Shown here: one piece after another, positions 1-64,000 of the stretch
Layout: each line of letters starts with the position of its first letter
Position numbering within the stretch: the stretch's first letter is position 1
Assembly (NCBI GenBank): GCA_017525245.1
Contig: JAFXTE010000077.1
Location: forward strand, 22,600-86,599
From: Bacteroidales bacterium
GTDB lineage: Bacteria > Bacteroidota > Bacteroidia > Bacteroidales > WCHB1-69
Direction: 5' to 3'
DNA length: 64,000 nt
The notes under the pieces: generated by a model
What the model saw: the letters and a program-made list of their open reading frames with translations, nothing else
Told to the model about the DNA's origin: nothing
Databases searched by the model: none
Made by a program: the position numbers and the translations under genes

Positions 1-22
1 TCCTACCGGCAAATCACGGCGG

Positions 23-30
23 CAAAATTA
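23..30 (-). promoter_or_regulatory. Bacteroidota -7 box pointing out of the window
   Basis: On the minus strand the bases read TAATTTTG, fitting the TAnnTTTG -7 consensus, followed by GCC. It lies just past the last gene of the defence operon and would drive a gene beyond position 1, so the operon probably ends at 55. The -33 element was not resolved. Confidence 0.4.
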
Positions 31-54
31 AGAAAAATTTGTAAAAGAAGATTC

Positions 55-621
55 TTATAATTCTTCTGGGAGTTCGTCTTCTTCGTCAGGAATTTTCGTA
101 TCAAAAGCCAAGAAAACCTCTAAAAATGCTGTTTCTTTGTAAAAACAATTAGGATCATCAAGCATCTTATCTTCTATAAAATGGAATCCCCAATTGGCAT
201 ATTCCTCCATCGTCTTCATAAGCATATCAACTGCTTTTCGGGAAGTCATTTCCCCTTTTTCCAAAGCGATGAAATCAATGTCGGTGCGAGCGACAAGGGC
301 GGTGAATAGGTACTCTCGGAGTTTTGGATAAGCCTTCCTTCCCTTAACAGAATCCAAATTACCCCAATATTGGATAGGCTGACCAAAAGTCTTACGTTTT
401 TGGGTATCTTCAATGAGTGGTCTTCTTTGGTCAAAATACAAACCCATAAAGAAAGCGACAATAAATATTTCATAACCACCACCGAATATCTTGCCTCTTT
501 CTTCACGCAATGATGTTGCACCACGACCATACTCACAAAAGATTTTAATGATGTCTTCGTATCTCTTTTCCCATTGTGGGTTACGACTCGCCCACAAATC
601 ATATATTTTTTCTGTTGCCAT
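55..621 (-). CDS. Unknown 188-aa protein, last gene of the phosphorothioation-like operon
   Basis: A 188-aa soluble protein with no signal peptide or membrane segment. It has a mixed helical pattern, a glycine cluster (FGGGYE, about residues 46-51) and a strongly acidic tail. I do not recognise the family. It sits 22 bp after the DndD-like ATPase gene, the place dndE holds in dndBCDE operons, but it is longer than DndE (about 110-130 aa) and I do not see DndE's basic N-terminal motif. A role as a DNA-binding partner or modification accessory is inferred from position only. The downstream -7 box at 23-30 suggests that this gene closes the operon. Confidence 0.6.
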   Translation of the reverse strand: MATEKIYDLWASRNPQWEKRYEDIIKIFCEYGRGATSLREERGKIFGGGYEIFIVAFFMGLYFDQRRPLIEDTQKRKTFGQPIQYWGNLDSVKGRKAYPKLREYLFTALVARTDIDFIALEKGEMTSRKAVDMLMKTMEEYANWGFHFIEDKMLDDPNCFYKETAFLEVFLAFDTKIPDEEDELPEEL

Positions 622-643
622 AATGGATATATTTGTATTATCT

Positions 644-2830
644 TTATAATAGAGAATTCTTTACGATTTCAATTGTTGTTTGGATAGTCTCAATCTTATT
701 TTCGTCAAAAGGTTCAACTTTTTTAATTCGATAAACAGAACAATTTAACTTATTTATAGTTTCCATATCCAATTTTTTTTCTCCTGTCTCATTATCTAAT
801 ATCAGCAGATCTTTGGTAGCAATTACACATTGTTTATCAATTTGATCAATGACATTATAGAAAATATCTCTTTTATAATTGCCAAATGAAGATGTTGGCG
901 CATCAAAAATTAACGGATAGTCCTGTTCGCGTTTTAGCGTGGTGATTTGTGAAATAGCAAATAAAACAGACATATACATAGTTGTCTTCAACGCGCCATT
1001 CGGGTTTTCAATTCGAGTGTTATTGTCGCTATATAATTCGATTCGTGCAGAATTATTGATTGTTTTTCTGATGCGGATTATGCCATAAAAATCGTTCTTG
1101 TTCAATTTTTTTAGATACTTGTTTGATTCTGCCTCAAGCATTTGGAGGAAATTATTGATGTTTTGTTCTTTCGCATTAGCAAATGCTTTGGTTATTCTTT
1201 CAAATGCAGTATGAACTCGCTGATAAACCTGCGTCATTGAGCTCCCTGGTGTAAGTTGAGACAATTTTTCTTGTATCTCTGCCTTCAAACTCTCCTTGAA
1301 TTTTAAAGTGGTTTCTAATTCAGAAACACGACTTTCATAGCGACTTTTTGTGTCGAAGAAACCTCTTAAATCCAATATATTCTTATCTAGTAATTCTGCA
1401 GTCGAACCTGATTGCACCAGTAAATCACTTTGCTCTTGTTCCAATTCTTTTAACTGTTTCTCAACTTCTGCTAATTCTTCTTTCCTTGTGTTTACAAACT
1501 CCAAACAATCCGTAATCGTCGTTGCAATTTTTGAAATTTCTTGCTCATTATCTCCACTTAATCTGATCTGGCGAGAATGTAATTCATTGATGAAAGAATT
1601 GACAAATAGGGGTTTTTCATCGTCTTCTTTCGTATTAGAATTGATATTAGCTTCTTCTGCTATATGAGCAAGATATTCATTAAGTTTATTACACATGAAT
1701 TTGTAAGCGTCTGAATCTTTAGGGGCAGGACGACCACAAACCTTACATATTTCATCATCAATCATTTCTTTCATTGTTGCCTCATCGGGCAAATTCCACG
1801 GCAATGGGACAGCATCATTAGCTAGTTTCTGAATTCTCGAAATAGCCTCCCGTTCACCAGCTTTTTTTGCACGGCGTTCTGTTTCTTGCTTGTCAAGTCT
1901 TCTTTTTTCTTTGCTTAAAGCAGATACTTTTGCAGAAAACTCTTTTATGATAGGAGGAAAAGAACGCAAAATCCAATATTCATCCAACAAATTAGTATTA
2001 TACTCGCAAGATGACAAAGCAAGTAATCTTACACGCTTGTCTTTAAGACCTTTTATGCGTTCTTTTATTGCTTGATAGCGTTCTGTTGTTTCTTGATTCT
2101 TTTCTAGATTTTCCAACTCTGAGGAAAACTTATTGATGGAAATCTTCTTTTGATTAAGTTCTGTTTTAATGCTCTGAATATCGTTTACAACATCAGTTAA
2201 TTGGGCGTTCAGTTCTTTTGCTTGTTTTGATACTTTTCTGTCGTTTTGCAATTCGCGACTGGTTGCACGTGCAGAACTTTGTTCAAAACTTGATGTCAAA
2301 TCAACCAATTTATCAAAATCTCGAATTCCCGAAAAAGTATCGACCAGGGTTTTCAATGCAGTGTCATTGTCAAACACATTAAGTTCATTTTCACCTTTAA
2401 ACAAACAGTATTTTCGTATTACAGGCTCAAAGCACATATTTAATAGTATATCACCAGCAACTCTACGGCGTTCAGAACCGTCTACAACATACCCGATAAA
2501 TTTGTAATCCTTTGTGCGTATGTTGTCAGTGGTTGTTTTTTCAAAGGTGAAACATTTCTCTATCTCTTTTTCGCCATCATGTTCAAAGCTTATATTTACA
2601 GCAACCTCATCACTCTCTCCTATTCTCAATTCTGATTTTCGCTTTTCAGAAATGTGTGATTCTTTTCTGTTCTCACCTGTTGTGTCGAAAAGCCATTCCA
2701 ATGCTTCAAATAAGGTGGTTTTCCCATCGCCATTATCTCCGATTACTAATGTCAGACTTTTTGATAAAGAAAGGTGATTGTCACCATAATAACTGCGAAA
2801 GTTCTTGATTTGTATTTTTTTTATAATCAT
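644..2830 (-). CDS. DndD/Rad50-like SMC-family ATPase with zinc-hook motif
   Basis: A 728-aa SMC/Rad50-type ATPase. Walker A is GDNGDGKTT (residues 31-39), after the typical N-terminal start IKNFRSYYG. Long coiled coils flank a central CKVC motif near residue 361, a Rad50-like zinc hook. A Walker B/D-loop stretch (LIFDAPTSSFG) lies near residue 641. This is the layout of DndD, the ATPase of DNA phosphorothioation, and it lies in one operon with a DndC-like gene. Its start overlaps the stop of the 77-aa gene by four bases (ATGA), so the two are translationally coupled. A generic RecF/RecN-like ATPase of another defence type is the alternative; the DndC-like partner favours DndD. Confidence 0.75.
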   Translation of the reverse strand: MIIKKIQIKNFRSYYGDNHLSLSKSLTLVIGDNGDGKTTLFEALEWLFDTTGENRKESHISEKRKSELRIGESDEVAVNISFEHDGEKEIEKCFTFEKTTTDNIRTKDYKFIGYVVDGSERRRVAGDILLNMCFEPVIRKYCLFKGENELNVFDNDTALKTLVDTFSGIRDFDKLVDLTSSFEQSSARATSRELQNDRKVSKQAKELNAQLTDVVNDIQSIKTELNQKKISINKFSSELENLEKNQETTERYQAIKERIKGLKDKRVRLLALSSCEYNTNLLDEYWILRSFPPIIKEFSAKVSALSKEKRRLDKQETERRAKKAGEREAISRIQKLANDAVPLPWNLPDEATMKEMIDDEICKVCGRPAPKDSDAYKFMCNKLNEYLAHIAEEANINSNTKEDDEKPLFVNSFINELHSRQIRLSGDNEQEISKIATTITDCLEFVNTRKEELAEVEKQLKELEQEQSDLLVQSGSTAELLDKNILDLRGFFDTKSRYESRVSELETTLKFKESLKAEIQEKLSQLTPGSSMTQVYQRVHTAFERITKAFANAKEQNINNFLQMLEAESNKYLKKLNKNDFYGIIRIRKTINNSARIELYSDNNTRIENPNGALKTTMYMSVLFAISQITTLKREQDYPLIFDAPTSSFGNYKRDIFYNVIDQIDKQCVIATKDLLILDNETGEKKLDMETINKLNCSVYRIKKVEPFDENKIETIQTTIEIVKNSLL

Positions 2831-3060
2831 ATATTCGATTTTAAAAAGTTACTAACTTCATTGTAAATTTCTCTTTCTGTGGCATTTTGTTCATTTCGGT
2901 AAATGATTTGAGCAATGGCTTGAATTACAGGAATGTCAGAATCCAACGCATCTGATATTAAACTGTAATCATCGGGATTGTAGCCATAGAAATTAACAAG
3001 CTGCCCATCAGCAATCACAGCTTGCAAAATTTTATCGCAATTTGTTTGATACTTACTCAT
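2827..3060 (-). CDS. Small 77-aa hypothetical protein of the defence operon
   Basis: A 77-aa, mostly helical, mildly acidic protein without a recognised family. It lies 6 bp after the nuclease-helicase gene and overlaps the DndD-like gene by four bases, so it is clearly co-translated. It could be a structural subunit that links the helicase or the SMC-like ATPase to another component. No catalytic motif is visible. That it is a real gene rests on the tight spacing and the open frame between two large genes. Confidence 0.6.
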   Translation of the reverse strand: MSKYQTNCDKILQAVIADGQLVNFYGYNPDDYSLISDALDSDIPVIQAIAQIIYRNEQNATEREIYNEVSNFLKSNI

Positions 3061-3066
3061 AGTGCA

Positions 3067-5334
3067 CTAATTAAATATGGATAAATTATAATGATTCAAT
3101 ACATCTTGTAATTCAGTAATGGTGTTGTTCAGATTCTCCGACAGTAATGCAAAATCTCGAACTCTTTTCAACTCGCTTTCTACAAGCCCTTTTTCTAATG
3201 TATAACATTCACCTTCAAACACATTATCCGGAACAACAATGAGATCGTGTATAACAGCGAAACGTTTGTCTTTGTGCGTGCGCAGAACACGGCCACGACG
3301 TTGGATGAATTGACGCGGGTTTCCTGTACTCGCACAGAAAATAGCCAATTCGCTTCTTGGCACATCGATACCCTCGTCCAAACATTTCATCGAGGTAAGC
3401 ACATCGATGCTACCATCAGCAAACTCTTTGAGCATGGCATCCCGGTCGGTGGATTCAGAGGTGAACTGGCGGACGACGATATGAGAATCCAAGTCGCGGA
3501 CAATGCGGGTGAAATCGTCAATAAGATGCTCGGTTTCGGGATCCGTTGCAATGGTGTCTAACTGGTCGAAAATGTCCGCCTCGTAGTTGTCGGGCATATT
3601 GCCCTCCGGTACATAGACTAACGTATATTTCAGACTGCCCCTTTCTAACATTCGCTGTTGGAGAATCTGCTGGAAAACAGTCAACTTGTTGACCGCTTTA
3701 TGAATGATGCGTTTGCGTCTCAACAAGAGCATTTTCAGCATCTCCTGACTCTTTTCGTCTTGATAACCCATCATTTTTGCGATCTTCCCAGAAAGTTCAA
3801 CGTAGTCATCCATTTCGTTCTCGGTCAGACGGACAATGTGAGGATAGTAGTAATAACGGCACAATGCACCTTTCCGGATCGCTTCGTCCATTGTGTACTC
3901 GAACGTATAGTGGTCATCACAACCGAAAAAATCCATCAGCTTCCGGTTACCTATTTCGTCATATTGGCGTTCTGGTGTGGCGGAAAGACCAATTCGCCGC
4001 AAATACTTTATCTCTGGCAAGCGCTTGACCGTCAATCCACCACCCATGTTGTGGGCTTCGTCCGCAATAAGCAGCAATTTGCTTTTCGGAAATTGGTTCA
4101 ACTCCATGAATACTTCGGAACGCACAAAAGAAGCATACGTGGATATGATGATGTAAGACAATTTGTTGCTGCTGTTACTCAATTCGAGCAATCTCAGATT
4201 GGCAATAGCGGATTTCCATCTGTTATATTTGGAACAGACTTTAATTATATTGCTGAAATTAAATTTTTTACACTCGACTTCCCACTGCTCTACAAGCGTG
4301 ATAGTTGGAACAAGAATAATGGCCTTGTAAAAATCAAACTTCTTGTATATCTCCAACAAACAGTTCAAAGCCGTAATAGTTTTACCAGTTCCTGTTGCCA
4401 TAGCGAACAATCCCTTTTGTCCGTTGTTCTTCCAATTCTCGAACGCTTGCTTCTGATAATCTCTCGGACCGGATTTATATGGGAAACAAGGTTCGTGATT
4501 TTGGAGAATTCCGCTTCCTATTTTTGCTTTTATTTTCTCAATTTCTCTCTCAACCTTGATTTTGGCTATTCCCAATGCTTTAATCACAGTCTGGGGCAAA
4601 CTTTTGACAGAAATGTCTTGTTGAATGAATTTATACTCATCTTCCAAAAGTTCTCTAAGTTCTTTATTCTTGAAAGCTCCTTCTATGCGTGTTCTAACCT
4701 TATCGGTAGGAATAAACACAACGCTTTCATCTTTACCCGTGAAAACGAGTTCGAAATCATCCATTAGCGAATTAATCGTAGCCGTAGAAGTGTCTCCGTC
4801 CCAATCACATGAAACGGTTAAACTTTCGAGATTGTCAATCAACGCCGATCGGGAAAAATTACATGATCCATCAAAGCCCACTTTGTTCAAGCCGTCGCTA
4901 AAAACACCTGTTTTCGTATGGGAAATTCCAACGCCCTCTTTGGGAGCAACAATCCTTATCTCCAAACGATTGTTGCGGATTAACCATGCTAAGCAGTCAA
5001 AAAAGTGGGTATCTCGTTCCGACAATGTATTCTTTAATTGTTCAATATTTGTAATATCAAAATATGGTATTGGAACATCCAATTCTCCGTTGGCAATCGC
5101 CTTCTTGTCTTCTTCAGTCAGAATGTCATTCACAATCAATCTCATACGACCTCCATTGTACAAGAACGAAGCAAAACCGTATGATAACACATTGATGGCT
5201 GATGAGGAAAAGAAACCGAGCATCAAATCGAATTGGGTTGAATTGCACAAACAATCAGAGAAGAAACCGACAGGTTCCCACTCGGTACGCGACTTGTATC
5301 GCCGATGAACTGGAAAATTTACTTCTTTAAGCAT
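3067..5334 (-). CDS. PLD-family nuclease fused to SF2 DEAH helicase
   Basis: A 755-aa two-domain protein. The N-terminal part (to about residue 200) is phospholipase-D-like: His139-x-Lys141 followed by Asp147, then GSCNFS at 156-161, as in HKD nucleases of restriction systems. The spacing is HxKx5D rather than the usual HxKx4D. The rest is an SF2 helicase: Walker A ATGTGKT (313-319), DEAH (425-428), SAT (451-453) and the motif VI core QRRGR near residue 660. Such fusions work as nuclease-translocases; in phosphorothioation clusters helicase-nucleases serve as restriction enzymes (established for the class, inferred here). It is the likely effector of the operon and lies between the 127-aa and 77-aa genes. 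Confidence 0.8.
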   Translation of the reverse strand: MLKEVNFPVHRRYKSRTEWEPVGFFSDCLCNSTQFDLMLGFFSSSAINVLSYGFASFLYNGGRMRLIVNDILTEEDKKAIANGELDVPIPYFDITNIEQLKNTLSERDTHFFDCLAWLIRNNRLEIRIVAPKEGVGISHTKTGVFSDGLNKVGFDGSCNFSRSALIDNLESLTVSCDWDGDTSTATINSLMDDFELVFTGKDESVVFIPTDKVRTRIEGAFKNKELRELLEDEYKFIQQDISVKSLPQTVIKALGIAKIKVEREIEKIKAKIGSGILQNHEPCFPYKSGPRDYQKQAFENWKNNGQKGLFAMATGTGKTITALNCLLEIYKKFDFYKAIILVPTITLVEQWEVECKKFNFSNIIKVCSKYNRWKSAIANLRLLELSNSSNKLSYIIISTYASFVRSEVFMELNQFPKSKLLLIADEAHNMGGGLTVKRLPEIKYLRRIGLSATPERQYDEIGNRKLMDFFGCDDHYTFEYTMDEAIRKGALCRYYYYPHIVRLTENEMDDYVELSGKIAKMMGYQDEKSQEMLKMLLLRRKRIIHKAVNKLTVFQQILQQRMLERGSLKYTLVYVPEGNMPDNYEADIFDQLDTIATDPETEHLIDDFTRIVRDLDSHIVVRQFTSESTDRDAMLKEFADGSIDVLTSMKCLDEGIDVPRSELAIFCASTGNPRQFIQRRGRVLRTHKDKRFAVIHDLIVVPDNVFEGECYTLEKGLVESELKRVRDFALLSENLNNTITELQDVLNHYNLSIFN

Positions 5335-5335
5335 A

Positions 5336-5689
5336 TTAATTCTCTTTTTCTTTTAAAAACAATTCAATACCTTTAGCCACAAAAACATCCACTTCCTCAT
5401 CAGTCATTTCATCATAACAAAAGGACTCATCTTCTGAACAATCACCTATTACATCCTCTGGATATAGATGTCCTTTGGGCCACATAAACTCTTCTCCAAC
5501 GGATTCTGCTATTTTGCTAATCGAAGGAGTTCCATCTTCTTCGAAAAACTCTGCTCTTTGACAACAAACATCCTCTTCAGACATTTCTTCAACGTATTCA
5601 GTCCAGGAGTTGTATAATTCAATCGCCCGATTATACACTGTATTGGAAATAAGTCCCCCAACTTTTAAAAACAACTCGGATTTATTCAT
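5336..5689 (-). CDS. Small acidic hypothetical protein of the defence operon
   Basis: A 117-aa strongly acidic protein, unrecognised, with several cysteines (CC and C..D.SFC) and a Glu/Asp-rich C-terminal half. I chose the ATG at 5689, 8 bp after the stop of the DndC-like gene; an in-frame extension to 5719 would overlap that gene by 22 bp, and an ATG at 5695 is also possible. It ends one base before the helicase start. Its acidity and position between the modification and nuclease genes would fit a regulator or inhibitor of the nuclease, but this is only inference. Confidence 0.6.
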   Translation of the reverse strand: MNKSELFLKVGGLISNTVYNRAIELYNSWTEYVEEMSEEDVCCQRAEFFEEDGTPSISKIAESVGEEFMWPKGHLYPEDVIGDCSEDESFCYDEMTDEEVDVFVAKGIELFLKEKEN

Positions 5690-5697
5690 AAGCATCT

Positions 5698-6798
5698 CTA
5701 TATAAAACAATTTGTACACATAATATCATCACCAAGTATATCAACGAGTGTGGCCCCTTTACTCTGTTTGCGATTCTCCTCCTGGCGCTTAATCACATCA
5801 AGTTTGATTTGACGCACTCTCTCGGGTCTACACAATTCTTTCAAGCTCTCATTTTGATTCCAGGTATAGCCATCTTTCTCGAATTCCATCGCTTTCTGAT
5901 ATAGATCCGGATGTTGTTCATACAGCCAGACCCATTCGATCTTCTGTTGAAAAAAACAGAAGTAGCACCCTGAGCGACTGCGACAGTATGTGCCCGTTTT
6001 ACCGTCAACCTCAAAAGGAATCTCTTCATAATAGGCAGGAACACCGACTCCACTCTCCCTTAACAATCTGAAAATGTCATCTTTCACTAAGACATCTGTA
6101 TTGTCCAGCAATGGGAAATTATTCAATTGTCCTATAGGGTAGTCTGTCGTTTTCAAAAACTCAAACACGACGTGGTTGAACAATTTGACATCGTAATCAA
6201 GCAAAGCATTCATTTTCTTTGAGTAATAGAAATGCTTAGATAGAGGCTGTCTAACAGTCGTCATAATATCTTCTTTGAGAATAGTGTTTGGACAAAGACT
6301 ATCATAAATGGCAATTAGCTGTTCTAAATTATCGTTGTGAAGAATTTTGTTGACGACATCAATGCTCCAAATATTCTTACGAAAAGGAAATACTGCTTGA
6401 ATGTTCGGTTTCGAAGATATATACCCGTCCCTGTCCTCATCTCCTCGTATACCCACATACGAAACTGCCAAATCTTCTCCGACATATTTTTCAAATTCTG
6501 CCAATTTCATCTTCTGGGTACACCATCGAGCTTGGGGAGATGGAAGGAAACCACCATTTGCCTTGAGGAAATGATGAAATGGTGTTGGTTCAGGGCTGTC
6601 TTCGGCAGCTCTTAACTTGTTGATTTTTCCCAGATATGCTTCTAAACGATCTATCAACATTTCCGTTTCGGCAAGTTCACATCCCGTGTCCGAATTGTAG
6701 AATTCTATAGGCAAAGACGGATACCGCTGTTTCATGTAGATAGCTAATGCGGCACTGTCTTTGCCTCCTGATATGCCCAATATGTGCCTGATTTTCAT
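5698..6798 (-). CDS. DndC-like PAPS-reductase-fold sulfurtransferase
   Basis: A 366-aa adenine nucleotide alpha hydrolase of the PAPS reductase/DndC type. The P-loop SGGKDS is at 10-15, the DTG motif at 37-39, RWC at 91-93 and GIRGDEDRDGY at 117-126. A cysteine cluster follows at 272, 278 and 281 with Cys323, plausible Fe-S ligands as in DndC. The chain ends in a CTNC motif (361-364), which is unusual. DndC activates DNA for sulfur incorporation in phosphorothioation (family knowledge). The start codon overlaps the end of the 1078-aa ATPase gene by four bases. The operon context with a DndD-like ATPase argues against assimilatory CysH, as no other sulfate-assimilation gene is present. Confidence 0.8.
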   Translation of the reverse strand: MKIRHILGISGGKDSAALAIYMKQRYPSLPIEFYNSDTGCELAETEMLIDRLEAYLGKINKLRAAEDSPEPTPFHHFLKANGGFLPSPQARWCTQKMKLAEFEKYVGEDLAVSYVGIRGDEDRDGYISSKPNIQAVFPFRKNIWSIDVVNKILHNDNLEQLIAIYDSLCPNTILKEDIMTTVRQPLSKHFYYSKKMNALLDYDVKLFNHVVFEFLKTTDYPIGQLNNFPLLDNTDVLVKDDIFRLLRESGVGVPAYYEEIPFEVDGKTGTYCRSRSGCYFCFFQQKIEWVWLYEQHPDLYQKAMEFEKDGYTWNQNESLKELCRPERVRQIKLDVIKRQEENRKQSKGATLVDILGDDIMCTNCFI

Positions 6799-9700
6799 TG
6801 TTTGATCTTTTTGTTGAGGATAGACAGTAAAGTGCAGACATCCAAATTGTTGTCTCCTGAGAGGAGTTGATTAATGCGCTCTTCTAATTTGGTTGACTTA
6901 TCCTTATCACTCTTAGGGAGGATGTATGTCTGCGTATGAAATGTTTCTCCCTTGCTAGAAACCATGTCAAATGAATATGCCTCAAAGCCTGTCAAATCAT
7001 CTGTCTTTTTGGATATATCAGCATACTTTTCACATTCACGAAACATATAAACGAGATCATTCGAGAGTTTCTCTTCCTCCTCATCTTTAAGAGATTCCAA
7101 TTTATGGTCTAACACCACGTAACAAATGGATTGGAACCATAAAGTCCGATTATCATATTCTGTCATAACATGGTGGTAGAACTCTTTTAATTTGTCTGTC
7201 AAAAGGTATGTTTTAACCGATGACAATCTTTCTTGAACTTCTTGGACATACTTTTCGTAATCTCCATTTTGAAGTCCAAACTCATCGACGACCCGTTCTT
7301 CAATTCTGTCTATCAGTTGGCTATAGCAAGAACGGAGTTCTCTAATTGACCTGTGAATTAGAGCCCCATAACTTTCCAAAGACTTACTATCAGAAAGATT
7401 TCTCTTATCAAATCCTAAAGCTTCCGGCAAATCTTCAAAAAATGCCTTTTCCGGATCTTTGGCCGTCGCGAGAACGTTTCGGAAACGCTCGGTGGTCTGG
7501 TGGTCGAATTTTCGTGTATGTTTAGCATATTCATTTAGTCGCTTGTAAAAAAAGAGAAACGGCTTGATTGTTTCGATAAAATTATCCGTAGTTATTGATA
7601 ATTCCTCTCCCAAATTCACATACTTCCGATACTGGTTAAAGAAGTCAAGACTGACACCATCTAACGCAAATGCCTTAACTGTATAGTTTGAGGGCTGTCT
7701 TTGTAAGAGTTCAAAGAATGCCATATCAACAACAGGAATATAGGATCCCGTTGAGACATCATGCAGAGCATAATCTTGACGTTTAATAAACAAATATGTC
7801 GGCATCCAAAAGTCAATAAAACCTTGTTTCAGTTTGTATGGTTTTTGTGAAAGAAGTTTAATTAGTTCAGAAATTCGTCTTGGTTTATTAATCGTGCTTT
7901 TCAAGAAAGTCTCGCAGGCGTTCCACAGCGGCATAATTCCATCGTTTTTTGGAGAATCGTGAAGGAAACCTTCTTTGTGCAGCCCAGTATTTTTCAACAA
8001 AGAGCAATAGATGGTCTTCTCTGGAGGAAACTTGTTCTCTTCAAATCCCAAGTCCGATTCCGAATGATGTTCCACTAATGCCGTGAGATAGTTCTTTTTA
8101 GCCAAAGATATGGTACTGCTCAGTTTTTGTCTGTTGAATAGTTCGTTGATGAGGACAGGTGTCTTAGAATAGATAGTGTCACAGACAAAGGACAACAACT
8201 TGTTGAAATCCATAAAGTTTGACACCTTGTATGTTTCACCCTGGAAAATCCAATCCACTTGACCTTTGTATGCGAACAGACAGTCACTGATTGCTTTGTT
8301 CAACAAGGTTTCCTCATATTCAACCAACTTTTCAATTTCATTATACGCAACACGATCCCCGTTTTTGTCTATCAAAACTTTCTCGAGAATGTATTTGTAT
8401 TTCTGAATGTTGTACAAATGATCAACCAAATTCTCTGTGTTTTTGAAATACACATAGATAATAGCTTCTCCATCATTTTCACGACTAAAATCCTTGACTC
8501 TTTCCAAAAAATCAGGAGATTGATTGAAAATCAGTTCTATAAAGCCATCGGTATCACCTGTGGGCGACAGTAATATTGGTTCTTCCCTTATTTCATATTC
8601 AAAAAAGCGAGGTGTCCCTTTTTGATAATAATGTGCTTTAACGGGAGCTATGCGTTTGTTTATGAAACTTCTTAAATCATCAATGAAATCCGCAGGACGT
8701 GACACAATTGATCCTGCTCTGAGTACTTCCGCTTCTAAATCGACATCTGTGCCATCAAACAGAAGCAATCGACTTTTATATTCAGCATATCTGATGATTT
8801 TTGCATTACGAAGACGTTGAATGATGTATGTCGCGTTCTCCACATCCATAGCATTGGTAGCATAGTCGCACATCTGTGATTCAGAAAGACGGAAACTTGC
8901 CTTTCCGAATAAATTCAACAATCCAATAGCTTTCAATATCTTGACCGCATTCGACATATCAATAGCGTTATCCCATGGCAAACCTTCCGCACGCTCGACA
9001 GCCACTTGCATAGAGCTCCAACTCATAGAATCAGTATTTGCATCTTTCAGATATGAGTAGAAGTTGTAAACAATATAATCATAGACATTTGCAAGATTAT
9101 ACGAACATCTTTCACTTGGTTCAAAATCCTGAATAGAATTGGAACCTCGGGTTGACAAGAAAGAGAAAAGGGATCGTTCGTTTTGACCATAACGATGGAT
9201 GGCGGAAGTGATAGTGTAAGCAGAAAAAGCATCCAAGGGATATAGTTGCAATGCAGTCTCCTCGGAAAAAGTATTTGCTAAAAGTCCAGTTTCCTGAGAA
9301 AGTCGATACAGACGTTGTGCATTTGCTGTTTCTGAGTTATTATGGTCGTGCAAAAGTTGTTTAGAAGCCAAAAACAACAGTTGCTCTACAGGTTCCACAA
9401 ATGCTATTTCCATAAAACGTCCCTTGACTTTCTGCCACTCGTTTTTTTGCGCTTCAGTCAAATCCTTTGAGTATGCGCCAAAATTTTGATGCAGTGTGGT
9501 AAGAAGTAAGATGTTTCTGGAAGGATGATTAACAAATTCCGCCAACTTTTGCATGAAGTACAATTCTCGCTCAGGATTGTTCTTCGCAGCGTGTTCCAAA
9601 ATTTTACCAAATTCATCCACAACTATTACCAAAAATTTATTCTCTGATTCTACTTTTCTGTAATAGGCTTTCAATTCATCAAGAACACTTTGTGAAGTCC

Positions 9701-10031
9701 CTTCTACATGCAATTTTTGCCCCAACAAAGTTGACAGTTCTTGGTAATCTCCAACAATATTAAGTATCATGTACCCTTTAGCGGATGAGAGATTCGATGA
9801 GTTTAATAGCCGTGGTTGCCTGTTCGTCCTTTTCAAATCGGACTCTAAAGCCAACAAAAAGCTCGACTTCCCTGTCCCGTATGTGCCAATTATAGTAAAT
9901 GAGTGTATGCCGGATTTGTAGCCGTCAACAATTGCGCTAACGGATTTCAATCCATTAGGCGTGACAACGTATTGCATCGCGCTTGGGAAACCATCTTCTA
10001 TATTTGCCGACAGACTAAAGGACTGATTCAT
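6795..10031 (-). CDS. Large P-loop ATPase of the defence operon
   Basis: A 1078-aa protein with an N-terminal AAA-like ATPase: Walker A GTYGTGKSS (49-57) and Walker B FLVIVVDEFGK (133-143), then a long region of mixed helices and strands without further motifs I recognise. The general shape recalls the large ATPases of BREX (BrxC/PglY) and of phosphorothioation restriction (DptF/DptH), but I cannot assign it to either. It overlaps the DUF4007 gene by 17 bp and the DndC-like gene by 4 bp, so it belongs to the operon. A role as an energy-using recruiter or sensor is inferred. Confidence 0.7.
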   Translation of the reverse strand: MNQSFSLSANIEDGFPSAMQYVVTPNGLKSVSAIVDGYKSGIHSFTIIGTYGTGKSSFLLALESDLKRTNRQPRLLNSSNLSSAKGYMILNIVGDYQELSTLLGQKLHVEGTSQSVLDELKAYYRKVESENKFLVIVVDEFGKILEHAAKNNPERELYFMQKLAEFVNHPSRNILLLTTLHQNFGAYSKDLTEAQKNEWQKVKGRFMEIAFVEPVEQLLFLASKQLLHDHNNSETANAQRLYRLSQETGLLANTFSEETALQLYPLDAFSAYTITSAIHRYGQNERSLFSFLSTRGSNSIQDFEPSERCSYNLANVYDYIVYNFYSYLKDANTDSMSWSSMQVAVERAEGLPWDNAIDMSNAVKILKAIGLLNLFGKASFRLSESQMCDYATNAMDVENATYIIQRLRNAKIIRYAEYKSRLLLFDGTDVDLEAEVLRAGSIVSRPADFIDDLRSFINKRIAPVKAHYYQKGTPRFFEYEIREEPILLSPTGDTDGFIELIFNQSPDFLERVKDFSRENDGEAIIYVYFKNTENLVDHLYNIQKYKYILEKVLIDKNGDRVAYNEIEKLVEYEETLLNKAISDCLFAYKGQVDWIFQGETYKVSNFMDFNKLLSFVCDTIYSKTPVLINELFNRQKLSSTISLAKKNYLTALVEHHSESDLGFEENKFPPEKTIYCSLLKNTGLHKEGFLHDSPKNDGIMPLWNACETFLKSTINKPRRISELIKLLSQKPYKLKQGFIDFWMPTYLFIKRQDYALHDVSTGSYIPVVDMAFFELLQRQPSNYTVKAFALDGVSLDFFNQYRKYVNLGEELSITTDNFIETIKPFLFFYKRLNEYAKHTRKFDHQTTERFRNVLATAKDPEKAFFEDLPEALGFDKRNLSDSKSLESYGALIHRSIRELRSCYSQLIDRIEERVVDEFGLQNGDYEKYVQEVQERLSSVKTYLLTDKLKEFYHHVMTEYDNRTLWFQSICYVVLDHKLESLKDEEEEKLSNDLVYMFRECEKYADISKKTDDLTGFEAYSFDMVSSKGETFHTQTYILPKSDKDKSTKLEERINQLLSGDNNLDVCTLLSILNKKIKQ

Positions 10032-10884
10032 AATAACGATCTAAAACGTTCATTTTATCTAAAGAATGGATAATTTGTAATTGTCGTACACCTGCCACAT
10101 CATTATATGCCAATGCGTCGGGATATAAATCAGCAAGCTTCTTTGCCATTTCCAGTATCTCAAGATTATTCATACAAAATACAAGACCAAGTTCTTGTAA
10201 TTGGTCAAAAGAAATGCTAAAATTGCCTGAATCAACATCAGAAAGAAGAGCAAAGAGAAAACAATGCGGTGGAATCTGACGTTTCCCATCAACATTAAAA
10301 TAATAGGTCTTATTTTCTTCTTTTTGACGAAGTAAATCAAGGTCTATAAGCAGGTTGGAATATTCTTCGTGAGATTGAGGTGCATGGGGTAGAGTATAAT
10401 TCTGGAAGAGGACTCCTATGTCTTTCTTTACCGTGTTTGGATTGAACAGCTTTTCCGATCCTTGTTCAACCATCTTCCTTTTGATGAAATTCAGTATGTG
10501 TTCACGTTCAAATTCTTTTCTTTCTTTTTGGTAATCAACAAAGAACAAAGAATATAACGATGCAATACGGCTATGGACAATGAGAAAATGCAACAGCCAA
10601 AGGGTTCCTGAGTCTTCCAAGAATGGGTCTTTCCCTGTTTCACTGTCAAAAAGATAATCCGCCATAGCTGTTGGTTTGTTGTCTTCAATTAGAGAAAAGG
10701 CCTTTAACCAATAGCGAATGGCAGTAACCATATTCTTGCCAACACCCAAATGTATTACAGCATCTGGCGAGTTAAAGTCATGACCATCCTTAATAAAATC
10801 ATACCCCTTCTTCAGCCATAGTGATTTGCAAGGGAATGATTCATGCCCTGAGAACACATATCGGTTTTTTTCCTGTTTGTCCAT
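10015..10884 (-). CDS. DUF4007 family protein, first gene of the defence operon
   Basis: 289 aa from the ATG at 10884. The N-terminal FSGHESFPCK, followed by LGVGKNMVTAIRYWLKAF and LEDSGTLWLLHFL, is characteristic of DUF4007, a family commonly found beside DndC-type PAPS reductases. No catalytic residues are evident. The reading frame stays open upstream (a TTG at 11047-11049, no stop until about 11101), but I prefer 10884 because DUF4007 similarity begins there and a GGAAGAA stretch lies just before it. It overlaps the ATPase gene by 17 bp. The role is unknown; being first in the operon, it may be a specificity or adaptor subunit. Confidence 0.75.
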   Translation of the reverse strand: MDKQEKNRYVFSGHESFPCKSLWLKKGYDFIKDGHDFNSPDAVIHLGVGKNMVTAIRYWLKAFSLIEDNKPTAMADYLFDSETGKDPFLEDSGTLWLLHFLIVHSRIASLYSLFFVDYQKERKEFEREHILNFIKRKMVEQGSEKLFNPNTVKKDIGVLFQNYTLPHAPQSHEEYSNLLIDLDLLRQKEENKTYYFNVDGKRQIPPHCFLFALLSDVDSGNFSISFDQLQELGLVFCMNNLEILEMAKKLADLYPDALAYNDVAGVRQLQIIHSLDKMNVLDRYYESVL

Positions 10885-11134
10885 TTTTTGTATTCTTCCG
10901 CGCCATAATAAAGAAGCGTGAACCACTTTATTTTCTGTCAAGGCTCCGGAATGGCCTGCGGCAACAATAAAGTAACTCCACGCCCAAGCGCAGACATCAC
11001 TCTTTGCTGTTGCCGCTTCAAAATTTTCCGGATTCTGACAGGCACACAAAAAGACAATGCTTTCGTATAAGTTATCGTATAAAGAAGTCCCCTTCTCTTA
11101 TAGGCAATTCAATTTGGTTAATATTAATAAACCG
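10885..11134 (-). other. Long leader of the defence operon with open in-frame extension
   Basis: About 240 nt separate the promoter (11135-11169) from the DUF4007 ATG. The leader stays in frame with DUF4007 for about 70 codons, starting right after a TAA near 11101, and has no ATG; a TTG is at 11049. It could be an N-terminal extension, a remnant of a rearranged gene, or a regulatory leader. A TTAATATTAA palindrome lies near 11118-11127, close to the expected transcription start. Confidence 0.35.
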
Positions 11135-11169
11135 CAAAAATAGCATTTTTCCGCATACATTCTGCCAAA
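11135..11169 (-). promoter_or_regulatory. Promoter of the defence operon
   Basis: On the minus strand TATTTTTG (11135-11142) matches the Bacteroidota -7 box, and TTTG (11166-11169) lies 23 bp upstream as a -33 element. It faces the eight-gene operon and is the only good match in the 250 bp before it. Confidence 0.6.
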
Positions 11170-11307
11170 AACGCACATTTTTTTGCACCCATACCCCTCT
11201 CGCTGACACTTCCTGTCATTGCGTTTTTCCCAATCCACTGCCACACGGTGTACACCGACGTGTTGTTATTTTGCATCGTCAAATCAATCACCGAAAAAAG
11301 AAACATT

Positions 11308-11940
11308 ATGATGAAAAAAGCAATGTCATTACCCTTGGCTATCATCTGCTCGGCCTTATTGCTGACAAGCTGTGGCATGTTCACCTATCCGAACTATTCG
11401 GTCTCCCTTTGCAAGGTGGAACGCCCGGAGGATGCCAAAAATCAGTTCGGAGAAACCAAAATCGTGAGTTTCAACGATGAAAACCTTACTAAGTACTCCT
11501 TTGAAGATGAGTACATTAAAATTGTTTGGTATGTGAGTCGAACTTCCCTGCATTTTCAGCTCACCAATAAATCCCAACATTCAATCAAGATTCCGTGGGA
11601 TGAAGTGGTTTATGTGGATATCAAAGGACAGACGGGGCGCGTGATGCATTCAGGAATCAAGTATATTGACCGAAACAACTCCCAGCCAGCATCGGTGGTT
11701 CCCCGTGGCGCTTCAATTTCTGATCTGGTTATGCCGACCGACAATGTTTATTATGTGTCAGGTCAATATGGGGGATGGTCGGAACACCCTCTGCTGCCGA
11801 AATATACAACAACGGAGGAAATCCAGTCGAGTGGAGTAGTGGGGAAATCAATGAAAGTGCTGTTCCCTGTCGTGATAGAGAATGTGACCAACGAATACAC
11901 TTTCGAATTCTGTATAGATGGTGCTACTGTTGGGCAGTAA
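11308..11940 (+). CDS. Hypothetical lipoprotein
   Basis: 210 aa from the ATG at 11308 (a second ATG follows at once). A signal peptide with lipobox LTSC is followed by Gly, so the mature protein should begin at a lipidated Cys. The remainder is beta-rich, with a stretch (LHFQLTNKSQHSIKIPWDE) that resembles immunoglobulin-like 'response to salt or load' lipoproteins; I do not recognise a named family. It is transcribed away from the defence operon, with no clear promoter found. It is probably a normal cell-envelope protein rather than part of the defence system. Confidence 0.75.
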   Translation: MMKKAMSLPLAIICSALLLTSCGMFTYPNYSVSLCKVERPEDAKNQFGETKIVSFNDENLTKYSFEDEYIKIVWYVSRTSLHFQLTNKSQHSIKIPWDEVVYVDIKGQTGRVMHSGIKYIDRNNSQPASVVPRGASISDLVMPTDNVYYVSGQYGGWSEHPLLPKYTTTEEIQSSGVVGKSMKVLFPVVIENVTNEYTFEFCIDGATVGQ

Positions 11941-12005
11941 TCATCATATTTTTCCGGCAATTTCGCGAAATCTTACGCCTCTACCCTCGTCACCATAAAG
12001 TCCTC

Positions 12006-12908
12006 TCACTCCCGCATCATCCTCACCCGATACCGCACGAACTCCCGTAACTCCTCCCCGCCAAGGATCTCCACGTCATCGTAGAGACCCAGGATGAAGC
12101 GGGTGACACCCTCCAGGCGGCAGACCTCCGTCTCCAACAGGTAGCGGCCGCCCTCCTCCGCCTTCAGGAACGGCTCCGACAGCGGGTATTCCTCCGTCAA
12201 TAAGCTCGCCGCACGGGTGGAGAGGCGCAGTCGCACGGGGAATCGCTGAGTGCCGTGCAACCGGAAGATATCGACGTAGCCCGTCTCGTGTTTCTCTTCG
12301 TAACGCCAGCCGGTTTCCAGTACTTCCACCCGCTGGATGCGCGTCACTTTGAAGGTCTTCACCATTTTGGACCCAGGCTCGTAGCACCAGACTTGGTCAT
12401 GGCCAGACGTGAAATCGTAGGGTTCCACTAAACGGTCGGTGGTAGAGTTGCTGTGCCCCGATCGGTAACCCACCAGCACCGCCTGTCGCTGTCCCTCTAT
12501 GGCCGTTGTCAGCTCGTGGATGGTGCGTTGAGTGCGTTTGCTCACCCCCATGTCGGTGATAACCTTGTAGTCATAGACCGCGTACAATTTCTTCTTCAGC
12601 AGTTCCTTTGACTTGGTGTTCGACTCAATGGAGTCGATGGCGGCACGCAGCACTAATTCCTCTTCCTCAGAGAAGTGTAGTAGTTCGCGGAGATGCCGCG
12701 ACATCTTGTTGGCTGCCGTTTCTATGCGATAGGCGTTGTATTCGTTCTTCTTGACGGCAAAACCCGCTTCGCGGAACGTGTCAATGTAACGGAAGAAGGT
12801 ACGCTCGCAGAAGCCAAAACGCTCGCAGATTTCCTCCTTGTTCATATATCGGTTGTTGGCGAGGAGCATTAGTAGTTGCAGCTCGCGCACGATTCTCGGT
12901 TGGTCCAT
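12006..12908 (-). CDS. WYL-domain transcriptional regulator
   Basis: A 300-aa regulator: an N-terminal winged helix-turn-helix (about 5-60, with ICERFGFCERTFFRYIDTFR), then a WYL-type domain (about 140-215) and a C-terminal WCX-like extension. The WYL signature is replaced by VWCYEP near residue 170. Proteins of this build (DeoR-like, CapW/BrxR) bind palindromes upstream of their own gene and sense nucleic-acid or nucleotide ligands; some control phage defence loci (family knowledge). Here a 19-bp imperfect palindrome lies right behind the -7 box of the gene. It is 1.1 kb from the defence operon promoter, separated by the divergently read lipoprotein gene, so a link to the operon is possible but not shown. 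Confidence 0.85.
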   Translation of the reverse strand: MDQPRIVRELQLLMLLANNRYMNKEEICERFGFCERTFFRYIDTFREAGFAVKKNEYNAYRIETAANKMSRHLRELLHFSEEEELVLRAAIDSIESNTKSKELLKKKLYAVYDYKVITDMGVSKRTQRTIHELTTAIEGQRQAVLVGYRSGHSNSTTDRLVEPYDFTSGHDQVWCYEPGSKMVKTFKVTRIQRVEVLETGWRYEEKHETGYVDIFRLHGTQRFPVRLRLSTRAASLLTEEYPLSEPFLKAEEGGRYLLETEVCRLEGVTRFILGLYDDVEILGGEELREFVRYRVRMMRE

Positions 12909-12930
12909 GTCAGTGTGTTTAAATTTGCGG

Positions 12931-12938
12931 CAAAAATA
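12931..12938 (-). promoter_or_regulatory. -7 box of the WYL regulator gene
   Basis: TATTTTTG on the minus strand, 22 bp before the ATG. The region where a -33 box would be expected is taken up by the palindrome at 12948-12966. Confidence 0.6.
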
Positions 12939-12947
12939 CGGATAATT

Positions 12948-12966
12948 ACTGACACGACGTATCAGT
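12948..12966. promoter_or_regulatory. Palindromic operator candidate for the WYL regulator
   Basis: The arms ACTGA and TCAGT enclose ACG and CGT around a central A, a 19-bp imperfect dyad at the -33 position of the WYL gene. A second, weaker dyad (TGAC / GTCA) lies at 12985-12999. Autoregulation by the WYL protein is the natural reading, inferred from position and family habit. Confidence 0.5.
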
Positions 12967-13115
12967 ATAATTGATTTTTTTATGTGACAGAATGAGTCAT
13001 TACCGATGGGGGATTTTACGGCGCGAAAAATAAAATGAATGATATTATAAAAGAATAATTGTTATGATTTGTTTCTTCGTCGGAACTGCTAATTACTAAC
13101 AGCAAATTGCCTGTC

Positions 13116-14504
13116 TCACCTTTCCACCCTGGAAACCACTTCCCCGCAATAAAACCTCGTCACCAAGCTGTCGCCTTGCGCGAGCCCGGCGGCGTCGGTC
13201 ACCGCCTTGCCGTCCTTTAACGTGATGCTGTAGCCGCGCTTCAGCACGTTCTCCGGACTCAGCAGCTGCAGCTTCTCCTCCATGGCCGTGAGGTCGCGGG
13301 TCTTGCGCTTCAGCAGGGCACGGCACTCGCGGGGCAGCCGCTCCTCCACGGTCACCAAATGCTGTCGCGACCGCTGCAACTGCAACTGCGTCTCGTTGCC
13401 CGCCTCGCGCATCAACTCTCTCAGCCGGAAATTCTGGCTTGTCATGAACTCTTTGCTCTTGAAAACCAGATTCTTGTAGGTGTCGGCAAGGTTGCTCCGA
13501 TGCCAGTCCAGCGCCTTCGGCAACTTGTACTGCAGGGAGGCCTCCACCTTGAGCATCTCCTGACGGCAGTCCGTGATCTGCTGCTGCACCCGTTGCACGA
13601 TGCGGCCGATGGCGTCGTCAACCTGCTCGTCGAAGTGGCGGAAGGCGGCCAGCAGCGAGAAGGCCACATCGGTGGGGGTGATGAAGTGGGCGTGCGCCAC
13701 CATGTCGGTGACCGTCAGGTTGGTGGAATGCCCGATGCCGGTGAGCACGGGCAACGGGAAGGTGGCCACGCTGCGGGTCAGCTCGTAGTCGTCGTAGCAG
13801 CTCATCCCCACGTCGCCGCCGCCACCGCGCACGATGACCGCCACGTCGAAGTCGTCCTGCCGCATCGCGATCTCCCCGAACCGCCCCATGATTCCCGTGA
13901 TGGCCTTGTCTCCCTGCAAGATGCTGGGAAACAGTTCCGTACGGAAACGGTAACCGTACTCGTTCTGCTGCAACGTCTGCATGAAGTCGCTGTAACCCTT
14001 GCTGGTCTCCACGGAGATCACCGCCACGCGCTTCGGCAGCAGCGGCATCGGCAGGTTGCGGTTCCGCTCGAAAAGACCCTCCTTCTTGAGCCGCGCGATC
14101 ACCTCCTGACGGTTCTTCACCATCTCCCCGAGGGTGTACGTTGGCTCGATGTCCTCGATGTGCAGCGCCAAGCCGTGCTTCGGACTGAACTGGATGGTGG
14201 CGAGGCACAGGATGCGGATGTTCTCTTTCAACGGCTCGCCGGTGATCTGCTCGAACCGCCGGTTGATGTCTTGGAAATGACTGGACCAGATGATGGCTCG
14301 CATCTCGGTCTTGATGGTATTCCCCTCGCGCTCAACGAGTTCCGGATAGCAGTGACCGCTGTAAGGATAGTAGTTCAGCTTCAGGATTTCCGCCTTGATG
14401 TAATAGGGTCGGGTATAGGTGCGCTCAATCATCTTGTGGATGCTCATGGCCACATCCGACAAGGAATAAACGGTATGGTTGTTGAAGGTTTCGCGTTCGG
14501 ACAT
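13116..14504 (-). CDS. xseA: Exodeoxyribonuclease VII large subunit
   Basis: A 462-aa catalytic subunit of exonuclease VII, which degrades single-stranded DNA. An OB-fold nucleic-acid binding domain (about 12-120) is followed by the nuclease domain with RGGGG (226-230), GIGHS (256-260) and TPTDVA (276-281), then a helical coiled-coil region (290-400) and the conserved end LKRGYSI near 425. The length matches the family. The small subunit xseB, often adjacent, was not seen in this window. The gene is clearly richer in G+C than the defence operon. Upstream repeats (14512-14580) lie a few bases from the ATG. Confidence 0.95.
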   Translation of the reverse strand: MSERETFNNHTVYSLSDVAMSIHKMIERTYTRPYYIKAEILKLNYYPYSGHCYPELVEREGNTIKTEMRAIIWSSHFQDINRRFEQITGEPLKENIRILCLATIQFSPKHGLALHIEDIEPTYTLGEMVKNRQEVIARLKKEGLFERNRNLPMPLLPKRVAVISVETSKGYSDFMQTLQQNEYGYRFRTELFPSILQGDKAITGIMGRFGEIAMRQDDFDVAVIVRGGGGDVGMSCYDDYELTRSVATFPLPVLTGIGHSTNLTVTDMVAHAHFITPTDVAFSLLAAFRHFDEQVDDAIGRIVQRVQQQITDCRQEMLKVEASLQYKLPKALDWHRSNLADTYKNLVFKSKEFMTSQNFRLRELMREAGNETQLQLQRSRQHLVTVEERLPRECRALLKRKTRDLTAMEEKLQLLSPENVLKRGYSITLKDGKAVTDAAGLAQGDSLVTRFYCGEVVSRVER

Positions 14505-14511
14505 GCTTTTG

Positions 14512-14697
14512 TAATGGTTATTGGTTATGGGTTATTGGTTATTGAAGGTTTAATGGTTATTGGTTATTGGTTATTGAAGGTTAAAGGTTAGAAGGTTAGA
14601 GGTTAGAAGGTTAGAGGTTAGAAGGTACGAGGTTTAGGACGAAAGTACGGTTCGCCAATTATAATTATCAATTATCAATTATCAATTATCAATTAAA
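14512..14697 (-). repeat. Heptamer and other short tandem repeats upstream of xseA
   Basis: Read on the coding (minus) strand, units of the type AATAACC, in TTCAATAACC arrays, lie just before the xseA start (14512-14580). They are followed by AACCTTCT/AACCTCT units (14581-14637) and a TAATTGA-type array (about 14658-14697). Confidence 0.85.
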
Positions 14698-15270
14698 CGT
14701 GATGTTTTTCGGGATTTTCAGCCAGTGTTCGTAGGGTTTGCCGAGGCGTTTGACGGCGAGGGGCCAGATATCTTCGGGGGGCGTGTCGAATATCAGGGAA
14801 TGCGTGGCTGGGGCGACTACCCACATGTTGCGCAGAAGTTCGTCTTCGAGCTGTCCGGGTGACCAGCCGGCGTAGCCCAACAGGAATTTGTGCTTCAGGT
14901 TGGGGATGGCCGCGTGCTCGATAACGGCCAGCAGCACAGGATTGTAGCCCACATAGACGTTGGGGAGCAGTCGGGACGCCTCGGGACAGGAGTCGAAGTT
15001 GTGAAGGAGGAAGACGGCTTCGGTCAGCACCGGCCCGCCGAAGAAAATGGGCGTATCGACTTTGATCTCGTTCACCACCTCGCGCACGCTGTGCGGCAGC
15101 GGCCTGTTGATGATCAGCCCCGCCGTGTGCTCCTCCTCGTAGTCAGTCAGCAGCACCACGGAATGGTTGAAGAAGGGGTCGTTGAAGTACGGGGTGGAGA
15201 TCAGCAACCGCCCCGCATCCGGCACGATCCCGGTGGGCTCAAAATCCAGAAAATCATTGTACATGTCCAT
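14689..15270 (-). CDS. YqgE/AlgH family protein (UPF0301)
   Basis: 193 aa from the ATG at 15270. The family pattern GRLLISTPYFNDPFFNHSVV near the N-terminus, GLIINRP and FFGGPV in the middle, and LGYAGWSPGQLEDEL toward the C-terminus are all present. The biochemical role of this family is unsettled; in Pseudomonas AlgH was linked to alginate regulation. The start was chosen because a -7 box (TATCTTTG, 15286-15293) lies 16 bp before it, which excludes a longer reading from 15312. Confidence 0.9.
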   Translation of the reverse strand: MDMYNDFLDFEPTGIVPDAGRLLISTPYFNDPFFNHSVVLLTDYEEEHTAGLIINRPLPHSVREVVNEIKVDTPIFFGGPVLTEAVFLLHNFDSCPEASRLLPNVYVGYNPVLLAVIEHAAIPNLKHKFLLGYAGWSPGQLEDELLRNMWVVAPATHSLIFDTPPEDIWPLAVKRLGKPYEHWLKIPKNITFN

Positions 15271-15285
15271 TTTCCAAAATTTGCG

Positions 15286-15293
15286 CAAAGATA
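15286..15293 (-). promoter_or_regulatory. -7 box of the YqgE/AlgH gene
   Basis: TATCTTTG on the minus strand followed by CGC, giving a very short leader before the ATG at 15270. No convincing -33 element at the usual distance. Confidence 0.5.
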
Positions 15294-15536
15294 CGATTTT
15301 TATCCTTAGCATTCATGAATTCTCGTCGCCCCAAAGTCTCAGGTCTTACGTCTTGCGTCCTAAAATCTTCTTTTTAAAATGATAATATCATGTGTTGTAA
15401 ATTTTAAATTAACATTCTTTAGTACATTTTGTGCGGTTTTTCGGACGGAATCAAACTTTTTGTATTTAGTATATTGCTGAATTACAGGTGTTTGTGTTAG
15501 CTCTTGTTAAAAATGCTTAAAAATAATGCCACCCTC
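15294..15536. other. Intergenic stretch, no gene seen
   Basis: AT-rich region between the divergent AlgH-family and amidase genes. It holds a short CTTACGTCTTGCGTC repeat near 15345-15359 and a small TGATAATATCA dyad near 15379-15389. No coding frame or RNA gene was recognised. Confidence 0.5.
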
Positions 15537-15567
15537 TTGACAAGGGCGTTTTTCTGTTGTATCTTTG
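15537..15567 (+). promoter_or_regulatory. Promoter of the secreted amidase gene
   Basis: TTG (15537-15539) and TATCTTTG (15560-15567) with 20 bp between them, a good Bacteroidota promoter about 40 bp before the ATG. Confidence 0.65.
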
Positions 15568-15609
15568 CATTGACAAAAACAAAATTTATAAACCTAAAAC
15601 AAACAAACA

Positions 15610-18600
15610 ATGAAATGCAAAGTACAATGGAAAATTCTATTGGCTATTCTGACGTTAATGTCAGGGAAAATGAGTGCTCAGCAACCAGAGGCGTATGGGC
15701 AGAATCGCAAAACTCAAGACAGTCAGATTGAACAACTGCTGCGGCAACAATATCAGGAGGTAAGTCCCTGGTTTGAGGAAGCTTACCGGGACTACCCGAC
15801 GCTTCCGCGAGGGGTGTTGGAGGCGGTGGCGTTCCAATATACCCGCTTTGACCCGAACGTGCGGATGGACACGGCGGAGGTGGATCCCTCGGAAATCCCC
15901 CGTACCTATTCCATCATGGGGTTGACCCTCCATGGGAAGGGGTTTTTCAGGGAGAATGCGCGGCTGTTGGCGGCCCAAAGTCCGTATCCGCTGGATGCGA
16001 TACTGTGGGATCCGGGAACGGCGGTCAAGGCCTACGCCTACGTGTTTGCCCGAAAACAGCGGGAGTACGGCTGCTTTGGCGACTCCTTGGAACAGTATCG
16101 GCGTATCTTCGAGGATCTCTGCGAGTTGCCGGTTCCAGACAGGCAGGGAGATGATTTTGCGATGAACAGCTTCCTTTATATGATATACTGGTTCTTGAGC
16201 GACCCGGATAACGCTACCTATGGCGGGCCTGCGCGAAAAGTGGATTTCGAACGGCTGTTCGGGGACGAATATGCACGGCTCCGAGGGAACAAGGCGGAGG
16301 TGCGTACGAATGACGGGGTCCGTTCCGGTACCGCCACAGACTATCCCGGCGCGATTTACAATCCCGCCGCGACGTGCAACTATACTTCCGGTAGGGGCGG
16401 GACGACCGTCACCGCGGTGACCATCCACTACACGCAGGGAACGTACTCGGGAGCCATCGCCTGGTTCCAGAACTGCAATGCGAAGGTTTCCGCCCATTAC
16501 GTCATCCGTTCTATTGACGGGCAGGTCACCCAGATGGTGCGCGAAGCGGACAAGGCGTGGCATGTGGGGGTGGCCAATAGCTACACAATCGGCATCGAGC
16601 ATGAGGCATACGGGGACATCGCCTCCTATTTCACCACGAACATGTATCAGTCGTCGGCGAACCTCGCGAAAGACATCTGCTCCCGCCGCAACAACATCAA
16701 CCCGCGTCGTGTTTTCTATCGCGACACGCTGGATGACGGGACCGTGCTGAACTACGGTGTCCACAGTCTCGGAGGGGCTACCGCCTGTACGCAAATCCGA
16801 GGACACCAGCATTTCCCGTCCCAGACGCACACGGATCCCGGCCCTTACTGGAACTGGAATCTGTACTACAAGCTGATCAACGACAACCCTACGGTCACCT
16901 TGTTGACCTCGCAGACGGGCATCTTGACGGATTCCGGCGGTCAGACGGGCAACTACGGTGACGATGAACGGAAGATGTACCACATCCATGTTGCGGGGGC
17001 GGACAGCATAGCGCTGGAGTTCCAACAGTTCGACTTGGAGCCGGACTACGATTTCCTGTGGATTTACAACGGCGCTTCGGAGTTCTCCCCGTTGCTCGGG
17101 CGTTGGAACACCTACTCGCCGGGCCGTGTGGTGGCGGCAGGAGAAGACATGACGGTGGAGTTCCGCTCAGACTGCGCCACGACAGCCGCCGGCTGGAGGG
17201 CGCAATGGTCCGCCTGTCAGCAGTCTCCTGGTGGAGATAGTGACGACGGCGGCGAGGACATAGGAGGAAACGGTGGTGACGACGATGGTGGTACTGGCGA
17301 TGGTGGAGATGGTGGTGATTCTGGCGGAGGTGATGACCAAGAAGAGGAAGAGGACGATTCGGAGGAGGAACCACCGGTGGTGGACCACGCCAACCCGCAG
17401 ACACAGATCAACCTCGACCAAACCCAGTGGATCACGCGTGATTTTGATGCGACCTTCACAGATACGGATGACTCCGGCATCAAATGGGCCTTCTACCAGA
17501 TTATGGAGTCCGACGGGGTGGGGTGGTATGCCCACGGCGACCAAGGCTTCCTCTGCGACAATTTCGACCATACTCTGAATCCGAACGTGTGGGTGAACAA
17601 CACATCCAATCATTGGGCGGTATATGATGGTGCTTTGTGCCAAAACAATACCTCTACGGAATACTCTGGTGTGGCGGCACATTATAACGGCTCCGCACAC
17701 ACGGCCTATCTGTTCGACTTTTTCCTGGAATTCAATGGCGGGGAGAAGTGCTCGTTCTTCTTCAATTGCAACAATGCCCCCTCATTGACCTCCTTGTTTT
17801 CGGGGTATGAGGTCTGTTTCGACAAATCCAACCATACCGTCAGCGTATATCGGCTCATATTGGGATCCAAACGGCTGCTGAAGAAAAACGAACTGGTCTA
17901 TTTTATGGATGAGACCTCCTATTTCTGCCGGGTCATCTATGACCATTCCAGAGGGGAAATTATCGTGATGCGGCACGGGAACAAGCTGTTGCGGACGGTG
18001 GACAATGTGCTTGCCACCACAACGGACTCCTATATCGGCTTTGTGACGCGGCGCGCATCGGTTTGCGTGGATAATCTGCGGGTATATGGCTCACGTACCT
18101 CGTCTGTCCATATCACGGTCGGCAATGCGAGTACATGCAACATACAAACGCAAGCGGTACATGGGCTTGGACGTGCCAAGTTGAAGTCTGTGGTGGTGGA
18201 CAGGGCGTACAAGTTCTCAACATTAGCGGAGAGGATGTTGCGTGTTGACTATACGGCCCCGCCCGCAGTCGCGGATATCACACTGCAGCTGAACTACGAA
18301 ACACTGTTTGATGGCTCCCAGCAGGTGCATGTCTCCGCCTCGTGGCCCCCTTCTTCCGATGAACAATCCGGCGTCTGTCATTACTATTACCATAATTCCC
18401 CTTGCAACCATTGCCAGTGGAATCCGAACTGGACTGATAACATTACGTTGTTGTCCTGCCACGATTGTTACACCTATACGGCCGACCAAATTGTCTCTTT
18501 CAGCGTTATTGTGGAGAACATTGCTGGATTGCGCTCGCCTGCCACCACAAAAATGCTGGGTCAAAATATTAGTCAAAATGCTATGAAAAAGAATCCAAAA

Positions 18601-18849
18601 ATACAATTCTCGCTCTATGGCGGAAAGAATTTGGTGATAGATTGTCCTTCAACAGATTCTGACTTTGAAGAGATTCGGAAACCGATACGCTATGATGTTT
18701 TTGACATGTCTGGCAGAAAATTGATGAGCGGTGAGTTTGCCGGGCACGCCACGGTTGGGTTGTCTCATTTGAGCGGAGGAATTTATCTGTTCCGTTTCGT
18801 ACGGGGTAACACACTCTTGTCCACCGAAAAAATTGTGCTGCCAAACTGA
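15610..18849 (+). CDS. Secreted N-acetylmuramoyl-L-alanine amidase with T9SS sorting domain
   Basis: A 1079-aa multidomain exported protein. Signal peptide 1-23; an alpha-helical region (30-240); an amidase_2 domain (about 262-410) with zinc-ligand candidates in TIHYTQ and HTDPG and the IGIEHEA motif; a CUB-like beta-sandwich (430-535); an Asp/Gly/Glu-rich linker (538-588); a large beta region (590-990); and a C-terminal type IX secretion domain (about 997-1079) with YDVFDMSGRKL and LSGGIYLFRF. It should cleave the amide bond between muramic acid and peptide, and be sorted to the cell surface or outside by the T9SS. The acidic linker may bind calcium. A role in attacking other bacteria or in cell-wall turnover is not settled by the sequence. 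Confidence 0.88.
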   Translation: MKCKVQWKILLAILTLMSGKMSAQQPEAYGQNRKTQDSQIEQLLRQQYQEVSPWFEEAYRDYPTLPRGVLEAVAFQYTRFDPNVRMDTAEVDPSEIPRTYSIMGLTLHGKGFFRENARLLAAQSPYPLDAILWDPGTAVKAYAYVFARKQREYGCFGDSLEQYRRIFEDLCELPVPDRQGDDFAMNSFLYMIYWFLSDPDNATYGGPARKVDFERLFGDEYARLRGNKAEVRTNDGVRSGTATDYPGAIYNPAATCNYTSGRGGTTVTAVTIHYTQGTYSGAIAWFQNCNAKVSAHYVIRSIDGQVTQMVREADKAWHVGVANSYTIGIEHEAYGDIASYFTTNMYQSSANLAKDICSRRNNINPRRVFYRDTLDDGTVLNYGVHSLGGATACTQIRGHQHFPSQTHTDPGPYWNWNLYYKLINDNPTVTLLTSQTGILTDSGGQTGNYGDDERKMYHIHVAGADSIALEFQQFDLEPDYDFLWIYNGASEFSPLLGRWNTYSPGRVVAAGEDMTVEFRSDCATTAAGWRAQWSACQQSPGGDSDDGGEDIGGNGGDDDGGTGDGGDGGDSGGGDDQEEEEDDSEEEPPVVDHANPQTQINLDQTQWITRDFDATFTDTDDSGIKWAFYQIMESDGVGWYAHGDQGFLCDNFDHTLNPNVWVNNTSNHWAVYDGALCQNNTSTEYSGVAAHYNGSAHTAYLFDFFLEFNGGEKCSFFFNCNNAPSLTSLFSGYEVCFDKSNHTVSVYRLILGSKRLLKKNELVYFMDETSYFCRVIYDHSRGEIIVMRHGNKLLRTVDNVLATTTDSYIGFVTRRASVCVDNLRVYGSRTSSVHITVGNASTCNIQTQAVHGLGRAKLKSVVVDRAYKFSTLAERMLRVDYTAPPAVADITLQLNYETLFDGSQQVHVSASWPPSSDEQSGVCHYYYHNSPCNHCQWNPNWTDNITLLSCHDCYTYTADQIVSFSVIVENIAGLRSPATTKMLGQNISQNAMKKNPKIQFSLYGGKNLVIDCPSTDSDFEEIRKPIRYDVFDMSGRKLMSGEFAGHATVGLSHLSGGIYLFRFVRGNTLLSTEKIVLPN

Positions 18850-18909
18850 TTTTTTTCTATTTTCGCCGTTTGAAAAAAAATGGATTCATATCATTGAAAC
18901 AATCTGATT

Positions 18910-19653
18910 ATGAGATATTTTGACAGTAAAGTGCTGGACAATCAACAGGTGGCTGAAGACATTTTTGTGCTACGTGTGGAACACAATGGCGCGGAGGCGA
19001 AGGCGGGACAGTTCTATATGTTGAAGAGCTGGGACAAGGAGCTTACGTTGATGCGTCCGATCAGTGTTTTTAAGGCGGAAAAGGATGAACTGTGGTTCAT
19101 GTACCGCCTGGTCGGTAAAGGCACCCAAATTCTGTCACTGTTGGAGAAAGGTGCGTCTATCAAGTTGCTGGGACCATGCGGGAACGGCTATCCATGCGAG
19201 AAACTCTCCGGAAAAGTGGCTGTCGTCGGTGGTGGATTGGGCGTCCCCCCGTTGTGCGAGACTTCCAGACAGCTGACCCAGGCTGGCGTCACGGTTGATG
19301 CTTACCTCGGCTTCCGGGATGTCCTTTTCGGCGTGGAGGATTTTGAGCCGTGGTGCGACAGTATCTTCGTCTCCACCGAAAAAGGAGAAGAGGGCTACAA
19401 AGGATTTGTCACAGATCTGCTGAAACCGGAAGGATACGATTGCGTGATCACCTGCGGACCTGAAATCATGATGCGCAAGGTCGCCGCGATGTGCGCGGAA
19501 GCCGCTGTCCCCTGTTACTGCTCGTTGGAGCATCGGATGGCCTGCGGCCTCGGCGCCTGCCTCGGCTGCAGCATCCGCACCCAAAACGGCATGAAACGTG
19601 TCTGCAAAGACGGCCCGGTCTTCCTCAGCACCGAACTGCTGTGGAATAGTTAG
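18910..19653 (+). CDS. pyrK: Dihydroorotate dehydrogenase electron-transfer subunit
   Basis: A 247-aa ferredoxin-reductase-like subunit that passes electrons from dihydroorotate dehydrogenase B to NAD+. FAD-binding barrel (1-95, with MRPISVF), nucleotide-binding part with VVGGGLGVPPL (105-115), and a 2Fe-2S cluster formed by Cys212, Cys217, Cys220 and Cys232. It is followed by pyrD, its catalytic partner, after about 120 bp of short repeats. Pathway: de novo pyrimidine synthesis. Confidence 0.93.
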   Translation: MRYFDSKVLDNQQVAEDIFVLRVEHNGAEAKAGQFYMLKSWDKELTLMRPISVFKAEKDELWFMYRLVGKGTQILSLLEKGASIKLLGPCGNGYPCEKLSGKVAVVGGGLGVPPLCETSRQLTQAGVTVDAYLGFRDVLFGVEDFEPWCDSIFVSTEKGEEGYKGFVTDLLKPEGYDCVITCGPEIMMRKVAAMCAEAAVPCYCSLEHRMACGLGACLGCSIRTQNGMKRVCKDGPVFLSTELLWNS

Positions 19654-19774
19654 TAGTTAGCAGTTAGTAGTTAGTAGTTAGCAGTTAGCAGTTGGCTTTG
19701 AGCCAATAGTCATAGTCTAAGTCTAAGTCATAGTCTAAGTTATAGTCATAGTCATAGTTATAGTCATAGTCATA
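19649..19774 (+). repeat. GTTAGCA and AGTCTA/AGTCAT tandem repeats between pyrK and pyrD
   Basis: GTTAGTA/GTTAGCA heptamers overlap the pyrK stop and run to about 19696. After a short break, 6-nt units of the AGTCTA and AGTCAT type run up to the pyrD ATG. Confidence 0.9.
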
Positions 19775-20686
19775 ATGGATAAATCAATCAATCTGTCAGT
19801 GAATATCGCGGGAGTCCCGTTCAAGAATCCGGTCATTGCCGCATCAGGGACTTTCGGGTTCGGTGAAGAATATAATGAACTGTATGATGTCGGGTGTCTG
19901 GGCGGAATCTGCTCCAAAGGCCTGACCCTTCATCCGAAAGACGGGAACGAAGGCATTCGGGTTTGGGAAACGGCCTCAGGGATGATGAACAGCGTGGGTT
20001 TGCAGAATCCGGGCGTTGAGTATTTCATTGAGAATGATATTCCCTTGATGCGCCGTTTCGGGAATGTGCTGATTGCCAATATGGGCGGTCACAGCTTGGA
20101 AGATTATGTCACCGGCGCTTCAATGCTTTCCGCTGCCGATATCGACATGCTGGAACTGAACATCTCCTGTCCGAACGTGAAGAGCGGCGGCATGGCTTTC
20201 GGCATCAAAGCGGATGTGGCGCACGATGTGGTCAAAGAGGTGCGTGCGGTCTGCAAGAAACCCCTGATAGTCAAGCTGTCCCCGAATGCGGAGAACATTC
20301 TGGAAATGGCCAAGGCGTGTGAGGATGCCGGTGCGGATGCGCTTTCGCTGGTCAACACGTTCCAGGCCATGGCCATCGACATACGCAAACGGAAACCGGT
20401 CTTCAACAATGTCTATGCCGGACTGTCGGGCGCGGCCATCAAGCCGATCGCGCTCCGCATGGTCCATTCGGTCTGCAAACAGGTCCGTGTTCCCGTGATC
20501 GGGATTGGCGGAATCTACACGGCGGAGGATGTCCTCGAATTCATGATGGCGGGTGCCAGCGCCGTGCAGATCGGCACCGTGAATTTTAACGACCCGCTCG
20601 CCGGCAAGAATGTGCTCGAGGATTTGTCCGCACTCTGCCAGCGTGAGGGAATTGTTGACATAAACGAAATCAAAGGGATATGCTAA
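19775..20686 (+). CDS. pyrD: Dihydroorotate dehydrogenase B catalytic subunit
   Basis: A 303-aa class 1B enzyme with FMN barrel, oxidising dihydroorotate to orotate with PyrK. Seen: [13 protein letters not shown] (18-30), SKGLTL (47-52), [11 protein letters not shown] with the expected catalytic Cys132, and the phosphate-binding end [12 protein letters not shown]. The stop overlaps the next gene by 7 bp. Confidence 0.95.
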
Positions 20687-21756
20687 ATCGTTTTCGGAAT
20701 TTATGGATGCTGCTCATTTGCATGGGCTTAACCGTTTATGGATACGGCCAGTCGTCGGTCACGCAGCCGCCTAACCCGGGATTCGAGAACTGGCCCGGCA
20801 GCGAGACCAGCTCCCCTGCGGGATGGCATTCTTACGACGAGGCCTCAGGAATCTTCGCCAGCACCGTCTCCAACAAAAGCGGCGGAGACCAGCCCTCCCT
20901 GCAACGGGTCAGCGGCCGTTTCGGGAAAAACGCCGTGGTGATCCGCTGCAACAAGGTCATCGGGGTCGCCGCCAATGGCGCGCTGACCTGCGGACGCGTG
21001 TGCATGGCGGCGATGGGCGCCTCCAGTCCGAAAAACTATTGCTTCACCGACAGGGCGAACGGTTATGCCTACAAGTTCACCGCCCGTCCGGATTCGGTCT
21101 ATTTCTGGGCCAAGTTCAAAATGAAAGGAAATGTGACAGCTTCCGCCAAAGCACATCTGCACACCGACTGTGACTTCCGGGATTTTGTGGATATCGGCCA
21201 GCCGTCTGACATCGCCTCCGCGATTTTCTATTTCCAGGACAAGGGGAACGGCCAATGGCATCAGTACAAGCAGGCGTTCAAGGCATTCGCCTCCCCGCAA
21301 AAGGCCACAGCAGAGCAGGCTCCAATCCCCACACTCAACAACTGGACCCGTCGGCCAAGCTATCTGCTATTCTCCTTTACCACAAATCGTTATGTGATGA
21401 AAGGAACTAAGGGGGACGCGCTCTACATCGACAATATCCAGTTTATATACAACAAGAAATTGTCCATGCTGTATATCGATGGAATGGATCTTCCCGATTT
21501 TTCAGGCGATAGGGATGAGTATGTCTGTTTCTATGATCCCAAAAATATCCCCTTGTTGCCTCATGTTGATGCGCAAACTGAATCCCCCAGAGCGGAGGTC
21601 TCAATTCGTCAGGCCACGATGGCTAATCCCGTGGCAGAGGTGACGGTCACCCACGATGATGTGTTATTGGGTGACGCTTTGCCGAAAGTGTACAGGATTG
21701 TTTTCCTCCCGCAATACTCTTTCCCGCTGGCTCATAACGAACAAGGCGTCCAATAG
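20680..21756 (+). CDS. Secreted PCMD-like protein
   Basis: 358 aa with signal peptide (1-24). The mature N-terminus [10 protein letters not shown], followed by a beta-sandwich with cysteines and a [12 protein letters not shown] strand, resembles PCMD-type (putative carbohydrate metabolism domain) proteins of Bacteroidota. No sorting domain was recognised at the C-terminus. Its start overlaps the end of pyrD by 7 bp, an odd coupling of a housekeeping gene with an exported protein. Substrate and function unknown. Confidence 0.65.
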
Positions 21757-21831
21757 TGCGGGAACTTTTGTACAATAAAGTGATTGTTTGTGCGTTATCA
21801 GTTTCTCATTTGAAATATAAGAACAGCAAAA

Positions 21832-22428
21832 ATGAAAGGTCTTCCAGTGAAATTCGCCCTGTTTCTATTCGTGTCTTTTATAACATTGAACATGTTTACC
21901 GTCGGTAAAGCCAAGGGTCAAGTGGCTTTGGGCATAAAGGCGGCTGGTAACATGACTAATTACATGAACCTCACAAACATGGATTTCGGTATGGAAGCCG
22001 GTGTTTTTATGAGGCTTGGGAACAAGCTCTTTTTTCAGCCCGAAGTGAATTATGTGTTCAAGAATTCCACTTTCAAGGAGAATGCTATAGAGGAGATATC
22101 CACTAATGAGAAATTGCGACAGCACACTATAGCAGTCCCCTTATTGCTGGGTTTCCATTTCATAAACAAGGAAAATTTCAAATTCCACTTTACAGTAGGT
22201 CCTCGCTTTAATTTCAGAATCTCCGACAATGTGGTTGGCACCGACTGGAAAGCAGGGGCTCTGCAGTGGGGAGGACAGATTGGTCTTGGAATTGATGTAT
22301 GGCGGTTTGCTTTTGATGTAAGTTATTGTATAGCAGCGGATAACTTTCGCAATTCGGTTACGACCGTCACCCATACTCAAATGGCCAATACCATACTTTT
22401 TTCGCTGGGTTTCAAGTTCTTGAAATAA
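21832..22428 (+). CDS. Outer-membrane beta-barrel protein (PorT/OmpW-like type)
   Basis: 198 aa with a signal peptide (about 1-29). It has alternating amphipathic strands such as LFFQPEVNYVF and FHFTVGPRFNFRI, and ends in a strand with terminal aromatic (FSLGFKFLK), typical of small eight-stranded barrels in Bacteroidota (outer membrane beta-barrel domain 2). It lies 48 bp before an ECF sigma factor gene. Function not assignable. Confidence 0.8.
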   Translation: MKGLPVKFALFLFVSFITLNMFTVGKAKGQVALGIKAAGNMTNYMNLTNMDFGMEAGVFMRLGNKLFFQPEVNYVFKNSTFKENAIEEISTNEKLRQHTIAVPLLLGFHFINKENFKFHFTVGPRFNFRISDNVVGTDWKAGALQWGGQIGLGIDVWRFAFDVSYCIAADNFRNSVTTVTHTQMANTILFSLGFKFLK

Positions 22429-22430
22429 TT

Positions 22431-22470
22431 TTCGGTTGTCACCCAAGATTCGGTTGTCAAAATACGTTTG
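22431..22470 (+). promoter_or_regulatory. Direct repeat and -7 box before the ECF sigma gene
   Basis: TTCGGTTGTCA occurs twice (22431-22441 and 22449-22459), 18 bp apart, just before TACGTTTG (22463-22470), a -7 match. The repeat could be an activator or autoregulatory site. Confidence 0.45.
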
Positions 22471-22476
22471 TATAAA

Positions 22477-23031
22477 ATGAAAGAGCAGTCGGAAGTGTTG
22501 CAGTGGGTTCAAGACTGTCGTAGCGGCAGTACTCGTGCGCAACACAAACTGTTCAAGTACTTTTACAGCAGTGTCATGAGTGTGTGCATGCGCTATGCCG
22601 GAAGTACGGACGAGGCCGCCGATATGCTCAACGAAGGTTTCTTGAAAGTGTTTTCTAACCTTGACAAATATGAAAACTCAGGTTCTTTTGAGGCGTGGCT
22701 GAAACGGGTCGTGTGCAACGCCGCACTGGATTACCGGCGTAAGTATGATAGGAATGTCAATCTGGTGGACATTGACGATGTTCAGGACTCCCATTTTTCG
22801 GATTACAATGTGAATGACGCCATATCGAAGATTTCTTCGGAGGAAATTGTCGGGTTAATCCAGCAGTTGCCGCCGGTCACGCGGGTTGTGTTCAACATGT
22901 TCGTTTTCGAGGGGTTCTCGCATCGCGAAATCGCCCAACAGTTAGACATTTCAGAGAATACGTCTGCATGGCATGTGAATCAGGCCAGATGTCGCCTCAA
23001 GGAATCCATAAAACTGTATGACAATGAATGA
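22477..23031 (+). CDS. ECF RNA polymerase sigma factor
   Basis: 184 aa from the ATG at 22477 (a TTG at 22468 is in frame but lies inside the -7 box). Sigma region 2 is at about 15-80 (DEAADMLNEGFLKVF), and region 4 with a helix-turn-helix at about 120-180 (EGFSHREIAQQLDIS). Its stop overlaps the following gene, which encodes a one-span membrane protein. Sigma/anti-sigma pairs with this layout respond to envelope signals. Confidence 0.9.
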   Translation: MKEQSEVLQWVQDCRSGSTRAQHKLFKYFYSSVMSVCMRYAGSTDEAADMLNEGFLKVFSNLDKYENSGSFEAWLKRVVCNAALDYRRKYDRNVNLVDIDDVQDSHFSDYNVNDAISKISSEEIVGLIQQLPPVTRVVFNMFVFEGFSHREIAQQLDISENTSAWHVNQARCRLKESIKLYDNE

Positions 23032-23539
23032 TATGACGGATTTTGACAAACTGATTAAAGAGAAAGCGGGACAAGCCTCCTATCCTTACGATAAGGCAGC
23101 TTGGAAGCAGTATAAGCGTAAAGCGGGGTTGCATGGCGGGGCTGCAAAGTATTGGGTGCTTGGGGCTGCCTCCATTGTTGCTGTTGGCACTTTTCTTCTG
23201 CTTAAACAGGGGCATCAAGCACCTCCTCCTTCTGTCCAACCTACACAAACTGTAGTATCCGCAGTAGATTCCGGATTGGCTTTGCAGAATGCCTCAAGCG
23301 AAGTGGCGGAGGACACATTGGCAATACAGGAAATACATGCGGTTTCAAAAGGCGCACATTCCGTTTCTCAAAAAAATATTGAAAAAATCGTAGAACAACC
23401 ACAAGCTTTGTTGAAAGACACATCCAAAGTCATCGGAAAAGTCACCTACGGGAAACCGATTGTCATCGATGTGGACACGATAACACGTATGGTCCCTACA
23501 GATGAAGAATTGAAAAAAGGGCATAGCCGGTTGTTCTGA
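23018..23539 (+). CDS. Putative anti-sigma factor, single-span membrane protein
   Basis: 173 aa: a cytoplasmic N-terminal part (1-43), one membrane helix (about 44-61, VLGAASIVAVGTFLLL), and a Pro/Thr/Ser-rich extracytoplasmic part. It overlaps the sigma factor gene (ATGs at 23018 and 23024 both possible). The N-terminal part (YPYDKAAWKQYKRKAG) resembles those of Bacteroidota anti-sigma-like proteins. The role is inferred from topology and gene pairing; there is no ZAS zinc motif. Confidence 0.6.
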   Translation: MTMNDMTDFDKLIKEKAGQASYPYDKAAWKQYKRKAGLHGGAAKYWVLGAASIVAVGTFLLLKQGHQAPPPSVQPTQTVVSAVDSGLALQNASSEVAEDTLAIQEIHAVSKGAHSVSQKNIEKIVEQPQALLKDTSKVIGKVTYGKPIVIDVDTITRMVPTDEELKKGHSRLF

Positions 23540-23542
23540 AAT

Positions 23543-23577
23543 TTTGGAGGATGGTTGCACTTTTTTTTGTACTTTTG
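23543..23577 (+). promoter_or_regulatory. Promoter of yidC
   Basis: TTTG (23543-23546) and TACTTTTG (23570-23577), 23 bp apart, 22 bp before the ATG. Confidence 0.6.
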
Positions 23578-23598
23578 CCGCCAATTTAAATTTGGAAA

Positions 23599-25542
23599 AT
23601 GGATAAGAATACGGTAATAGGTCTGTTGCTGATTTTCGCCCTGTTTATGGGCTTCAGCTTCTACCAGACCTCTCAGATGAAGAAGCAGAAAGCCGCGCAA
23701 GAAGCGCAGATGTTGGAAGAAATTGAGAAAGAGACGGCGGAAACCGCAAAGACACTCTCCTTGGACAATCAGTCGGACACGGCCGGTGTCCCTGTCGCAC
23801 CCACCGCAACGGCAGCACTCACCCCCGCACAACGTTTCTCTAACGCCCAAGTCTCCGAAGACGGTGACTATATGGTTGAGACCGCCAAGGCTTACTACTT
23901 CTTCAGCAAGAAAGGAGGCTACCTCAAACAAATCGAACTTAAGGATGTCTATCGCTACACGCCGAAGGACTCCGCCAAGCAACCCCTTGTGATTTACGAA
24001 GGCGGCTCCAACAGCATGGCTATCAAGCTGATGCTCCGCGACCAGTCGGAAATCTCCACCGGTGATTGCTATTTTTTGGCCAATGCGGATGAACTTGTGG
24101 TGGATGAGCAACACAACAAACTCTCCCTCAGACTCTATCCTAACGCCGGCACCGACAGTACAAAGTGTCAGGTTCTTGACCAAAAATCCTACATTGAGTA
24201 TCTTTATACATTCTCCAATGACGACTATAAGTTCGACTATGAAATCAATGTCGTCAATATGGAGCCTTACCTCTACCCGAACCGCCGGGCCTTTACGATA
24301 CAGTGGCAGGCGCAGCCCAAGTGTGTGGAGAAAAATTTCGATTATGAGAAGAACATCACCTCTGTATATTATATGGATAACAGCGATGATGTCGGCAACT
24401 TAGATGAGCGTAAGCCTGACAAAAAGGATTTCACCGCCCCGCTGAAGTGGGTCTCCTTCAAACAGCAGTTCTTCACCACCTGTTTGGTGTCTAAGGAGGT
24501 CCCGTTCTCTTCCGGTTCCCTGTCGGTGCAAATTCCCGAAGACAGACGTGACAACATTCTGAAAGACTGCACCGCCGACCTTGATTTCGAGGTCGCCGAC
24601 TTGAACAAAGGGCATTTCGGTATGTACATGTACGTGGGACCGAACCAGTACCGTTTACTCAAGGAGTACGATACGAAGTTAGAGCGTCAGGTTCCGCTTG
24701 GTTGGGGTTTCTTCCTGTTGCATTGGGTAAACCGTTTCATCATCATCCCGATTTTCAACTGGTTGGAAGCGTACGGATTGAGCTACGGAATCATCATTCT
24801 GATACTCACCATTTTCATCAAGATAGTGGTGCTGCCGGTGAGTTACAAGACGTATATGTCATCGGCGAAGATGCGTGTTTTGAAGCCTGAGATTGAGGCG
24901 ATAAATGCGAAATACCCGAAAGACGAGGACATGATGAAGAAGCAACAGGCCACGATGCAACTATATCGTAGCGCAGGTGTCAAACCGGCTGGCGGTTGCG
25001 TGCCGATGCTGCTGCAAATGCCTATCCTCATTGCCATGTATCGCTTTTTCCCTGCCGCATACGAGTTGCGCCAGCAGTCGTTCCTGTGGGCAGAAGATCT
25101 CTCCACGTATGATTCTATCTGGGATTTCGGCCGCAGCATCCCGCTCTATGGCGATCACGTCAGCCTTTTCACGCTGCTGATGACTGCCGCCACGATAGTA
25201 TATACTTGGCTGAACAACAAGTTGATGGCCCCCACGCAGGGCAATAAGGACCAGCAACGTATGATGAACATCATGATGTATATGATGCCTATCATGTTCC
25301 TGTTCATGTTCAACAATTTCGCATCCGCTCTTACTTACTATTATCTGCTCTTCAACCTTGTCACATTCCTGCAGATGTTCATCTTCCGTGTTGCAGTCGA
25401 TGAGAACAAACTTCGCGCCAAAATGCAGGAGAATATGAAGAAGCCCGTCAAGAAATCCAAATGGCAGCTGAAGATGGAAGAATTGCAAAAACAGCAGGCG
25501 CAAATGCTTAAACAACAGCAACAATCACAAAAAAGAAAATAA
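23599..25542 (+). CDS. yidC: Membrane protein insertase YidC
   Basis: 647 aa. N-terminal membrane helix (5-22), a large periplasmic domain (about 80-350), then the conserved insertase core (about 365-600) with FIKIVVLPVSYKTYMSSAKM and GGCVPMLLQMPILIAMYRFF. A Gln/Lys-rich basic tail may bind ribosomes. It inserts inner-membrane proteins alone or with SecYEG. Length normal for Bacteroidota. Confidence 0.97.
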   Translation: MDKNTVIGLLLIFALFMGFSFYQTSQMKKQKAAQEAQMLEEIEKETAETAKTLSLDNQSDTAGVPVAPTATAALTPAQRFSNAQVSEDGDYMVETAKAYYFFSKKGGYLKQIELKDVYRYTPKDSAKQPLVIYEGGSNSMAIKLMLRDQSEISTGDCYFLANADELVVDEQHNKLSLRLYPNAGTDSTKCQVLDQKSYIEYLYTFSNDDYKFDYEINVVNMEPYLYPNRRAFTIQWQAQPKCVEKNFDYEKNITSVYYMDNSDDVGNLDERKPDKKDFTAPLKWVSFKQQFFTTCLVSKEVPFSSGSLSVQIPEDRRDNILKDCTADLDFEVADLNKGHFGMYMYVGPNQYRLLKEYDTKLERQVPLGWGFFLLHWVNRFIIIPIFNWLEAYGLSYGIIILILTIFIKIVVLPVSYKTYMSSAKMRVLKPEIEAINAKYPKDEDMMKKQQATMQLYRSAGVKPAGGCVPMLLQMPILIAMYRFFPAAYELRQQSFLWAEDLSTYDSIWDFGRSIPLYGDHVSLFTLLMTAATIVYTWLNNKLMAPTQGNKDQQRMMNIMMYMMPIMFLFMFNNFASALTYYYLLFNLVTFLQMFIFRVAVDENKLRAKMQENMKKPVKKSKWQLKMEELQKQQAQMLKQQQQSQKRK

Positions 25543-25580
25543 TTTTTGAAAAAAGATGGCAAAGTGAACGAAATTTCCGT

Positions 25581-25588
25581 ACTTTTGC
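25581..25588 (+). promoter_or_regulatory. -7 box of the DUF3276 gene
   Basis: TACTTTTG followed by CGG, about 35 bp before the ATG at 25623. The -33 element is not clear. Confidence 0.5.
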
Positions 25589-25622
25589 GGTCTCATTTGA
25601 ATCAATAAAAGTATTAGACATT

Positions 25623-25970
25623 ATGGAAAATCAAGACAAAAACGAAGTCCTCTCGCGTGCAGTGAAAGCAGGGAAAAGAACCTATTTCTTCGATGTCAAG
25701 AAAAGCAGGAATGAGGAGATGTATCTCACCATTACGGAAAGCAAACGCAAGTTTAACGCTGATAACGGAAACTTCTTCTACGAGAAACACAAAATATTCC
25801 TCTACAAGGAGGATTTTGAAAAATTCAAGAACGCTCTTACGGGTGTGATTGATTTCATTGAAAATGGCATTGTTCCTGAGGACACGTTCATTGAGAACGA
25901 CAATTTTGAGAAGACGGATGACGATATGGATTTAGGCATCACCTTTGATGACATAGATCTTTCATTATAA
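25623..25970 (+). CDS. PUR-domain nucleic-acid-binding protein (DUF3276)
   Basis: 115 aa. One PUR-alpha-like repeat (GKRTYFFDVKKSRNEEMYLTI, through KFKNALTGVIDFIEN), with an acidic C-terminal tail. PUR proteins of Bacteroidota and spirochaetes bind single-stranded DNA or RNA (family knowledge). It lies 1 bp before parA, a common arrangement in the phylum. Confidence 0.88.
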   Translation: MENQDKNEVLSRAVKAGKRTYFFDVKKSRNEEMYLTITESKRKFNADNGNFFYEKHKIFLYKEDFEKFKNALTGVIDFIENGIVPEDTFIENDNFEKTDDDMDLGITFDDIDLSL

Positions 25971-25971
25971 A

Positions 25972-26745
25972 ATGGGGAAAGTAGTAGCCATTGTAAACCA
26001 GAAAGGTGGAGTAGGGAAGACAACCACCGCCGTGAATCTGGCAGCGTCGTTGGCGCTGCTGGATTTTCGTGTGTTGTTGATTGATGCTGACCCACAGGGC
26101 AATGCATCCAGTGGTGTTGGTGTTTATCCGGACGACAACACCATAAGTATCTATGACTGCATTGTGAACGGTAAGATGGCCTCGGAGGCCGTTGTGGAAA
26201 CGAAAACCCCCAACCTCTATTTGATGCCAGCCACCATTCACCTTGTGGGTGCCGAAATCGAGATGATTTCTTTCGACCGTCGGGAATATCGGATGAAGGA
26301 CGCACTTACGGATGTCAGGAACGATTACGACTTTATCTTCATCGACTGTGCGCCGTCACTGGGCCTTGTCACCCTTAACGCGCTTGTCGCCGCCGATTCC
26401 GTCATCATTCCCGTGCAGTGCGAGTATTTCGCCCTCGAAGGTCTCGGCAAACTGCTCAACACAGTCCGTATCGTGCAGTCGAACATGAACCCAAATCTTT
26501 CCATTGAAGGAATTTTGATGACGATGTACACGAACCGCTTCAAGTCCTCCAACGCTGTCTATGAGGATGTGCGTTTCCATTGCCGCGACATCGTGTTCGA
26601 CACCGTCATCAACCGCACGGTGCGCTTGAGCGAGGCCCCGAGCTATGGGGTGCCTATCGCTGTCTATGACATCAAATCCGTTGGCCACGTCAACTACATG
26701 AACCTCGCCAAGGAGTTCTTGCTGAAGAACGGATACACCGTATAA
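25972..26745 (+). CDS. parA: Chromosome partitioning ATPase ParA
   Basis: 257 aa. Deviant Walker A KGGVGKTT (11-18), LLIDADPQGNAS near 35, and the ParA sequence FIDCAPSLGLVTLNAL. It works with ParB to segregate origins. Its neighbours parB and DUF5683 fit the chromosomal, not plasmid, locus. Confidence 0.95.
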   Translation: MGKVVAIVNQKGGVGKTTTAVNLAASLALLDFRVLLIDADPQGNASSGVGVYPDDNTISIYDCIVNGKMASEAVVETKTPNLYLMPATIHLVGAEIEMISFDRREYRMKDALTDVRNDYDFIFIDCAPSLGLVTLNALVAADSVIIPVQCEYFALEGLGKLLNTVRIVQSNMNPNLSIEGILMTMYTNRFKSSNAVYEDVRFHCRDIVFDTVINRTVRLSEAPSYGVPIAVYDIKSVGHVNYMNLAKEFLLKNGYTV

Positions 26746-26817
26746 TGAACAATGTTCAAAGTTCAATGTTCAAAGTTCAAAGTTCAAATCACTATTCACT
26801 AATCACTCTTCACAAAC
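26746..26817 (+). repeat. GTTCAA-type tandem repeats between parA and parB
   Basis: Units of AATGTTCAAAG / AGTTCAA repeat about five times (26748-26790), followed by TCACTATTCACTAATCACTCTTCAC. Confidence 0.8.
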
Positions 26818-26838
26818 ATTAATCTGAATCAAAATATT

Positions 26839-27714
26839 ATGCCAAAGAATGACAGACCATTAGGACGCGGATTGGAAGCGATGCTCGGCGGGATGGAGAT
26901 ACCCGTGCACAGTGAGCATACGCAGGTGGTAAGTGGTAATACTAACATCCGTGTTGAATCGATAGAAGCCAACCCCTATCAGCCACGCACTCGTTTCGAT
27001 GAAGAGTCGTTGGCGGAATTGGCCCAGTCCATCAAGACTTATGGGCTGATCCAGCCGGTGACAGTGCGTCCGGTAGGCAACGGCAAATACCAGCTCATTT
27101 CCGGAGAGCGACGTTTCCGTGCCGCGCAGTTGGCGGGATTGACTGAAATCCCTGCCTTTGTCCGCACTGTGGATGATGCCCTTTCCATCCAGATGGCTCT
27201 CGTGGAGAACATCCAACGCACCGACCTGAACGCTATCGAGATAGCCTTGAGCTACCAGATGCTCATGGAAGAATGTCATTTCACCCAAGAAGAACTGGCT
27301 GTCAAAGTAGGGAAGACCAACACGTCCATTTCCAACTACTTGCGTCTCCTCAAGCTTTCAACACCCGTGCAGGTGGCCGTGCGCGACAACCAGATCGCCA
27401 TGGGGCATGCCCGCGCATTGGTTCCTGTGGAGGACGAGGCGTTACAAGCCAAATTGGTACAGCAGATTATCAAAGATCAACTGTCTGTGAGACAGACTGA
27501 ATCGTTGGTGAAATCCGCCTTGGAGGGCACCCGTAACAAAAAGTCGAAGGTGAAAATAACCCTTTCCGATGAAGTGCGCAACGCCCAGACCGCCTTGGGG
27601 AAGAAATTGAACACAAAGGTGAATATCAAGAAAGATATCTCGGGGAAGGGCACGATTCAAATTCCGTTCTCCTCCGACGAAGAGTTAAAACATATTCTGG
27701 ACGTTTTGCAATAA
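26839..27714 (+). CDS. parB: Chromosome partitioning protein ParB
   Basis: 291 aa. The N-terminal CTPase/ParB domain has NPYQPR (45-50) and GERRFRA (89-95); the central helix-turn-helix is at about 130-185; a C-terminal dimerisation part follows. It binds parS and spreads as a CTP clamp (family knowledge). I found no parS consensus site in the window. Confidence 0.95.
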   Translation: MPKNDRPLGRGLEAMLGGMEIPVHSEHTQVVSGNTNIRVESIEANPYQPRTRFDEESLAELAQSIKTYGLIQPVTVRPVGNGKYQLISGERRFRAAQLAGLTEIPAFVRTVDDALSIQMALVENIQRTDLNAIEIALSYQMLMEECHFTQEELAVKVGKTNTSISNYLRLLKLSTPVQVAVRDNQIAMGHARALVPVEDEALQAKLVQQIIKDQLSVRQTESLVKSALEGTRNKKSKVKITLSDEVRNAQTALGKKLNTKVNIKKDISGKGTIQIPFSSDEELKHILDVLQ

Positions 27715-27749
27715 ATCGTTAACATCAGCGTTAGCTTGTTGCAAATGTG

Positions 27750-28334
27750 ATGATTATGAGAATGAAGAAGCAGATTTTTGTGGGTGTTATATTGCTCTGC
27801 ATGAGTCTGTTCGCTTATTCCCAAGAAATTACCTCACCGAAGGTCTCTCGTGTGAAAGCACATGATTCGCTGAAGGTTGCCAAACATAGTCCGACGGCCG
27901 CGATGCTGTATTCCATCATTCCAGGTGGCGGGCAGATTTATAACCGCAAATATTGGAAAGTGCCTATTATCTATGGCTTGTTTGAGGTGTCCGGCTATTT
28001 TTTGTACAAATACACGTCTGACATGCTCTTGTACAGAAGGGAATTTATCAACCGTCGCGATGGGCATACAGACTTGCTGATTCCCGGATTGGCCAATTCT
28101 GATGACGAGAACATCCTTTCCATGCACCAAAAGGCGCTCCGCAATATGGAAATCAGTCTTGCGGCCACCGCCCTCATCTATACACTAAACTTTATCGATG
28201 CCATGGTGGATGCGCACCTCTACTACTTTGATGTTTCTGATGATTTGTCGCTGTATTGGAGCCCGATGTTGTTGCCGACCCCGGGCAGCACCTCGCCATC
28301 ATACGGCATCTCAGTGGCTTTGAGCTTCAAATAA
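27750..28334 (+). CDS. DUF5683 domain protein
   Basis: About 194 aa from the ATG at 27750 (ATGs at 27756 and 27762 also possible; a GTG lies at 27747). Signal peptide, then the DUF5683 pattern SIIPGGGQIYNRKYWKVP and further hydrophobic segments. It stands after parB, where this family is usually found in Bacteroidota. Function unknown; probably an envelope protein. Confidence 0.85.
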   Translation: MIMRMKKQIFVGVILLCMSLFAYSQEITSPKVSRVKAHDSLKVAKHSPTAAMLYSIIPGGGQIYNRKYWKVPIIYGLFEVSGYFLYKYTSDMLLYRREFINRRDGHTDLLIPGLANSDDENILSMHQKALRNMEISLAATALIYTLNFIDAMVDAHLYYFDVSDDLSLYWSPMLLPTPGSTSPSYGISVALSFK

Positions 28335-28490
28335 CTACTTAGACTTAAACTTAGACTTAGACTTAGACTTAAACTTAGACTTAGACTTAGACTTAAACTT
28401 AAACTTAGACTTAGACCCTTGAACATTGAACATTGAACATTGAACATAGACCCTTGAACATAGACCCTTGAACTTTAAACTTTAAACTAA
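28335..28490 (+). repeat. CTTAGA hexamer and GAACATT tandem repeats
   Basis: About thirteen CTTAGA/CTTAAA units (28338-28418), then CTTGAACATT units and CTTTAAACTTTAAAC (to 28490), between DUF5683 and the thioredoxin-family gene. Confidence 0.9.
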
Positions 28491-28494
28491 AATA

Positions 28495-29598
28495 ATGACC
28501 AAATCCAATATCATCTTAGCCGCATTTGTCCTGTTCATGCTCCCATTTGGGCTTTCGGCGCAGAATTGTCATATTACGGGACGAGTCGCCGTGCCGGCAC
28601 TGCAGGGCAAGAAAATCGCAGTGCTGAATATGAATACCGGCAAGTCGTTGACATCCACAAAGATAGTGGACAGCGTTTTTACATTGGACATCGATGTGTC
28701 GGAACCGTTCGTGGGCATGCTAAAGACGGATCCTCAAAACAACAATGCCCGCAGTTACTATTACCTGCGCATTGTTGGCGAACCAGGCAATATCTACGCC
28801 GACTTGGTGACCGATTCGTTGTCTGGAACGCCGCTTAATGACCGGTTCTATGACTTTTCCAAAAGGTGCAATAATGAGGTAAGTGTCATCAACGCCTATT
28901 ATTCTAAACTGGATCAGTTGATTTCTAAGCCAAGGGAGGAGCGGGAGAAATTGGCGCAGGAGTATCAAAACAGGACCACGATGCTCTTTCTCATGGTAAA
29001 AGACACTTACACCGCTAACAAGTCGAATGCCATGGGCGCACTTGTTATGGAGAATTATCTGGAATATGAGGCGGAAGATTATGAGTCGGTGGTGGAAATG
29101 TTGGAAGGGGCAGCTCCTGTGGTAACTACATATCAGCCTCTTAAGACGAAACTGGCGGCGATGGAAAAAATTAGCCACACGGCAGCGGGCAAACCGTTTA
29201 TTGACCTTAACTTGACGGACTATAAGACAAAGAAACCAGTAAAGTTGAGTAAGGTGATCAACGGCAAGGTCGCTCTTATCGACTTCTGGGCTTCCTGGTG
29301 CGGACCGTGTCGCCGTGAAATCCCCTACATCAAGAAAATTCACGAACAATATGGTGGCAAGGACTTTGTGGTAATCAGTCTCAACGTGTGGGACAAACCC
29401 GAGGCGCAGGCCAAAGCTATCAAGGATTTGGGCATGACGTGGACACAGCTGACCGATGCCACCCGGAATGCAACCGATACCTACGGCGTTGATGGTATTC
29501 CGCAGATACTGCTCATCGGCAAGGACGGGAAAATCATTGCCCGTGATTTGAGAGGGGAAGAAATCGAGAAGGCCGTGAAAAAAGCATTGGAAAAATAG
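28495..29598 (+). CDS. TlpA-like thioredoxin-family protein with DUF4369-like N-terminus
   Basis: 367 aa: signal peptide (1-22), an N-terminal beta domain of DUF4369 type (about 25-110), helical middle, and a C-terminal thioredoxin-fold domain (about 240-367) with WCGPC (Cys269, Cys272) and cis-Pro in DGIPQ. A periplasmic or outer-envelope thiol-disulfide oxidoreductase, of the kind common in Bacteroidota. Confidence 0.88.
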   Translation: MTKSNIILAAFVLFMLPFGLSAQNCHITGRVAVPALQGKKIAVLNMNTGKSLTSTKIVDSVFTLDIDVSEPFVGMLKTDPQNNNARSYYYLRIVGEPGNIYADLVTDSLSGTPLNDRFYDFSKRCNNEVSVINAYYSKLDQLISKPREEREKLAQEYQNRTTMLFLMVKDTYTANKSNAMGALVMENYLEYEAEDYESVVEMLEGAAPVVTTYQPLKTKLAAMEKISHTAAGKPFIDLNLTDYKTKKPVKLSKVINGKVALIDFWASWCGPCRREIPYIKKIHEQYGGKDFVVISLNVWDKPEAQAKAIKDLGMTWTQLTDATRNATDTYGVDGIPQILLIGKDGKIIARDLRGEEIEKAVKKALEK

Positions 29599-29617
29599 TC
29601 CGTTTTTTGTACTTTTG
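29587..29617 (+). promoter_or_regulatory. Promoter of the toxin-antitoxin pair
   Basis: TTG (29587-29589), 20 bp spacing, TACTTTTG (29610-29617). The -33 element lies inside the end of the thioredoxin-family gene. TA transcription probably reads into dapB. Confidence 0.6.
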
Positions 29618-29642
29618 CACTTTGAAACAAAGGATTAGACGT

Positions 29643-29891
29643 ATGACTGCTGTAGAATTACAAACCGAACTGTTGCGAGAAATCTCTCCCATTGCAGAAG
29701 ACGAGGGGTTGATGCGCAAGGTGATTAATTATGTTAGAGATCTCGTCCGCATTAAAGATGAGGAGGTCGAGACCAAAGAAGATGTCGTTGGAAACATACG
29801 TGAAGCATTTGCCGAATTTAAACAATATAAGGAAGGTCAACTTGAATTTCAAACTGCCGATGATTTACTAAATGAACTTCGTACATTATGA
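29643..29891 (+). CDS. Putative type II antitoxin
   Basis: 82 aa, acidic, from the ATG at 29643 (26 bp after a -7 box). Helical N-terminal part and a C-terminal segment ADDLLNEL, as in short antitoxins that bind a RelE/ParE toxin. It overlaps the toxin gene by four bases. No clear DNA-binding fold recognised. Confidence 0.7.
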   Translation: MTAVELQTELLREISPIAEDEGLMRKVINYVRDLVRIKDEEVETKEDVVGNIREAFAEFKQYKEGQLEFQTADDLLNELRTL

Positions 29892-30232
29892 ACTGTAGAA
29901 TCGTTGTCACTCCGACTTTTTCTCGTGAATCTAAAAAACTATCCAAACGCTATCCTTCATTTGCGGACGATTTTGAAAGTTTTCTTCTTAATCTGAAGGA
30001 AAACCCATCGTCGGGAACTTCTATAGGGCATGGGATTCATAAAATTCGTTTCGCAATAACCTCAAAAGGCAAAGGAAAACGCGGTGGAGCAAGAGTCATT
30101 TCGCATGTTAACGTTGTACTTGAACTAAATCAACAAGAGGTGACTTTGTTAACAATATACGACAAGTCCTATAAAGAAAATATAACAAATCAGGAAATAA
30201 TACAATTATTGCAAGAAGCAGGAATCGAATAA
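29888..30232 (+). CDS. RelE/ParE-family toxin
   Basis: 114 aa, basic. N-terminal VVTPTFSRESKKLSKRYPSF with helix pair, then IHKIRFAITSKGKGKRGGARVI, and the strand end LLTIYDKSYKENIT, the outline of RelE-superfamily toxins. Such toxins cleave mRNA at the ribosome or block gyrase (family knowledge). The TAATG overlap joins its stop with the dapB start, so dapB may depend on this transcript. Confidence 0.8.
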   Translation: MNCRIVVTPTFSRESKKLSKRYPSFADDFESFLLNLKENPSSGTSIGHGIHKIRFAITSKGKGKRGGARVISHVNVVLELNQQEVTLLTIYDKSYKENITNQEIIQLLQEAGIE

Positions 30233-30951
30233 TGAAAGTCGCAATATTAGGATACGGGAAAATGGGCCACATCGTGGAGAAAGTGCTGCTGGAGCGGCGG
30301 CACGAAGTTGTGGCCGTCATCGACAACGAGGCGGACTGGCAGCGTCTTGACCGTGAATTCCGTTCTGCGGAGGTTGCCATTGACTTTTCCGAACCGGGTG
30401 TCGCGGTGCCGAACATGCTCCGCGCATTCGAGGCGCATGTCCCGATTGTGGTGGGCACCACTGGCTGGCACGAACGCCTCGAAGAGGTGCGTCAGGCTTG
30501 TGCCGCACACAACGGACGTTTGGTTTATGGCGCCAACTTCAGCATCGGGGTCAATATTTTCTTCAAAGTCAACCAATTGTTAGCCAAGTTGATGAATAAT
30601 CAAGACCGATACAAGGTGGCGATGGAGGAAACTCACCATATCCACAAGAAAGATGCACCGAGCGGCACCGCCATCCACCTTGCGAAGGATATTGTCAGCG
30701 AGGTCGATTCGCTGCAGGACTGGCGGTTGACTCCTTGTGACCATACGAATGTGGTGCCTATAACGGCCATCCGCGAGGGCGAAGTCCCCGGCACGCATAA
30801 GATCGTGTGGGAATCTCCCGAAGACACTATCGAAATCACCCATACCGCCCACGGCCGCGAAGGCTTCGCCCGTGGCGCCGTCCACGCCGCCGAATGGCTG
30901 GTGTCGCGGCCTTCTGGCGTGTATCCGTTTGAGAAAACAATTGATATTTGA
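30232..30951 (+). CDS. dapB: 4-hydroxy-tetrahydrodipicolinate reductase
   Basis: 239 aa. The N-terminal Rossmann motif is GYGKMG (7-12), with VGTTGW near 80, EETHHIHKKDAPSGTA (about 128-143) holding the catalytic His and Lys, and the end FEKTIDI. Converts the dihydrodipicolinate precursor in lysine and meso-diaminopimelate synthesis. Short form usual for Bacteroidota. Confidence 0.95.
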   Translation: MKVAILGYGKMGHIVEKVLLERRHEVVAVIDNEADWQRLDREFRSAEVAIDFSEPGVAVPNMLRAFEAHVPIVVGTTGWHERLEEVRQACAAHNGRLVYGANFSIGVNIFFKVNQLLAKLMNNQDRYKVAMEETHHIHKKDAPSGTAIHLAKDIVSEVDSLQDWRLTPCDHTNVVPITAIREGEVPGTHKIVWESPEDTIEITHTAHGREGFARGAVHAAEWLVSRPSGVYPFEKTIDI

Positions 30952-30963
30952 AACGAGTCTACC

Positions 30964-30989
30964 GAGCTCTTGCCCCTTCGGGGCTGCTC
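30964..30989 (+). other. Stable UUCG hairpin after dapB
   Basis: GCCCC-TTCG-GGGC with partially paired flanks GAGC/GCTC. No T-tract follows, so a classical terminator is doubtful; it may be a dispersed hairpin or an mRNA processing/stability element. Confidence 0.5.
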
Positions 30990-30998
30990 AAGGAAGCT

Positions 30999-31031
30999 AT
31001 TCATCATTCATCATTCATAATTCATAATTAG
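30999..31031 (+). repeat. TTCATCA/TTCATAA tandem repeat before lepB
   Basis: Units ATTCATC and ATTCATA repeat four times just before the lepB start. Confidence 0.75.
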
Positions 31032-31035
31032 AAAG

Positions 31036-32673
31036 ATGTTCATATCAAAAACCGCATTAATTATCATCCTCATCATCTCCTTCCTCGGCTGGCAGGTCGG
31101 GATGTGGGGCATTTTCAAGAAAGCAGGGCTGAAGCCGTGGCTGTCACTGGTTCCGTTCTACAACATCTGGTTGTGGATCAAGGAGGTTATCGGCCGCAAA
31201 TGGTGGTGGATGCTGCTGTTCCTGATTCCGTATCTCGGCATTTTCATGTTCTTCTACATGATCTGGGAGACCATCCGGCAGTTCAACAAATACAGCTACT
31301 TGCCGCTGATTTTCGGCACGCTGTTCTTCCCGTTTTACCTGCCTTATTTGGGATTCTCGCCGAAGGAGCAGTATGTCACGCCGGAGAATCTGGAGCGTCC
31401 GAAGAAGACCTCTGCGCGTTCCTGGGGAGATGCGCTGATTTTCGCGGTGGCCGCCGCCTACATCATCCGTTCCTGCTGGTTCGAACTATACACCATCCCG
31501 ACTTCCTCCATGGAAAGCTCCTTGATGATTGGCGACTTCCTTTCCGTGAGCAAGGTTGCGTATGGTGTCCGTGCACCGCAAACCCCGTTAGCTATTCCGT
31601 TTATCCACAACAAGCTGCCTAAGACCGAGGTGAAATCTTATTCGGAAATCATCAAGCTGCCCTATATGCGTTCCAAGGCGTTGAAACCGATAAAACGCAA
31701 CGATGTGGTGGTCTTCAACTATCCTGACGGTGACACGGTCGTGGTGGAAAGGCAAGCGGAAAGTTACTACGCCATCGTCCGTGAATACGAGACGATGCTT
31801 AACCCGAATGCGAGCATGGCGGAGAAAAACAACGTGTTCCGCCGTTACGCACCCGAATACATTCAACAGTTACGGATGAAATATCCCGGCGCGTATGTGC
31901 CCGGGAAGGGTAGGGAAGCGGTCTGGAACGAATACAAGGTGATTGCCCGTCCCGTTGACAAGCGCGAAAACTATGTGAAACGCTGCATCGGTACCCCAGG
32001 AGACAAGTTGCAAATTATCGACAGACAGGTTTATATTAACGGAGAGAAGGCGGTCAATCCCGACCGTATCCAATATGCCTGCCTGATTTCTCACCCTACA
32101 GGTCTGCAACTTTCTAAAAAGGAACGCAAGAATCTGAATATCAATGAAGAAGATATGCAGCAGGTGGATGTCAACCGTTATGTGGCGATGTTGAATGGAG
32201 AGCAGCAGGACATTATCAAGAAAAAAGGTTTTGATGTGCAGATTTTGGAGGAGGAAGAGGGTGTCTATAGTCCTGACATTTTCCCGCACGACAGCAACTA
32301 CAAGTGGAACAAGGACTTTTTCGGTCCGTTGACGATTCCGCAAAAGGGCGCCACCGTGCAGATTTCGCCCGAGAACATCGCTCTTTACGAGAAAATCATC
32401 CATAACTATGAAGGCCATGATTTACAGGTAAAAGACGGGAAGGTTCTCATTGACGGACAGGTTGCCACCTCCTACACCTTTGCGATGGATTACTACTTCA
32501 TGATGGGCGACAACCGCCACAACAGCGCTGACTCCCGTTTCTGGGGCTTCGTGCCGGAAGACCACATCGTGGGCAAAGCCTCCATCGTGTGGCTCTCCCT
32601 CGACAAGTTCAAGACTTGGAGCGACAAAGGGAAAGTGAGATGGAAGAGGATGTTCAAGAAGATACGGATGTAA
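31036..32673 (+). CDS. lepB: Signal peptidase I, long Bacteroidota form
   Basis: 545 aa. The N-terminal half has several membrane helices (DUF5684-like start), then the S26 peptidase: PTSSM with catalytic Ser158, and [10 protein letters not shown] with the general base Lys315, then [14 protein letters not shown] near the C-terminus. A long insertion separates the boxes, as usual for this phylum. It removes signal peptides from exported proteins. It follows dapB, as in many relatives. Confidence 0.95.
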
Positions 32674-32757
32674 ACAGTTAGCAGTTAGCAGTTAGCAGTT
32701 GTGCGCTGGCGAGCACCCTAAACCTTGAATTTTGAACCTTGAGCTTGAAACTTGAAA
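32672..32757 (+). repeat. GTTAGCA and CTTGAA short repeats after lepB
   Basis: Three GTTAGCA units right after the lepB stop, then TTGAA-type units (CCTTGAATTTTGAACCTTG and so on). Confidence 0.8.
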
Positions 32758-32770
32758 CTACCTCGATACG

Positions 32771-32813
32771 AAAAAAAAGAACGAGACACCAAATGACGTC
32801 TCGTTCTTTTTTT
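32771..32813. terminator. Bidirectional terminator between lepB and tRNA-Val
   Basis: AAGAACGAGAC and GTCTCGTTCTT pair around a 10-nt loop, flanked by A-run and T-run, so it should end transcription of lepB on plus and the tRNA on minus. Confidence 0.85.
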
Positions 32814-32814
32814 G

Positions 32815-32889
32815 TGGGAACTACTAGATTCGAACTAGTGACCCCCTGCTTGTAAGGCAGGTGCTCTAAACCAACTGAGCTAAGCTCCC
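32815..32889 (-). tRNA. tRNA-Val (anticodon UAC)
   Basis: 75 nt. Acceptor arms GGGAGCT and AGTTCCC pair with one G-U; D-arm GCTC..GAGC; anticodon stem CCTGC/GCAGG with anticodon TAC at 32852-32854 (minus strand); T-arm with GTTCGAATC. The discriminator base is A. CCA is not encoded. Confidence 0.95.
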
Positions 32890-32905
32890 TGTCAATATGA
32901 CGCTG

Positions 32906-32913
32906 CAAAAATA
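32906..32913 (-). promoter_or_regulatory. -7 box of the tRNA-Val gene
   Basis: TATTTTTG on the minus strand, 17 bp before the tRNA 5' end. Confidence 0.6.
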
Positions 32914-33004
32914 CACTTTTTTTTTTATATCCCGAAATTTATTTTTGTTTTGCCGTTGATAGCGGCATTATCGTAATAGTCTAAGTTTAAGTTACTTGTC
33001 TATG

Positions 33005-33589
33005 TCAAAAAATCACGCCGGCGGAAATCCCGATGTATTGCGGCTTTTGTCCTTCCTTGTTTTGGAAGAAATGTTGGAATGAGTAGCGGTAATCAACGCC
33101 TATGGTGATGTATCCGAGCCGCATGTCAAATCCCGCTGTCAGCAGCACCCAATGCTTCTTGATGTTCTCTTTGCTGTACCCTAAATTGTTTTCCGTGACT
33201 TTCAGCAGCGGTTGGTAGGAGATGCCCACTTGCGGCATGAAGGAGATCTTTTTTGTGATTCGCACATCACCGACCACTTTGACCGGGATGACTAAGTAAC
33301 GGTTCTCCACCAGATCGTCGGTGACGCTGTCGTTCGGGAGTGTTACTCTGAACCTGTTTTTGAAGTACTGGTATCCAAACCCGATTTCGCCATAGACATA
33401 TTTTCCCGCACGGAAATAACCGCCGAAATGCACCGTTCTTGTGCCGGTCAGATAATCCACATCGGTGTAGTTATGGACTATCGGAAACTGCGTCCCAATC
33501 TTAAAGCCAATCTGATACCAATTCTCTTTTTGTGCGCTGACAATCGTTGCCGTCATCGCCAAAACCGTTATTATTATCCACTTTTTCAT
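33005..33589 (-). CDS. Outer-membrane beta-barrel protein
   Basis: 194 aa, signal peptide (1-19) and alternating strands ending in IGISAGVIF. Small barrel of the PorT-like type. It lies 19 bp after pth, at the end of the pth operon. Function unknown. Confidence 0.8.
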   Translation of the reverse strand: MKKWIIITVLAMTATIVSAQKENWYQIGFKIGTQFPIVHNYTDVDYLTGTRTVHFGGYFRAGKYVYGEIGFGYQYFKNRFRVTLPNDSVTDDLVENRYLVIPVKVVGDVRITKKISFMPQVGISYQPLLKVTENNLGYSKENIKKHWVLLTAGFDMRLGYITIGVDYRYSFQHFFQNKEGQKPQYIGISAGVIF

Positions 33590-33608
33590 CGTGTTCTCAT
33601 TTCATCGT

Positions 33609-34238
33609 TCATTCATCGTCCTTCTTCGCTTCTTCCTCTTCCATCGCCTTCGCACGCTCAGTCTCCTTCGTGTTGAACTGGTTCATGGTGAGTTGCATTC
33701 CAACCGTAACGAAGGATTTCACGGCGCTCACGGCGCGTTCGATGCAGGGCTCCACGAGCTTGAGCTCTTCGGAGGAGAACCGCCCCAGCACATAATCGAC
33801 TTGGTAGCCTTGGGCGTAGTTTTTGCCGATACCGCAGCGCATACGCGGGATGTCGGTGCGCTCAAGGGTTTCGATAATGTCGCCGATGCCGTTGTGGGTG
33901 CCGCCGCCGCCTTTTGGCTTTAGCTTGAAGATACCGAGCGGCAGGTCAATGTCATCGTAGATGACCAGACAGTGGTCAACGGCCACGTTCTCTTCAGCAA
34001 GCCAGTATTTAACAGCTTTGCCGCTAAGATTCATGTAGGTGGTTGGCATGATGATAACTAACTCGCGGCCTTTGAACGAGGCGCGTGCTACGTACGCTAA
34101 ACGGTCGCTCTTGAACTCCGCTTTGAAGGCTTTTGCCACAGCGTTGGCCACCTCGAACCCGTAGTTGTGGCGTGTGCCGGCGTATTGTTGTTCGGCATTG
34201 CCCAAACCCACAATCAGATAACGTTTTTCATTCTCCAT
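33609..34238 (-). CDS. pth: Peptidyl-tRNA hydrolase
   Basis: 209 aa. GLGNAEQQYAGTRHNYGF (11-28) with catalytic His24, TYMNLSG near 63, and the KGGGGTHNGI loop around 105. It frees tRNA from peptidyl-tRNA dropped by ribosomes. A charged C-terminal tail (about 185-209) is longer than in E. coli. Overlaps rsmD by 11 bp. Confidence 0.96.
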   Translation of the reverse strand: MENEKRYLIVGLGNAEQQYAGTRHNYGFEVANAVAKAFKAEFKSDRLAYVARASFKGRELVIIMPTTYMNLSGKAVKYWLAEENVAVDHCLVIYDDIDLPLGIFKLKPKGGGGTHNGIGDIIETLERTDIPRMRCGIGKNYAQGYQVDYVLGRFSSEELKLVEPCIERAVSAVKSFVTVGMQLTMNQFNTKETERAKAMEEEEAKKDDE

Positions 34239-34800
34239 CCGTCTCCTCGCTTTCTTCTTCGGACATGTTCACAAAAAAGGAAAAATGGAGTTTGCCATAG
34301 CGGCGGTGGTCGTAGAATTTTGGATGGCCGGAAAAATCATGTATTCCGGAATGCTCCATCACCAACCATCCGTCGGGAAGCAGCAATTCATGATCGAACA
34401 CGTTGTCGATGACTTTTTCGATGTTGGGAAGGTCGTATGGCGGGTCGGCGAAGATGATGTTGAACTTCTGTCGGCAGGCAGCAGTGTAGGCGAATGCGTC
34501 CTGCCGGATGACCGTCACCTGGTCGTTATACTGCAATTGGTCGATGGTTTTCTGTATGAATTTGGTACACAGCAGGTTCTCGTCAACAGCCACCACTGAC
34601 AATGCGCCTCGTGAGGCAAATTCGTATGTGATGTTGCCTGTGCCGGAAAAAAGGTCCAGCACTCTGACGTTGTCCAAATAAAAGTAGTTGTTCAGGATGT
34701 TGAACAGGCTTTCCTTGCCCATATCCATGGTCGGTCGCACCGGAAGGTTGCTGGGTGCAACGATATGACGGCCTCGGTTTTTCCCACTGATGATTCTCAT
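34228..34800 (-). CDS. rsmD: 16S rRNA (guanine966-N2)-methyltransferase
   Basis: 190 aa. MRIISGKNRGRHI start; SAM-binding LDLFSGTGNIT; catalytic motif FADPPYDLP. Acts on the 30S subunit during assembly. It follows the DUF3822 gene by 3 bp, a usual neighbour in Bacteroidota. Confidence 0.95.
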   Translation of the reverse strand: MRIISGKNRGRHIVAPSNLPVRPTMDMGKESLFNILNNYFYLDNVRVLDLFSGTGNITYEFASRGALSVVAVDENLLCTKFIQKTIDQLQYNDQVTVIRQDAFAYTAACRQKFNIIFADPPYDLPNIEKVIDNVFDHELLLPDGWLVMEHSGIHDFSGHPKFYDHRRYGKLHFSFFVNMSEEESEETDGE

Positions 34801-34803
34801 GCC

Positions 34804-35475
34804 TTATACGATATTCGGGTTCAGCTTCTGCGTTTTCAAAAGAGCGATCAGTTTTTTGTCCTCTTCGGCAAAAAAATGAAGGTATATTGCGGGATCCTGC
34901 AAGTGGAATTGCGTGATGACATTATATATGTAATATAACGTGTCGGCAGGTTCCACCAAGGGGAATCGGTTAGTCAGAAGAATCTCCCCTTTATGGACGG
35001 CCATCATGTCTGTGAAATCCGCGTTCCTGCCCACAAACAAGGTGTCATTGGCGTTTTGTTGGCAGAGGAAACGATAGAACAGCGTGTTTTCTGCCACCGT
35101 CTGGAAACGGGAAGGAAGTCGTCCGAGGGTGTCTTTCTCATTTTGGGTGATGAAATATACCGCCCGATAGGCACCGAGCTTGTCCGAATAGGATTCTCCG
35201 AGACGGGACGTGTCGAACTGCAGGGAAAGATACTCGTTGTTGCGGTTCGGATCGTAAATCTCGTCAGGAATCAGCATGGGTGTGTGCTTTGCCACAATCA
35301 CGGAGATTTCGTCAGAGGGGTTGAAAAAACGGGGTGCCTCGTTTGTGATCAGGGTGTTGTCGGAATAGGAAAAAGACACGGATTCCATCTTATTCCCCGT
35401 AAGCCTAAAAAACGAAAATCCATCCGGTGCGATGCGAATGGATTTCTCGTAATATTGTTGAATAAAAGGTGTCAT
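34804..35475 (-). CDS. DUF3822 family protein
   Basis: 223 aa from the ATG at 35475; the alternative TTG at 35493 overlaps the preceding gene. It has the actin/ASKHA-like pattern of DUF3822 (IRIAPDGFSFFRL; YHI-like start; FAEEDKKLIALL near the end). Found next to rsmD across Bacteroidota, role unknown. Confidence 0.85.
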   Translation of the reverse strand: MTPFIQQYYEKSIRIAPDGFSFFRLTGNKMESVSFSYSDNTLITNEAPRFFNPSDEISVIVAKHTPMLIPDEIYDPNRNNEYLSLQFDTSRLGESYSDKLGAYRAVYFITQNEKDTLGRLPSRFQTVAENTLFYRFLCQQNANDTLFVGRNADFTDMMAVHKGEILLTNRFPLVEPADTLYYIYNVITQFHLQDPAIYLHFFAEEDKKLIALLKTQKLNPNIV

Positions 35476-35483
35476 AAGCGATA

Positions 35484-36164
35484 TTATTCCCAACTGCCGG
35501 CAGTGCTGGCTTCGGTCAGGGAACCCATGTAGATGGCTTCATACTGGGAACGGTACTGCTCTTCGTTAGCCAGGTCGTTATAGAAAATCTTGTTCCAGAG
35601 TTTTGTGAGGACTCCTGCATTGTCAGGGGTGATGGACTTGTCCATGTTGTAGAGCAGGTCGTCAAGGCTCACATCGATGCGGTAAACCGGAATGGTGTAG
35701 GTTTTGCTGGAGAGGGAGTCGGTCTGGATCTCATATTTTTTCTCCTTGTTGGAGAAGGGGATGTATTGGAAATTCTTGAAGTTCTCGGCAGGGATTTTGT
35801 GGTCGATGTCAAGAATCTTCTCCATGGCGGGAACCTCCACGATTTCCTTGTGTATCAAACCCAATTTGAAGGCTTGTGCCTCGCTCATGGTGTCAGGGAA
35901 GTTACCGACGTTCTTTTCAATCATCACCGTTCCGTTGTTGACGAAATCAACCAGTTTGTCAATGTCGTCGGCATACACTTTGTGGACGTTTTTGTAAACG
36001 GCCTGCGCGCTGCGGATGGCTAACAGGTTCTGCACGTTGGCCTCCTTGCGGAGCTGATAAACGGTTCTGAATTTTTCGGGGCGCATGATGCTGCGGGCGG
36101 CGAAAATGGCCAAAATCACCACGACAACCGCCAATAAAATAGAGATTAATCTTCTAATTTTCAT
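35484..36164 (-). CDS. Membrane-anchored protein of unknown role
   Basis: 226 aa: a positively charged start and one membrane helix (about 7-25), then a helical stretch (FRTVYQLRKEANVQNLLAIRSAQAVY) like the N-terminal helix of pilins, and a beta-rich exterior part. I know the type only as a conserved Bacteroidota hypothetical. It opens the operon with DUF3822, rsmD, pth and a barrel gene. Confidence 0.65.
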   Translation of the reverse strand: MKIRRLISILLAVVVVILAIFAARSIMRPEKFRTVYQLRKEANVQNLLAIRSAQAVYKNVHKVYADDIDKLVDFVNNGTVMIEKNVGNFPDTMSEAQAFKLGLIHKEIVEVPAMEKILDIDHKIPAENFKNFQYIPFSNKEKKYEIQTDSLSSKTYTIPVYRIDVSLDDLLYNMDKSITPDNAGVLTKLWNKIFYNDLANEEQYRSQYEAIYMGSLTEASTAGSWE

Positions 36165-36212
36165 AATGTTATATAACTTTATTGTTTATTCTCCATTAAA
36201 AATTTAACCTTG

Positions 36213-36220
36213 CAAAAGTA
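36213..36220 (-). promoter_or_regulatory. -7 box of the DUF3822-rsmD-pth operon
   Basis: TACTTTTG on the minus strand followed by CA, about 48 bp before the first ATG (36164). Confidence 0.55.
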
Positions 36221-36278
36221 GTAAAAATATGGGTACGTTTTTATTTTTCTAAAAATATTTTCAAAAATCCATTGTGAA

Positions 36279-36917
36279 TTAAAAAAGTATCCGGTGTATC
36301 CCTGCTTCATATTGGTTTACAAGCAGGTTCTTAAGATGCTGGTAGTCAGAATTGTTTTCCACGAAATCGATGTTCTCGGTGTCAACCAGCAGAATGGGGA
36401 TTTGCTGGTTCTCGCGGAAATAGGTCAGATATTTCTCCTGAATGTCGGTCAGGTATTCAATGGTGATGTCCTTCTCGAAAGAGCGGTTCCGCTTGGCGAT
36501 TTGTTTCAGCAGACGGTCGGGTTTGGTGTAAAGGTAGAGGATGAGATCGGGCTTCGGGAGGAAGTCGGCGATGGTGTCGAACACTTTCTTGAAGAGGGAA
36601 AACTCGTCTTTGGAGAGGTTGTTTTTGGAAAAGAGCAGGCATTTGTCGATGAAATAGTCGCCGATGACGAAATCGGTGAAGAGGTCGCGGGCGGTGAGCA
36701 GGTTCTTGAGCTGTTGGTAGCGGTCCATGAGGAAGGTCATCTCCACGGGAAAAGCATAGTGCTCCGGGTCTTTGTAGAATTTCTCCAAAAATGGATTGTC
36801 TGCGAAACGCTCCAGGACGAGCTCGGCGTTCAGCTCGGACGCGAGCATGGTCGCCAGCGTGGTCTTGCCCGCGCCGATGCTGCCTTCTACAACCACATAA
36901 TTATAAGGTATTTTCAT
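36279..36917 (-). CDS. Deoxynucleoside kinase
   Basis: 212 aa. P-loop GSIGAGKTT (12-20), ERFADNPFL after it (sugar contact region), DRYQQ (65-69), and an arginine-rich lid KQIAKRNRSFE. Phosphorylates deoxynucleosides in salvage (deoxyadenosine/deoxyguanosine kinase type). The start overlaps folK, a typical pair in the phylum. Confidence 0.9.
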   Translation of the reverse strand: MKIPYNYVVVEGSIGAGKTTLATMLASELNAELVLERFADNPFLEKFYKDPEHYAFPVEMTFLMDRYQQLKNLLTARDLFTDFVIGDYFIDKCLLFSKNNLSKDEFSLFKKVFDTIADFLPKPDLILYLYTKPDRLLKQIAKRNRSFEKDITIEYLTDIQEKYLTYFRENQQIPILLVDTENIDFVENNSDYQHLKNLLVNQYEAGIHRILF

Positions 36918-37347
36918 GTTCGGTCAGGTTAATGTTCAATTCGTTAAGGGAAGCGAGCACAAAGTCGCGTTCGGCGATGTGCGGATGCGGGAGCGTGAGC
37001 CGTTCGTCGTGATACCGCATCCGGTCATAGTCCAGGATGTCTAAGTCGATGGTGCGGGCATGATACACGGGCTTCCCATCCTTGAGGTAGCTTTTCTGAG
37101 TCCGCCCCAGTCTCCGCTCGATAGATTGCAGGCCGTCCAAAAGCGCTAACGGTTCGAGCGAGGTCTCCATCACGACGACCTGGTTCAGGAACGGGTCTGA
37201 ATCAAACCCCCAAGAAGGGGTCTCAATCACGGAAGACCGTTGCAAAATAGAACCCAATTCCTTTTCAATAAGGAACCTGGCGGACTGGAGATAGAACTCG
37301 CGGTCGCCTTTGTTGCTGCCCAATCCGATTACGGCATGGTGCTGCAT
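36901..37347 (-). CDS. folK: 2-amino-4-hydroxy-6-hydroxymethyldihydropteridine diphosphokinase
   Basis: 148 aa from the ATG at 37347; a longer in-frame reading to 37410 is less likely. GLGSNKGDR near the start, KDGKPVYHARTIDLDIL near 90-105, PHPHIAERDFVL after it. Transfers pyrophosphate from ATP to the folate pterin. It overlaps the kinase gene by 17 bp. Confidence 0.93.
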   Translation of the reverse strand: MQHHAVIGLGSNKGDREFYLQSARFLIEKELGSILQRSSVIETPSWGFDSDPFLNQVVVMETSLEPLALLDGLQSIERRLGRTQKSYLKDGKPVYHARTIDLDILDYDRMRYHDERLTLPHPHIAERDFVLASLNELNINLTEHENTL

Positions 37348-37366
37348 CTGTCCGTACGATAATGGC

Positions 37367-37516
37367 TTAGTTGTTGATGAAAAGCAGCGGATTAGCCGCC
37401 AAACCAGCAATCACACTCAACGATTGTGAATAATTGAGGATGTTGTTGATGATTCTTCTGGACGGTTTCTCTTTTTTGACGGTTCTCTTTATTTCAGGTG
37501 TAGAATATTTATTCAT
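37367..37516 (-). CDS. Small 49-aa protein upstream of folK
   Basis: A 49-codon frame with ATG at 37516 and TAA at 37367, 19 bp before folK. A basic start (MNKYSTPEIKRTVKKEKP) leads to a helical motif SRRIINNILNYSQSL, followed by a short tail. The helical motif seems to recur in small Bacteroidales proteins as I remember them, but I cannot verify this. Same strand as folK and the kinase, so it may be the first gene of that operon. Confidence 0.5.
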   Translation of the reverse strand: MNKYSTPEIKRTVKKEKPSRRIINNILNYSQSLSVIAGLAANPLLFINN

Positions 37517-37576
37517 CGGCAGAAAATTTGTTTCTAATTTTTTCAATAAATGGTTAACGCGAGGTCTCTAAAAATA

Positions 37577-37609
37577 TTGTACATCATATCCGAAAAAAAC
37601 TTATTTTTG
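37577..37609 (+). promoter_or_regulatory. Promoter of the HerA-like ATPase gene
   Basis: TTG (37577-37579) and TATTTTTG (37602-37609), 22 bp apart, about 39 bp before the ATG. Confidence 0.6.
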
Positions 37610-37648
37610 CAGACAGAAATATGGTATTACTTTGTAATTTGAAAAGTT

Positions 37649-39238
37649 ATGTATAATCAGGAATATGGACTTTATGTGGCGCATTGCGATGACGGTGCGC
37701 TTTCTATTCAATCGAAAATGGCCAACCGCCACGGCTTGATTGCCGGCGCAACGGGAACGGGCAAGACCGTCAGTTTGCAAGTGCTCGCCGAAACGTTCAG
37801 CCAGATAGGGGTGCCCTGCTTCATGGCCGACATGAAAGGCGACCTCTCCGGCATCAGTCAGGTTGGCAAGATGAGTGGGTTCATTGAGAAACGGTTACCG
37901 GAATTTGGACTCGAAAATCCTGATTTCCAAGCTTGTCCGGTTCGGTTCTACGACGTGTTCGGTGAGCAAGGACATCCGATTCGTGCCACCGTGTCGCAGA
38001 TGGGACCGCAGTTGCTCTCGCGTTTGCTTGGCCTCAACGAGACGCAGGACGGTGTGCTGAACATCGTGTTCCGCATCGCCGACGAACGCGGTCTTATGAT
38101 CATCGACCTCAAGGACCTGCGGGCGATGCTGGAGTATGTCTCTAAACACGCCAAGGAATACACGATGAAGTACGGCAACGTCTCCACGGCATCCATCGGC
38201 GCTATTCAGCGGGCGTTGCTGCAGTTAGAGGCGCAAGGTGCGGACAAGTTCCTCGGTGAGCCGAGCTTCGACATCTACGACCTCATCCAGACGGAGAACG
38301 GCAAGGGCGTGATGAGTGTTCTGGCCGCCGACAAGTTGATGATGCAGCCCAAACTATACAGCACGTTCCTGTTATGGCTTCTTTCCGAGCTATATTCCAC
38401 GCTTCCTGAAGTCGGCGATCTTGACAAACCGAAACTTGTTTTCTTCTTCGATGAGGCGCACACGCTCTTCGAGGACACATCCAAAGCATTGGTTGACAAG
38501 ATAGAACAGGTGATTCGTCTGATCCGAAGCAAGGGTGTGGGCATCTACTTTATCTCGCAATATCCTACTGACATTCCGGACAGTATCCTCGGACAGTTGG
38601 GCAACCGCATCCAACACGCGTTGCGCGCCTATACCCCCAAAGACCAGAAAGCTGTGCGTACCGCCGCTGACACGTTCCGCGCTAATCCGGCGTTCAAGAC
38701 CGACGAGGCCATCATGAACTTGGAAACAGGTGAGGCGTTGGTCAGCTTCCTTGACGAGAAAGGTGCGCCGGGCATGGTGCAACGTGCGAAAATCCTCTTC
38801 CCGTTGTCGCAAATCGGGGCTATCACCGAGGGACAGCGGATGGACATCATCAAGCAGAGTCGTGTCTATGGCAAATACGACACGCCCGTCGATAATGAGA
38901 GCGCTTTCGAGATTCTGATCAAGGAAGCGGAGGAGGCACTTGCCGTGCAAGAGGCTGAAAAACAGGCGATAGAGGAAGCCAAGCAAGAACAAAAGGGGGA
39001 GAAGACATCTTCCAAGAAGCAAGGTGTCATGGGCAAGGTGCTCAAGGCAATCATCACCGCCGTGACCGGCACGTTGGCTACGGCTGCGGGCACGGCCATC
39101 AGCAACAAGGTGACCGGCAAGAAGTCCAAGTCGAAAACCTCCACGAAGGAAAAGGTCATCAAGAACACCACCTCCGCCGCCACGAGAACGATTACACGGG
39201 AGATTTCGCGGGACATTCTCGGGAACATCCTTAAATAG
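37649..39238 (+). CDS. HerA-like ATPase (DUF853)
   Basis: 529 aa. Walker A GATGTGKT (33-40), [11 protein letters not shown], Walker [13 protein letters not shown] near 265, and the FisK/HerA pattern [18 protein letters not shown]-terminal low-complexity basic region (about 430-529). This family (YjgR in E. coli) is widespread; cellular role not well defined, possibly DNA translocation. Confidence 0.9.
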
Positions 39239-39391
39239 TTAGCAGTTAGTAGTTAGAAGTTAGCAGTTAAGTGCCGAATCGGAATAACTATTAACTACTA
39301 ACTATTAACAGCTTCAATAACCAATAACCAATAACCATTCAAACTATTAACAGCTTCAATAACCAATAACCTATAACCAATAACCATTCAA
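39237..39391 (+). repeat. GTTAGCA and AATAACC heptamer repeats between the DUF853 gene and ansA
   Basis: GTTAGCA/GTTAGTA/GTTAGAA units overlap the stop codon. Two copies of an ACTATTAACAGCTTCAATAACC-type block with AATAACC repeats lead up to the ansA ATG. Confidence 0.9.
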
Positions 39392-39394
39392 AAA

Positions 39395-40426
39395 ATGCAA
39401 AAAGTACTAGTCATATACACCGGCGGTACCATCGGCATGATGATGGACCCGGAAGACAAGGCTCTGAAGCCTTTTGAATTCAAGAATATCCGGCAGCAGC
39501 TACCTATGCTGGACCTCCTGGAGTGCGACATCACCTTCAAGAGCTTGCTGCCTCTCATCGACTCTTCGGACACCAACCCGCAGTTCTGGCTCCGGTTGGT
39601 GGACATGATAGAGTCTGAATATCAGAACTATGACGGCTTTGTGGTGCTGCACGGTACCGACACGATGGCCTACACTTCCTCGGCGCTCAGCTTCCTGTTA
39701 GAGAATCTTGACAAGCCCGTCATCATCACAGGTTCGCAGTTGCCCTTGGGCGTGTTGCGCACCGACGGCCGTCGCAACATCCTCAATGCCATCGGTTTTG
39801 CCGCTGACAGAAAAGACGGGAGGCCTATGCTGAACGAGGTGTGCCTCTTTTTCCAGACCGCCCTTTTCCGCGGAAACCGTATCTACAAGGACGATGCTGC
39901 CAGCTTCAACGCTTTTCACTCGCCTAACTACCCACATCTGGCAAATGTGGGCACCGAGATATCCTATAACGAGCATTGTTTGCTTCCTAAGAGCGTTCCC
40001 GGCACATTCATCGCTCACCACAAGATGGATAACAACGTGGGGCTTATCAAACTCTTCCCTGGCATTAACCTTGCTACCATGGAAGCCATGCTGAACACGG
40101 AAGGTTTGCATGCTGTTGTACTGGAGACCTTTGGCGTGGGCAATGCCCCGACATCTCCGGATTTCCTTAAGATTCTCAAGGACGCCATTGACCGAGACAT
40201 CATCCTCGTCAACATCTCCCAATGCAAGGGCGGTGGTGGCGTGGAGATGCAGCGTTACGCCACAGGCAAGCACCTTGCCGACATCGGTGTCACCTCCGGC
40301 AGTGACATGACCACCGAGGCGGCCCTTACCAAACTGATGTACCTCTTCGGCGAGGGTTATCCATTGGATACCATACGGAAATTGTTGAAAATGTCCCTGC
40401 GCGGGGAATTAACAGAGAACTACTAA
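39395..40426 (+). CDS. ansA: Type I L-asparaginase
   Basis: 343 aa without signal peptide, so cytoplasmic. IYTGGTIGM (7-15) with the nucleophile Thr12, and LHGTDTMAYT (about 85-94), the second active-site motif. Hydrolyses asparagine to aspartate and ammonia. Shares one base with the cutC start. Confidence 0.95.
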   Translation: MQKVLVIYTGGTIGMMMDPEDKALKPFEFKNIRQQLPMLDLLECDITFKSLLPLIDSSDTNPQFWLRLVDMIESEYQNYDGFVVLHGTDTMAYTSSALSFLLENLDKPVIITGSQLPLGVLRTDGRRNILNAIGFAADRKDGRPMLNEVCLFFQTALFRGNRIYKDDAASFNAFHSPNYPHLANVGTEISYNEHCLLPKSVPGTFIAHHKMDNNVGLIKLFPGINLATMEAMLNTEGLHAVVLETFGVGNAPTSPDFLKILKDAIDRDIILVNISQCKGGGGVEMQRYATGKHLADIGVTSGSDMTTEAALTKLMYLFGEGYPLDTIRKLLKMSLRGELTENY

Positions 40427-41109
40427 TGGAAATTGAAATCTGCTGCGGGTCGATACAGTCGGCGGCGAACGCGAAAGCTGGCGGCGCGGTGCGTATAGAG
40501 CTTTGCCAGGGATTGATAGAGGGCGGTACCACGCCGTCGCCCGCCATGATTGACATTGCCGTGCGGGATTTGGGATTGCAAGTCTTTGTGCTCGTGCGTC
40601 CCCGAAGTGGTGATTTCTGCTACAACGATTTGGAGGTCAGAACGATGATGGAGGATGTGGAGTACTGCAAAAAGGTTGGAGTTGCCGGCATTGTGGTCGG
40701 GTTTCTGCATCCTGACGGAAGCATTGACACGGAACTGACCCGTCGTTTCGTGAAATTAGCCGCCCCGCTGCCGGTAACATTCCATCGTGCCTTCGACCGT
40801 TGTCCTGAACCTTTGAAAGCGTTGGAGCAGATTATTGAGTGCGGTTGCGCCCGTATTCTGACCTCCGGTTGCAAACCTACCGCTGTGGAAGGCGCGGATA
40901 TGCTGCAACAGCTTGTGAGGCAGGCAAATGGACGCATCACAATTCTCGCGGGAAGCGGTGTCACCCCCGAAAACGCAGCGATGTTGCGGGAAAAAACCGG
41001 TGCTCCGGAGATTCACGGCTCTTGCAAAATCACGCGTGCTGATGGAGCGTGGGAGACGGATGCGGAACAGGTGAAAAAGCTGTTGGAAGTGTTGACAAAT
41101 GTAGAATGA
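40426..41109 (+). CDS. cutC: CutC family protein
   Basis: 227 aa TIM barrel. EICCGSIQSAANAKAGGAVRIELC at the start (read in parts: CCGSIQSA, RIELCQGL), VRPRSGDFCYND, VTFHRAFDRC, TSGC near 145. Named for copper homeostasis in E. coli, though its true activity is uncertain. One-base overlap with ansA (TAATG). Confidence 0.93.
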   Translation: MEIEICCGSIQSAANAKAGGAVRIELCQGLIEGGTTPSPAMIDIAVRDLGLQVFVLVRPRSGDFCYNDLEVRTMMEDVEYCKKVGVAGIVVGFLHPDGSIDTELTRRFVKLAAPLPVTFHRAFDRCPEPLKALEQIIECGCARILTSGCKPTAVEGADMLQQLVRQANGRITILAGSGVTPENAAMLREKTGAPEIHGSCKITRADGAWETDAEQVKKLLEVLTNVE

Positions 41110-41142
41110 AGAATGTGTGTGGGATTCTTTTGAGAATCATAA

Positions 41143-42171
41143 TCAGTTGATTGAATGTGCCACATTCTTTGCTATGGATAGCCGTCCGGTCTGCCGATAA
41201 TGCTCCGTCGGGAAATCGCGGTCGCGGAAATCCGCGTCCCGAACCTCTTTAAGATTGTTTACCACAATAACGCCTTTCGGTTCGTAGCGGTTGGTTATAT
41301 ATTGCGTGTTGCGTTCCATTAGCCCAAGCAGGTCGGGACCGCATATACTGTCAATCTGATCGACATTTTCAGCCAAAATGTTGAAAACGGGCTGCCATCC
41401 GCGCTGTTTACATAACCGTACAATCTTGTCCAAGTCTTTGATTCTTGGATTGTTGTCGTCAAGGGTGCAAGCGAAATTCTTAATGTAGTGACACGCCAGA
41501 GCAATGGTGTCCATTGAGGGCTGCGTGCCGTTGAAAAGGGTGAAGGAGCCTCCAATTGCGCGATCCCAGTCGTTGGCATTGTGGTACGGGGACGGGTGGG
41601 GGAGGGAAAACGTCTGTCGCTTGAATCCATTCCTCACCAATGAAGACCTTTCCTTTTCCGACCATTGCGGGTAAGCCTTGAATGCTAACAACGTCCGTTT
41701 GTATAACGCCGGCGCTTTTTTCATCATAATCTGTTCTTTCCGCAGAGCAGGCTCCAGATTGGAATAAATCCATTCGGAGGTGAACGAGCGCAGATTGACC
41801 GTTACAATGGCGGTCTTTACACCGTTGCTACGGGGGATGTTGCGCAGAATGTCATAATAAACTCCTGCGTGACACGCATCTTTTGCCAAATTGCCAACAT
41901 GATGGTTCGGCAGCAAGTCATCAATCATCTCACAGATAAAGCGCTTGTCGGTGTCGGAATCGCTGTATGTATGGTTCGATGATTCGCCCAAATAGACAAT
42001 GTCAACGCCGTCAGCCGCCCGTTCGGAAAGGGCCATCAAAGTGCAGTTTTCTTCTATATCCTTTTGGTAGAGTGTGAAATAGTAAAGGATGTCCAACGCT
42101 GCCAAAACAAGGATCACGACAAGCAGCTTGAGCAAGAGCTTTTTTATTATATGTTTCGTTGTATCAGTCAT
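41143..42171 (-). CDS. Membrane-anchored SGNH-like acyltransferase partner of MBOAT
   Basis: 342 aa. N-terminal membrane helix (about 12-31); YLGESSNHTYSD (60-71) with candidate nucleophile Ser64 or Ser65; C-terminal D319/H324 in DFPTEHY as candidate acid/base pair. Together these look like an SGNH hydrolase fold of the DltD/AlgJ/AlgX type. It directly abuts the MBOAT gene, which would carry the acyl group across the membrane for it to place on an envelope glycan. Target polymer unknown. Confidence 0.75.
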   Translation of the reverse strand: MTDTTKHIIKKLLLKLLVVILVLAALDILYYFTLYQKDIEENCTLMALSERAADGVDIVYLGESSNHTYSDSDTDKRFICEMIDDLLPNHHVGNLAKDACHAGVYYDILRNIPRSNGVKTAIVTVNLRSFTSEWIYSNLEPALRKEQIMMKKAPALYKRTLLAFKAYPQWSEKERSSLVRNGFKRQTFSLPHPSPYHNANDWDRAIGGSFTLFNGTQPSMDTIALACHYIKNFACTLDDNNPRIKDLDKIVRLCKQRGWQPVFNILAENVDQIDSICGPDLLGLMERNTQYITNRYEPKGVIVVNNLKEVRDADFRDRDFPTEHYRQTGRLSIAKNVAHSIN

Positions 42172-43593
42172 TTAGAATTGGAAATAGATGAAAGGGATTT
42201 GCTCGACGGACGACAAGGCGATGATGGCGAAGAGCAGGAAAGTGTATATGCCCCAACGGACTAACGTTTTCTGTTGCCCGCACCACACATCAAAGCGGCT
42301 TTTGCGGATGAGAATGTCCGCTATTATGAAGAGTATCAGCGCAATCCATGCTATTGGCGCGACTTGCAGCTGATTGTCCATGGTGCCGTTGTGGAACAGC
42401 GCGGTAAAGAGGTCGTGCAGGTTCCCGAAAGAGGTCGCCCGGAATACACTCCACAAAAGCGTGACAATCACAAAAGTTTTGGCAACATTGCAGATATTGA
42501 TGATTGCCCGGCCGGTTTTGCCTTCGATTTTGTCGAAAAGATGGATGTTGCGGAGACCGTGTTCCAGAATCAGTAATACGCCGTAGGTGAAGCCCCAGAT
42601 CATAAAGGTCCAGTTCGCACCGTGCCAGATTCCGCATACCGTAAAGACTATCAACGTGTTAAGTGCCCATCGCGGGATGGTGACGCGGTTGCCGCCGAGC
42701 GGGATGTAGAGGTAGTCGCGAAACCACGTGGACAGCGAAATATGCCACCTGCGCCAGAATTCCTGTATGCTTCCTGACAGATACGGCGTCTTGAAGTTGT
42801 CCATCAACGTGAATCCCATGGTTAAGGCGCATCCGAGCGCGATGGTTGAGTAACCGAAGAAGTCGCCGTAAATCTGGAACGAGTAGAACAGCATACCCAA
42901 AAGGATGTCGCCGCTGCTGTAAGCGAAAGGGTTTTCGTAGATTTTGTCCACGTATGCTCCGAGGTTGTCGGCCACCACCATCTTCAGGAACAGTCCGAAC
43001 AGGATGAGTCTCAGACCGTTGGCGATGTTGTCGTATTGCAGTTCTTTGTGCTCGTGGAGCTGCCGGAGCAGGTTCTGGGGGCGCTCGATGGGACCGGTGA
43101 CTAATTGGGGGTAGAACATCACGTAAAGGGCATAATATCCGAAATGCCGTTCCGCCTTCTGGTTGCCGCGATAGACCTCGATGACATAGCTCAAGCTCTG
43201 GAAGGTGTGGAAGGAGAGTCCGATGGGCAGGGCGATGTCCAGGATTTTCTGCGGGTGCGACCATCCGAAATGCTGCGCGAGAGCCACGAGATTCGCGCTG
43301 CAGAAGTTCAAGTATTTGAAGATGAAGAGCACTAAGCATGTGGATACGATGCTAATCACCAGACAGGTCTTTTTTCGGGGAATGTCATCTTTCCATTTCT
43401 CAATAAAGATGCCTGCGGAGTAGTCTATGAGTATGGTAATCAGTAAGATGAAAATGTATTTCGGAATGAACCACATGTAGAAAAAGCAGCTGGCGGCCAA
43501 CAACATAAGCCAACGCCATTTCTGCGGCATCAAATAGAACAGCAGCGTGACTATCGGGAAGAAAATCAGAAATTCTATCGAGTTGAAGAGCAT
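42172..43593 (-). CDS. MBOAT family O-acyltransferase
   Basis: 473 aa from the ATG at 43593 (25 bp after a -7 box; a longer frame to 43620 would begin in the promoter). Around ten membrane helices, LVTGPIERPQNLL, WRRWHISLSTWFRDYLYIPLGG, and WHGANWTF with the conserved His near residue 322. AlgI/DltB-type. One base from the SGNH gene, so they form one unit for O-acetylation of a surface glycan. Confidence 0.93.
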   Translation of the reverse strand: MLFNSIEFLIFFPIVTLLFYLMPQKWRWLMLLAASCFFYMWFIPKYIFILLITILIDYSAGIFIEKWKDDIPRKKTCLVISIVSTCLVLFIFKYLNFCSANLVALAQHFGWSHPQKILDIALPIGLSFHTFQSLSYVIEVYRGNQKAERHFGYYALYVMFYPQLVTGPIERPQNLLRQLHEHKELQYDNIANGLRLILFGLFLKMVVADNLGAYVDKIYENPFAYSSGDILLGMLFYSFQIYGDFFGYSTIALGCALTMGFTLMDNFKTPYLSGSIQEFWRRWHISLSTWFRDYLYIPLGGNRVTIPRWALNTLIVFTVCGIWHGANWTFMIWGFTYGVLLILEHGLRNIHLFDKIEGKTGRAIINICNVAKTFVIVTLLWSVFRATSFGNLHDLFTALFHNGTMDNQLQVAPIAWIALILFIIADILIRKSRFDVWCGQQKTLVRWGIYTFLLFAIIALSSVEQIPFIYFQF

Positions 43594-43617
43594 TCCGTTG
43601 GGTTTGAATTTGGGTGG

Positions 43618-43625
43618 CAAAGATA
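43618..43625 (-). promoter_or_regulatory. -7 box of the MBOAT-SGNH operon
   Basis: TATCTTTG on the minus strand followed by CC, 25 bp before the ATG at 43593. Confidence 0.55.
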
Positions 43626-43631
43626 CAATTT

Positions 43632-43667
43632 TAATGGTTATGGGTTATGGGTTATTGGTTATTGAAG
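43632..43667 (-). repeat. AATAACC/CATAACC heptamers upstream of the MBOAT promoter
   Basis: On the MBOAT coding strand: TTCAATAACC, AATAACC, CATAACC, CATAACC, ATTAA. Here the -7 box stands between the repeat and the gene. Confidence 0.85.
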
Positions 43668-43706
43668 ACAAGTTTCAAGTTCAGATTAGGGAGAATGGCA
43701 AAAAGT

Positions 43707-43714
43707 GTATCTTT
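43707..43714 (+). promoter_or_regulatory. -7 box of the transglutaminase-like gene
   Basis: TATCTTTG followed by CA, 33 bp before the ATG at 43748. Confidence 0.55.
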
Positions 43715-43747
43715 GCATTTGTTTTTTTTGACAAAATATATTATGAT

Positions 43748-46384
43748 ATGAACCGTAAAATATTCTTTTCGCTAATTCTTAATTTCTTGGTATTGACTGT
43801 TTTACCGATAAAAGGTTTTGCGCAGAATGACTATTGGGCGGCAGTTCGGCAGGATTACCTGAATCGTTCGGATATTTCCGAGGAGGTTCGTGATCAGATC
43901 GGCATGTATAATCTGAAATCGGCTGAGCAAAGTCGTAGAATGGCACAATATCTTATGTTTTTGTACGCTTACATGCCGCAAAGTGATTTGGCGGACTACG
44001 ATTTCGAGTTTTTCGAGCAGCAGGTGGCCACGGCTTTGGAGGCGCGGAGCACCTTTTCCTGGGGCAAGACGATTCCCGATGACATCTTCCGCCATTTCGT
44101 GGTCGTCTATCGCGTGAACAACGAGAATCTGGACACGGCGCGGTCGTATATCTTCCACCAGCTAAAGGACCGCATCAAGAACTTGAGTATGTATGATGCG
44201 GCGTTGGAGGTAAACCACTGGTGCCACGAATACGTTGACTATCAGCCCGCTGATGCTAGAACATCGGCACCGTTAGCCACATTGAAGACCTCGCACGGAC
44301 GTTGCGGTGAGGAGAGCACCCTCACGGTGACCGCTCTCCGTGCCGTAGGCATTCCCGCCCGCCAGTGCTACACCCCGCGCTGGGCGCACTGCGACGACAA
44401 CCACGCCTGGGTGGAGGTTTGGGTGGATGGCAAATGGTGGTTTCTCGGTGCCTGCGAGCCCGCGCCCGCCCTCAACATGGGCTGGTTTGCCGTGCCCGCA
44501 ACACGCACGATGATGGTACATACCAACGTCTTCGGCCGCTACGACGGTCCTGAGGAGGTGAATAAGAAAACCCCATATTACTCTTGCATCAACGTGCTCT
44601 CCAACTACGCTGACACGGTTACGGCCTACGTCCATGTTTTCGATCTCAAACACCATCCCGTGAAAGATGCTACCGTATGTTTTAAGCTCTACAACTACGC
44701 TGAATATTATACACTTGCGGAGGTGAAAACTGATGTGAACGGTTGTGCGAAGCTGAATACGGGTCTCGGTGACCTGCTGATCTGGGCTAAAAAGGGCGAT
44801 GAGTATGCATACGACAAGATCGATCTGCGCAAACAGAACCATCTGGTGTTGGAATTGGGCGGAACAGTGCCGAAGGAGTGGATGTCTGAAGGCGTTCTCC
44901 TCCAGACGTTTGATATGGTTCCTCCTGCGGGCAAGCCGTTGGACAACAACGTAAGCGTTTCTGCACAACAACTCTGCAACGAGCGGATGACCAAAGAGGA
45001 TAGGATGCGCGAGGCTTATCGTGCCACCTTTCCCACCAAGACGCAAACCGACAAATACCATAACGACTATTTTACTTCCGATGAATTCTACGATGTGATT
45101 CATCGCAGCGAGGGCAACCATGTCGAAATCATTAAGTTCCTGCAAAACCATAGCAAAAAGGTGGATGGACTTTATCTGAAAGATTTTTTCAAAGCATTGG
45201 CGGACAAAGATTTGCGCGATACAAAAGCGGAAACTTTGGAGAGCCAGCTTGTGACTTACAAGGCTGGTAAGTACCCTGTGGAGGTTTTCATCAAAGGTAT
45301 TCTGCCTGCCCGCATCTCCAACGAACTGATCCGCGACTGGCGTCATGGCCTGCGTGAGGCGTTTCTCAATATCTTTTCCGGTAATTCCACCCCGTCTGTT
45401 AACCAACTGATAGACTGGACAAAAGCTAACGTAACCGTGGATCCGCTATGCAACTACTACAACTGCCCGATCAGCCCGATGGGTGTGATGAAGACCCGCC
45501 GTTCTGACGAGCATTCCCGCGACATCTTCTTCGTCGCCGCCTGCCGCAGCCTCTTTATTCCTTGTTATCTGGATAATGCTTCCAACAAAATTTATGTCTG
45601 GCAAAATGGTGATTGGCAGGAGATTACGTTTGAGAAGGAGTCAGTTACACCGAATGACAAGTTGGTCACGCTGACTCTTCACAACCCGAAAGGCTACACG
45701 TATTACACTCATTACACGTTGCAGCATTTTGACAATGGCGAGTATGTATCCTACGATTTCGAAGGCGATCCCCGTGTGGAGGCACAAGACATCGTTCTCA
45801 ACCTTCCTCCGGGTAATTATTGCCTTTCCTCCGGCAACCGCTATAGCGATGGTGAAGTGTTGTCAGAACTCTATTTCTTCCCGTTGAAAGAGAATGAGAA
45901 ACAGACTATTTCAATACCGGAATTAGTGCCTAGAGATAACAACTATGGCCATTTGAGTATGAATGTCAATGATTTGAATGACAAATCATTATTGGATTTA
46001 CTTAAAGAATCGCATAAAGAAAAAATGGTGCTCTGTTTGGTCGCTCCAGGCACGGAACCGACCAACCATTTGGCCAAGGAACTCGCCGCGAAGAAGGCCG
46101 ACTATGAGGCTTGGGGTGGCAAGGTTTTGCTAATAGCCAATAACGCGAATTGGAAGGCGGAGAATAACCAGCCCGCCAATGTGGAAGTGGTCTCCGAAAA
46201 TGTCAGCGACCTCACCGAGAGCGTGTTGTCAGCCCTGAAGAATGCGGTTCATGACGGTTCTTTATCGCACACCACAGGGGAGCGTCCTGTCTGTCTTATC
46301 CTCGACAAAGAGGGCAATATCCTGTTCGTTTCCGAAGGGTATCATATCGGGTTGGGGGATTTGTTGTTGGATGGAGTACGGTGA
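43748..46384 (+). CDS. Secreted transglutaminase-like protein with tandem core and thioredoxin-like end
   Basis: 878 aa from the ATG at 43748 (a longer frame to 43547 runs through the promoter). Signal peptide (1-24). A transglutaminase/protease core at about 100-260 with GRCGEES (Cys near 186), NHAWVEVW (His near 219) and GACEP; then a beta-sandwich (FDLKHHPVKDATVCFK) and a helical region. A second stretch (about 550-650) follows the same core pattern but lacks the Cys; the last 150 residues look like a redoxin-like fold (CLILDKEGNILFVSEGY). Probably a periplasmic peptide-processing or cross-linking enzyme. Substrate unknown. Confidence 0.75.
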   Translation: MNRKIFFSLILNFLVLTVLPIKGFAQNDYWAAVRQDYLNRSDISEEVRDQIGMYNLKSAEQSRRMAQYLMFLYAYMPQSDLADYDFEFFEQQVATALEARSTFSWGKTIPDDIFRHFVVVYRVNNENLDTARSYIFHQLKDRIKNLSMYDAALEVNHWCHEYVDYQPADARTSAPLATLKTSHGRCGEESTLTVTALRAVGIPARQCYTPRWAHCDDNHAWVEVWVDGKWWFLGACEPAPALNMGWFAVPATRTMMVHTNVFGRYDGPEEVNKKTPYYSCINVLSNYADTVTAYVHVFDLKHHPVKDATVCFKLYNYAEYYTLAEVKTDVNGCAKLNTGLGDLLIWAKKGDEYAYDKIDLRKQNHLVLELGGTVPKEWMSEGVLLQTFDMVPPAGKPLDNNVSVSAQQLCNERMTKEDRMREAYRATFPTKTQTDKYHNDYFTSDEFYDVIHRSEGNHVEIIKFLQNHSKKVDGLYLKDFFKALADKDLRDTKAETLESQLVTYKAGKYPVEVFIKGILPARISNELIRDWRHGLREAFLNIFSGNSTPSVNQLIDWTKANVTVDPLCNYYNCPISPMGVMKTRRSDEHSRDIFFVAACRSLFIPCYLDNASNKIYVWQNGDWQEITFEKESVTPNDKLVTLTLHNPKGYTYYTHYTLQHFDNGEYVSYDFEGDPRVEAQDIVLNLPPGNYCLSSGNRYSDGEVLSELYFFPLKENEKQTISIPELVPRDNNYGHLSMNVNDLNDKSLLDLLKESHKEKMVLCLVAPGTEPTNHLAKELAAKKADYEAWGGKVLLIANNANWKAENNQPANVEVVSENVSDLTESVLSALKNAVHDGSLSHTTGERPVCLILDKEGNILFVSEGYHIGLGDLLLDGVR

Positions 46385-46444
46385 ATGACGATGAGACGAT
46401 GAATGGGAGTGGAATCAAAAGGTAATAGTTTTTTGTAAAAAGTT

Positions 46445-46452
46445 TATTTTTG
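46445..46452 (+). promoter_or_regulatory. -7 box of the beta-helix gene
   Basis: TATTTTTG followed by CC, 19 bp before the ATG. Confidence 0.55.
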
Positions 46453-46471
46453 CCGCCCAAATTGAAAATAG

Positions 46472-48025
46472 ATGAAAAGAGTTGTTTTTTCCCTTATCGC
46501 GCTTGTTGCGTGTTTGGCTGTTCAGGCGCAGGATATTCGCGTCAATTACACGGGCAACAGACCCACAATCAATGATTTCGTTACCGCTGTGCTCTCGCAG
46601 GATGACCTTGGCGAGTCTTTGGACGATGTCAAAAATAATTGGGAACGATACCAGCAGGGTAAGCCGCTGGCAGAAGGTTCTGGTGCCTCGTTCACCGTGG
46701 ATGTGAAGAATGGCTATGTCCGCTACGAGAAGCACTTAACGCAGAAGACGTATGGATATACGGAGTTTTGCTACTGGAATTGCCAGGACGCCCGTCACAA
46801 GTTGGTGGCCGTCAACAATGGCTTTTTGGCTGAAGGTCAACCCATTACCACGCAGTTTTCGGGACTCACGTTCTATACTTACGACAACCAGACCAAGACC
46901 ATGACTGTGACTTCCGCCGAGGATTTGGGCGCGGGCATTCACACGAGTGCCGTGGTGGGTTATGCACTGCCACAGGCTGGAAAGGACATCATGGCTGTCA
47001 TTTACGCCCCGCAAGGTGAGATTCAGATTCTGATGAAGTGGAATGGTGCGAAATTCGACCAGCAGATGCTGGGCGTTCCTGACGGCAACGTGCAGGTGTC
47101 GGCGCCAGCATCAAGGATCACAGGAAGTTTCGGCGAGACCATACAGCGCAACGGCGAGGAGTGCATCCGCGTCTATACCTCCGAGCAGTTCCTCAATGCT
47201 ATCGGTTCCTACCGTCACATTTTGGTGGCCAAGAATACGGAAATTAACCTCACACCGCTACTCAACGACCAGAGTCTGTTCCGCACGCGCTTCATGATGT
47301 GGATGCCGGATGTTTCGGGCGGCATCGGCGGTGACAGGGCCACGGTGGTCAGCGAAGAGGTGTTTGACGGCCGCCAGCTGACGATGGTGAACATGAAGCA
47401 GCTCATCATTGAGGGAGAGGGTAACTCCCGCATTGTTGTGGAGCCGCGCTACGCCTTCTGTCTCAACTTCGTGGACTGTGAGCAGTGTACGGTGAGCAAC
47501 CTCACCATCGGACATACTGCGGGCGGCTATTGCACGGGCGGGGTCGTCGGTGTTTCCCGGGGACGCAACAACACCGTCATAGACTGTGATCTCTACGGTT
47601 GCGGTGCCTATGGTCTGCAGCTCAGCAGTACACAGAATTTCGCCCTATACAGTTCCAAAATCCGCGACTGCACTTACGGCATCATGACCTTAGAGGGTTG
47701 CGAGGCCGCGCATTTCACCCACTGCGACTTTTACGGCAACAAGGAATATGCGCTCATCGAGTCTCACGGCAGCATCGGGACCGTGTTCGAGGATTGTCGC
47801 TTCTACGCCAACTGGGGTGACGCGGCGCTTTTCTCCTTCGACCGAGAGTTCATCCTGTTGGGTTGCGCCATCTATCACCCGACAGAGAACTTGGGCACGA
47901 TGGATTTCTGCAGCCAGCCTTCCAAGAGCCAGCCGAACAGGTTCTATCCCAACCCCTACGACCAGGATTTGCAAGGTCGCGGCATAGGACCGGACAGTCC
48001 GGAGGCAGATGGAAAAGGGGAGTAG
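46472..48025 (+). CDS. Secreted right-handed beta-helix protein
   Basis: 517 aa, signal peptide (1-19). The middle and C-terminal region shows repeated short strands (MKQLIIEGEGNSRIVV, CTVSNLTIGH, NNTVIDCDLYG, FALYSSKIRDC, AHFTHCDFYG, VFEDCRFYAN), typical of parallel beta-helix folds of pectate lyase or carbohydrate-binding type. No catalytic site assigned and no sorting domain recognised. Probably periplasmic or surface carbohydrate-related. Confidence 0.7.
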   Translation: MKRVVFSLIALVACLAVQAQDIRVNYTGNRPTINDFVTAVLSQDDLGESLDDVKNNWERYQQGKPLAEGSGASFTVDVKNGYVRYEKHLTQKTYGYTEFCYWNCQDARHKLVAVNNGFLAEGQPITTQFSGLTFYTYDNQTKTMTVTSAEDLGAGIHTSAVVGYALPQAGKDIMAVIYAPQGEIQILMKWNGAKFDQQMLGVPDGNVQVSAPASRITGSFGETIQRNGEECIRVYTSEQFLNAIGSYRHILVAKNTEINLTPLLNDQSLFRTRFMMWMPDVSGGIGGDRATVVSEEVFDGRQLTMVNMKQLIIEGEGNSRIVVEPRYAFCLNFVDCEQCTVSNLTIGHTAGGYCTGGVVGVSRGRNNTVIDCDLYGCGAYGLQLSSTQNFALYSSKIRDCTYGIMTLEGCEAAHFTHCDFYGNKEYALIESHGSIGTVFEDCRFYANWGDAALFSFDREFILLGCAIYHPTENLGTMDFCSQPSKSQPNRFYPNPYDQDLQGRGIGPDSPEADGKGE

Positions 48026-48082
48026 AAAGAAACGACAAGGTTGTACATTGATTATTGCTTTTTTTGTACAGAAGAATATGAC

Positions 48083-49030
48083 ATGGTAGATTTCACCGTC
48101 ACAATATTGGGCTGCGGGAGCGCAAAGCCGACGCTACGGCATCACACCTCTTCGCAGATCGTCAGCCACAGCGGCAAACTGTACATGATCGACTGCGGCG
48201 AGGGCACGCAGACGCAGTTCTTGCGGTACGGATTCCACCCTGGACAGTTGGAGCACATCTTCATCAGCCACGCCCACGGCGACCACTGCCTCGGACTGGT
48301 CGGACTGCTTTCGTCGCTGTCGCTCGACAAGCGCACCACCGACATCAACCTCCACGTGCCCGCTGATTTCATGGACATCCTCAAGGCGCAGATCGACTTC
48401 TTCGTCACCCACGCCGATTTCGAAATCCGTATCCTTCCGATTGTCTGTCAGGAACCGACCCTGATTTTCTCGGACCAGCACTTCGACGTGACGGCATTCC
48501 CGTTAGAGCATCGTGTGCCGTGCTACGGGTTCCTCTTCCGCGAGAAGCAGGGCAGTCGGCACATCATCCCCAAGTGCATCCGGCAATACGGCATCTCGCG
48601 CACGGAAATCGAGCGTATTCGGGGTGGGGGAGACTTCACCACCGCCGATGGGCAGATTATTCCCAATGAAAAGCTGACCACTCCGCCGGATCCGGTGCGT
48701 AGCTACGCATACCTCTCCGATACCCGTCCGGTGATGCAGTACGCGGATCTGTTGCGGGGCGTGGACCTGCTTTACCACGATGCCACCTACTGCGAAGGGG
48801 ACGAGGAACTTGCCCGCAAGTACGACCATTCCACGGCAAGCCAGGCGGCAGAGTTCGCCAAAGCGTGCGGTGCGGGAAAGTTGCTGCTGGGACATTTCTC
48901 CTCGCGCTACAAAACAGAGGACTGCTTTCTGGAGTGCGCCACCCGCCATTTCCCTGACGTTATTTTGGCCGATGAGGGGGTGACGGTGAAAATCAGTTCC
49001 ACTCTCTCCAATTCTCCCAAGGGTGCGTGA
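48083..49030 (+). CDS. rnz: Ribonuclease Z
   Basis: 315 aa from the ATG at 48083. LGCGSAKPT start, metal-binding HAHGDHCLGL, and further His and Asp ligands in HDATY and GHFSSRY. Cleaves the 3' trailer of tRNA precursors, needed here since the tRNA lacks an encoded CCA. Confidence 0.95.
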   Translation: MVDFTVTILGCGSAKPTLRHHTSSQIVSHSGKLYMIDCGEGTQTQFLRYGFHPGQLEHIFISHAHGDHCLGLVGLLSSLSLDKRTTDINLHVPADFMDILKAQIDFFVTHADFEIRILPIVCQEPTLIFSDQHFDVTAFPLEHRVPCYGFLFREKQGSRHIIPKCIRQYGISRTEIERIRGGGDFTTADGQIIPNEKLTTPPDPVRSYAYLSDTRPVMQYADLLRGVDLLYHDATYCEGDEELARKYDHSTASQAAEFAKACGAGKLLLGHFSSRYKTEDCFLECATRHFPDVILADEGVTVKISSTLSNSPKGA

Positions 49031-49067
49031 GATAGCGCAGACACTTCAGCGGCACATTAACATCACC

Positions 49068-50030
49068 TTACGGCTCGTATCTGACCAAACCGAACTGGGT
49101 GGCGATCCAGAGGATTTTGCCTTCGAGGGCGATGTCACTGATGACATTTGCGAACATCCCTTCCCTGAAGAAAACCGCAGAGATGTCAACCCCGTCCTTT
49201 TTCACCAATCCGTTGTTCGAGGCCATCCAGTAGTTTTTGCCGTCGTATTCAATGTCTCGGATCATGTGGTCGGGGATCTGTGAATTGGACTTGTTGTAGT
49301 GGGTCCACACTTTGAAGTTGCTGCTCAGCACGGAGAGTCCGCCGCCGCCGAAACCGCCGCCATAACCGATCATCAAGGCTCCGTCGGGACGGAACTTCAG
49401 TCCGCGGATGGTTGATAATTGCAGCTCGGAATTTTTTTCTGTATATTTTTTCCATTTTCCGTTCGAATAGATGAGTAACTGTGTACTGCAACCCACTGCG
49501 ATGCTGCCGTCTTCCCGAACATCCATGCAAAGAATGTTGTCGGCGGGGATTTTCATTGTGGACCAAGCCCCATCGTTGTAAATCATTGCTTTGTTTGGGA
49601 AAGCAAACCATATCGTCCCGTCGGGGGTCTCGCGAATGTCTCGCACATCAATGCTTTCAACCCCCATGCTGGCGGCTGTGAATGTCGTCCACACTTTACC
49701 ATCGTACATGACGATGCCCTCCTCCGGACGTGAATATTCGGCCCAAAGGTTCCCTTTGGAATCCACAAACAACGTCGTCACGCAATCGCCTTTGATGGCG
49801 GAGTTCTCCTTGTTGAAAACGGTGAACGTGTCGCCGTCGAATTTGACTAACCCGTATTTGATGGTACCCAACCATTTGTTGCCGTTGTGGTCCACTACCA
49901 CGGCCCAAAGGTCATTGTCAATCAGTCCGGAATTGGAGGTGTCGTAGATTTTCACGTTCTGTCCCATGCACAACGCACTGGACATTACGCACAAACAAAT
50001 CGCCATCAAGGTTCGCACGAATTTTGTCAT
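49068..50030 (-). CDS. Secreted beta-propeller protein (two-component regulator propeller repeats)
   Basis: 320 aa from the ATG at 50030, with signal peptide (1-23). It contains about six to seven repeats with a D.G..W.GT..GL...DG pattern (NGNKWLGTIKYGLVKFDG; KGNLWAEYSRPEEGI; DGTIWFAF), as in the sensor part of hybrid two-component systems but without kinase. Stand-alone propellers of this type are common in Bacteroidota; function unknown. Confidence 0.8.
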   Translation of the reverse strand: MTKFVRTLMAICLCVMSSALCMGQNVKIYDTSNSGLIDNDLWAVVVDHNGNKWLGTIKYGLVKFDGDTFTVFNKENSAIKGDCVTTLFVDSKGNLWAEYSRPEEGIVMYDGKVWTTFTAASMGVESIDVRDIRETPDGTIWFAFPNKAMIYNDGAWSTMKIPADNILCMDVREDGSIAVGCSTQLLIYSNGKWKKYTEKNSELQLSTIRGLKFRPDGALMIGYGGGFGGGGLSVLSSNFKVWTHYNKSNSQIPDHMIRDIEYDGKNYWMASNNGLVKKDGVDISAVFFREGMFANVISDIALEGKILWIATQFGLVRYEP

Positions 50031-50053
50031 TATTTCCGATTTAGAATATGGGG

Positions 50054-50061
50054 CAAAAATA
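50054..50061 (-). promoter_or_regulatory. -7 box of the propeller gene
   Basis: TATTTTTG on the minus strand followed by CC, 23 bp before the ATG at 50030; this fixes the start. Confidence 0.55.
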
Positions 50062-50172
50062 CGATTTTTGGGTAACAGAGTGCAGTAAGCAGTAAATAGG
50101 AAATCGGGGGGCATTCCACCAAAACGGATAGATTTTGCGACACATGGAAACGTCACCCACTACGCCCAAAAT

Positions 50173-50206
50173 CAATTATGAATTATGAATTGTGAATTAT
50201 GAATTA
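50173..50206. repeat. AATTATG tandem repeat after the flippase gene
   Basis: Units AATTATG/AATTGTG repeated four times directly beyond the flippase stop. Confidence 0.75.
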
Positions 50207-50207
50207 A

Positions 50208-51704
50208 TTATTTCCGTCTCAAAATCCCCCGTACCATCTCCCGGTTCATCCACGCCAACACCCCCAAATAACCAATCAGAATCACTGTATTAACCGCCAA
50301 ACGGACACCCGTGCTCTCGATGCCGAAGAGTTTGTTGACACCGATGCTCAGACCATAAACCGCTACCGCGAAGAAGAGGTAGAAGAGGATGCGCTTGAGG
50401 TCGTAATCCACGTGGTAGTACTTCTGACCGAGGAGGTAGGAAACCACCATCATGGAGAGGTAGCAGGCGAAGGTGGTCCAGGCCGCGCCCATATAGTCGA
50501 AGCGCGGGATTAATATCCAGTTGAGCACCAGCGTGATAGCTGCGCCGAAGAGGGCGATGTAGGCCCCGAACTTGGTCTGGCCGGTGAGCTTGTACCAAAT
50601 CGAAAGGTTGTAGAAGATGCCGAGGAAGAGGTTGGCCATCAGCAGGATGGGCACGATGGGCAGGCCCACGCGGTAGGTCGCCCCCACGAAATACTGCACG
50701 AGGTCCATGTAGAGCATGATGCCGACGAAGATGACGGAGCAGACCAACACGAAGGCGGTCATCACCTCGGCGTAGGTCTCCTTCGCGTCCTTGTCTTTCG
50801 CCTTGCGGAAGAAGAAGGGCTCGGCGGCGTATTTGAAAGCCTGGATAAAGATAGTCATCAGGATGGAGATCTTGTAGCACGCACTGTAGATGCCCACGGA
50901 GGCCTGCGGCTCGGCGGCGAGCGACAGACGCTTGATGAGCACGCGGTCCATGGTCTCGTTGACGATGCCTGCGAGACCGAAGATCAGCAGCGGGAAGGCG
51001 TAGCGGAACATCTTCTTCCAAAGCTGCCAGTCGAAGACGAACTTCTGCTTGAGGATGCCCGGGAAGAGCATCAGCAGGGTGACCACGCTGGCCACGAGGT
51101 TGGCGATGAAGATGTAGCCGACCCCGATCTCAGGGTTGTAGATGGCGTTGACGAAGGCCGAGTCGGGGTTCTTGGTGAGCAGCCACGGGCAGAGCAACAG
51201 GAAAAAGAGGTTGAGGAGGACGTTGACGAGGATGTTAGTGATCTTGACGGCCGCGAAGCGCAGGGGCTTGTTCAGGAACCGCAGGTGCGCGAAGAAGATG
51301 GAGGTGAGGGCATCGATCCCGATGATGACGGCGAACCAGCGCACGTATTCGGGGTGGGTGGGGTAGCGGAGCCAGTCGGCGATGGGTTGCGCGAATATTG
51401 AGCATAGCACGATGAAGAGGGTGGAGGTGAGAAGAAGCGACCCTACAATGGTGCTATAGACACGGTCCTTGATCTCGTCGTCCTGCGAGAATTTGAAGAA
51501 GGCGGTCTCCATACCGTAGGTGAGGATCACGATGAAGAGGCTGGTCCATGCGTAAAGTTCGCCTACCACACCATAGTCTGCGGCGTTGCTGAAAAGATAG
51601 GTGTGGAGCGGCACGAGCAGGTAGTTGAGCAGCCTGCTGAGCACGGTGGTGCCGCCGTATATGGCCGTCTGCCCGGCCAGTTTCTTGACTTCATTATCTG
51701 CCAT
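50208..51704 (-). CDS. Polysaccharide/lipid flippase (MOP superfamily)
   Basis: 498 aa with 12-14 hydrophobic helices and the N-terminal LAGQTAIYGGTTVLSRLLNYLLVPLH pattern (seen as GQTAIYGG and LNYLLVPLHT), typical of Wzx/MurJ-like transporters of lipid-linked saccharides. No polysaccharide cluster surrounds it, so the substrate is open (O-antigen or other lipid-linked glycan). Confidence 0.88.
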   Translation of the reverse strand: MADNEVKKLAGQTAIYGGTTVLSRLLNYLLVPLHTYLFSNAADYGVVGELYAWTSLFIVILTYGMETAFFKFSQDDEIKDRVYSTIVGSLLLTSTLFIVLCSIFAQPIADWLRYPTHPEYVRWFAVIIGIDALTSIFFAHLRFLNKPLRFAAVKITNILVNVLLNLFFLLLCPWLLTKNPDSAFVNAIYNPEIGVGYIFIANLVASVVTLLMLFPGILKQKFVFDWQLWKKMFRYAFPLLIFGLAGIVNETMDRVLIKRLSLAAEPQASVGIYSACYKISILMTIFIQAFKYAAEPFFFRKAKDKDAKETYAEVMTAFVLVCSVIFVGIMLYMDLVQYFVGATYRVGLPIVPILLMANLFLGIFYNLSIWYKLTGQTKFGAYIALFGAAITLVLNWILIPRFDYMGAAWTTFACYLSMMVVSYLLGQKYYHVDYDLKRILFYLFFAVAVYGLSIGVNKLFGIESTGVRLAVNTVILIGYLGVLAWMNREMVRGILRRK

Positions 51705-51707
51705 TGT

Positions 51708-51770
51708 AATGGTTATTGGTTATAGGTTATAGGTTATTGACATACGTCTTACGTCTTACGTCTTACGTAA
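51708..51770 (-). repeat. Heptamer and CGTAAGA tandem repeats upstream of the flippase gene
   Basis: On the coding strand: CGTAAGA units, then TCAATAACC, TATAACC, TATAACC, AATAACC, ATTAC, a few bases before the ATG. Confidence 0.9.
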
Positions 51771-51844
51771 CAAACGAGCAAAAATAAAAAATATATGAAT
51801 GCTGCAATACCGTTCAACAATTCAGAATCACCACAAGATTGTTC

Positions 51845-51893
51845 ATATTCATCGTCCATTCATCGCCTATTCATCGTTCTTTCATCGTCACCT
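51845..51893 (+). repeat. TTCATCG-type tandem repeat
   Basis: TCATCG(TCC)ATTCATCG(CCT)ATTCATCG(TTC)TTTCATCG, related to the octamer arrays near 55191 and 60664. Confidence 0.8.
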
Positions 51894-51958
51894 ATGTGTT
51901 CCTTTTGAACCAATGGATGAATCATTCGTCTGAAGACATGTTCAATCCAAAAAAAGTG

Positions 51959-51966
51959 TATCTTCG
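51959..51966 (+). promoter_or_regulatory. Possible -7 box of the DUF349 gene
   Basis: TATCTTCG (one mismatch to TAnnTTTG), 37 bp before the ATG at 52004. Confidence 0.4.
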
Positions 51967-52003
51967 CGGCCGTTTTAAATTAATCACCAATAACTCTAAA
52001 AGT

Positions 52004-54139
52004 ATGGAATCACAAGAACTTCTTCACCCGGAAAATTCTGAAATTCAGAACAATGAGGTGAACCTCGAAGCTTCTCAGGAAGCTCAAACCGTTAATGAGA
52101 ATGCAACTCCCGCATCCGCAGTGGAACCTGAAATCGCGGAACCCGTGACGGAACCGCAACCCGAAACTTCCGCTGAGCAACCGCAGGAGATGCCGGCAGA
52201 ATCTCAGAAGGAAGTGGCGGAGGAACCCGCTCAAGAACATGCTGCTGTAACAGAAGAGCCTGCGCAACCAGAGGAGACTCTGGAACAGGTGGAAGCCGAA
52301 TATGCCGACTTCGACCTCGCCAAATGCGTGGATGAGCTTGAAAAGTTGGTTGTTGAGCGCAACTTCAACATCATCAAGCAGCGCGTGGGCGTGATTCGCG
52401 CCAAAGCCCTTGAGTTCCTTCGCGAACGCAGACGCGCTCGTCAAGCCGAATTTGAAGCTGCGAAAGCCGCTGCCGAAGCAGCCGCCGCAGAGCTTCCCGA
52501 AGGTCAGGAGGCTCCTGCCATGCCCGAGTTCAACAATGAACCCGACGAGCTGGAAAAACGCTTCAACACCGCTTTCCAAACCTTTAAAGACAATAAAGCT
52601 GCCTTTATCGAAGAACTGGAACAGCAGAAAACCAAGAACTTAGAACTTAAAAACAATATTATAGAAGGTCTCAAGAGACTTCTTGAAACAGAGTCCAATC
52701 TGAAAGTCCTGAATGACCAGGTGAAGGAATTCCAAGAACAGTGGAAAGCTGTCGGTCCTGTGCCGCAAGCCGAATCCACCAATCTTTGGCAGAATTACCA
52801 TTTCTATATTGAGAAATTCTTTGACATTGTCCGCATGAACCGCGAAATGCGCATGCTGGATTACAAGAAGAATCTCGAAAGCAAACTGCAAATCTGCGAA
52901 AAAGCCGAATCTCTGCTTTTGAATGATTCTATCAATCAATCATTCAATGAATTGCAGGAACTCCACCGTCAATGGAAGGAAATCGGACCGGTTCCGGATG
53001 ACAAGAAAGAGGAAATCTGGGAACGTTTCAAAACTGCTTCCGACCAAATCAACCAACGCCGTAGAGAGCATTATGACAAGCTGTTCGCCGAAGAGCAGAA
53101 TAACTACAACGCCAAGGTCGTGCTTTGCGAGCAGGCTGAAGAGTTGGTTGCCAAACCGGTTGAGCAAGTGTCTGAATACAATGAAATCAGCGACAAGCTG
53201 AACGAACTCTTCAGCCTCTGGAAAACGCTCGGACCCGCTCCTGCCAAGCTGAACGACGAGATTTGGATGCGCTTCAAATCCAATCTGGACAAGTTCTTCC
53301 AGCAGAAGAAGGAGTATTTCCAGCAGATCAAGGACACGCAGATGCAGAATTACAACCAGAAGCTGAACTTGGCTATCCAGGCTGAGGGCATCGCTGACAG
53401 AACCGACTGGAAGCAGGCTACCGACGAGATTCTGGCACTGCAAACGGAATGGAAGAGCATCGGCGCCACTCCGCGCAAATACTCCGATCAAGTATGGAAA
53501 CGTTTCCGTGCCGCTTGTGACAAGTTCTTCGAGGCCAAGGCCAAGTTCTTCAACACCGTGCAAGGCGAAGAGAGCGAAAACCTTCAAAAGAAAGAGGAGC
53601 TTATTCAGAAGATTCTGGGTTACGAGTTCGGTGAGGATCGCAATGCCAACCTCGACGCTATGAAGGCTTACCAGAAAGAGTGGTTGGAAATCGGTTTCGT
53701 GCCGCGTGCCGACAAAGACCGTATCTACACTGAGTACCGCAACGCCATCAACAAACGTTTCGCGGAACTCAAGGTGAGTGCGGATGATGTGCGCCAAAAT
53801 CGCTATCAGTCGCGGATTAACGACATCATGCGCAACCCCAATGCCGACAAGCTCATTGACAAAGAGAAGAATTTCCTCACCACTAAGTTAGCTCGTCTGA
53901 AAGACGATATCGTACTGTGGGAGAATAACTTGGGATTCTTCTCCAACTCCAAGAACGCTGAAATCCTCACAGCCGAGTTCCGCAAGAAAATCGAGTTTGC
54001 GAAGAAGGAAGTCGCTGATCTGGAGTATAAGATCAAGATGATGAACAACCCGAAAGCGGCCGAACAGGCTGAGGCTCCTGCTACTGAAACTCCCGCCGCA
54101 GATGCAGAACCTGCTGCTGAAACTCCCGCCGAAGCGTAA
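52004..54139 (+). CDS. DUF349 repeat protein
   Basis: 711 aa from the ATG at 52004 (longer frame to 51839 reads through repeats and the promoter). A Glu/Pro/Ala-rich N-terminal region (1-100), then five DUF349 helical repeats, their W-K-x-x-G cores near 245, 322, 405, 482 and 558 (such as QWKAVGPVP, QWKEIGPVP, LWKTLGPAP, EWKSIGATP, EWLEIGFVP), and an Ala/Glu/Pro-rich tail. Cytoplasmic long helical rod; role unknown. Confidence 0.88.
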   Translation: MESQELLHPENSEIQNNEVNLEASQEAQTVNENATPASAVEPEIAEPVTEPQPETSAEQPQEMPAESQKEVAEEPAQEHAAVTEEPAQPEETLEQVEAEYADFDLAKCVDELEKLVVERNFNIIKQRVGVIRAKALEFLRERRRARQAEFEAAKAAAEAAAAELPEGQEAPAMPEFNNEPDELEKRFNTAFQTFKDNKAAFIEELEQQKTKNLELKNNIIEGLKRLLETESNLKVLNDQVKEFQEQWKAVGPVPQAESTNLWQNYHFYIEKFFDIVRMNREMRMLDYKKNLESKLQICEKAESLLLNDSINQSFNELQELHRQWKEIGPVPDDKKEEIWERFKTASDQINQRRREHYDKLFAEEQNNYNAKVVLCEQAEELVAKPVEQVSEYNEISDKLNELFSLWKTLGPAPAKLNDEIWMRFKSNLDKFFQQKKEYFQQIKDTQMQNYNQKLNLAIQAEGIADRTDWKQATDEILALQTEWKSIGATPRKYSDQVWKRFRAACDKFFEAKAKFFNTVQGEESENLQKKEELIQKILGYEFGEDRNANLDAMKAYQKEWLEIGFVPRADKDRIYTEYRNAINKRFAELKVSADDVRQNRYQSRINDIMRNPNADKLIDKEKNFLTTKLARLKDDIVLWENNLGFFSNSKNAEILTAEFRKKIEFAKKEVADLEYKIKMMNNPKAAEQAEAPATETPAADAEPAAETPAEA

Positions 54140-54146
54140 TTTACTA

Positions 54147-54256
54147 GACATAAACTTAAGACTTAGACATAGGCTTTTGTCCCGTCTTAAGCCTAAGTCT
54201 AAGTTTTAAGTCTAAGTCTAAGTTTTAAGTCTAAGTCTAAGTTTTAAGTCTAAGTC
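54147..54256 (+). repeat. AAGTCT hexamer repeats between DUF349 and DUF2147 genes
   Basis: AAGTCTAAGT(TTT) units repeated up to the ATG at 54258, with rc-type CTTAGAC copies at the start. Confidence 0.9.
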
Positions 54257-54257
54257 A

Positions 54258-54722
54258 ATGTTAAGAACCATCATCATTTTTTGCACACTACTTATAGTAC
54301 CTGCTTTATCTGCGGTCGCCCAAACGGAGGCCGCAGATAAAATTTTAGGTACGTATTATATCTCGGACGACACCTCCGACGAGGATTGCAAGGTGAAAAT
54401 CACCAAAGACAAGTCCGGCACCTACAGCGGCCGCATCATTTGGGTGAAGAATCCCTATTTCAAGGATGGCACCCCGAAGCGGGACATCAAGAATCCCGAC
54501 CCGGCGAAACGGAACACCCCTGGCGACCAGATTCCGCTCATTTTCCATTTCAGGTATGATGCGAACAAGAAACAGTGGGTGGATGGCGAAATCTACGATC
54601 CCGTGCACGGCAAGACCTACAAGTGCAAGATGTGGTTTGAGAACGACAAAACCTTGCGTGTCCGCGGCTACATTGGCGTGCCCGCACTGGGCCGCACTAT
54701 GACATGGAAGAAAATATCGTAG
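54258..54722 (+). CDS. DUF2147 domain protein
   Basis: 154 aa, signal peptide (1-21). DUF2147 core: ILGTYYISDDTSDEDCKVKI, GRIIWVKNPY, DGEIYDPVHGKTYKCKMWF, LRVRGYIGVPALGRTMTW (read as short blocks). Secreted beta-barrel lipocalin-like fold, function unknown. Its stop lies inside a 28-nt hairpin. Confidence 0.9.
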   Translation: MLRTIIIFCTLLIVPALSAVAQTEAADKILGTYYISDDTSDEDCKVKITKDKSGTYSGRIIWVKNPYFKDGTPKRDIKNPDPAKRNTPGDQIPLIFHFRYDANKKQWVDGEIYDPVHGKTYKCKMWFENDKTLRVRGYIGVPALGRTMTWKKIS

Positions 54723-54746
54723 AAACGCGGCGCACCGCGTCTCTAC
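54719..54746 (+). repeat. REP-like 28-nt hairpin (copy 1)
   Basis: Left arm GTAGAAACGCGG, loop CGCA, right arm CCGCGTCTCTAC (11 of 12 paired). It begins with GTAG, in which the DUF2147 TAG stop lies, and ends with CTAC. Confidence 0.7.
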
Positions 54747-54756
54747 ACCACCCCCA

Positions 54757-54790
54757 ATTCAATGACCAATAACCCATAACCAATAACCAT
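54757..54790 (+). repeat. AATAACC heptamers before the Hsp15-like gene
   Basis: TTCAATGACC, AATAACC, CATAACC, AATAACC, ATTAA up to the ATG at 54796. Confidence 0.85.
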
Positions 54791-54795
54791 TAAAA

Positions 54796-55191
54796 ATGGA
54801 GAAACTCAACGTCCGAATCGACAAGTGGCTGTGGATGGTGCGGTTGTACAAGACTCGTTCCATCGCCACGGAGGCCTGCAACGCCGGGAAGGTGAAACTC
54901 AACGGTGAGAACGTGAAGCCATCGCGTGACGTGCGTGTGGGCGAGGTGTATGAGGTGCATATCGGCTCGCTGCACAAGACCGTGGAGGTGGTGGATGCGC
55001 CGAAAAGCAGGGTAGGGGCGCCGTTGGTGCCGCAATACTGCACCGACCTCACTCCTCAAGCCGAATACGACCGAATGAAGACTCTCAAGACCCAGGAGTT
55101 CCGCCCGCACGGCCTCGGCCGCCCCACCAAACGCGAACGTCGTCAACTTGATTTCATCAAAGAAAACTATTTTGATGATGATGACCAATGA
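54796..55191 (+). CDS. hslR: S4-domain RNA-binding protein, Hsp15 type
   Basis: 131 aa. S4 domain at 1-60 (VRIDKWLWMVRLYKTRSIATEAC; GKVKLNG). Hsp15 in E. coli recycles free 50S subunits carrying nascent chains. The C-terminal third is charged. Confidence 0.88.
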   Translation: MEKLNVRIDKWLWMVRLYKTRSIATEACNAGKVKLNGENVKPSRDVRVGEVYEVHIGSLHKTVEVVDAPKSRVGAPLVPQYCTDLTPQAEYDRMKTLKTQEFRPHGLGRPTKRERRQLDFIKENYFDDDDQ

Positions 55192-55289
55192 CGATGAAAC
55201 GATGAAACGATGAAGCGATGAGACGATGAGACGATGAAATCGATTACTACCGCTTCAATAACCCATAACCTATAACCTATAACCATTAA
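55191..55289 (+). repeat. ACGATGA octamer array and AATAACC heptamers before prsW
   Basis: ACGATGAA/ACGATGAG octamers (55191-55238), then TTCAATAACC, CATAACC, TATAACC, TATAACC, ATTAA to the ATG at 55291. Confidence 0.9.
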
Positions 55290-55290
55290 T

Positions 55291-55998
55291 ATGTCCGTAA
55301 TCCTAATCGCCTCCCTGCTCCCCGTCATCTTGCTGATGACTTACATCTACAAACGGGACACGTTCAACAAAGAACCGTGGCCGTTGTTGATGAAAGCTTT
55401 CCTTTTCGGCGTGTTGGCCGCTTTCATCGACATTCCTGTTGCGGGGCTGTTGCAGTTTCTTGTGCCCAAAATAGCCAGCGCACCAGGTTGGGACGCCTTC
55501 CACACTGCTTTTTTCGGGGCGGCTTTTCCGGAGGAATTCTGCAAGTTGCTGATGCTTTATCTCTGCATCTGGAAAAATCCCAATTTTGACGAGTACTACG
55601 ATGGTTTGGAGTATGCCGCGTTTGTGGGATTGGGTTTTGCGGGCATTGAGAACGTGATGTATATCATGCAGGGCGGTTTGGGCTTGGCGGTAGGCCGCGG
55701 AATTTTTGCCGTCCCCGCCCACTTCTTCTTCGCCATCTTTATGGGCTATTTCTTTTCATTGGCCCGCTTCCGTTATGGGAACAAAAAGCGTTACCTTTTT
55801 CTGGCCTACATTATTCCCGTTATCTTGCACGGCACGTATGATTTTCTGCTGATGTACGTCAATAACCTCAATGGCGACTCCGATATGGTGCAAGAGGTGA
55901 GTCCGTTGGCCGGAATCCTCTATGTTGGATTCCTGGTCTTTTTCTTCTTCGTGTGGCGTTTCGCCGTGCGGAGGGTTAGTAAGATGTCAGGACAATAG
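55291..55998 (+). CDS. prsW: PrsW-type intramembrane metalloprotease
   Basis: 235 aa with about seven or eight membrane helices. Glu81-Glu82 (AFPEEFCK), GIEN (118-121), His144 (PAHFFFA) and His180 (ILHGTYDF) are the conserved metal-binding and catalytic residues. PrsW cleaves an anti-sigma factor in Bacillus (family knowledge). An ECF sigma gene stands convergently downstream. Confidence 0.9.
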   Translation: MSVILIASLLPVILLMTYIYKRDTFNKEPWPLLMKAFLFGVLAAFIDIPVAGLLQFLVPKIASAPGWDAFHTAFFGAAFPEEFCKLLMLYLCIWKNPNFDEYYDGLEYAAFVGLGFAGIENVMYIMQGGLGLAVGRGIFAVPAHFFFAIFMGYFFSLARFRYGNKKRYLFLAYIIPVILHGTYDFLLMYVNNLNGDSDMVQEVSPLAGILYVGFLVFFFFVWRFAVRRVSKMSGQ

Positions 55999-56007
55999 AA
56001 GGATTAT

Positions 56008-56035
56008 TGGTTAAGGGTTATGGGTTATTGAAGCT
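56008..56035. repeat. Heptamer repeat after prsW
   Basis: TTATTGG-TTAAGGG-TTATGGG-TTATTGAAG on plus; here it is downstream of both convergent genes. Confidence 0.8.
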
Positions 56036-56092
56036 GGAGGGAATCCGTTGCTTTTTGTCGTTAGGTACTAGCTTGAAACTTTCCTAAATAAC

Positions 56093-56126
56093 GAGACGGG
56101 GTCGTTCAATCGAACGGCCCCGTTTC
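56093..56126. terminator. Bidirectional hairpin between prsW and the ECF sigma gene
   Basis: ACGGGGTCGTTC and GAACGGCCCCGT pair around AATC (one G-U pair), with the stem extended outside by GA/TC. It sits between convergent genes; T-tracts are weak. Confidence 0.7.
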
Positions 56127-56159
56127 ACTAATGCCTTTTGCCTGTTGCCTTTCCCTTCA

Positions 56160-56768
56160 TCACATCGCGTTCCGCATCGGGAGCATCAGTTCGCTAAGCA
56201 TGTTTTTGGCGCGCATGATCTGAATTTTCACGTTGGAGAGTGAAAGCCCCAAACGTTCGGCGATTTCCTCGTAGGCGAGGTCCTCATAATAGCGCAATTC
56301 AATGACTTTACGGTATCTTTCGGGCAGCTCCGAAACTGCTGCGCGCAACAGTTGCAAGCGTTGTTTGTCAATGACTTCGTCTTCCGGGGTGCGTTGCAGA
56401 TTGTCTTCGCTTTGGTCGATGATGGATGTCGTGCTGGTAGTGTAAAGGTCGTCTTCAAAATACTGCGGCATGTTGTTCTTCAGCCGCAGGAAGTCGATGC
56501 TGTTGTTCAGTGCAATACGGTACAACCAAGTGGAGAAAGCGTATTGCGGGGTGTATTTGTCCAAATAACGGAATGCTTTGCCGAAGGTCATCAAGGTCAG
56601 ATCCTCGGCGTCGTCCTTGTTTTTCACCATGCGCATGAGCATGTAGTAGATACTGTCGCGGTATAGCCGCATCAGCTCGGCGTATGCCTGCTGGTCGTTG
56701 TGATCCAGCGCCTTGCGCAGGAGAACGTAGTCGCGTTTCGCCTTTTCGGTCTGGCAGGTGTTAATCAT
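56160..56768 (-). CDS. ECF RNA polymerase sigma factor (SigW/RpoE-like)
   Basis: 202 aa. Region 2: DAEDLTLMTFGKAFRYLDKY; STWLYRIALNNSIDFLR; region 4: LPERYRKVIELRYYEDLAYEEIAERL, a helix-turn-helix (read in blocks). It overlaps the glycosyltransferase gene by four bases, so they are co-transcribed. No anti-sigma gene is adjacent. Confidence 0.93.
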   Translation of the reverse strand: MINTCQTEKAKRDYVLLRKALDHNDQQAYAELMRLYRDSIYYMLMRMVKNKDDAEDLTLMTFGKAFRYLDKYTPQYAFSTWLYRIALNNSIDFLRLKNNMPQYFEDDLYTTSTTSIIDQSEDNLQRTPEDEVIDKQRLQLLRAAVSELPERYRKVIELRYYEDLAYEEIAERLGLSLSNVKIQIMRAKNMLSELMLPMRNAM

Positions 56769-57901
56769 TTCGCGATTTTTTTATGATTGATGATAGCCGA
56801 AAGCCAGTATAACGGATTCAACAGGGAAAATAGTATATCGTAGAGCAAAAAATAGGGGATAATTTGTTTTTCCTGCAATTTTTTTGCTGAAATACCCATG
56901 ACGACATACATGCTGGCAATACGCAGCAGGGCGATGCCGAGGATGATGTATAGGATTGTCGGCTGATGCAGAGCCACAAGAATGGAGAGTACGAGAAAAA
57001 CGTAAAACAGAAGATTCGTCAGTTCGTAGAGGCCTAACATAAGTCTGTTTTTCAGTGAATTGTATCTTCTTGTGAAGAACAGGCTGATTTTGTGGATGCG
57101 CCAGAAACGGTATTGCGGGGTGTGTTGGCGCACGGTGGCCGCATTTGGCTCAAACTCTATGGCGGTGTTGTTCGGGGTTGAGGCGCGGTGGATGAAAATG
57201 TCCTCCTCGCCGTAAAGCAGGTGATTATACGAGATAAACCCTTTCTGGTTGTAGAACAGTTGGCGGACGAACGCCACGTTGTTGAGATCGCCTCGGTAAG
57301 TGCTGTGCATCAGCGCGTGCGAGAAATACTGCATGGCGTTGACCAAGTTGTCAAAATGAAGGAAGTGGCTGTACGGCCCTTTCTTCTTCTCGAAGGTGTT
57401 GTAGCCCAACACAATCTTATGCTGAAAGAGGAAGTTTTGCGCCATCATTGCCAACCATTGTCTGGAGGCTGGCTTGCAGTTCGGCGAGGTGAGCAGGATG
57501 TGGTCGTAGCTGGCGCATTTGATTCCCATGGAAATGGCCATCTTCTTGCCCCGGCTTGTGGAAACCGCTGTGCTCAGATCCACAATCTTGATGTTCGGGT
57601 AGCGTTCCTTGTATTCTTTGATGGCATGGAGGGAATTTTCGTCGCGGGAGCGGTCGTTGACAATGACGATTTCGAAGAATCCATATTGTTGCTCAAGAAG
57701 ATAGGGTAGGGTTTGCAGTACCTGCGCGGCATCGTCGCGCACCACGATAACTACGGAAACAGGGATGTCACGGAATCCTAACGTGGCCTTCTTCTTGTGA
57801 AAGGCGAAACGTCCGTAGATGGCGTAGTAATAGACTAATTGAATGAGCGTTATAACACCAAACAGAATAAAAATAGCCAGTGCTACTTGGGTGATCTGCA
57901 T
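56765..57901 (-). CDS. Membrane-associated glycosyltransferase family 2
   Basis: 378 aa. N-terminal membrane helix (about 5-25), GT-A domain with VVIVVRDD, IVNDRSRDEN and LLTSPNCKP as donor/metal region, and two or three C-terminal helices (about 290-370). Inverting transferase for a surface glycan. It precedes the sigma factor gene in the operon. Confidence 0.88.
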   Translation of the reverse strand: MQITQVALAIFILFGVITLIQLVYYYAIYGRFAFHKKKATLGFRDIPVSVVIVVRDDAAQVLQTLPYLLEQQYGFFEIVIVNDRSRDENSLHAIKEYKERYPNIKIVDLSTAVSTSRGKKMAISMGIKCASYDHILLTSPNCKPASRQWLAMMAQNFLFQHKIVLGYNTFEKKKGPYSHFLHFDNLVNAMQYFSHALMHSTYRGDLNNVAFVRQLFYNQKGFISYNHLLYGEEDIFIHRASTPNNTAIEFEPNAATVRQHTPQYRFWRIHKISLFFTRRYNSLKNRLMLGLYELTNLLFYVFLVLSILVALHQPTILYIILGIALLRIASMYVVMGISAKKLQEKQIIPYFLLYDILFSLLNPLYWLSAIINHKKIAK

Positions 57902-57934
57902 TTTATGAAACGGTTTAGGTTAATAGTTTGGCGG

Positions 57935-57942
57935 CAAAAGTA
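57935..57942 (-). promoter_or_regulatory. -7 box of the glycosyltransferase-sigma operon
   Basis: TACTTTTG on the minus strand followed by CC, about 33 bp before the ATG at 57901. Confidence 0.55.
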
Positions 57943-57964
57943 AGTATTATTTCAATAAAAGATG

Positions 57965-57972
57965 TATTTTTG
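57965..57972 (+). promoter_or_regulatory. -7 box of tgt
   Basis: TATTTTTG followed by CC, about 47 bp before the ATG at 58020, divergent to the box at 57935-57942. Confidence 0.55.
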
Positions 57973-58019
57973 CCAAAAAAATATAAACAAACTTACGAAC
58001 ATTTGAACGCTACGAGAAT

Positions 58020-59153
58020 ATGAAGTTCACACTCCAAAAGGAAGACGGCAAAAGCCATGCCCGCGCCGGTTTGATTGAGACTGGACACGGATTGATAGAG
58101 ACTCCGATTTTTATGCCCGTGGGTACCTTGGGGGCGGTTAAATCGCTGCATATAAGGGATTTGAAACAAGATGTGAAAGCCCAGATTATCTTGGGGAACA
58201 CATACCATTTGTATATGCGACCTGGCATGGAAGTGCTGCGAGAGGTCGGTGGACTGCACAAATTCAACGGCTGGGACCGCCCGATTCTCACCGACAGCGG
58301 CGGTTTCCAGGTCTTCTCGCTGAGCCATCGCCGCAAAATCGACCCACAGGAGGGTGTCTGGTTCCAGTCTCACATCGACGGTTCGAGGCATCTTTTCAGT
58401 CCCGAAAAGGTGATGGACCTCGAGCGCACCATCGGGGCCGACATTATCATGGCCTTCGACGAGTGTACGCCGTATCCTGCGGATTACAAGTACGCAAAGA
58501 ATTCCATGGAAACCACCTTCAAGTGGCTGAAGCGTTGCATTGCGCGTCTGGACGAGACCGAGCCGTACTACGGCTATGAGCAGACGCTGTTCCCGATTGT
58601 GCAGGGCAGCACGTACAAGGATTTGCGGCTGAAGTCCGCTGAATATGTGGCTTCCACCAACTGCGACGGCAATGCCATTGGTGGCGTTTCTGTGGGAGAA
58701 CCTACGGAATTGATGTACGAAATCACGGATGTTTGCTGTCAGGTGCTGCCGAAGGACAAACCGCGCTACCTGATGGGGGTAGGCACGCCCGCCAATATAG
58801 TGGAGTGCATCTCCCTCGGTGTGGATATGTTCGACTGCGTGATGCCCACCCGCAACGGTCGCAACGGCATGATTTTCACGTGGGAGGGCATGATGAACAT
58901 GCGCAACGAAAAGTGGAAGAACGATTTCACTCCGCTGGATGTCAATAGCGACCTCTTTGCTGATCGCGAATATACCCGCGCCTACCTGCGACACCTGTAT
59001 GTCTCGGACGAGATCCTCGGCCCGATGATCGGCAGCATCCACAACTTGCACTTCTACCTCGATTTAGTCACTACTGCTCGCCAGAAAATCCTCGACGGCA
59101 CTTTTGCAACATGGAAGGACGAGGTGTTGCCGAAGATTTCGCGGAGACTGTGA
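58020..59153 (+). CDS. tgt: tRNA-guanine transglycosylase lacking the zinc cysteines
   Basis: 377 aa. Catalytic Asp92 in TDSGGF, IVQGST, GGVSVGE and nucleophile Asp272 in FDCVMPTR. Exchanges G34 for preQ1 in GUN anticodons (queuosine pathway). The C-terminal zinc site (C-x-C-x2-C and His in most bacterial Tgt) is missing its Cys residues: the segment reads DVNSDLFADREYTRAYLRH, though the His remains. This may be normal for Bacteroidota. Confidence 0.93.
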   Translation: MKFTLQKEDGKSHARAGLIETGHGLIETPIFMPVGTLGAVKSLHIRDLKQDVKAQIILGNTYHLYMRPGMEVLREVGGLHKFNGWDRPILTDSGGFQVFSLSHRRKIDPQEGVWFQSHIDGSRHLFSPEKVMDLERTIGADIIMAFDECTPYPADYKYAKNSMETTFKWLKRCIARLDETEPYYGYEQTLFPIVQGSTYKDLRLKSAEYVASTNCDGNAIGGVSVGEPTELMYEITDVCCQVLPKDKPRYLMGVGTPANIVECISLGVDMFDCVMPTRNGRNGMIFTWEGMMNMRNEKWKNDFTPLDVNSDLFADREYTRAYLRHLYVSDEILGPMIGSIHNLHFYLDLVTTARQKILDGTFATWKDEVLPKISRRL

Positions 59154-59207
59154 CGATGAGGCGATGATATAATTGACGGATTATTCAAAAACCGAAAATT
59201 GAAAAAA

Positions 59208-60578
59208 ATGGAATACAGAATCGAAAAAGACACATTAGGCGAAATGCGCGTTGAGGCCGACAAGCTCTGGGGTGCGCAGACGCAACGAGCTATGGAGAAC
59301 TTCGAAATCGGGAAGAAGCACATGCCGATTGAAATCATCTACGGCATCGCGACAGCCAAGAAAGCAGCAGCCTGTGCCAACTACGACTGCGGTGTGCTGT
59401 CTGAGGACAAACGCGACCTGATTGTGCGTGTGGTTGATGAAATCACCGCCGGAGAATGGGACGACCAGTTCCCGCTGCACATTTGGCAGACCGGTTCGGG
59501 CACACAGACCAACATGAACGTCAACGAGGTGATTGCCCACCGCGCACAGCAGCTGCATGGCGGTCAGCTCACCGACTACCCGCTTTTCCTCTCGCCCAAC
59601 GATGATGTCAACAAGTCTCAATCGACTAACGACATCTTCCCCACGGGCATGCGCATCGCCACCGCGAAGAGTATCATCACCCGCACCCTGCCCGCCTTGG
59701 AACGGATGATGGAAACTTATCGCACAAAAGTCGCTGAATACGCTGATATCAAGAAGATTGGGCGCACCCACCTGATGGACGCCACCCCTCTGACATTGGG
59801 CGATGAACTGTCCGGCCACCTCTCGCAGCTGGAGCACGGATATGAGGTCATCCAACAGAGTCTCAAGCATTTGATGGAACTCCCGATTGGTGGCACCGCT
59901 GTCGGAAACGGCATTAACACGCCTGACGGTTACGACAAAATCGCATTGCAATATATCAACCAGTTCACGGGTTACGAGTTCAGCAACTGTCCGAACAAGT
60001 TCGAGGCGATGGCCACCCACGACTCGCTGTGCGAAATGTCTGGAGCGTTCAAACGGTTGGCTGTCTCGTTGATGAAGATCGCCAACGATTTCCGTTTGCT
60101 GAATTCGGGTCCGCGCTGCGGTTTGGGCGAGGTGATTCTGCCCGCCAACGAACCCGGTTCCTCCATCATGCCCGGCAAGGTGAACCCCACACAGTGCGAG
60201 GCGCTGTCGCAGGTGTGCTGCCAGGTTATCGGCAACGACGTGGCCATCACCACGGGCGCCATGCAGGGACATCTGCAGCTCAACGTCTTCATGCCGCTTA
60301 TCGGCCGCAACCTTCTGCAGTCATCACGATTGCTCGCTGATGTCATCAACTCCTTCAACGACCACTGCCTCAAGGGGATAAAGCCCAATCTGGAGCGCAT
60401 TTCCATGCATCTTCACAACTCGTTGATGTTAGTCACGAAGCTGAATCCGCACATCGGCTACTACAACGCCGCGAAGATTGCGCAGCACGCGCATGAGCAC
60501 GGGCTTACGTTGCGCGAGTCCGCATTGGAACTGGGGCTCGTGAGCGCGGAGGATTTCGATAATTGGATGAAATTGTAG
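59208..60578 (+). CDS. fumC: Fumarate hydratase class II
   Basis: 456 aa from the ATG at 59208 (a TTG at 59199 is in frame). GSSIMPGKVNP signature near 318-328, GSGTQTNMNVNEV near 100, SQSTNDIFPTGMR near 140. Interconverts fumarate and malate. Its TAG stop lies in the 28-nt hairpin at 60575. Confidence 0.95.
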   Translation: MEYRIEKDTLGEMRVEADKLWGAQTQRAMENFEIGKKHMPIEIIYGIATAKKAAACANYDCGVLSEDKRDLIVRVVDEITAGEWDDQFPLHIWQTGSGTQTNMNVNEVIAHRAQQLHGGQLTDYPLFLSPNDDVNKSQSTNDIFPTGMRIATAKSIITRTLPALERMMETYRTKVAEYADIKKIGRTHLMDATPLTLGDELSGHLSQLEHGYEVIQQSLKHLMELPIGGTAVGNGINTPDGYDKIALQYINQFTGYEFSNCPNKFEAMATHDSLCEMSGAFKRLAVSLMKIANDFRLLNSGPRCGLGEVILPANEPGSSIMPGKVNPTQCEALSQVCCQVIGNDVAITTGAMQGHLQLNVFMPLIGRNLLQSSRLLADVINSFNDHCLKGIKPNLERISMHLHNSLMLVTKLNPHIGYYNAAKIAQHAHEHGLTLRESALELGLVSAEDFDNWMKL

Positions 60579-60602
60579 AGACGTTTCATGAAACGTCTCT
60601 AC
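60575..60602 (+). repeat. REP-like 28-nt hairpin (copy 2)
   Basis: Perfect: left arm GTAGAGACGTTT, loop CATG, right arm AAACGTCTCTAC. It overlaps the fumC stop (TAG at 60576-60578). Could also act as an attenuating terminator, but no T-run follows. Confidence 0.75.
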
Positions 60603-60626
60603 AGGGGACAACGACATATTTACGGC

Positions 60627-60654
60627 GTAGGGGTGAATAATCATTCGTCCCTAC
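60627..60654 (+). repeat. REP-like 28-nt hairpin (copy 3)
   Basis: Left arm GTAGGGGTGAAT, loop AATC, right arm ATTCGTCCCTAC (12 pairs, two G-U); a TTTTTT run follows at 60656, so it can also act as a terminator for fumC. Confidence 0.7.
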
Positions 60655-60663
60655 ATTTTTTTA

Positions 60664-60723
60664 TCGTTTCGTCGTTTCATCGTTTCATCGTTTCATCGTT
60701 TCATCGCCTCATCGCCTCATCGC
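60664..60723 (+). repeat. TTTCATCG octamer array
   Basis: TTTCGTCG/TTTCATCG/CCTCATCG units repeated about seven times, up to the stop of the porin gene. Confidence 0.9.
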
Positions 60724-62628
60724 CTAATCATAGAACTTCCAGTTCACTCCCACCTCGAAGTTCCTCCCTTGCATCGGGTATCCAGGTGTGGTGATGTAGC
60801 GGAAGCTCAGGAGTCCGGCGATTAGATTGCCTCCGCGCACGAAGAACGAGATGCGCTTCACGCGAAGGGCAAGGTGTGCGTTGATATACAGGTAGTTGCC
60901 AGTGATGATATACTGTTGGGCATAGAATTGGTGCAAGACGGGGTTGTAGCCGTCGGCATAGTACTTCGTGTTATAGAACAAGTCCACACCGACTTGGAAA
61001 CGCAGCCGTTTCTTGAAGATACGAGTGGTGTAAAGAGCCCCTAACTTTCCGGCAAAAAGCGGTATGGCAATCACCTTGTTGGTGGCATGTTGTAGAGCCA
61101 GTTGCGCGTCTAAGCAGAAGTGCTTGGTCCGTACGGGCGCATAAAGCATCAACTGAACCACTTGGAAAGGCTTCTCCAGTTGGATTGGATCGAAATTGTT
61201 GTCAAGGTAAATATAGCGTCCCGCATTGATGAAATTGAACGAGGCCTTATAGTTGAAAATCGTCCAATAGAAACCTGTTTTGAAGAAATTCTGTTTTCTC
61301 CAATCATTCGTCCAGAAATTGTTGTTTCCGAGATAGTTGCTGAAGATGTAGTCGGGCGAGAGACGGCTGAAAGTGGCATCAAGGCCAATGTAATGTTGCT
61401 GCTTTTTGTTGATGGTGAATCGGAATCCAGCATAGGCCAGTGCGTCATTTTGGGTGTATTTGAACAGATTGTAGGAGACGAGGCCATAGATTTCCCAGAC
61501 TTTGAACAGACGGATAGTGGTGCGTGCGAACAAACAGAGGCTGTTGTCCTGCATTCGCGGACTTACAGCATTCACATATTCGTGACGCAGACCGCCGGCG
61601 ATTCTGAGAAAATAGGACTGGTCACCTATGGTGTCTGTCGGACCAAAATTGGACAGTTGCACGGTGTTGGCAATGGAGTAGTATTGGATGGAGTCGTTGG
61701 TAGTGTCTGTATTTATGAAATAACGGTCTCGGTAAAACATGTTATTCAGATCGTAATCGGAGAAATGGCTGGAGACGTGATTGAATTCAAAAGTATGGCT
61801 GAGAGTTCCGAAATATCGGTCTTTTTTATCTTTGATATTGAAATAGTTAGTGATTTGCAAAGCATGTGTGTTGATTTTAGAGTTGCCGTTGCTGAACATC
61901 ACCGGAAAGCTGGTCAGGTCGTAAGTGATAGTTGAGTCGTGCCGCGGATCACGGTCGGTGAAGTCTGGACTGTATTGCAATCCACCGTTCTCAGAGAACT
62001 TGCCGTGGTTGAAGATGTATGCCAGTAAAAAACCGTAAATCTTCTTGGGCGTTTCGTATCTTAAAGTGGCGTCAAGGGACAAACGGTTGACCTCCTGATG
62101 GATAAAGTAGCCTTTGTCGCTTGTCGCATCCAAATTCACAGCGAAATTGACTTGTCGGATACGCTGGGCATGAGTGGCCCGAAGGTCAAAAGCAGTGAGA
62201 AACGTATAGGAGAAATCCAGATTGGTGAAAGACGGCGTGACATCATAAATCTTCAAATTCGACATCTTCTTGAAATAGAGCGGATAGGGTAGGCTGAGCA
62301 TGGAGAAACCGCACGGCTTTTGGATGTCGAAAATCATGGATTTGTGCGCCTGACCATTAATGCCGAGGGACTGGTAGAGGTTCTCAATTCGTAGGAGTGG
62401 ATCGTATTCCGAAATGTGGAAGAGGGTGGTGTCAATGACGGTGTAGCGCAAAGGGAGAAACTGAGTGGCTGGCCATGGCGCATATCGGGTGGGGGAGTAG
62501 TCAGGGGAAATTGCCATGGCGGAGTCTATTTTCGGGGTGTCATTCTGCTGTTCCTGTGCGCAGACAGTCATCCCCCAAAAAAGGAAAGTGCCTAACAGTA
62601 ATATGTATATTATTGGTTTACAATTCAT
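60724..62628 (-). CDS. Putative porin (Porin_10 type)
   Basis: 634 aa with signal peptide (1-24). A short N-terminal part, then alternating strands through to the C-terminal FEVGVNWKFYD, a terminal aromatic typical of outer-membrane barrels. The N-terminal pattern (YDPLLRIENLYQSLGINGQAHKSM) and length fit the Bacteroidota Porin_10 family. Substrate unknown. Confidence 0.85.
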   Translation of the reverse strand: MNCKPIIYILLLGTFLFWGMTVCAQEQQNDTPKIDSAMAISPDYSPTRYAPWPATQFLPLRYTVIDTTLFHISEYDPLLRIENLYQSLGINGQAHKSMIFDIQKPCGFSMLSLPYPLYFKKMSNLKIYDVTPSFTNLDFSYTFLTAFDLRATHAQRIRQVNFAVNLDATSDKGYFIHQEVNRLSLDATLRYETPKKIYGFLLAYIFNHGKFSENGGLQYSPDFTDRDPRHDSTITYDLTSFPVMFSNGNSKINTHALQITNYFNIKDKKDRYFGTLSHTFEFNHVSSHFSDYDLNNMFYRDRYFINTDTTNDSIQYYSIANTVQLSNFGPTDTIGDQSYFLRIAGGLRHEYVNAVSPRMQDNSLCLFARTTIRLFKVWEIYGLVSYNLFKYTQNDALAYAGFRFTINKKQQHYIGLDATFSRLSPDYIFSNYLGNNNFWTNDWRKQNFFKTGFYWTIFNYKASFNFINAGRYIYLDNNFDPIQLEKPFQVVQLMLYAPVRTKHFCLDAQLALQHATNKVIAIPLFAGKLGALYTTRIFKKRLRFQVGVDLFYNTKYYADGYNPVLHQFYAQQYIITGNYLYINAHLALRVKRISFFVRGGNLIAGLLSFRYITTPGYPMQGRNFEVGVNWKFYD

Positions 62629-62660
62629 TACAAAACGAGGTGAATTCTTTTTTCTTGTCG

Positions 62661-62690
62661 CAAATGTACATAAATTACAAATACATCAAA
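62661..62690 (-). promoter_or_regulatory. Promoter of the porin gene
   Basis: TACATTTG (62661-62668, minus strand) with TTTG (62687-62690) 18 bp upstream, 32 bp before the ATG. Confidence 0.55.
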
Positions 62691-62761
62691 CGAATGTTTT
62701 TCCTTGTAGAAATGCAATGCTTTGTGTACCAATTTGTTTAAGCGGAACGAATGTCAAATGT

Positions 62762-63625
62762 TTATCCGAACATTTCCCACAAGGTCAGCATTTTGTACAC
62801 CAGTGTGGCTGCGAGTACATCAGATACTTTGCTGTCGGCCTGCGGGCACAGCTCCACCACATCGAAGCCCACCACATTTTTGTTGCGGAATACTTTTTCG
62901 AAGAATTGTAGGGTGGGGTACCATTGCATACCGCCGGGCAGTGGGGTCCCGGTGGCAGGCAATATTGAAGGATCGAAGCCGTCGAGATCAACGGTGATAT
63001 AGACGTTGTCGGTGAGCCGGTCCACAGCCTTTTCCATCCAGTCTTCCTTATTGTGAATGAGGTGTGCGTAGAAGATGTTCTCGGGTACCACGCTGGGCAG
63101 TTCTTCAGAGCAGACGTTGCGGATGCCCACCTGCACCACACGGGCGTGTTCCTGAGCGCGGCGCATGACGCAGGCATGGTTGTAGATGGAGTCGTGGTAG
63201 CTGTCACGCAGGTCCGCGTGTGCGTCAATCTGCAAGACCGAAAGGTTGTCGTGACACTCAGCCATGGCCTGGATAGCACCTACCGACACTGAATGCTCGC
63301 CACCCAACAAAATGGTGCGTTTTCCCATGTCCATAAAGTGTCTCATCCGGTCATGCACAGATTTTACCATTGAGTCTGGAGACTTAAAGTTGTACTTGTG
63401 ATAATCCGTATAAATTCCTGAAACAGAGGCATCATATTGGAGTTGAATATCGTACAATTCCAGACTGTCAGAAGCATCCAGAATGGCTTGCGGTCCTTTA
63501 TCCGCCCCCTTCACGAAAGTGCTGGTGCCGTCGTAGGGCACACCCAAAATCACATAGCGGGCATTCTCCAGCTCATATAGCCGTTCATCGTCCATATCCA
63601 GAAAATGGGTCATTTTTTTTATCAT
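62762..63625 (-). CDS. speB: Agmatinase
   Basis: 287 aa ureohydrolase. GGEHSVSVG (about 105-113), DAHADLRDSYH with Mn2+ ligands, TVDLDGFDPSILPATGTPLPGG (about 217-238; read in parts). Converts agmatine to putrescine and urea. The start lies 14 bp after the nuclease-family gene. Confidence 0.92.
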   Translation of the reverse strand: MIKKMTHFLDMDDERLYELENARYVILGVPYDGTSTFVKGADKGPQAILDASDSLELYDIQLQYDASVSGIYTDYHKYNFKSPDSMVKSVHDRMRHFMDMGKRTILLGGEHSVSVGAIQAMAECHDNLSVLQIDAHADLRDSYHDSIYNHACVMRRAQEHARVVQVGIRNVCSEELPSVVPENIFYAHLIHNKEDWMEKAVDRLTDNVYITVDLDGFDPSILPATGTPLPGGMQWYPTLQFFEKVFRNKNVVGFDVVELCPQADSKVSDVLAATLVYKMLTLWEMFG

Positions 63626-63639
63626 AACGGGTTGAATTG

Positions 63640-64000
63640 TTAACGAATAGTAGTCTCTTCTACCACCTTCCAGCTCTCAATCCGGCGCGTCTCGGAGGAG
63701 AAGTTCACCCCGATTTTGTAGAGCTTGCGCGGGTCGTGGGCGAAGGACAAGGCGTACTCCCTCTCCTCAATCTGCTCCAACGCCTCCTCGACGGATTTGT
63801 CCAACTTGAACTCGAAGAGGTAGATGTAGTCGGCGGTCTGCACCACCATGTCCATGCGACCGTCGGAAGTGTGTCGCTCGGTCTCCGTGTAGAAGCCCAA
63901 CATTTGGAAGATGAGGCTCACGGCATTGTGGAAGTAGAGCTCCGCATCTCCGGCGATTTGGTAGTCTTGGTTGGCGAACAGGGACTCCAAACGTGCCATG
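63640..64000 (-). CDS. C-terminal end of a PDDEXK_9 nuclease-family protein (cut by window edge)
   Basis: At least 119 aa reading off the edge. The stretch TERHTSDGRMDMVVQT, followed by YLFEFKLDKS, is the D...ExK core of the PD-(D/E)xK domain that ends AAA-ATPase-like proteins common in Bacteroidota (family of about 500 aa). The ATG at 63999 is probably internal and the real start is outside. Function of the family is not known. Confidence 0.8.
   Translation of the reverse strand, partial: MARLESLFANQDYQIAGDAELYFHNAVSLIFQMLGFYTETERHTSDGRMDMVVQTADYIYLFEFKLDKSVEEALEQIEEREYALSFAHDPRKLYKIGVNFSSETRRIESWKVVEETTIR

What the first reader, a model, noticed from the sequence alone, without database searches (positions are those of the whole stretch)
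55..11169. Eight-gene phosphorothioation-like defence operon of unusual composition
Seen: one minus-strand unit with overlaps of 4-17 bp or gaps of 22 bp or less, containing a DndC-like gene (SGGKDS, cysteine cluster), a DndD/Rad50-like ATPase, DUF4007, a 1078-aa ATPase, a PLD-helicase fusion and three unrecognised small genes. Known: DndC and DndD belong to DNA sulfur modification, and DUF4007 proteins often accompany such PAPS-reductase-fold genes. Missing: DndB, DndE and a cysteine desulfurase. Inferred: a self-contained system in which sulfur or a related group is put on DNA and unmodified (phage) DNA is attacked by the nuclease-helicase.
Basis: partly seen in the sequence, partly recalled or inferred. 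Interest (0 to 1): 0.9.

Follow-up and report, generated by a model that had tools for sequence, protein, structure and literature searches.

The report
SspBCD–PbeABCD sulfur-tagging defence operon
This bacterium carries one operon that joins a known enzyme set for tagging its own DNA with sulfur to a known set of virus-blocking proteins usually reported with a different tagging set, and related pairings turn up in other microbes.

Summary
In detail: eight co-directional minus-strand genes (window 10884-55) lie in a low-GC stretch. Two of the three 'unrecognised small genes' are PbeB and PbeD. A ninth gene starts at window base 1: a sulfur-binding domain with an HNH nuclease.

PbeABCD was described with Dnd writers, SspBCD with SspE or SspFGH. 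I found no description of SspBCD with PbeABCD in the papers opened. The pairing recurs: of 68 PbeA loci, 28 have an SspC-type writer nearby, 17 Dnd, 23 neither. Twelve of the 28 are SspBCD-type Bacteroidota; 16, mostly Firmicutes, carry SspB-SspC, with a BrxP-like sulfurtransferase in the three scanned. Among 394 other genomes of the phylum, 6 of 9 PbeA genomes also have SspC, within 9 kb (0.5 expected).

Verdict: a recurrent new combination of known PT restriction modules, with a candidate PT reader. Function is inferred; nothing was assayed.

The parts
10015..10884 (-). sspB (DUF4007; DNA-binding/nicking subunit of the PT writer), 289 aa from the ATG at 10884
   Evidence: PF13182 245 bits; PADLOC SspB 311.7 bits; start placed; solved SspB 6juf/6lb9 E=1.7e-15
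6795..10031 (-). sspC (large ATPase of the PT writer), 1078 aa
   Evidence: PADLOC SspC 1205.8 bits (BrxC 199 bits); Walker-A-like G49..K55-S56 and D139-E140 at least 95% conserved in 31 sequences
5698..6798 (-). sspD (PP-loop sulfurtransferase of the PT writer), 366 aa
   Evidence: PADLOC SspD 290 bits; S10-G-G-K-D-S15 at least 95% and cysteines 93, 278, 281, 361, 364 fully conserved in 22 sequences; no PF01507 match
5336..5695 (-). unknown acidic ORF in the slot between writer and effector, 119 aa from the first ATG (frame opens at GTG 5719)
   Evidence: no Pfam, PADLOC or NCBIfam match; pI 4.05 for residues 10-127; no convincing homologue in 246 other genomes of the order; L089 has a 125-aa acidic ORF in the same slot, pairwise E=0.001
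3067..5334 (-). pbeA (HKD/PLD nuclease-like domain + SF2 helicase), 755 aa
   Evidence: PADLOC PbeA 1089 bits; TIGR04095 405 bits (cut-off 600); H139, K141, D147, S157, N159 and helicase residues (A313-G315, G317-T319, D425-E426, H428, S451-T453, Q678-R679) at least 95% conserved in 73 sequences
2827..3060 (-). pbeB (small protein), 77 aa
   Evidence: position and size as in pbeABCD; own profile finds homologues at the same place in relatives
644..2830 (-). pbeC (ABC ATPase with zinc-hook CxxC), 728 aa
   Evidence: AAA_23; best PADLOC PbeC 75 bits; C362 and C365 invariant in 16 close relatives; many other PbeC carry CxC
55..621 (-). pbeD (partner of PbeC, called a DndE cognate by Rakesh et al.), 188 aa
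   Evidence: homologues directly downstream of PbeC in relatives; hhalign 99.2% to PbeD of five loci not Ssp-coupled; no support against DndE
1..1 (-). first base of a 314-aa SBD-HNH gene that continues outside the window (L010:9056-10000)
   Evidence: residues 5-144 match sulfur-binding domain SBDHga1 8h0l, E=3.1e-9; HNH_2 50.5 bits; NF045808 84.9 bits (cut-off 180), best stretch in the HNH half

Best explanation
A PT-based restriction-modification operon of hybrid make-up. SspB, SspC and SspD put sulfur on one DNA strand at a short motif, using sulfur from a cysteine desulfurase encoded elsewhere, because no sspA lies in this operon. PbeC-PbeD scan DNA. PbeA (helicase plus HKD nuclease-like domain), with PbeB, blocks replication of DNA that lacks the tag. 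As reported for archaeal DndCDEA-PbeABCD, the effector probably needs tagged host DNA to be active and spares tagged DNA. The SBD-HNH gene at the end is a candidate PT reader, either a second-line nuclease or a self-recognition factor. The acidic ORF between the modules is replaceable cargo, perhaps a regulator. Shown here: gene identities, conserved motifs, operon layout, recurrence of the pairing.
For: Matches to SspB, SspC, SspD and PbeA with motif residues conserved across relatives. Recurrence: 28 of 68 PbeA loci have an SspC-type writer, 17 Dnd, 23 neither; 6 of 9 other PbeA genomes of the phylum have SspC, hypergeometric P=8e-7. PbeA tree: the Ssp label needs 5 changes, shuffled mean 25.5; a starred Bacteroidota branch is 20 Ssp of 21 rows, a starred Firmicutes-and-allies branch 15 of 16. 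In Bacteroidota SspC and PbeA distances correlate, r=0.76, n=12. Relatives add a cysteine desulfurase (20 of 28 loci) and sometimes DndB. SBD-type ORFs: 7 in 106 loci, each the next SBD-bearing ORF downstream of PbeD in Ssp-coupled Bacteroidota. Precedents: PbeABCD needs PT in the host and spares PT-marked virus (PMC6459918, two results sections); 2,211 of 2,678 sspBCD lack sspE and sspFGH (PMC8092258).
Against: No PT was measured and no phage assay is known to me for this pairing. No cysteine desulfurase in the operon; the genome offers a SufS and a TIGR01977-type enzyme. In Firmicutes and allies the sulfurtransferase scores far higher as BrxP than as SspD (258 against 51 bits in L107; same trend in L125 and L127), so only 12 of the 28 writers are SspBCD-type, and SspC-PbeA distances correlate weakly there (r=0.25, n=10; SspC-PbeC r=0.15, not significant). 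23 of 68 PbeA loci have neither writer in the DNA in hand. Only 20 of the 28 have SspB, SspC and a sulfurtransferase all in hand, and L088 and L099 have broken writers. A PT-binding nuclease beside a PT writer looks self-destructive unless regulated or differently specific. PbeC scores only 75 bits to its best model. Genomes in the counts are related, so the P value is optimistic.
Confidence: 0.72

Rival explanations
1. Two independent defence systems share an island: an orphan SspBCD (epigenetic, or with an unlinked effector such as an SspE-like DUF262 protein) and a Pbe set that uses another mark or none.
For: Pbe also occurs with Dnd (17 of 68) or neither (23 of 68); weak SspC-PbeA correlation in Firmicutes and allies; the genome has PF03235 (DUF262) matches on three other contigs; in some relatives Ssp and Pbe lie on opposite strands (L069-L071, L097, L098, L100, L190).
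Against: Overlapping or abutting genes in one direction here; association far above expectation; writer type is conserved along PbeA branches; in Firmicutes and allies a cysteine desulfurase usually sits between the writer and PbeA.
Confidence: 0.15
2. PT-sensing rather than PT-blocked defence: tagged host DNA, read by the SBD protein, switches the effectors on, as PT does for SspE and DndI.
For: SBD-type proteins, with or without a nuclease, follow PbeD in 7 loci; PbeABCD gave no protection without PT (PMC6459918); SspE and DndI are PT-sensing (PMC11662687, passages).
Against: Only 7 of 21 Bacteroidota Ssp-coupled loci with DNA beyond PbeC in hand (counted by eye) have the SBD gene and my profile found none in Firmicutes and allies, so it cannot be the general switch; PT-marked virus escaped archaeal Pbe.
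Confidence: 0.3
3. Decayed relic: a writer without its sulfur donor.
For: No sspA in the operon; two relatives have broken writers (L088: sspB fragment and a SIR2-Argonaute gene where sspC should be; L099: short sspC piece and no sspD).
Against: All eight frames are open and motifs conserved here; DndA can be replaced by an unlinked IscS (PMC7464106, passages).
Confidence: 0.07
4. Assimilatory sulfur metabolism (CysH) cluster.
For: PP-loop motif shared with PAPS reductases.
Against: No PF01507 match for SspD; the genome's PF01507 matches are on another contig; neighbours are defence genes.
Confidence: 0.01

Closest known systems
DndCDEA-PbeABCD of Haloterrigena jeotgali (Xiong et al. 2019, PMC6459918, abstract and two results sections read)
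   Same: Effector cassette pbeA-pbeB-pbeC-pbeD in the same order and with similar sizes and domains
   Different: Writer is Dnd there and Ssp here; here an extra ORF lies between writer and effector and an SBD-HNH gene follows
SspABCD-SspE (Xiong et al. 2020, recalled) and SspABCD-SspFGH (Wang et al. 2021, PMC8092258, results in part and discussion read)
   Same: Writer genes sspB-sspC-sspD
   Different: No SspA in the operon and no SspE match listed; the effector is PbeABCD; SspFGH was not tested as such
CxC ABC-ATPase-DndE systems (Rakesh et al. 2024, PMC10853773, sections 16 and 17 and passages read)
   Same: PbeA/B/C/D are their HKD-helicase, small protein, CxC ATPase and DndE cognate
   Different: They describe coupling with DndDE and with cytosine methylases; I saw no coupling with SspBCD in the parts read. 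The zinc hook here is CxxC; DndE kinship of PbeD was not supported by sequence here
BREX type 4 (PMC12839542, passages read)
   Same: Shares homologues of SspB, SspC and SspD; the Firmicutes Pbe loci scanned even carry a BrxP-like sulfurtransferase
   Different: No PglZ or BrxL match listed for the window's proteins (for PbeC only the best 25 of 47 families were shown); not tested in the Firmicutes loci
SBD-HNH PT-dependent endonucleases (PMC7461809, passages read)
   Same: Domain order of the ninth gene
   Different: That paper places fewer than 3.6% of such enzymes near dnd clusters; here it adjoins an Ssp-Pbe operon. Rakesh et al. report wHTH-SAD-HNH genes in Dnd loci of 698 taxa

Membership tests
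Ssp PT writer | SspB (DUF4007) present | tested here: met
   PF13182 245 bits, PADLOC SspB 311.7 bits
Ssp PT writer | SspC ATPase present | tested here: met
   PADLOC SspC 1205.8 bits
Ssp PT writer | SspD sulfurtransferase with PP-loop and cysteines | tested here: met
   PADLOC SspD 290 bits; conserved SGGKDS and five cysteines
Ssp PT writer | SspA cysteine desulfurase in the cluster | tested here: not met
   none among the eight genes; SufS and TIGR01977 types elsewhere in the genome. Can be supplied in trans in Dnd systems, so not treated as strictly defining
Ssp PT writer | single-strand PT, e.g. 5'-CpsCA | not testable with these tools
   needs LC-MS/MS and PT mapping
Ssp effectors SspE/SspFGH | SspE or SspFGH beside the writer | tested here: inconclusive
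   no SspE match listed for the ten proteins (for PbeC only 25 of 47 families shown); I did not check whether PADLOC holds SspF, SspG and SspH models; PF03235 genes exist elsewhere in the genome
PbeABCD | PbeA: PLD/HKD + ResIII + helicase C | tested here: met
   1089 bits, PF04851, PF00271, HKD residues conserved
PbeABCD | PbeC ABC ATPase with zinc hook | tested here: met
   PADLOC PbeC 75 bits, AAA_23, CxxC; the weakest of the matches
PbeABCD | small PbeB and PbeD in the order A-B-C-D | tested here: met
   positions, sizes and homologues in relatives
PbeABCD | PbeD is a DndE homologue | tested here: inconclusive
Dnd writer | DndC equivalog | tested here: not met
   SspD 20.4 bits against cut-off 290.4; no TIGR03183 match in the genome
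Assimilatory CysH | PF01507 PAPS reductase domain | tested here: not met
   no match for SspD; two matches on contig C11
BREX type 4 | PglZ and BrxL | tested here: not met
PT-dependent SBD-HNH endonuclease | SBD plus HNH | tested here: met
   8h0l E=3.1e-9 over residues 5-144; HNH_2; NF045808 below its cut-off

The most novel reading that the evidence does not exclude
SspBCD-PbeABCD is a recurrent, so far unnamed class of PT defence that accounts for part of both the 'orphan' sspBCD and the 'solitary' pbeABCD in the literature. The same Pbe effector has been taken up by three kinds of writer (Dnd, SspBCD, and SspBC with a BrxP-like sulfurtransferase), and in Bacteroidota an in-operon SBD protein is the missing PT reader.
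Probability: 0.3. Interest if true: 0.75.

Novelty: new variant of a known kind. Interest (0 to 1): 0.57.

Why it matters
Wang et al. 2021 report that 2,211 of 2,678 sspBCD clusters have neither sspE nor sspFGH, and Xiong et al. 2019 found dndCD near only 233 of 553 PbeAC. The pairing shown here offers partners for part of both sets. It makes a question testable: how can one effector be steered by different writers, and does an SBD protein read the mark?

Tried and rejected
Rejected: CysH reading; Dnd-minus-parts reading; BREX type 4 for the window. PbeD as DndE by profile comparison gave nothing. The acidic ORF has no convincing homologue (nine of 247 genomes gave a match at E<=0.1, own included; the best in another genome, E=1.7e-4, lies in a 948-aa frame). 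A plasmid search with PbeA gave 15 of 72,556 records, all under 60% identity; their flanks were not examined. Island edge: DNA shared with same-genus genomes begins near window 11,126 (L205) and 11,201 (L204); L206 and L207 match on this side only around the WYL gene, L208 not at all. The left edge was not found. The WYL gene 12006-12908 was considered as a regulator but is in 9 of 30 genus genomes searched, own included, and lies on the shared side.

PADLOC on L107, L125 and L127 shows a BrxP-like sulfurtransferase (258-267 bits, SspD 46-51), with SspB-type and, for L107, L127 and L150, SspC-type partners. I therefore count 12 SspBCD-type and 16 SspC-type loci apart. The acidic ORF's first ATG is 5695, not 5692.

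Counting choices. Of the 80 loci, 12 were dropped before counting: L157-L167 (E of 5e-11 or weaker, no PbeC partner) and L144 (PbeA in pieces). A locus is Ssp-coupled if my SspC or SspD profile hits it at E<1e-5; 20 of 28 have SspB, SspC and a sulfurtransferase in hand; L088 and L099 have broken writers, others are cut by contig ends. Among the 41 loci with at least 6 kb on both sides: 16 Ssp, 14 Dnd, 11 neither. Two Dnd-labelled DndC proteins were confirmed against TIGR03183, the other 15 were not. In some searches at most two candidates per genome were scored; three weak SspC genomes (E of 2e-5 or weaker) were left out of the test; the 280-bit PbeA limit was set after seeing the gap down to 85 bits. 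The tree dropped 7 of 83 rows shorter than 600 aa. The phylum is taken to be Bacteroidota from named nearest relatives; no tool named it.


Full report
Observation. Eight minus-strand genes lie at window 55-11049, in the order (5' to 3') 344, 1078, 366, 127, 755, 77, 728 and 188 aa. The first 12 kb have 35-41% GC against 45-57% beyond. The first gene most likely starts at 10884. A ninth gene begins at window base 1, 53 bp after the eighth ends, and runs out of the window on contig C76 of the window's genome.

Identity of the writer. PADLOC profiles give SspB 311.7 bits, SspC 1205.8 and SspD 290. SspB also matches the solved SspB 6juf/6lb9. SspD keeps the SGGKDS loop (at least 95%) and cysteines 93, 278, 281, 361 and 364 (all) in 22 sequences. 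It does not match the PAPS reductase family PF01507, which finds two other genes in this genome, and scores 20.4 bits against a cut-off of 290.4 for DndC.

Identity of the effector. The 755-aa protein is PbeA (1089 bits), with an HKD-type N-terminus and a helicase. H139, K141, D147, S157, N159 and most helicase motif residues are at least 95% conserved in 73 sequences. The 77-, 728- and 188-aa genes follow in the order of pbeB, pbeC and pbeD as described for Haloterrigena jeotgali (PMC6459918, two results sections read), and homologues occupy the same places in relatives. The profile of Ssp-coupled PbeD matches PbeD of five loci without an Ssp writer at 99.2%. The DndE kinship asserted for PbeD by Rakesh et al. 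(PMC10853773, sections 16 and 17 and passages read) was not supported by hhalign with 14 DndE candidates picked by position.

Recurrence in the phylum. In 395 genomes including the window's own, SspC matches in 25, 22 of them strong. Full-length PbeA over 280 bits is in 10. Seven of those ten have SspC on the same contig, under 9 kb away; leaving out the window's genome it is 6 of 9, where 0.48 is expected from 21 of 394 (P=8e-7; relatedness ignored). Of the other three, two carry DndC beside PbeA and one neither. In 247 genomes of the order, 8 have PbeA; of the five further loci that I fetched of the seven, four are Ssp-coupled and one Dnd-coupled.

Recurrence across phyla. A scan of named genomes gave 80 loci. 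After dropping 12, 28 of 68 have an SspC-type writer, 17 Dnd and 23 neither. The 28 are two sets. Twelve are Bacteroidota with an SspD-type sulfurtransferase. Sixteen are mainly Firmicutes, with a Fusobacteriaceae, an Acholeplasmatales and a Methanobrevibacter MAG among them. In the second set the usual order is sulfurtransferase, SspB, SspC, cysteine desulfurase, PbeA, PbeC, and in the three scanned (L107, L125, L127) the sulfurtransferase is BrxP-like rather than SspD-like. This is a different writer mix, closer to BREX type 4; PglZ and BrxL were not looked for there. A cysteine desulfurase is in hand in 20 of the 28.

Evolution. On a quick maximum-likelihood tree of 76 PbeA (SH-aLRT support only), the Ssp label needs 5 changes (shuffled mean 25.5, none of 500 as low); the Dnd label needs 10 (17.9). 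A starred Bacteroidota branch holds 20 Ssp of 21 rows, a starred Firmicutes-and-allies branch 15 of 16, and L072 lies apart. SspC and PbeA distances correlate in Bacteroidota (r=0.76, n=12) but weakly in Firmicutes and allies (r=0.25, p=0.016, n=10; SspC-PbeC r=0.15, p=0.10), while within modules r is 0.85-0.98. So the pairing is stable in one group and re-assorting in the other.

The slot and the tail. Between SspD and PbeA the cargo varies: nothing (L091, L092, L094); cysteine desulfurase, DndB or GIY-YIG-like genes in various sets (L068, L090, L095); a GHKL-ATPase trio (L187, homologous gene by gene to that of L070); another trio (L188, L189, 40-62% identical); or an acidic ORF of unknown kin (window; L089 weakly similar). 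After PbeD the window's genome has an SBD-HNH gene. A motif pattern found five such ORFs in the loci then in hand, and a profile built from them finds 7 ORFs in 106 loci, all downstream of PbeD in Ssp-coupled Bacteroidota. Four are too short to hold a nuclease and one is a fragment. The profile was seeded with five of the seven, so only two are independent finds. For L070 the PDB match to the SBD is marginal (E=0.012); for L094 it is firm (5.9e-17).

Mechanism. The best reading is a PT restriction-modification operon: SspBCD tags, PbeCD scans, and PbeA and PbeB block untagged DNA. PT dependence and sparing of PT-marked virus are published for Dnd-Pbe. Transfer of that behaviour to this operon is inference. 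The SBD protein could be reader, backup nuclease or both.

Prior art. Searches: sspBCD with pbeABCD (one paper); SspB with PbeA or PbeC (five listed, three opened); SspABCD with PbeABCD (nine papers, passages opened in all nine); Ssp with Pbe (20 of 32 listed, nine opened). Those I opened list the systems side by side or pair PbeABCD with Dnd; none of the passages describes SspBCD with PbeABCD. Two limits: PMC7464106 (passages) counts strains with 'PT-modifying genes', dnd or ssp, plus pbeA-D (10% of Mycobacterium and Vibrio) without saying there which writer, so ssp-pbe strains may already be inside its figure; and PADLOC has a catch-all 'PT_other' class (PMC9252829, passages) that could flag such loci. 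Krishnan et al. 2020 was not available, and subscription papers are not in the library.

Noticed in passing
L077:4444-10108, L078, L081, L085: Other SspBCD loci sit beside a gene with weak PbeA/helicase similarity and, in L077, L081 and L085, a MzaB-like (GHKL-type) protein of 606-640 aa; L077 also has an SspA and a weakly DrmC-like protein. Perhaps a separate SspBCD effector set.
   Followed up: partly
L080:4175-6598, L082:4553-7006, L083:5222-7675: An 807-817 aa gene near SspBCD in three genomes with no PADLOC match.
   Followed up: partly
L107, L125, L127 (and probably most of the 16 Firmicutes-and-allies loci): Pbe effectors beside SspB-SspC with a BrxP-like sulfurtransferase: a writer mix between Ssp and BREX type 4.
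   Followed up: partly
L088:3309-10000: The writer is broken: an SspB fragment is followed by a SIR2-Argonaute gene, an HNH gene and a methyltransferase/HIT gene where SspC should be, while SspD and PbeABCD remain.
   Followed up: partly
L127: An SspB-SspC-cysteine desulfurase-PbeA-PbeC cluster on a contig binned as Methanobrevibacter: an archaeal writer of this kind, or a contaminant contig of the MAG.
   Followed up: no
L188:6305-9882 and L189:1460-5037: A conserved trio inside the Ssp-Pbe operon (547-549, 365-366 and 278 aa; 42, 62 and 40% identical); in L188 the second matches BrxC_BrxD at 31 bits and none of the three matches PADLOC.
   Followed up: partly
L107:14882-16042: A sigma-70-like protein follows the 175-aa ORF after PbeC in a Lachnospiraceae Pbe operon.
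   Followed up: no
L010:7125-8230: A DUF1016 gene and a 166-aa ORF lie beyond the SBD-HNH gene, before a TetR/HlyD/AcrB-type efflux cluster.
   Followed up: no
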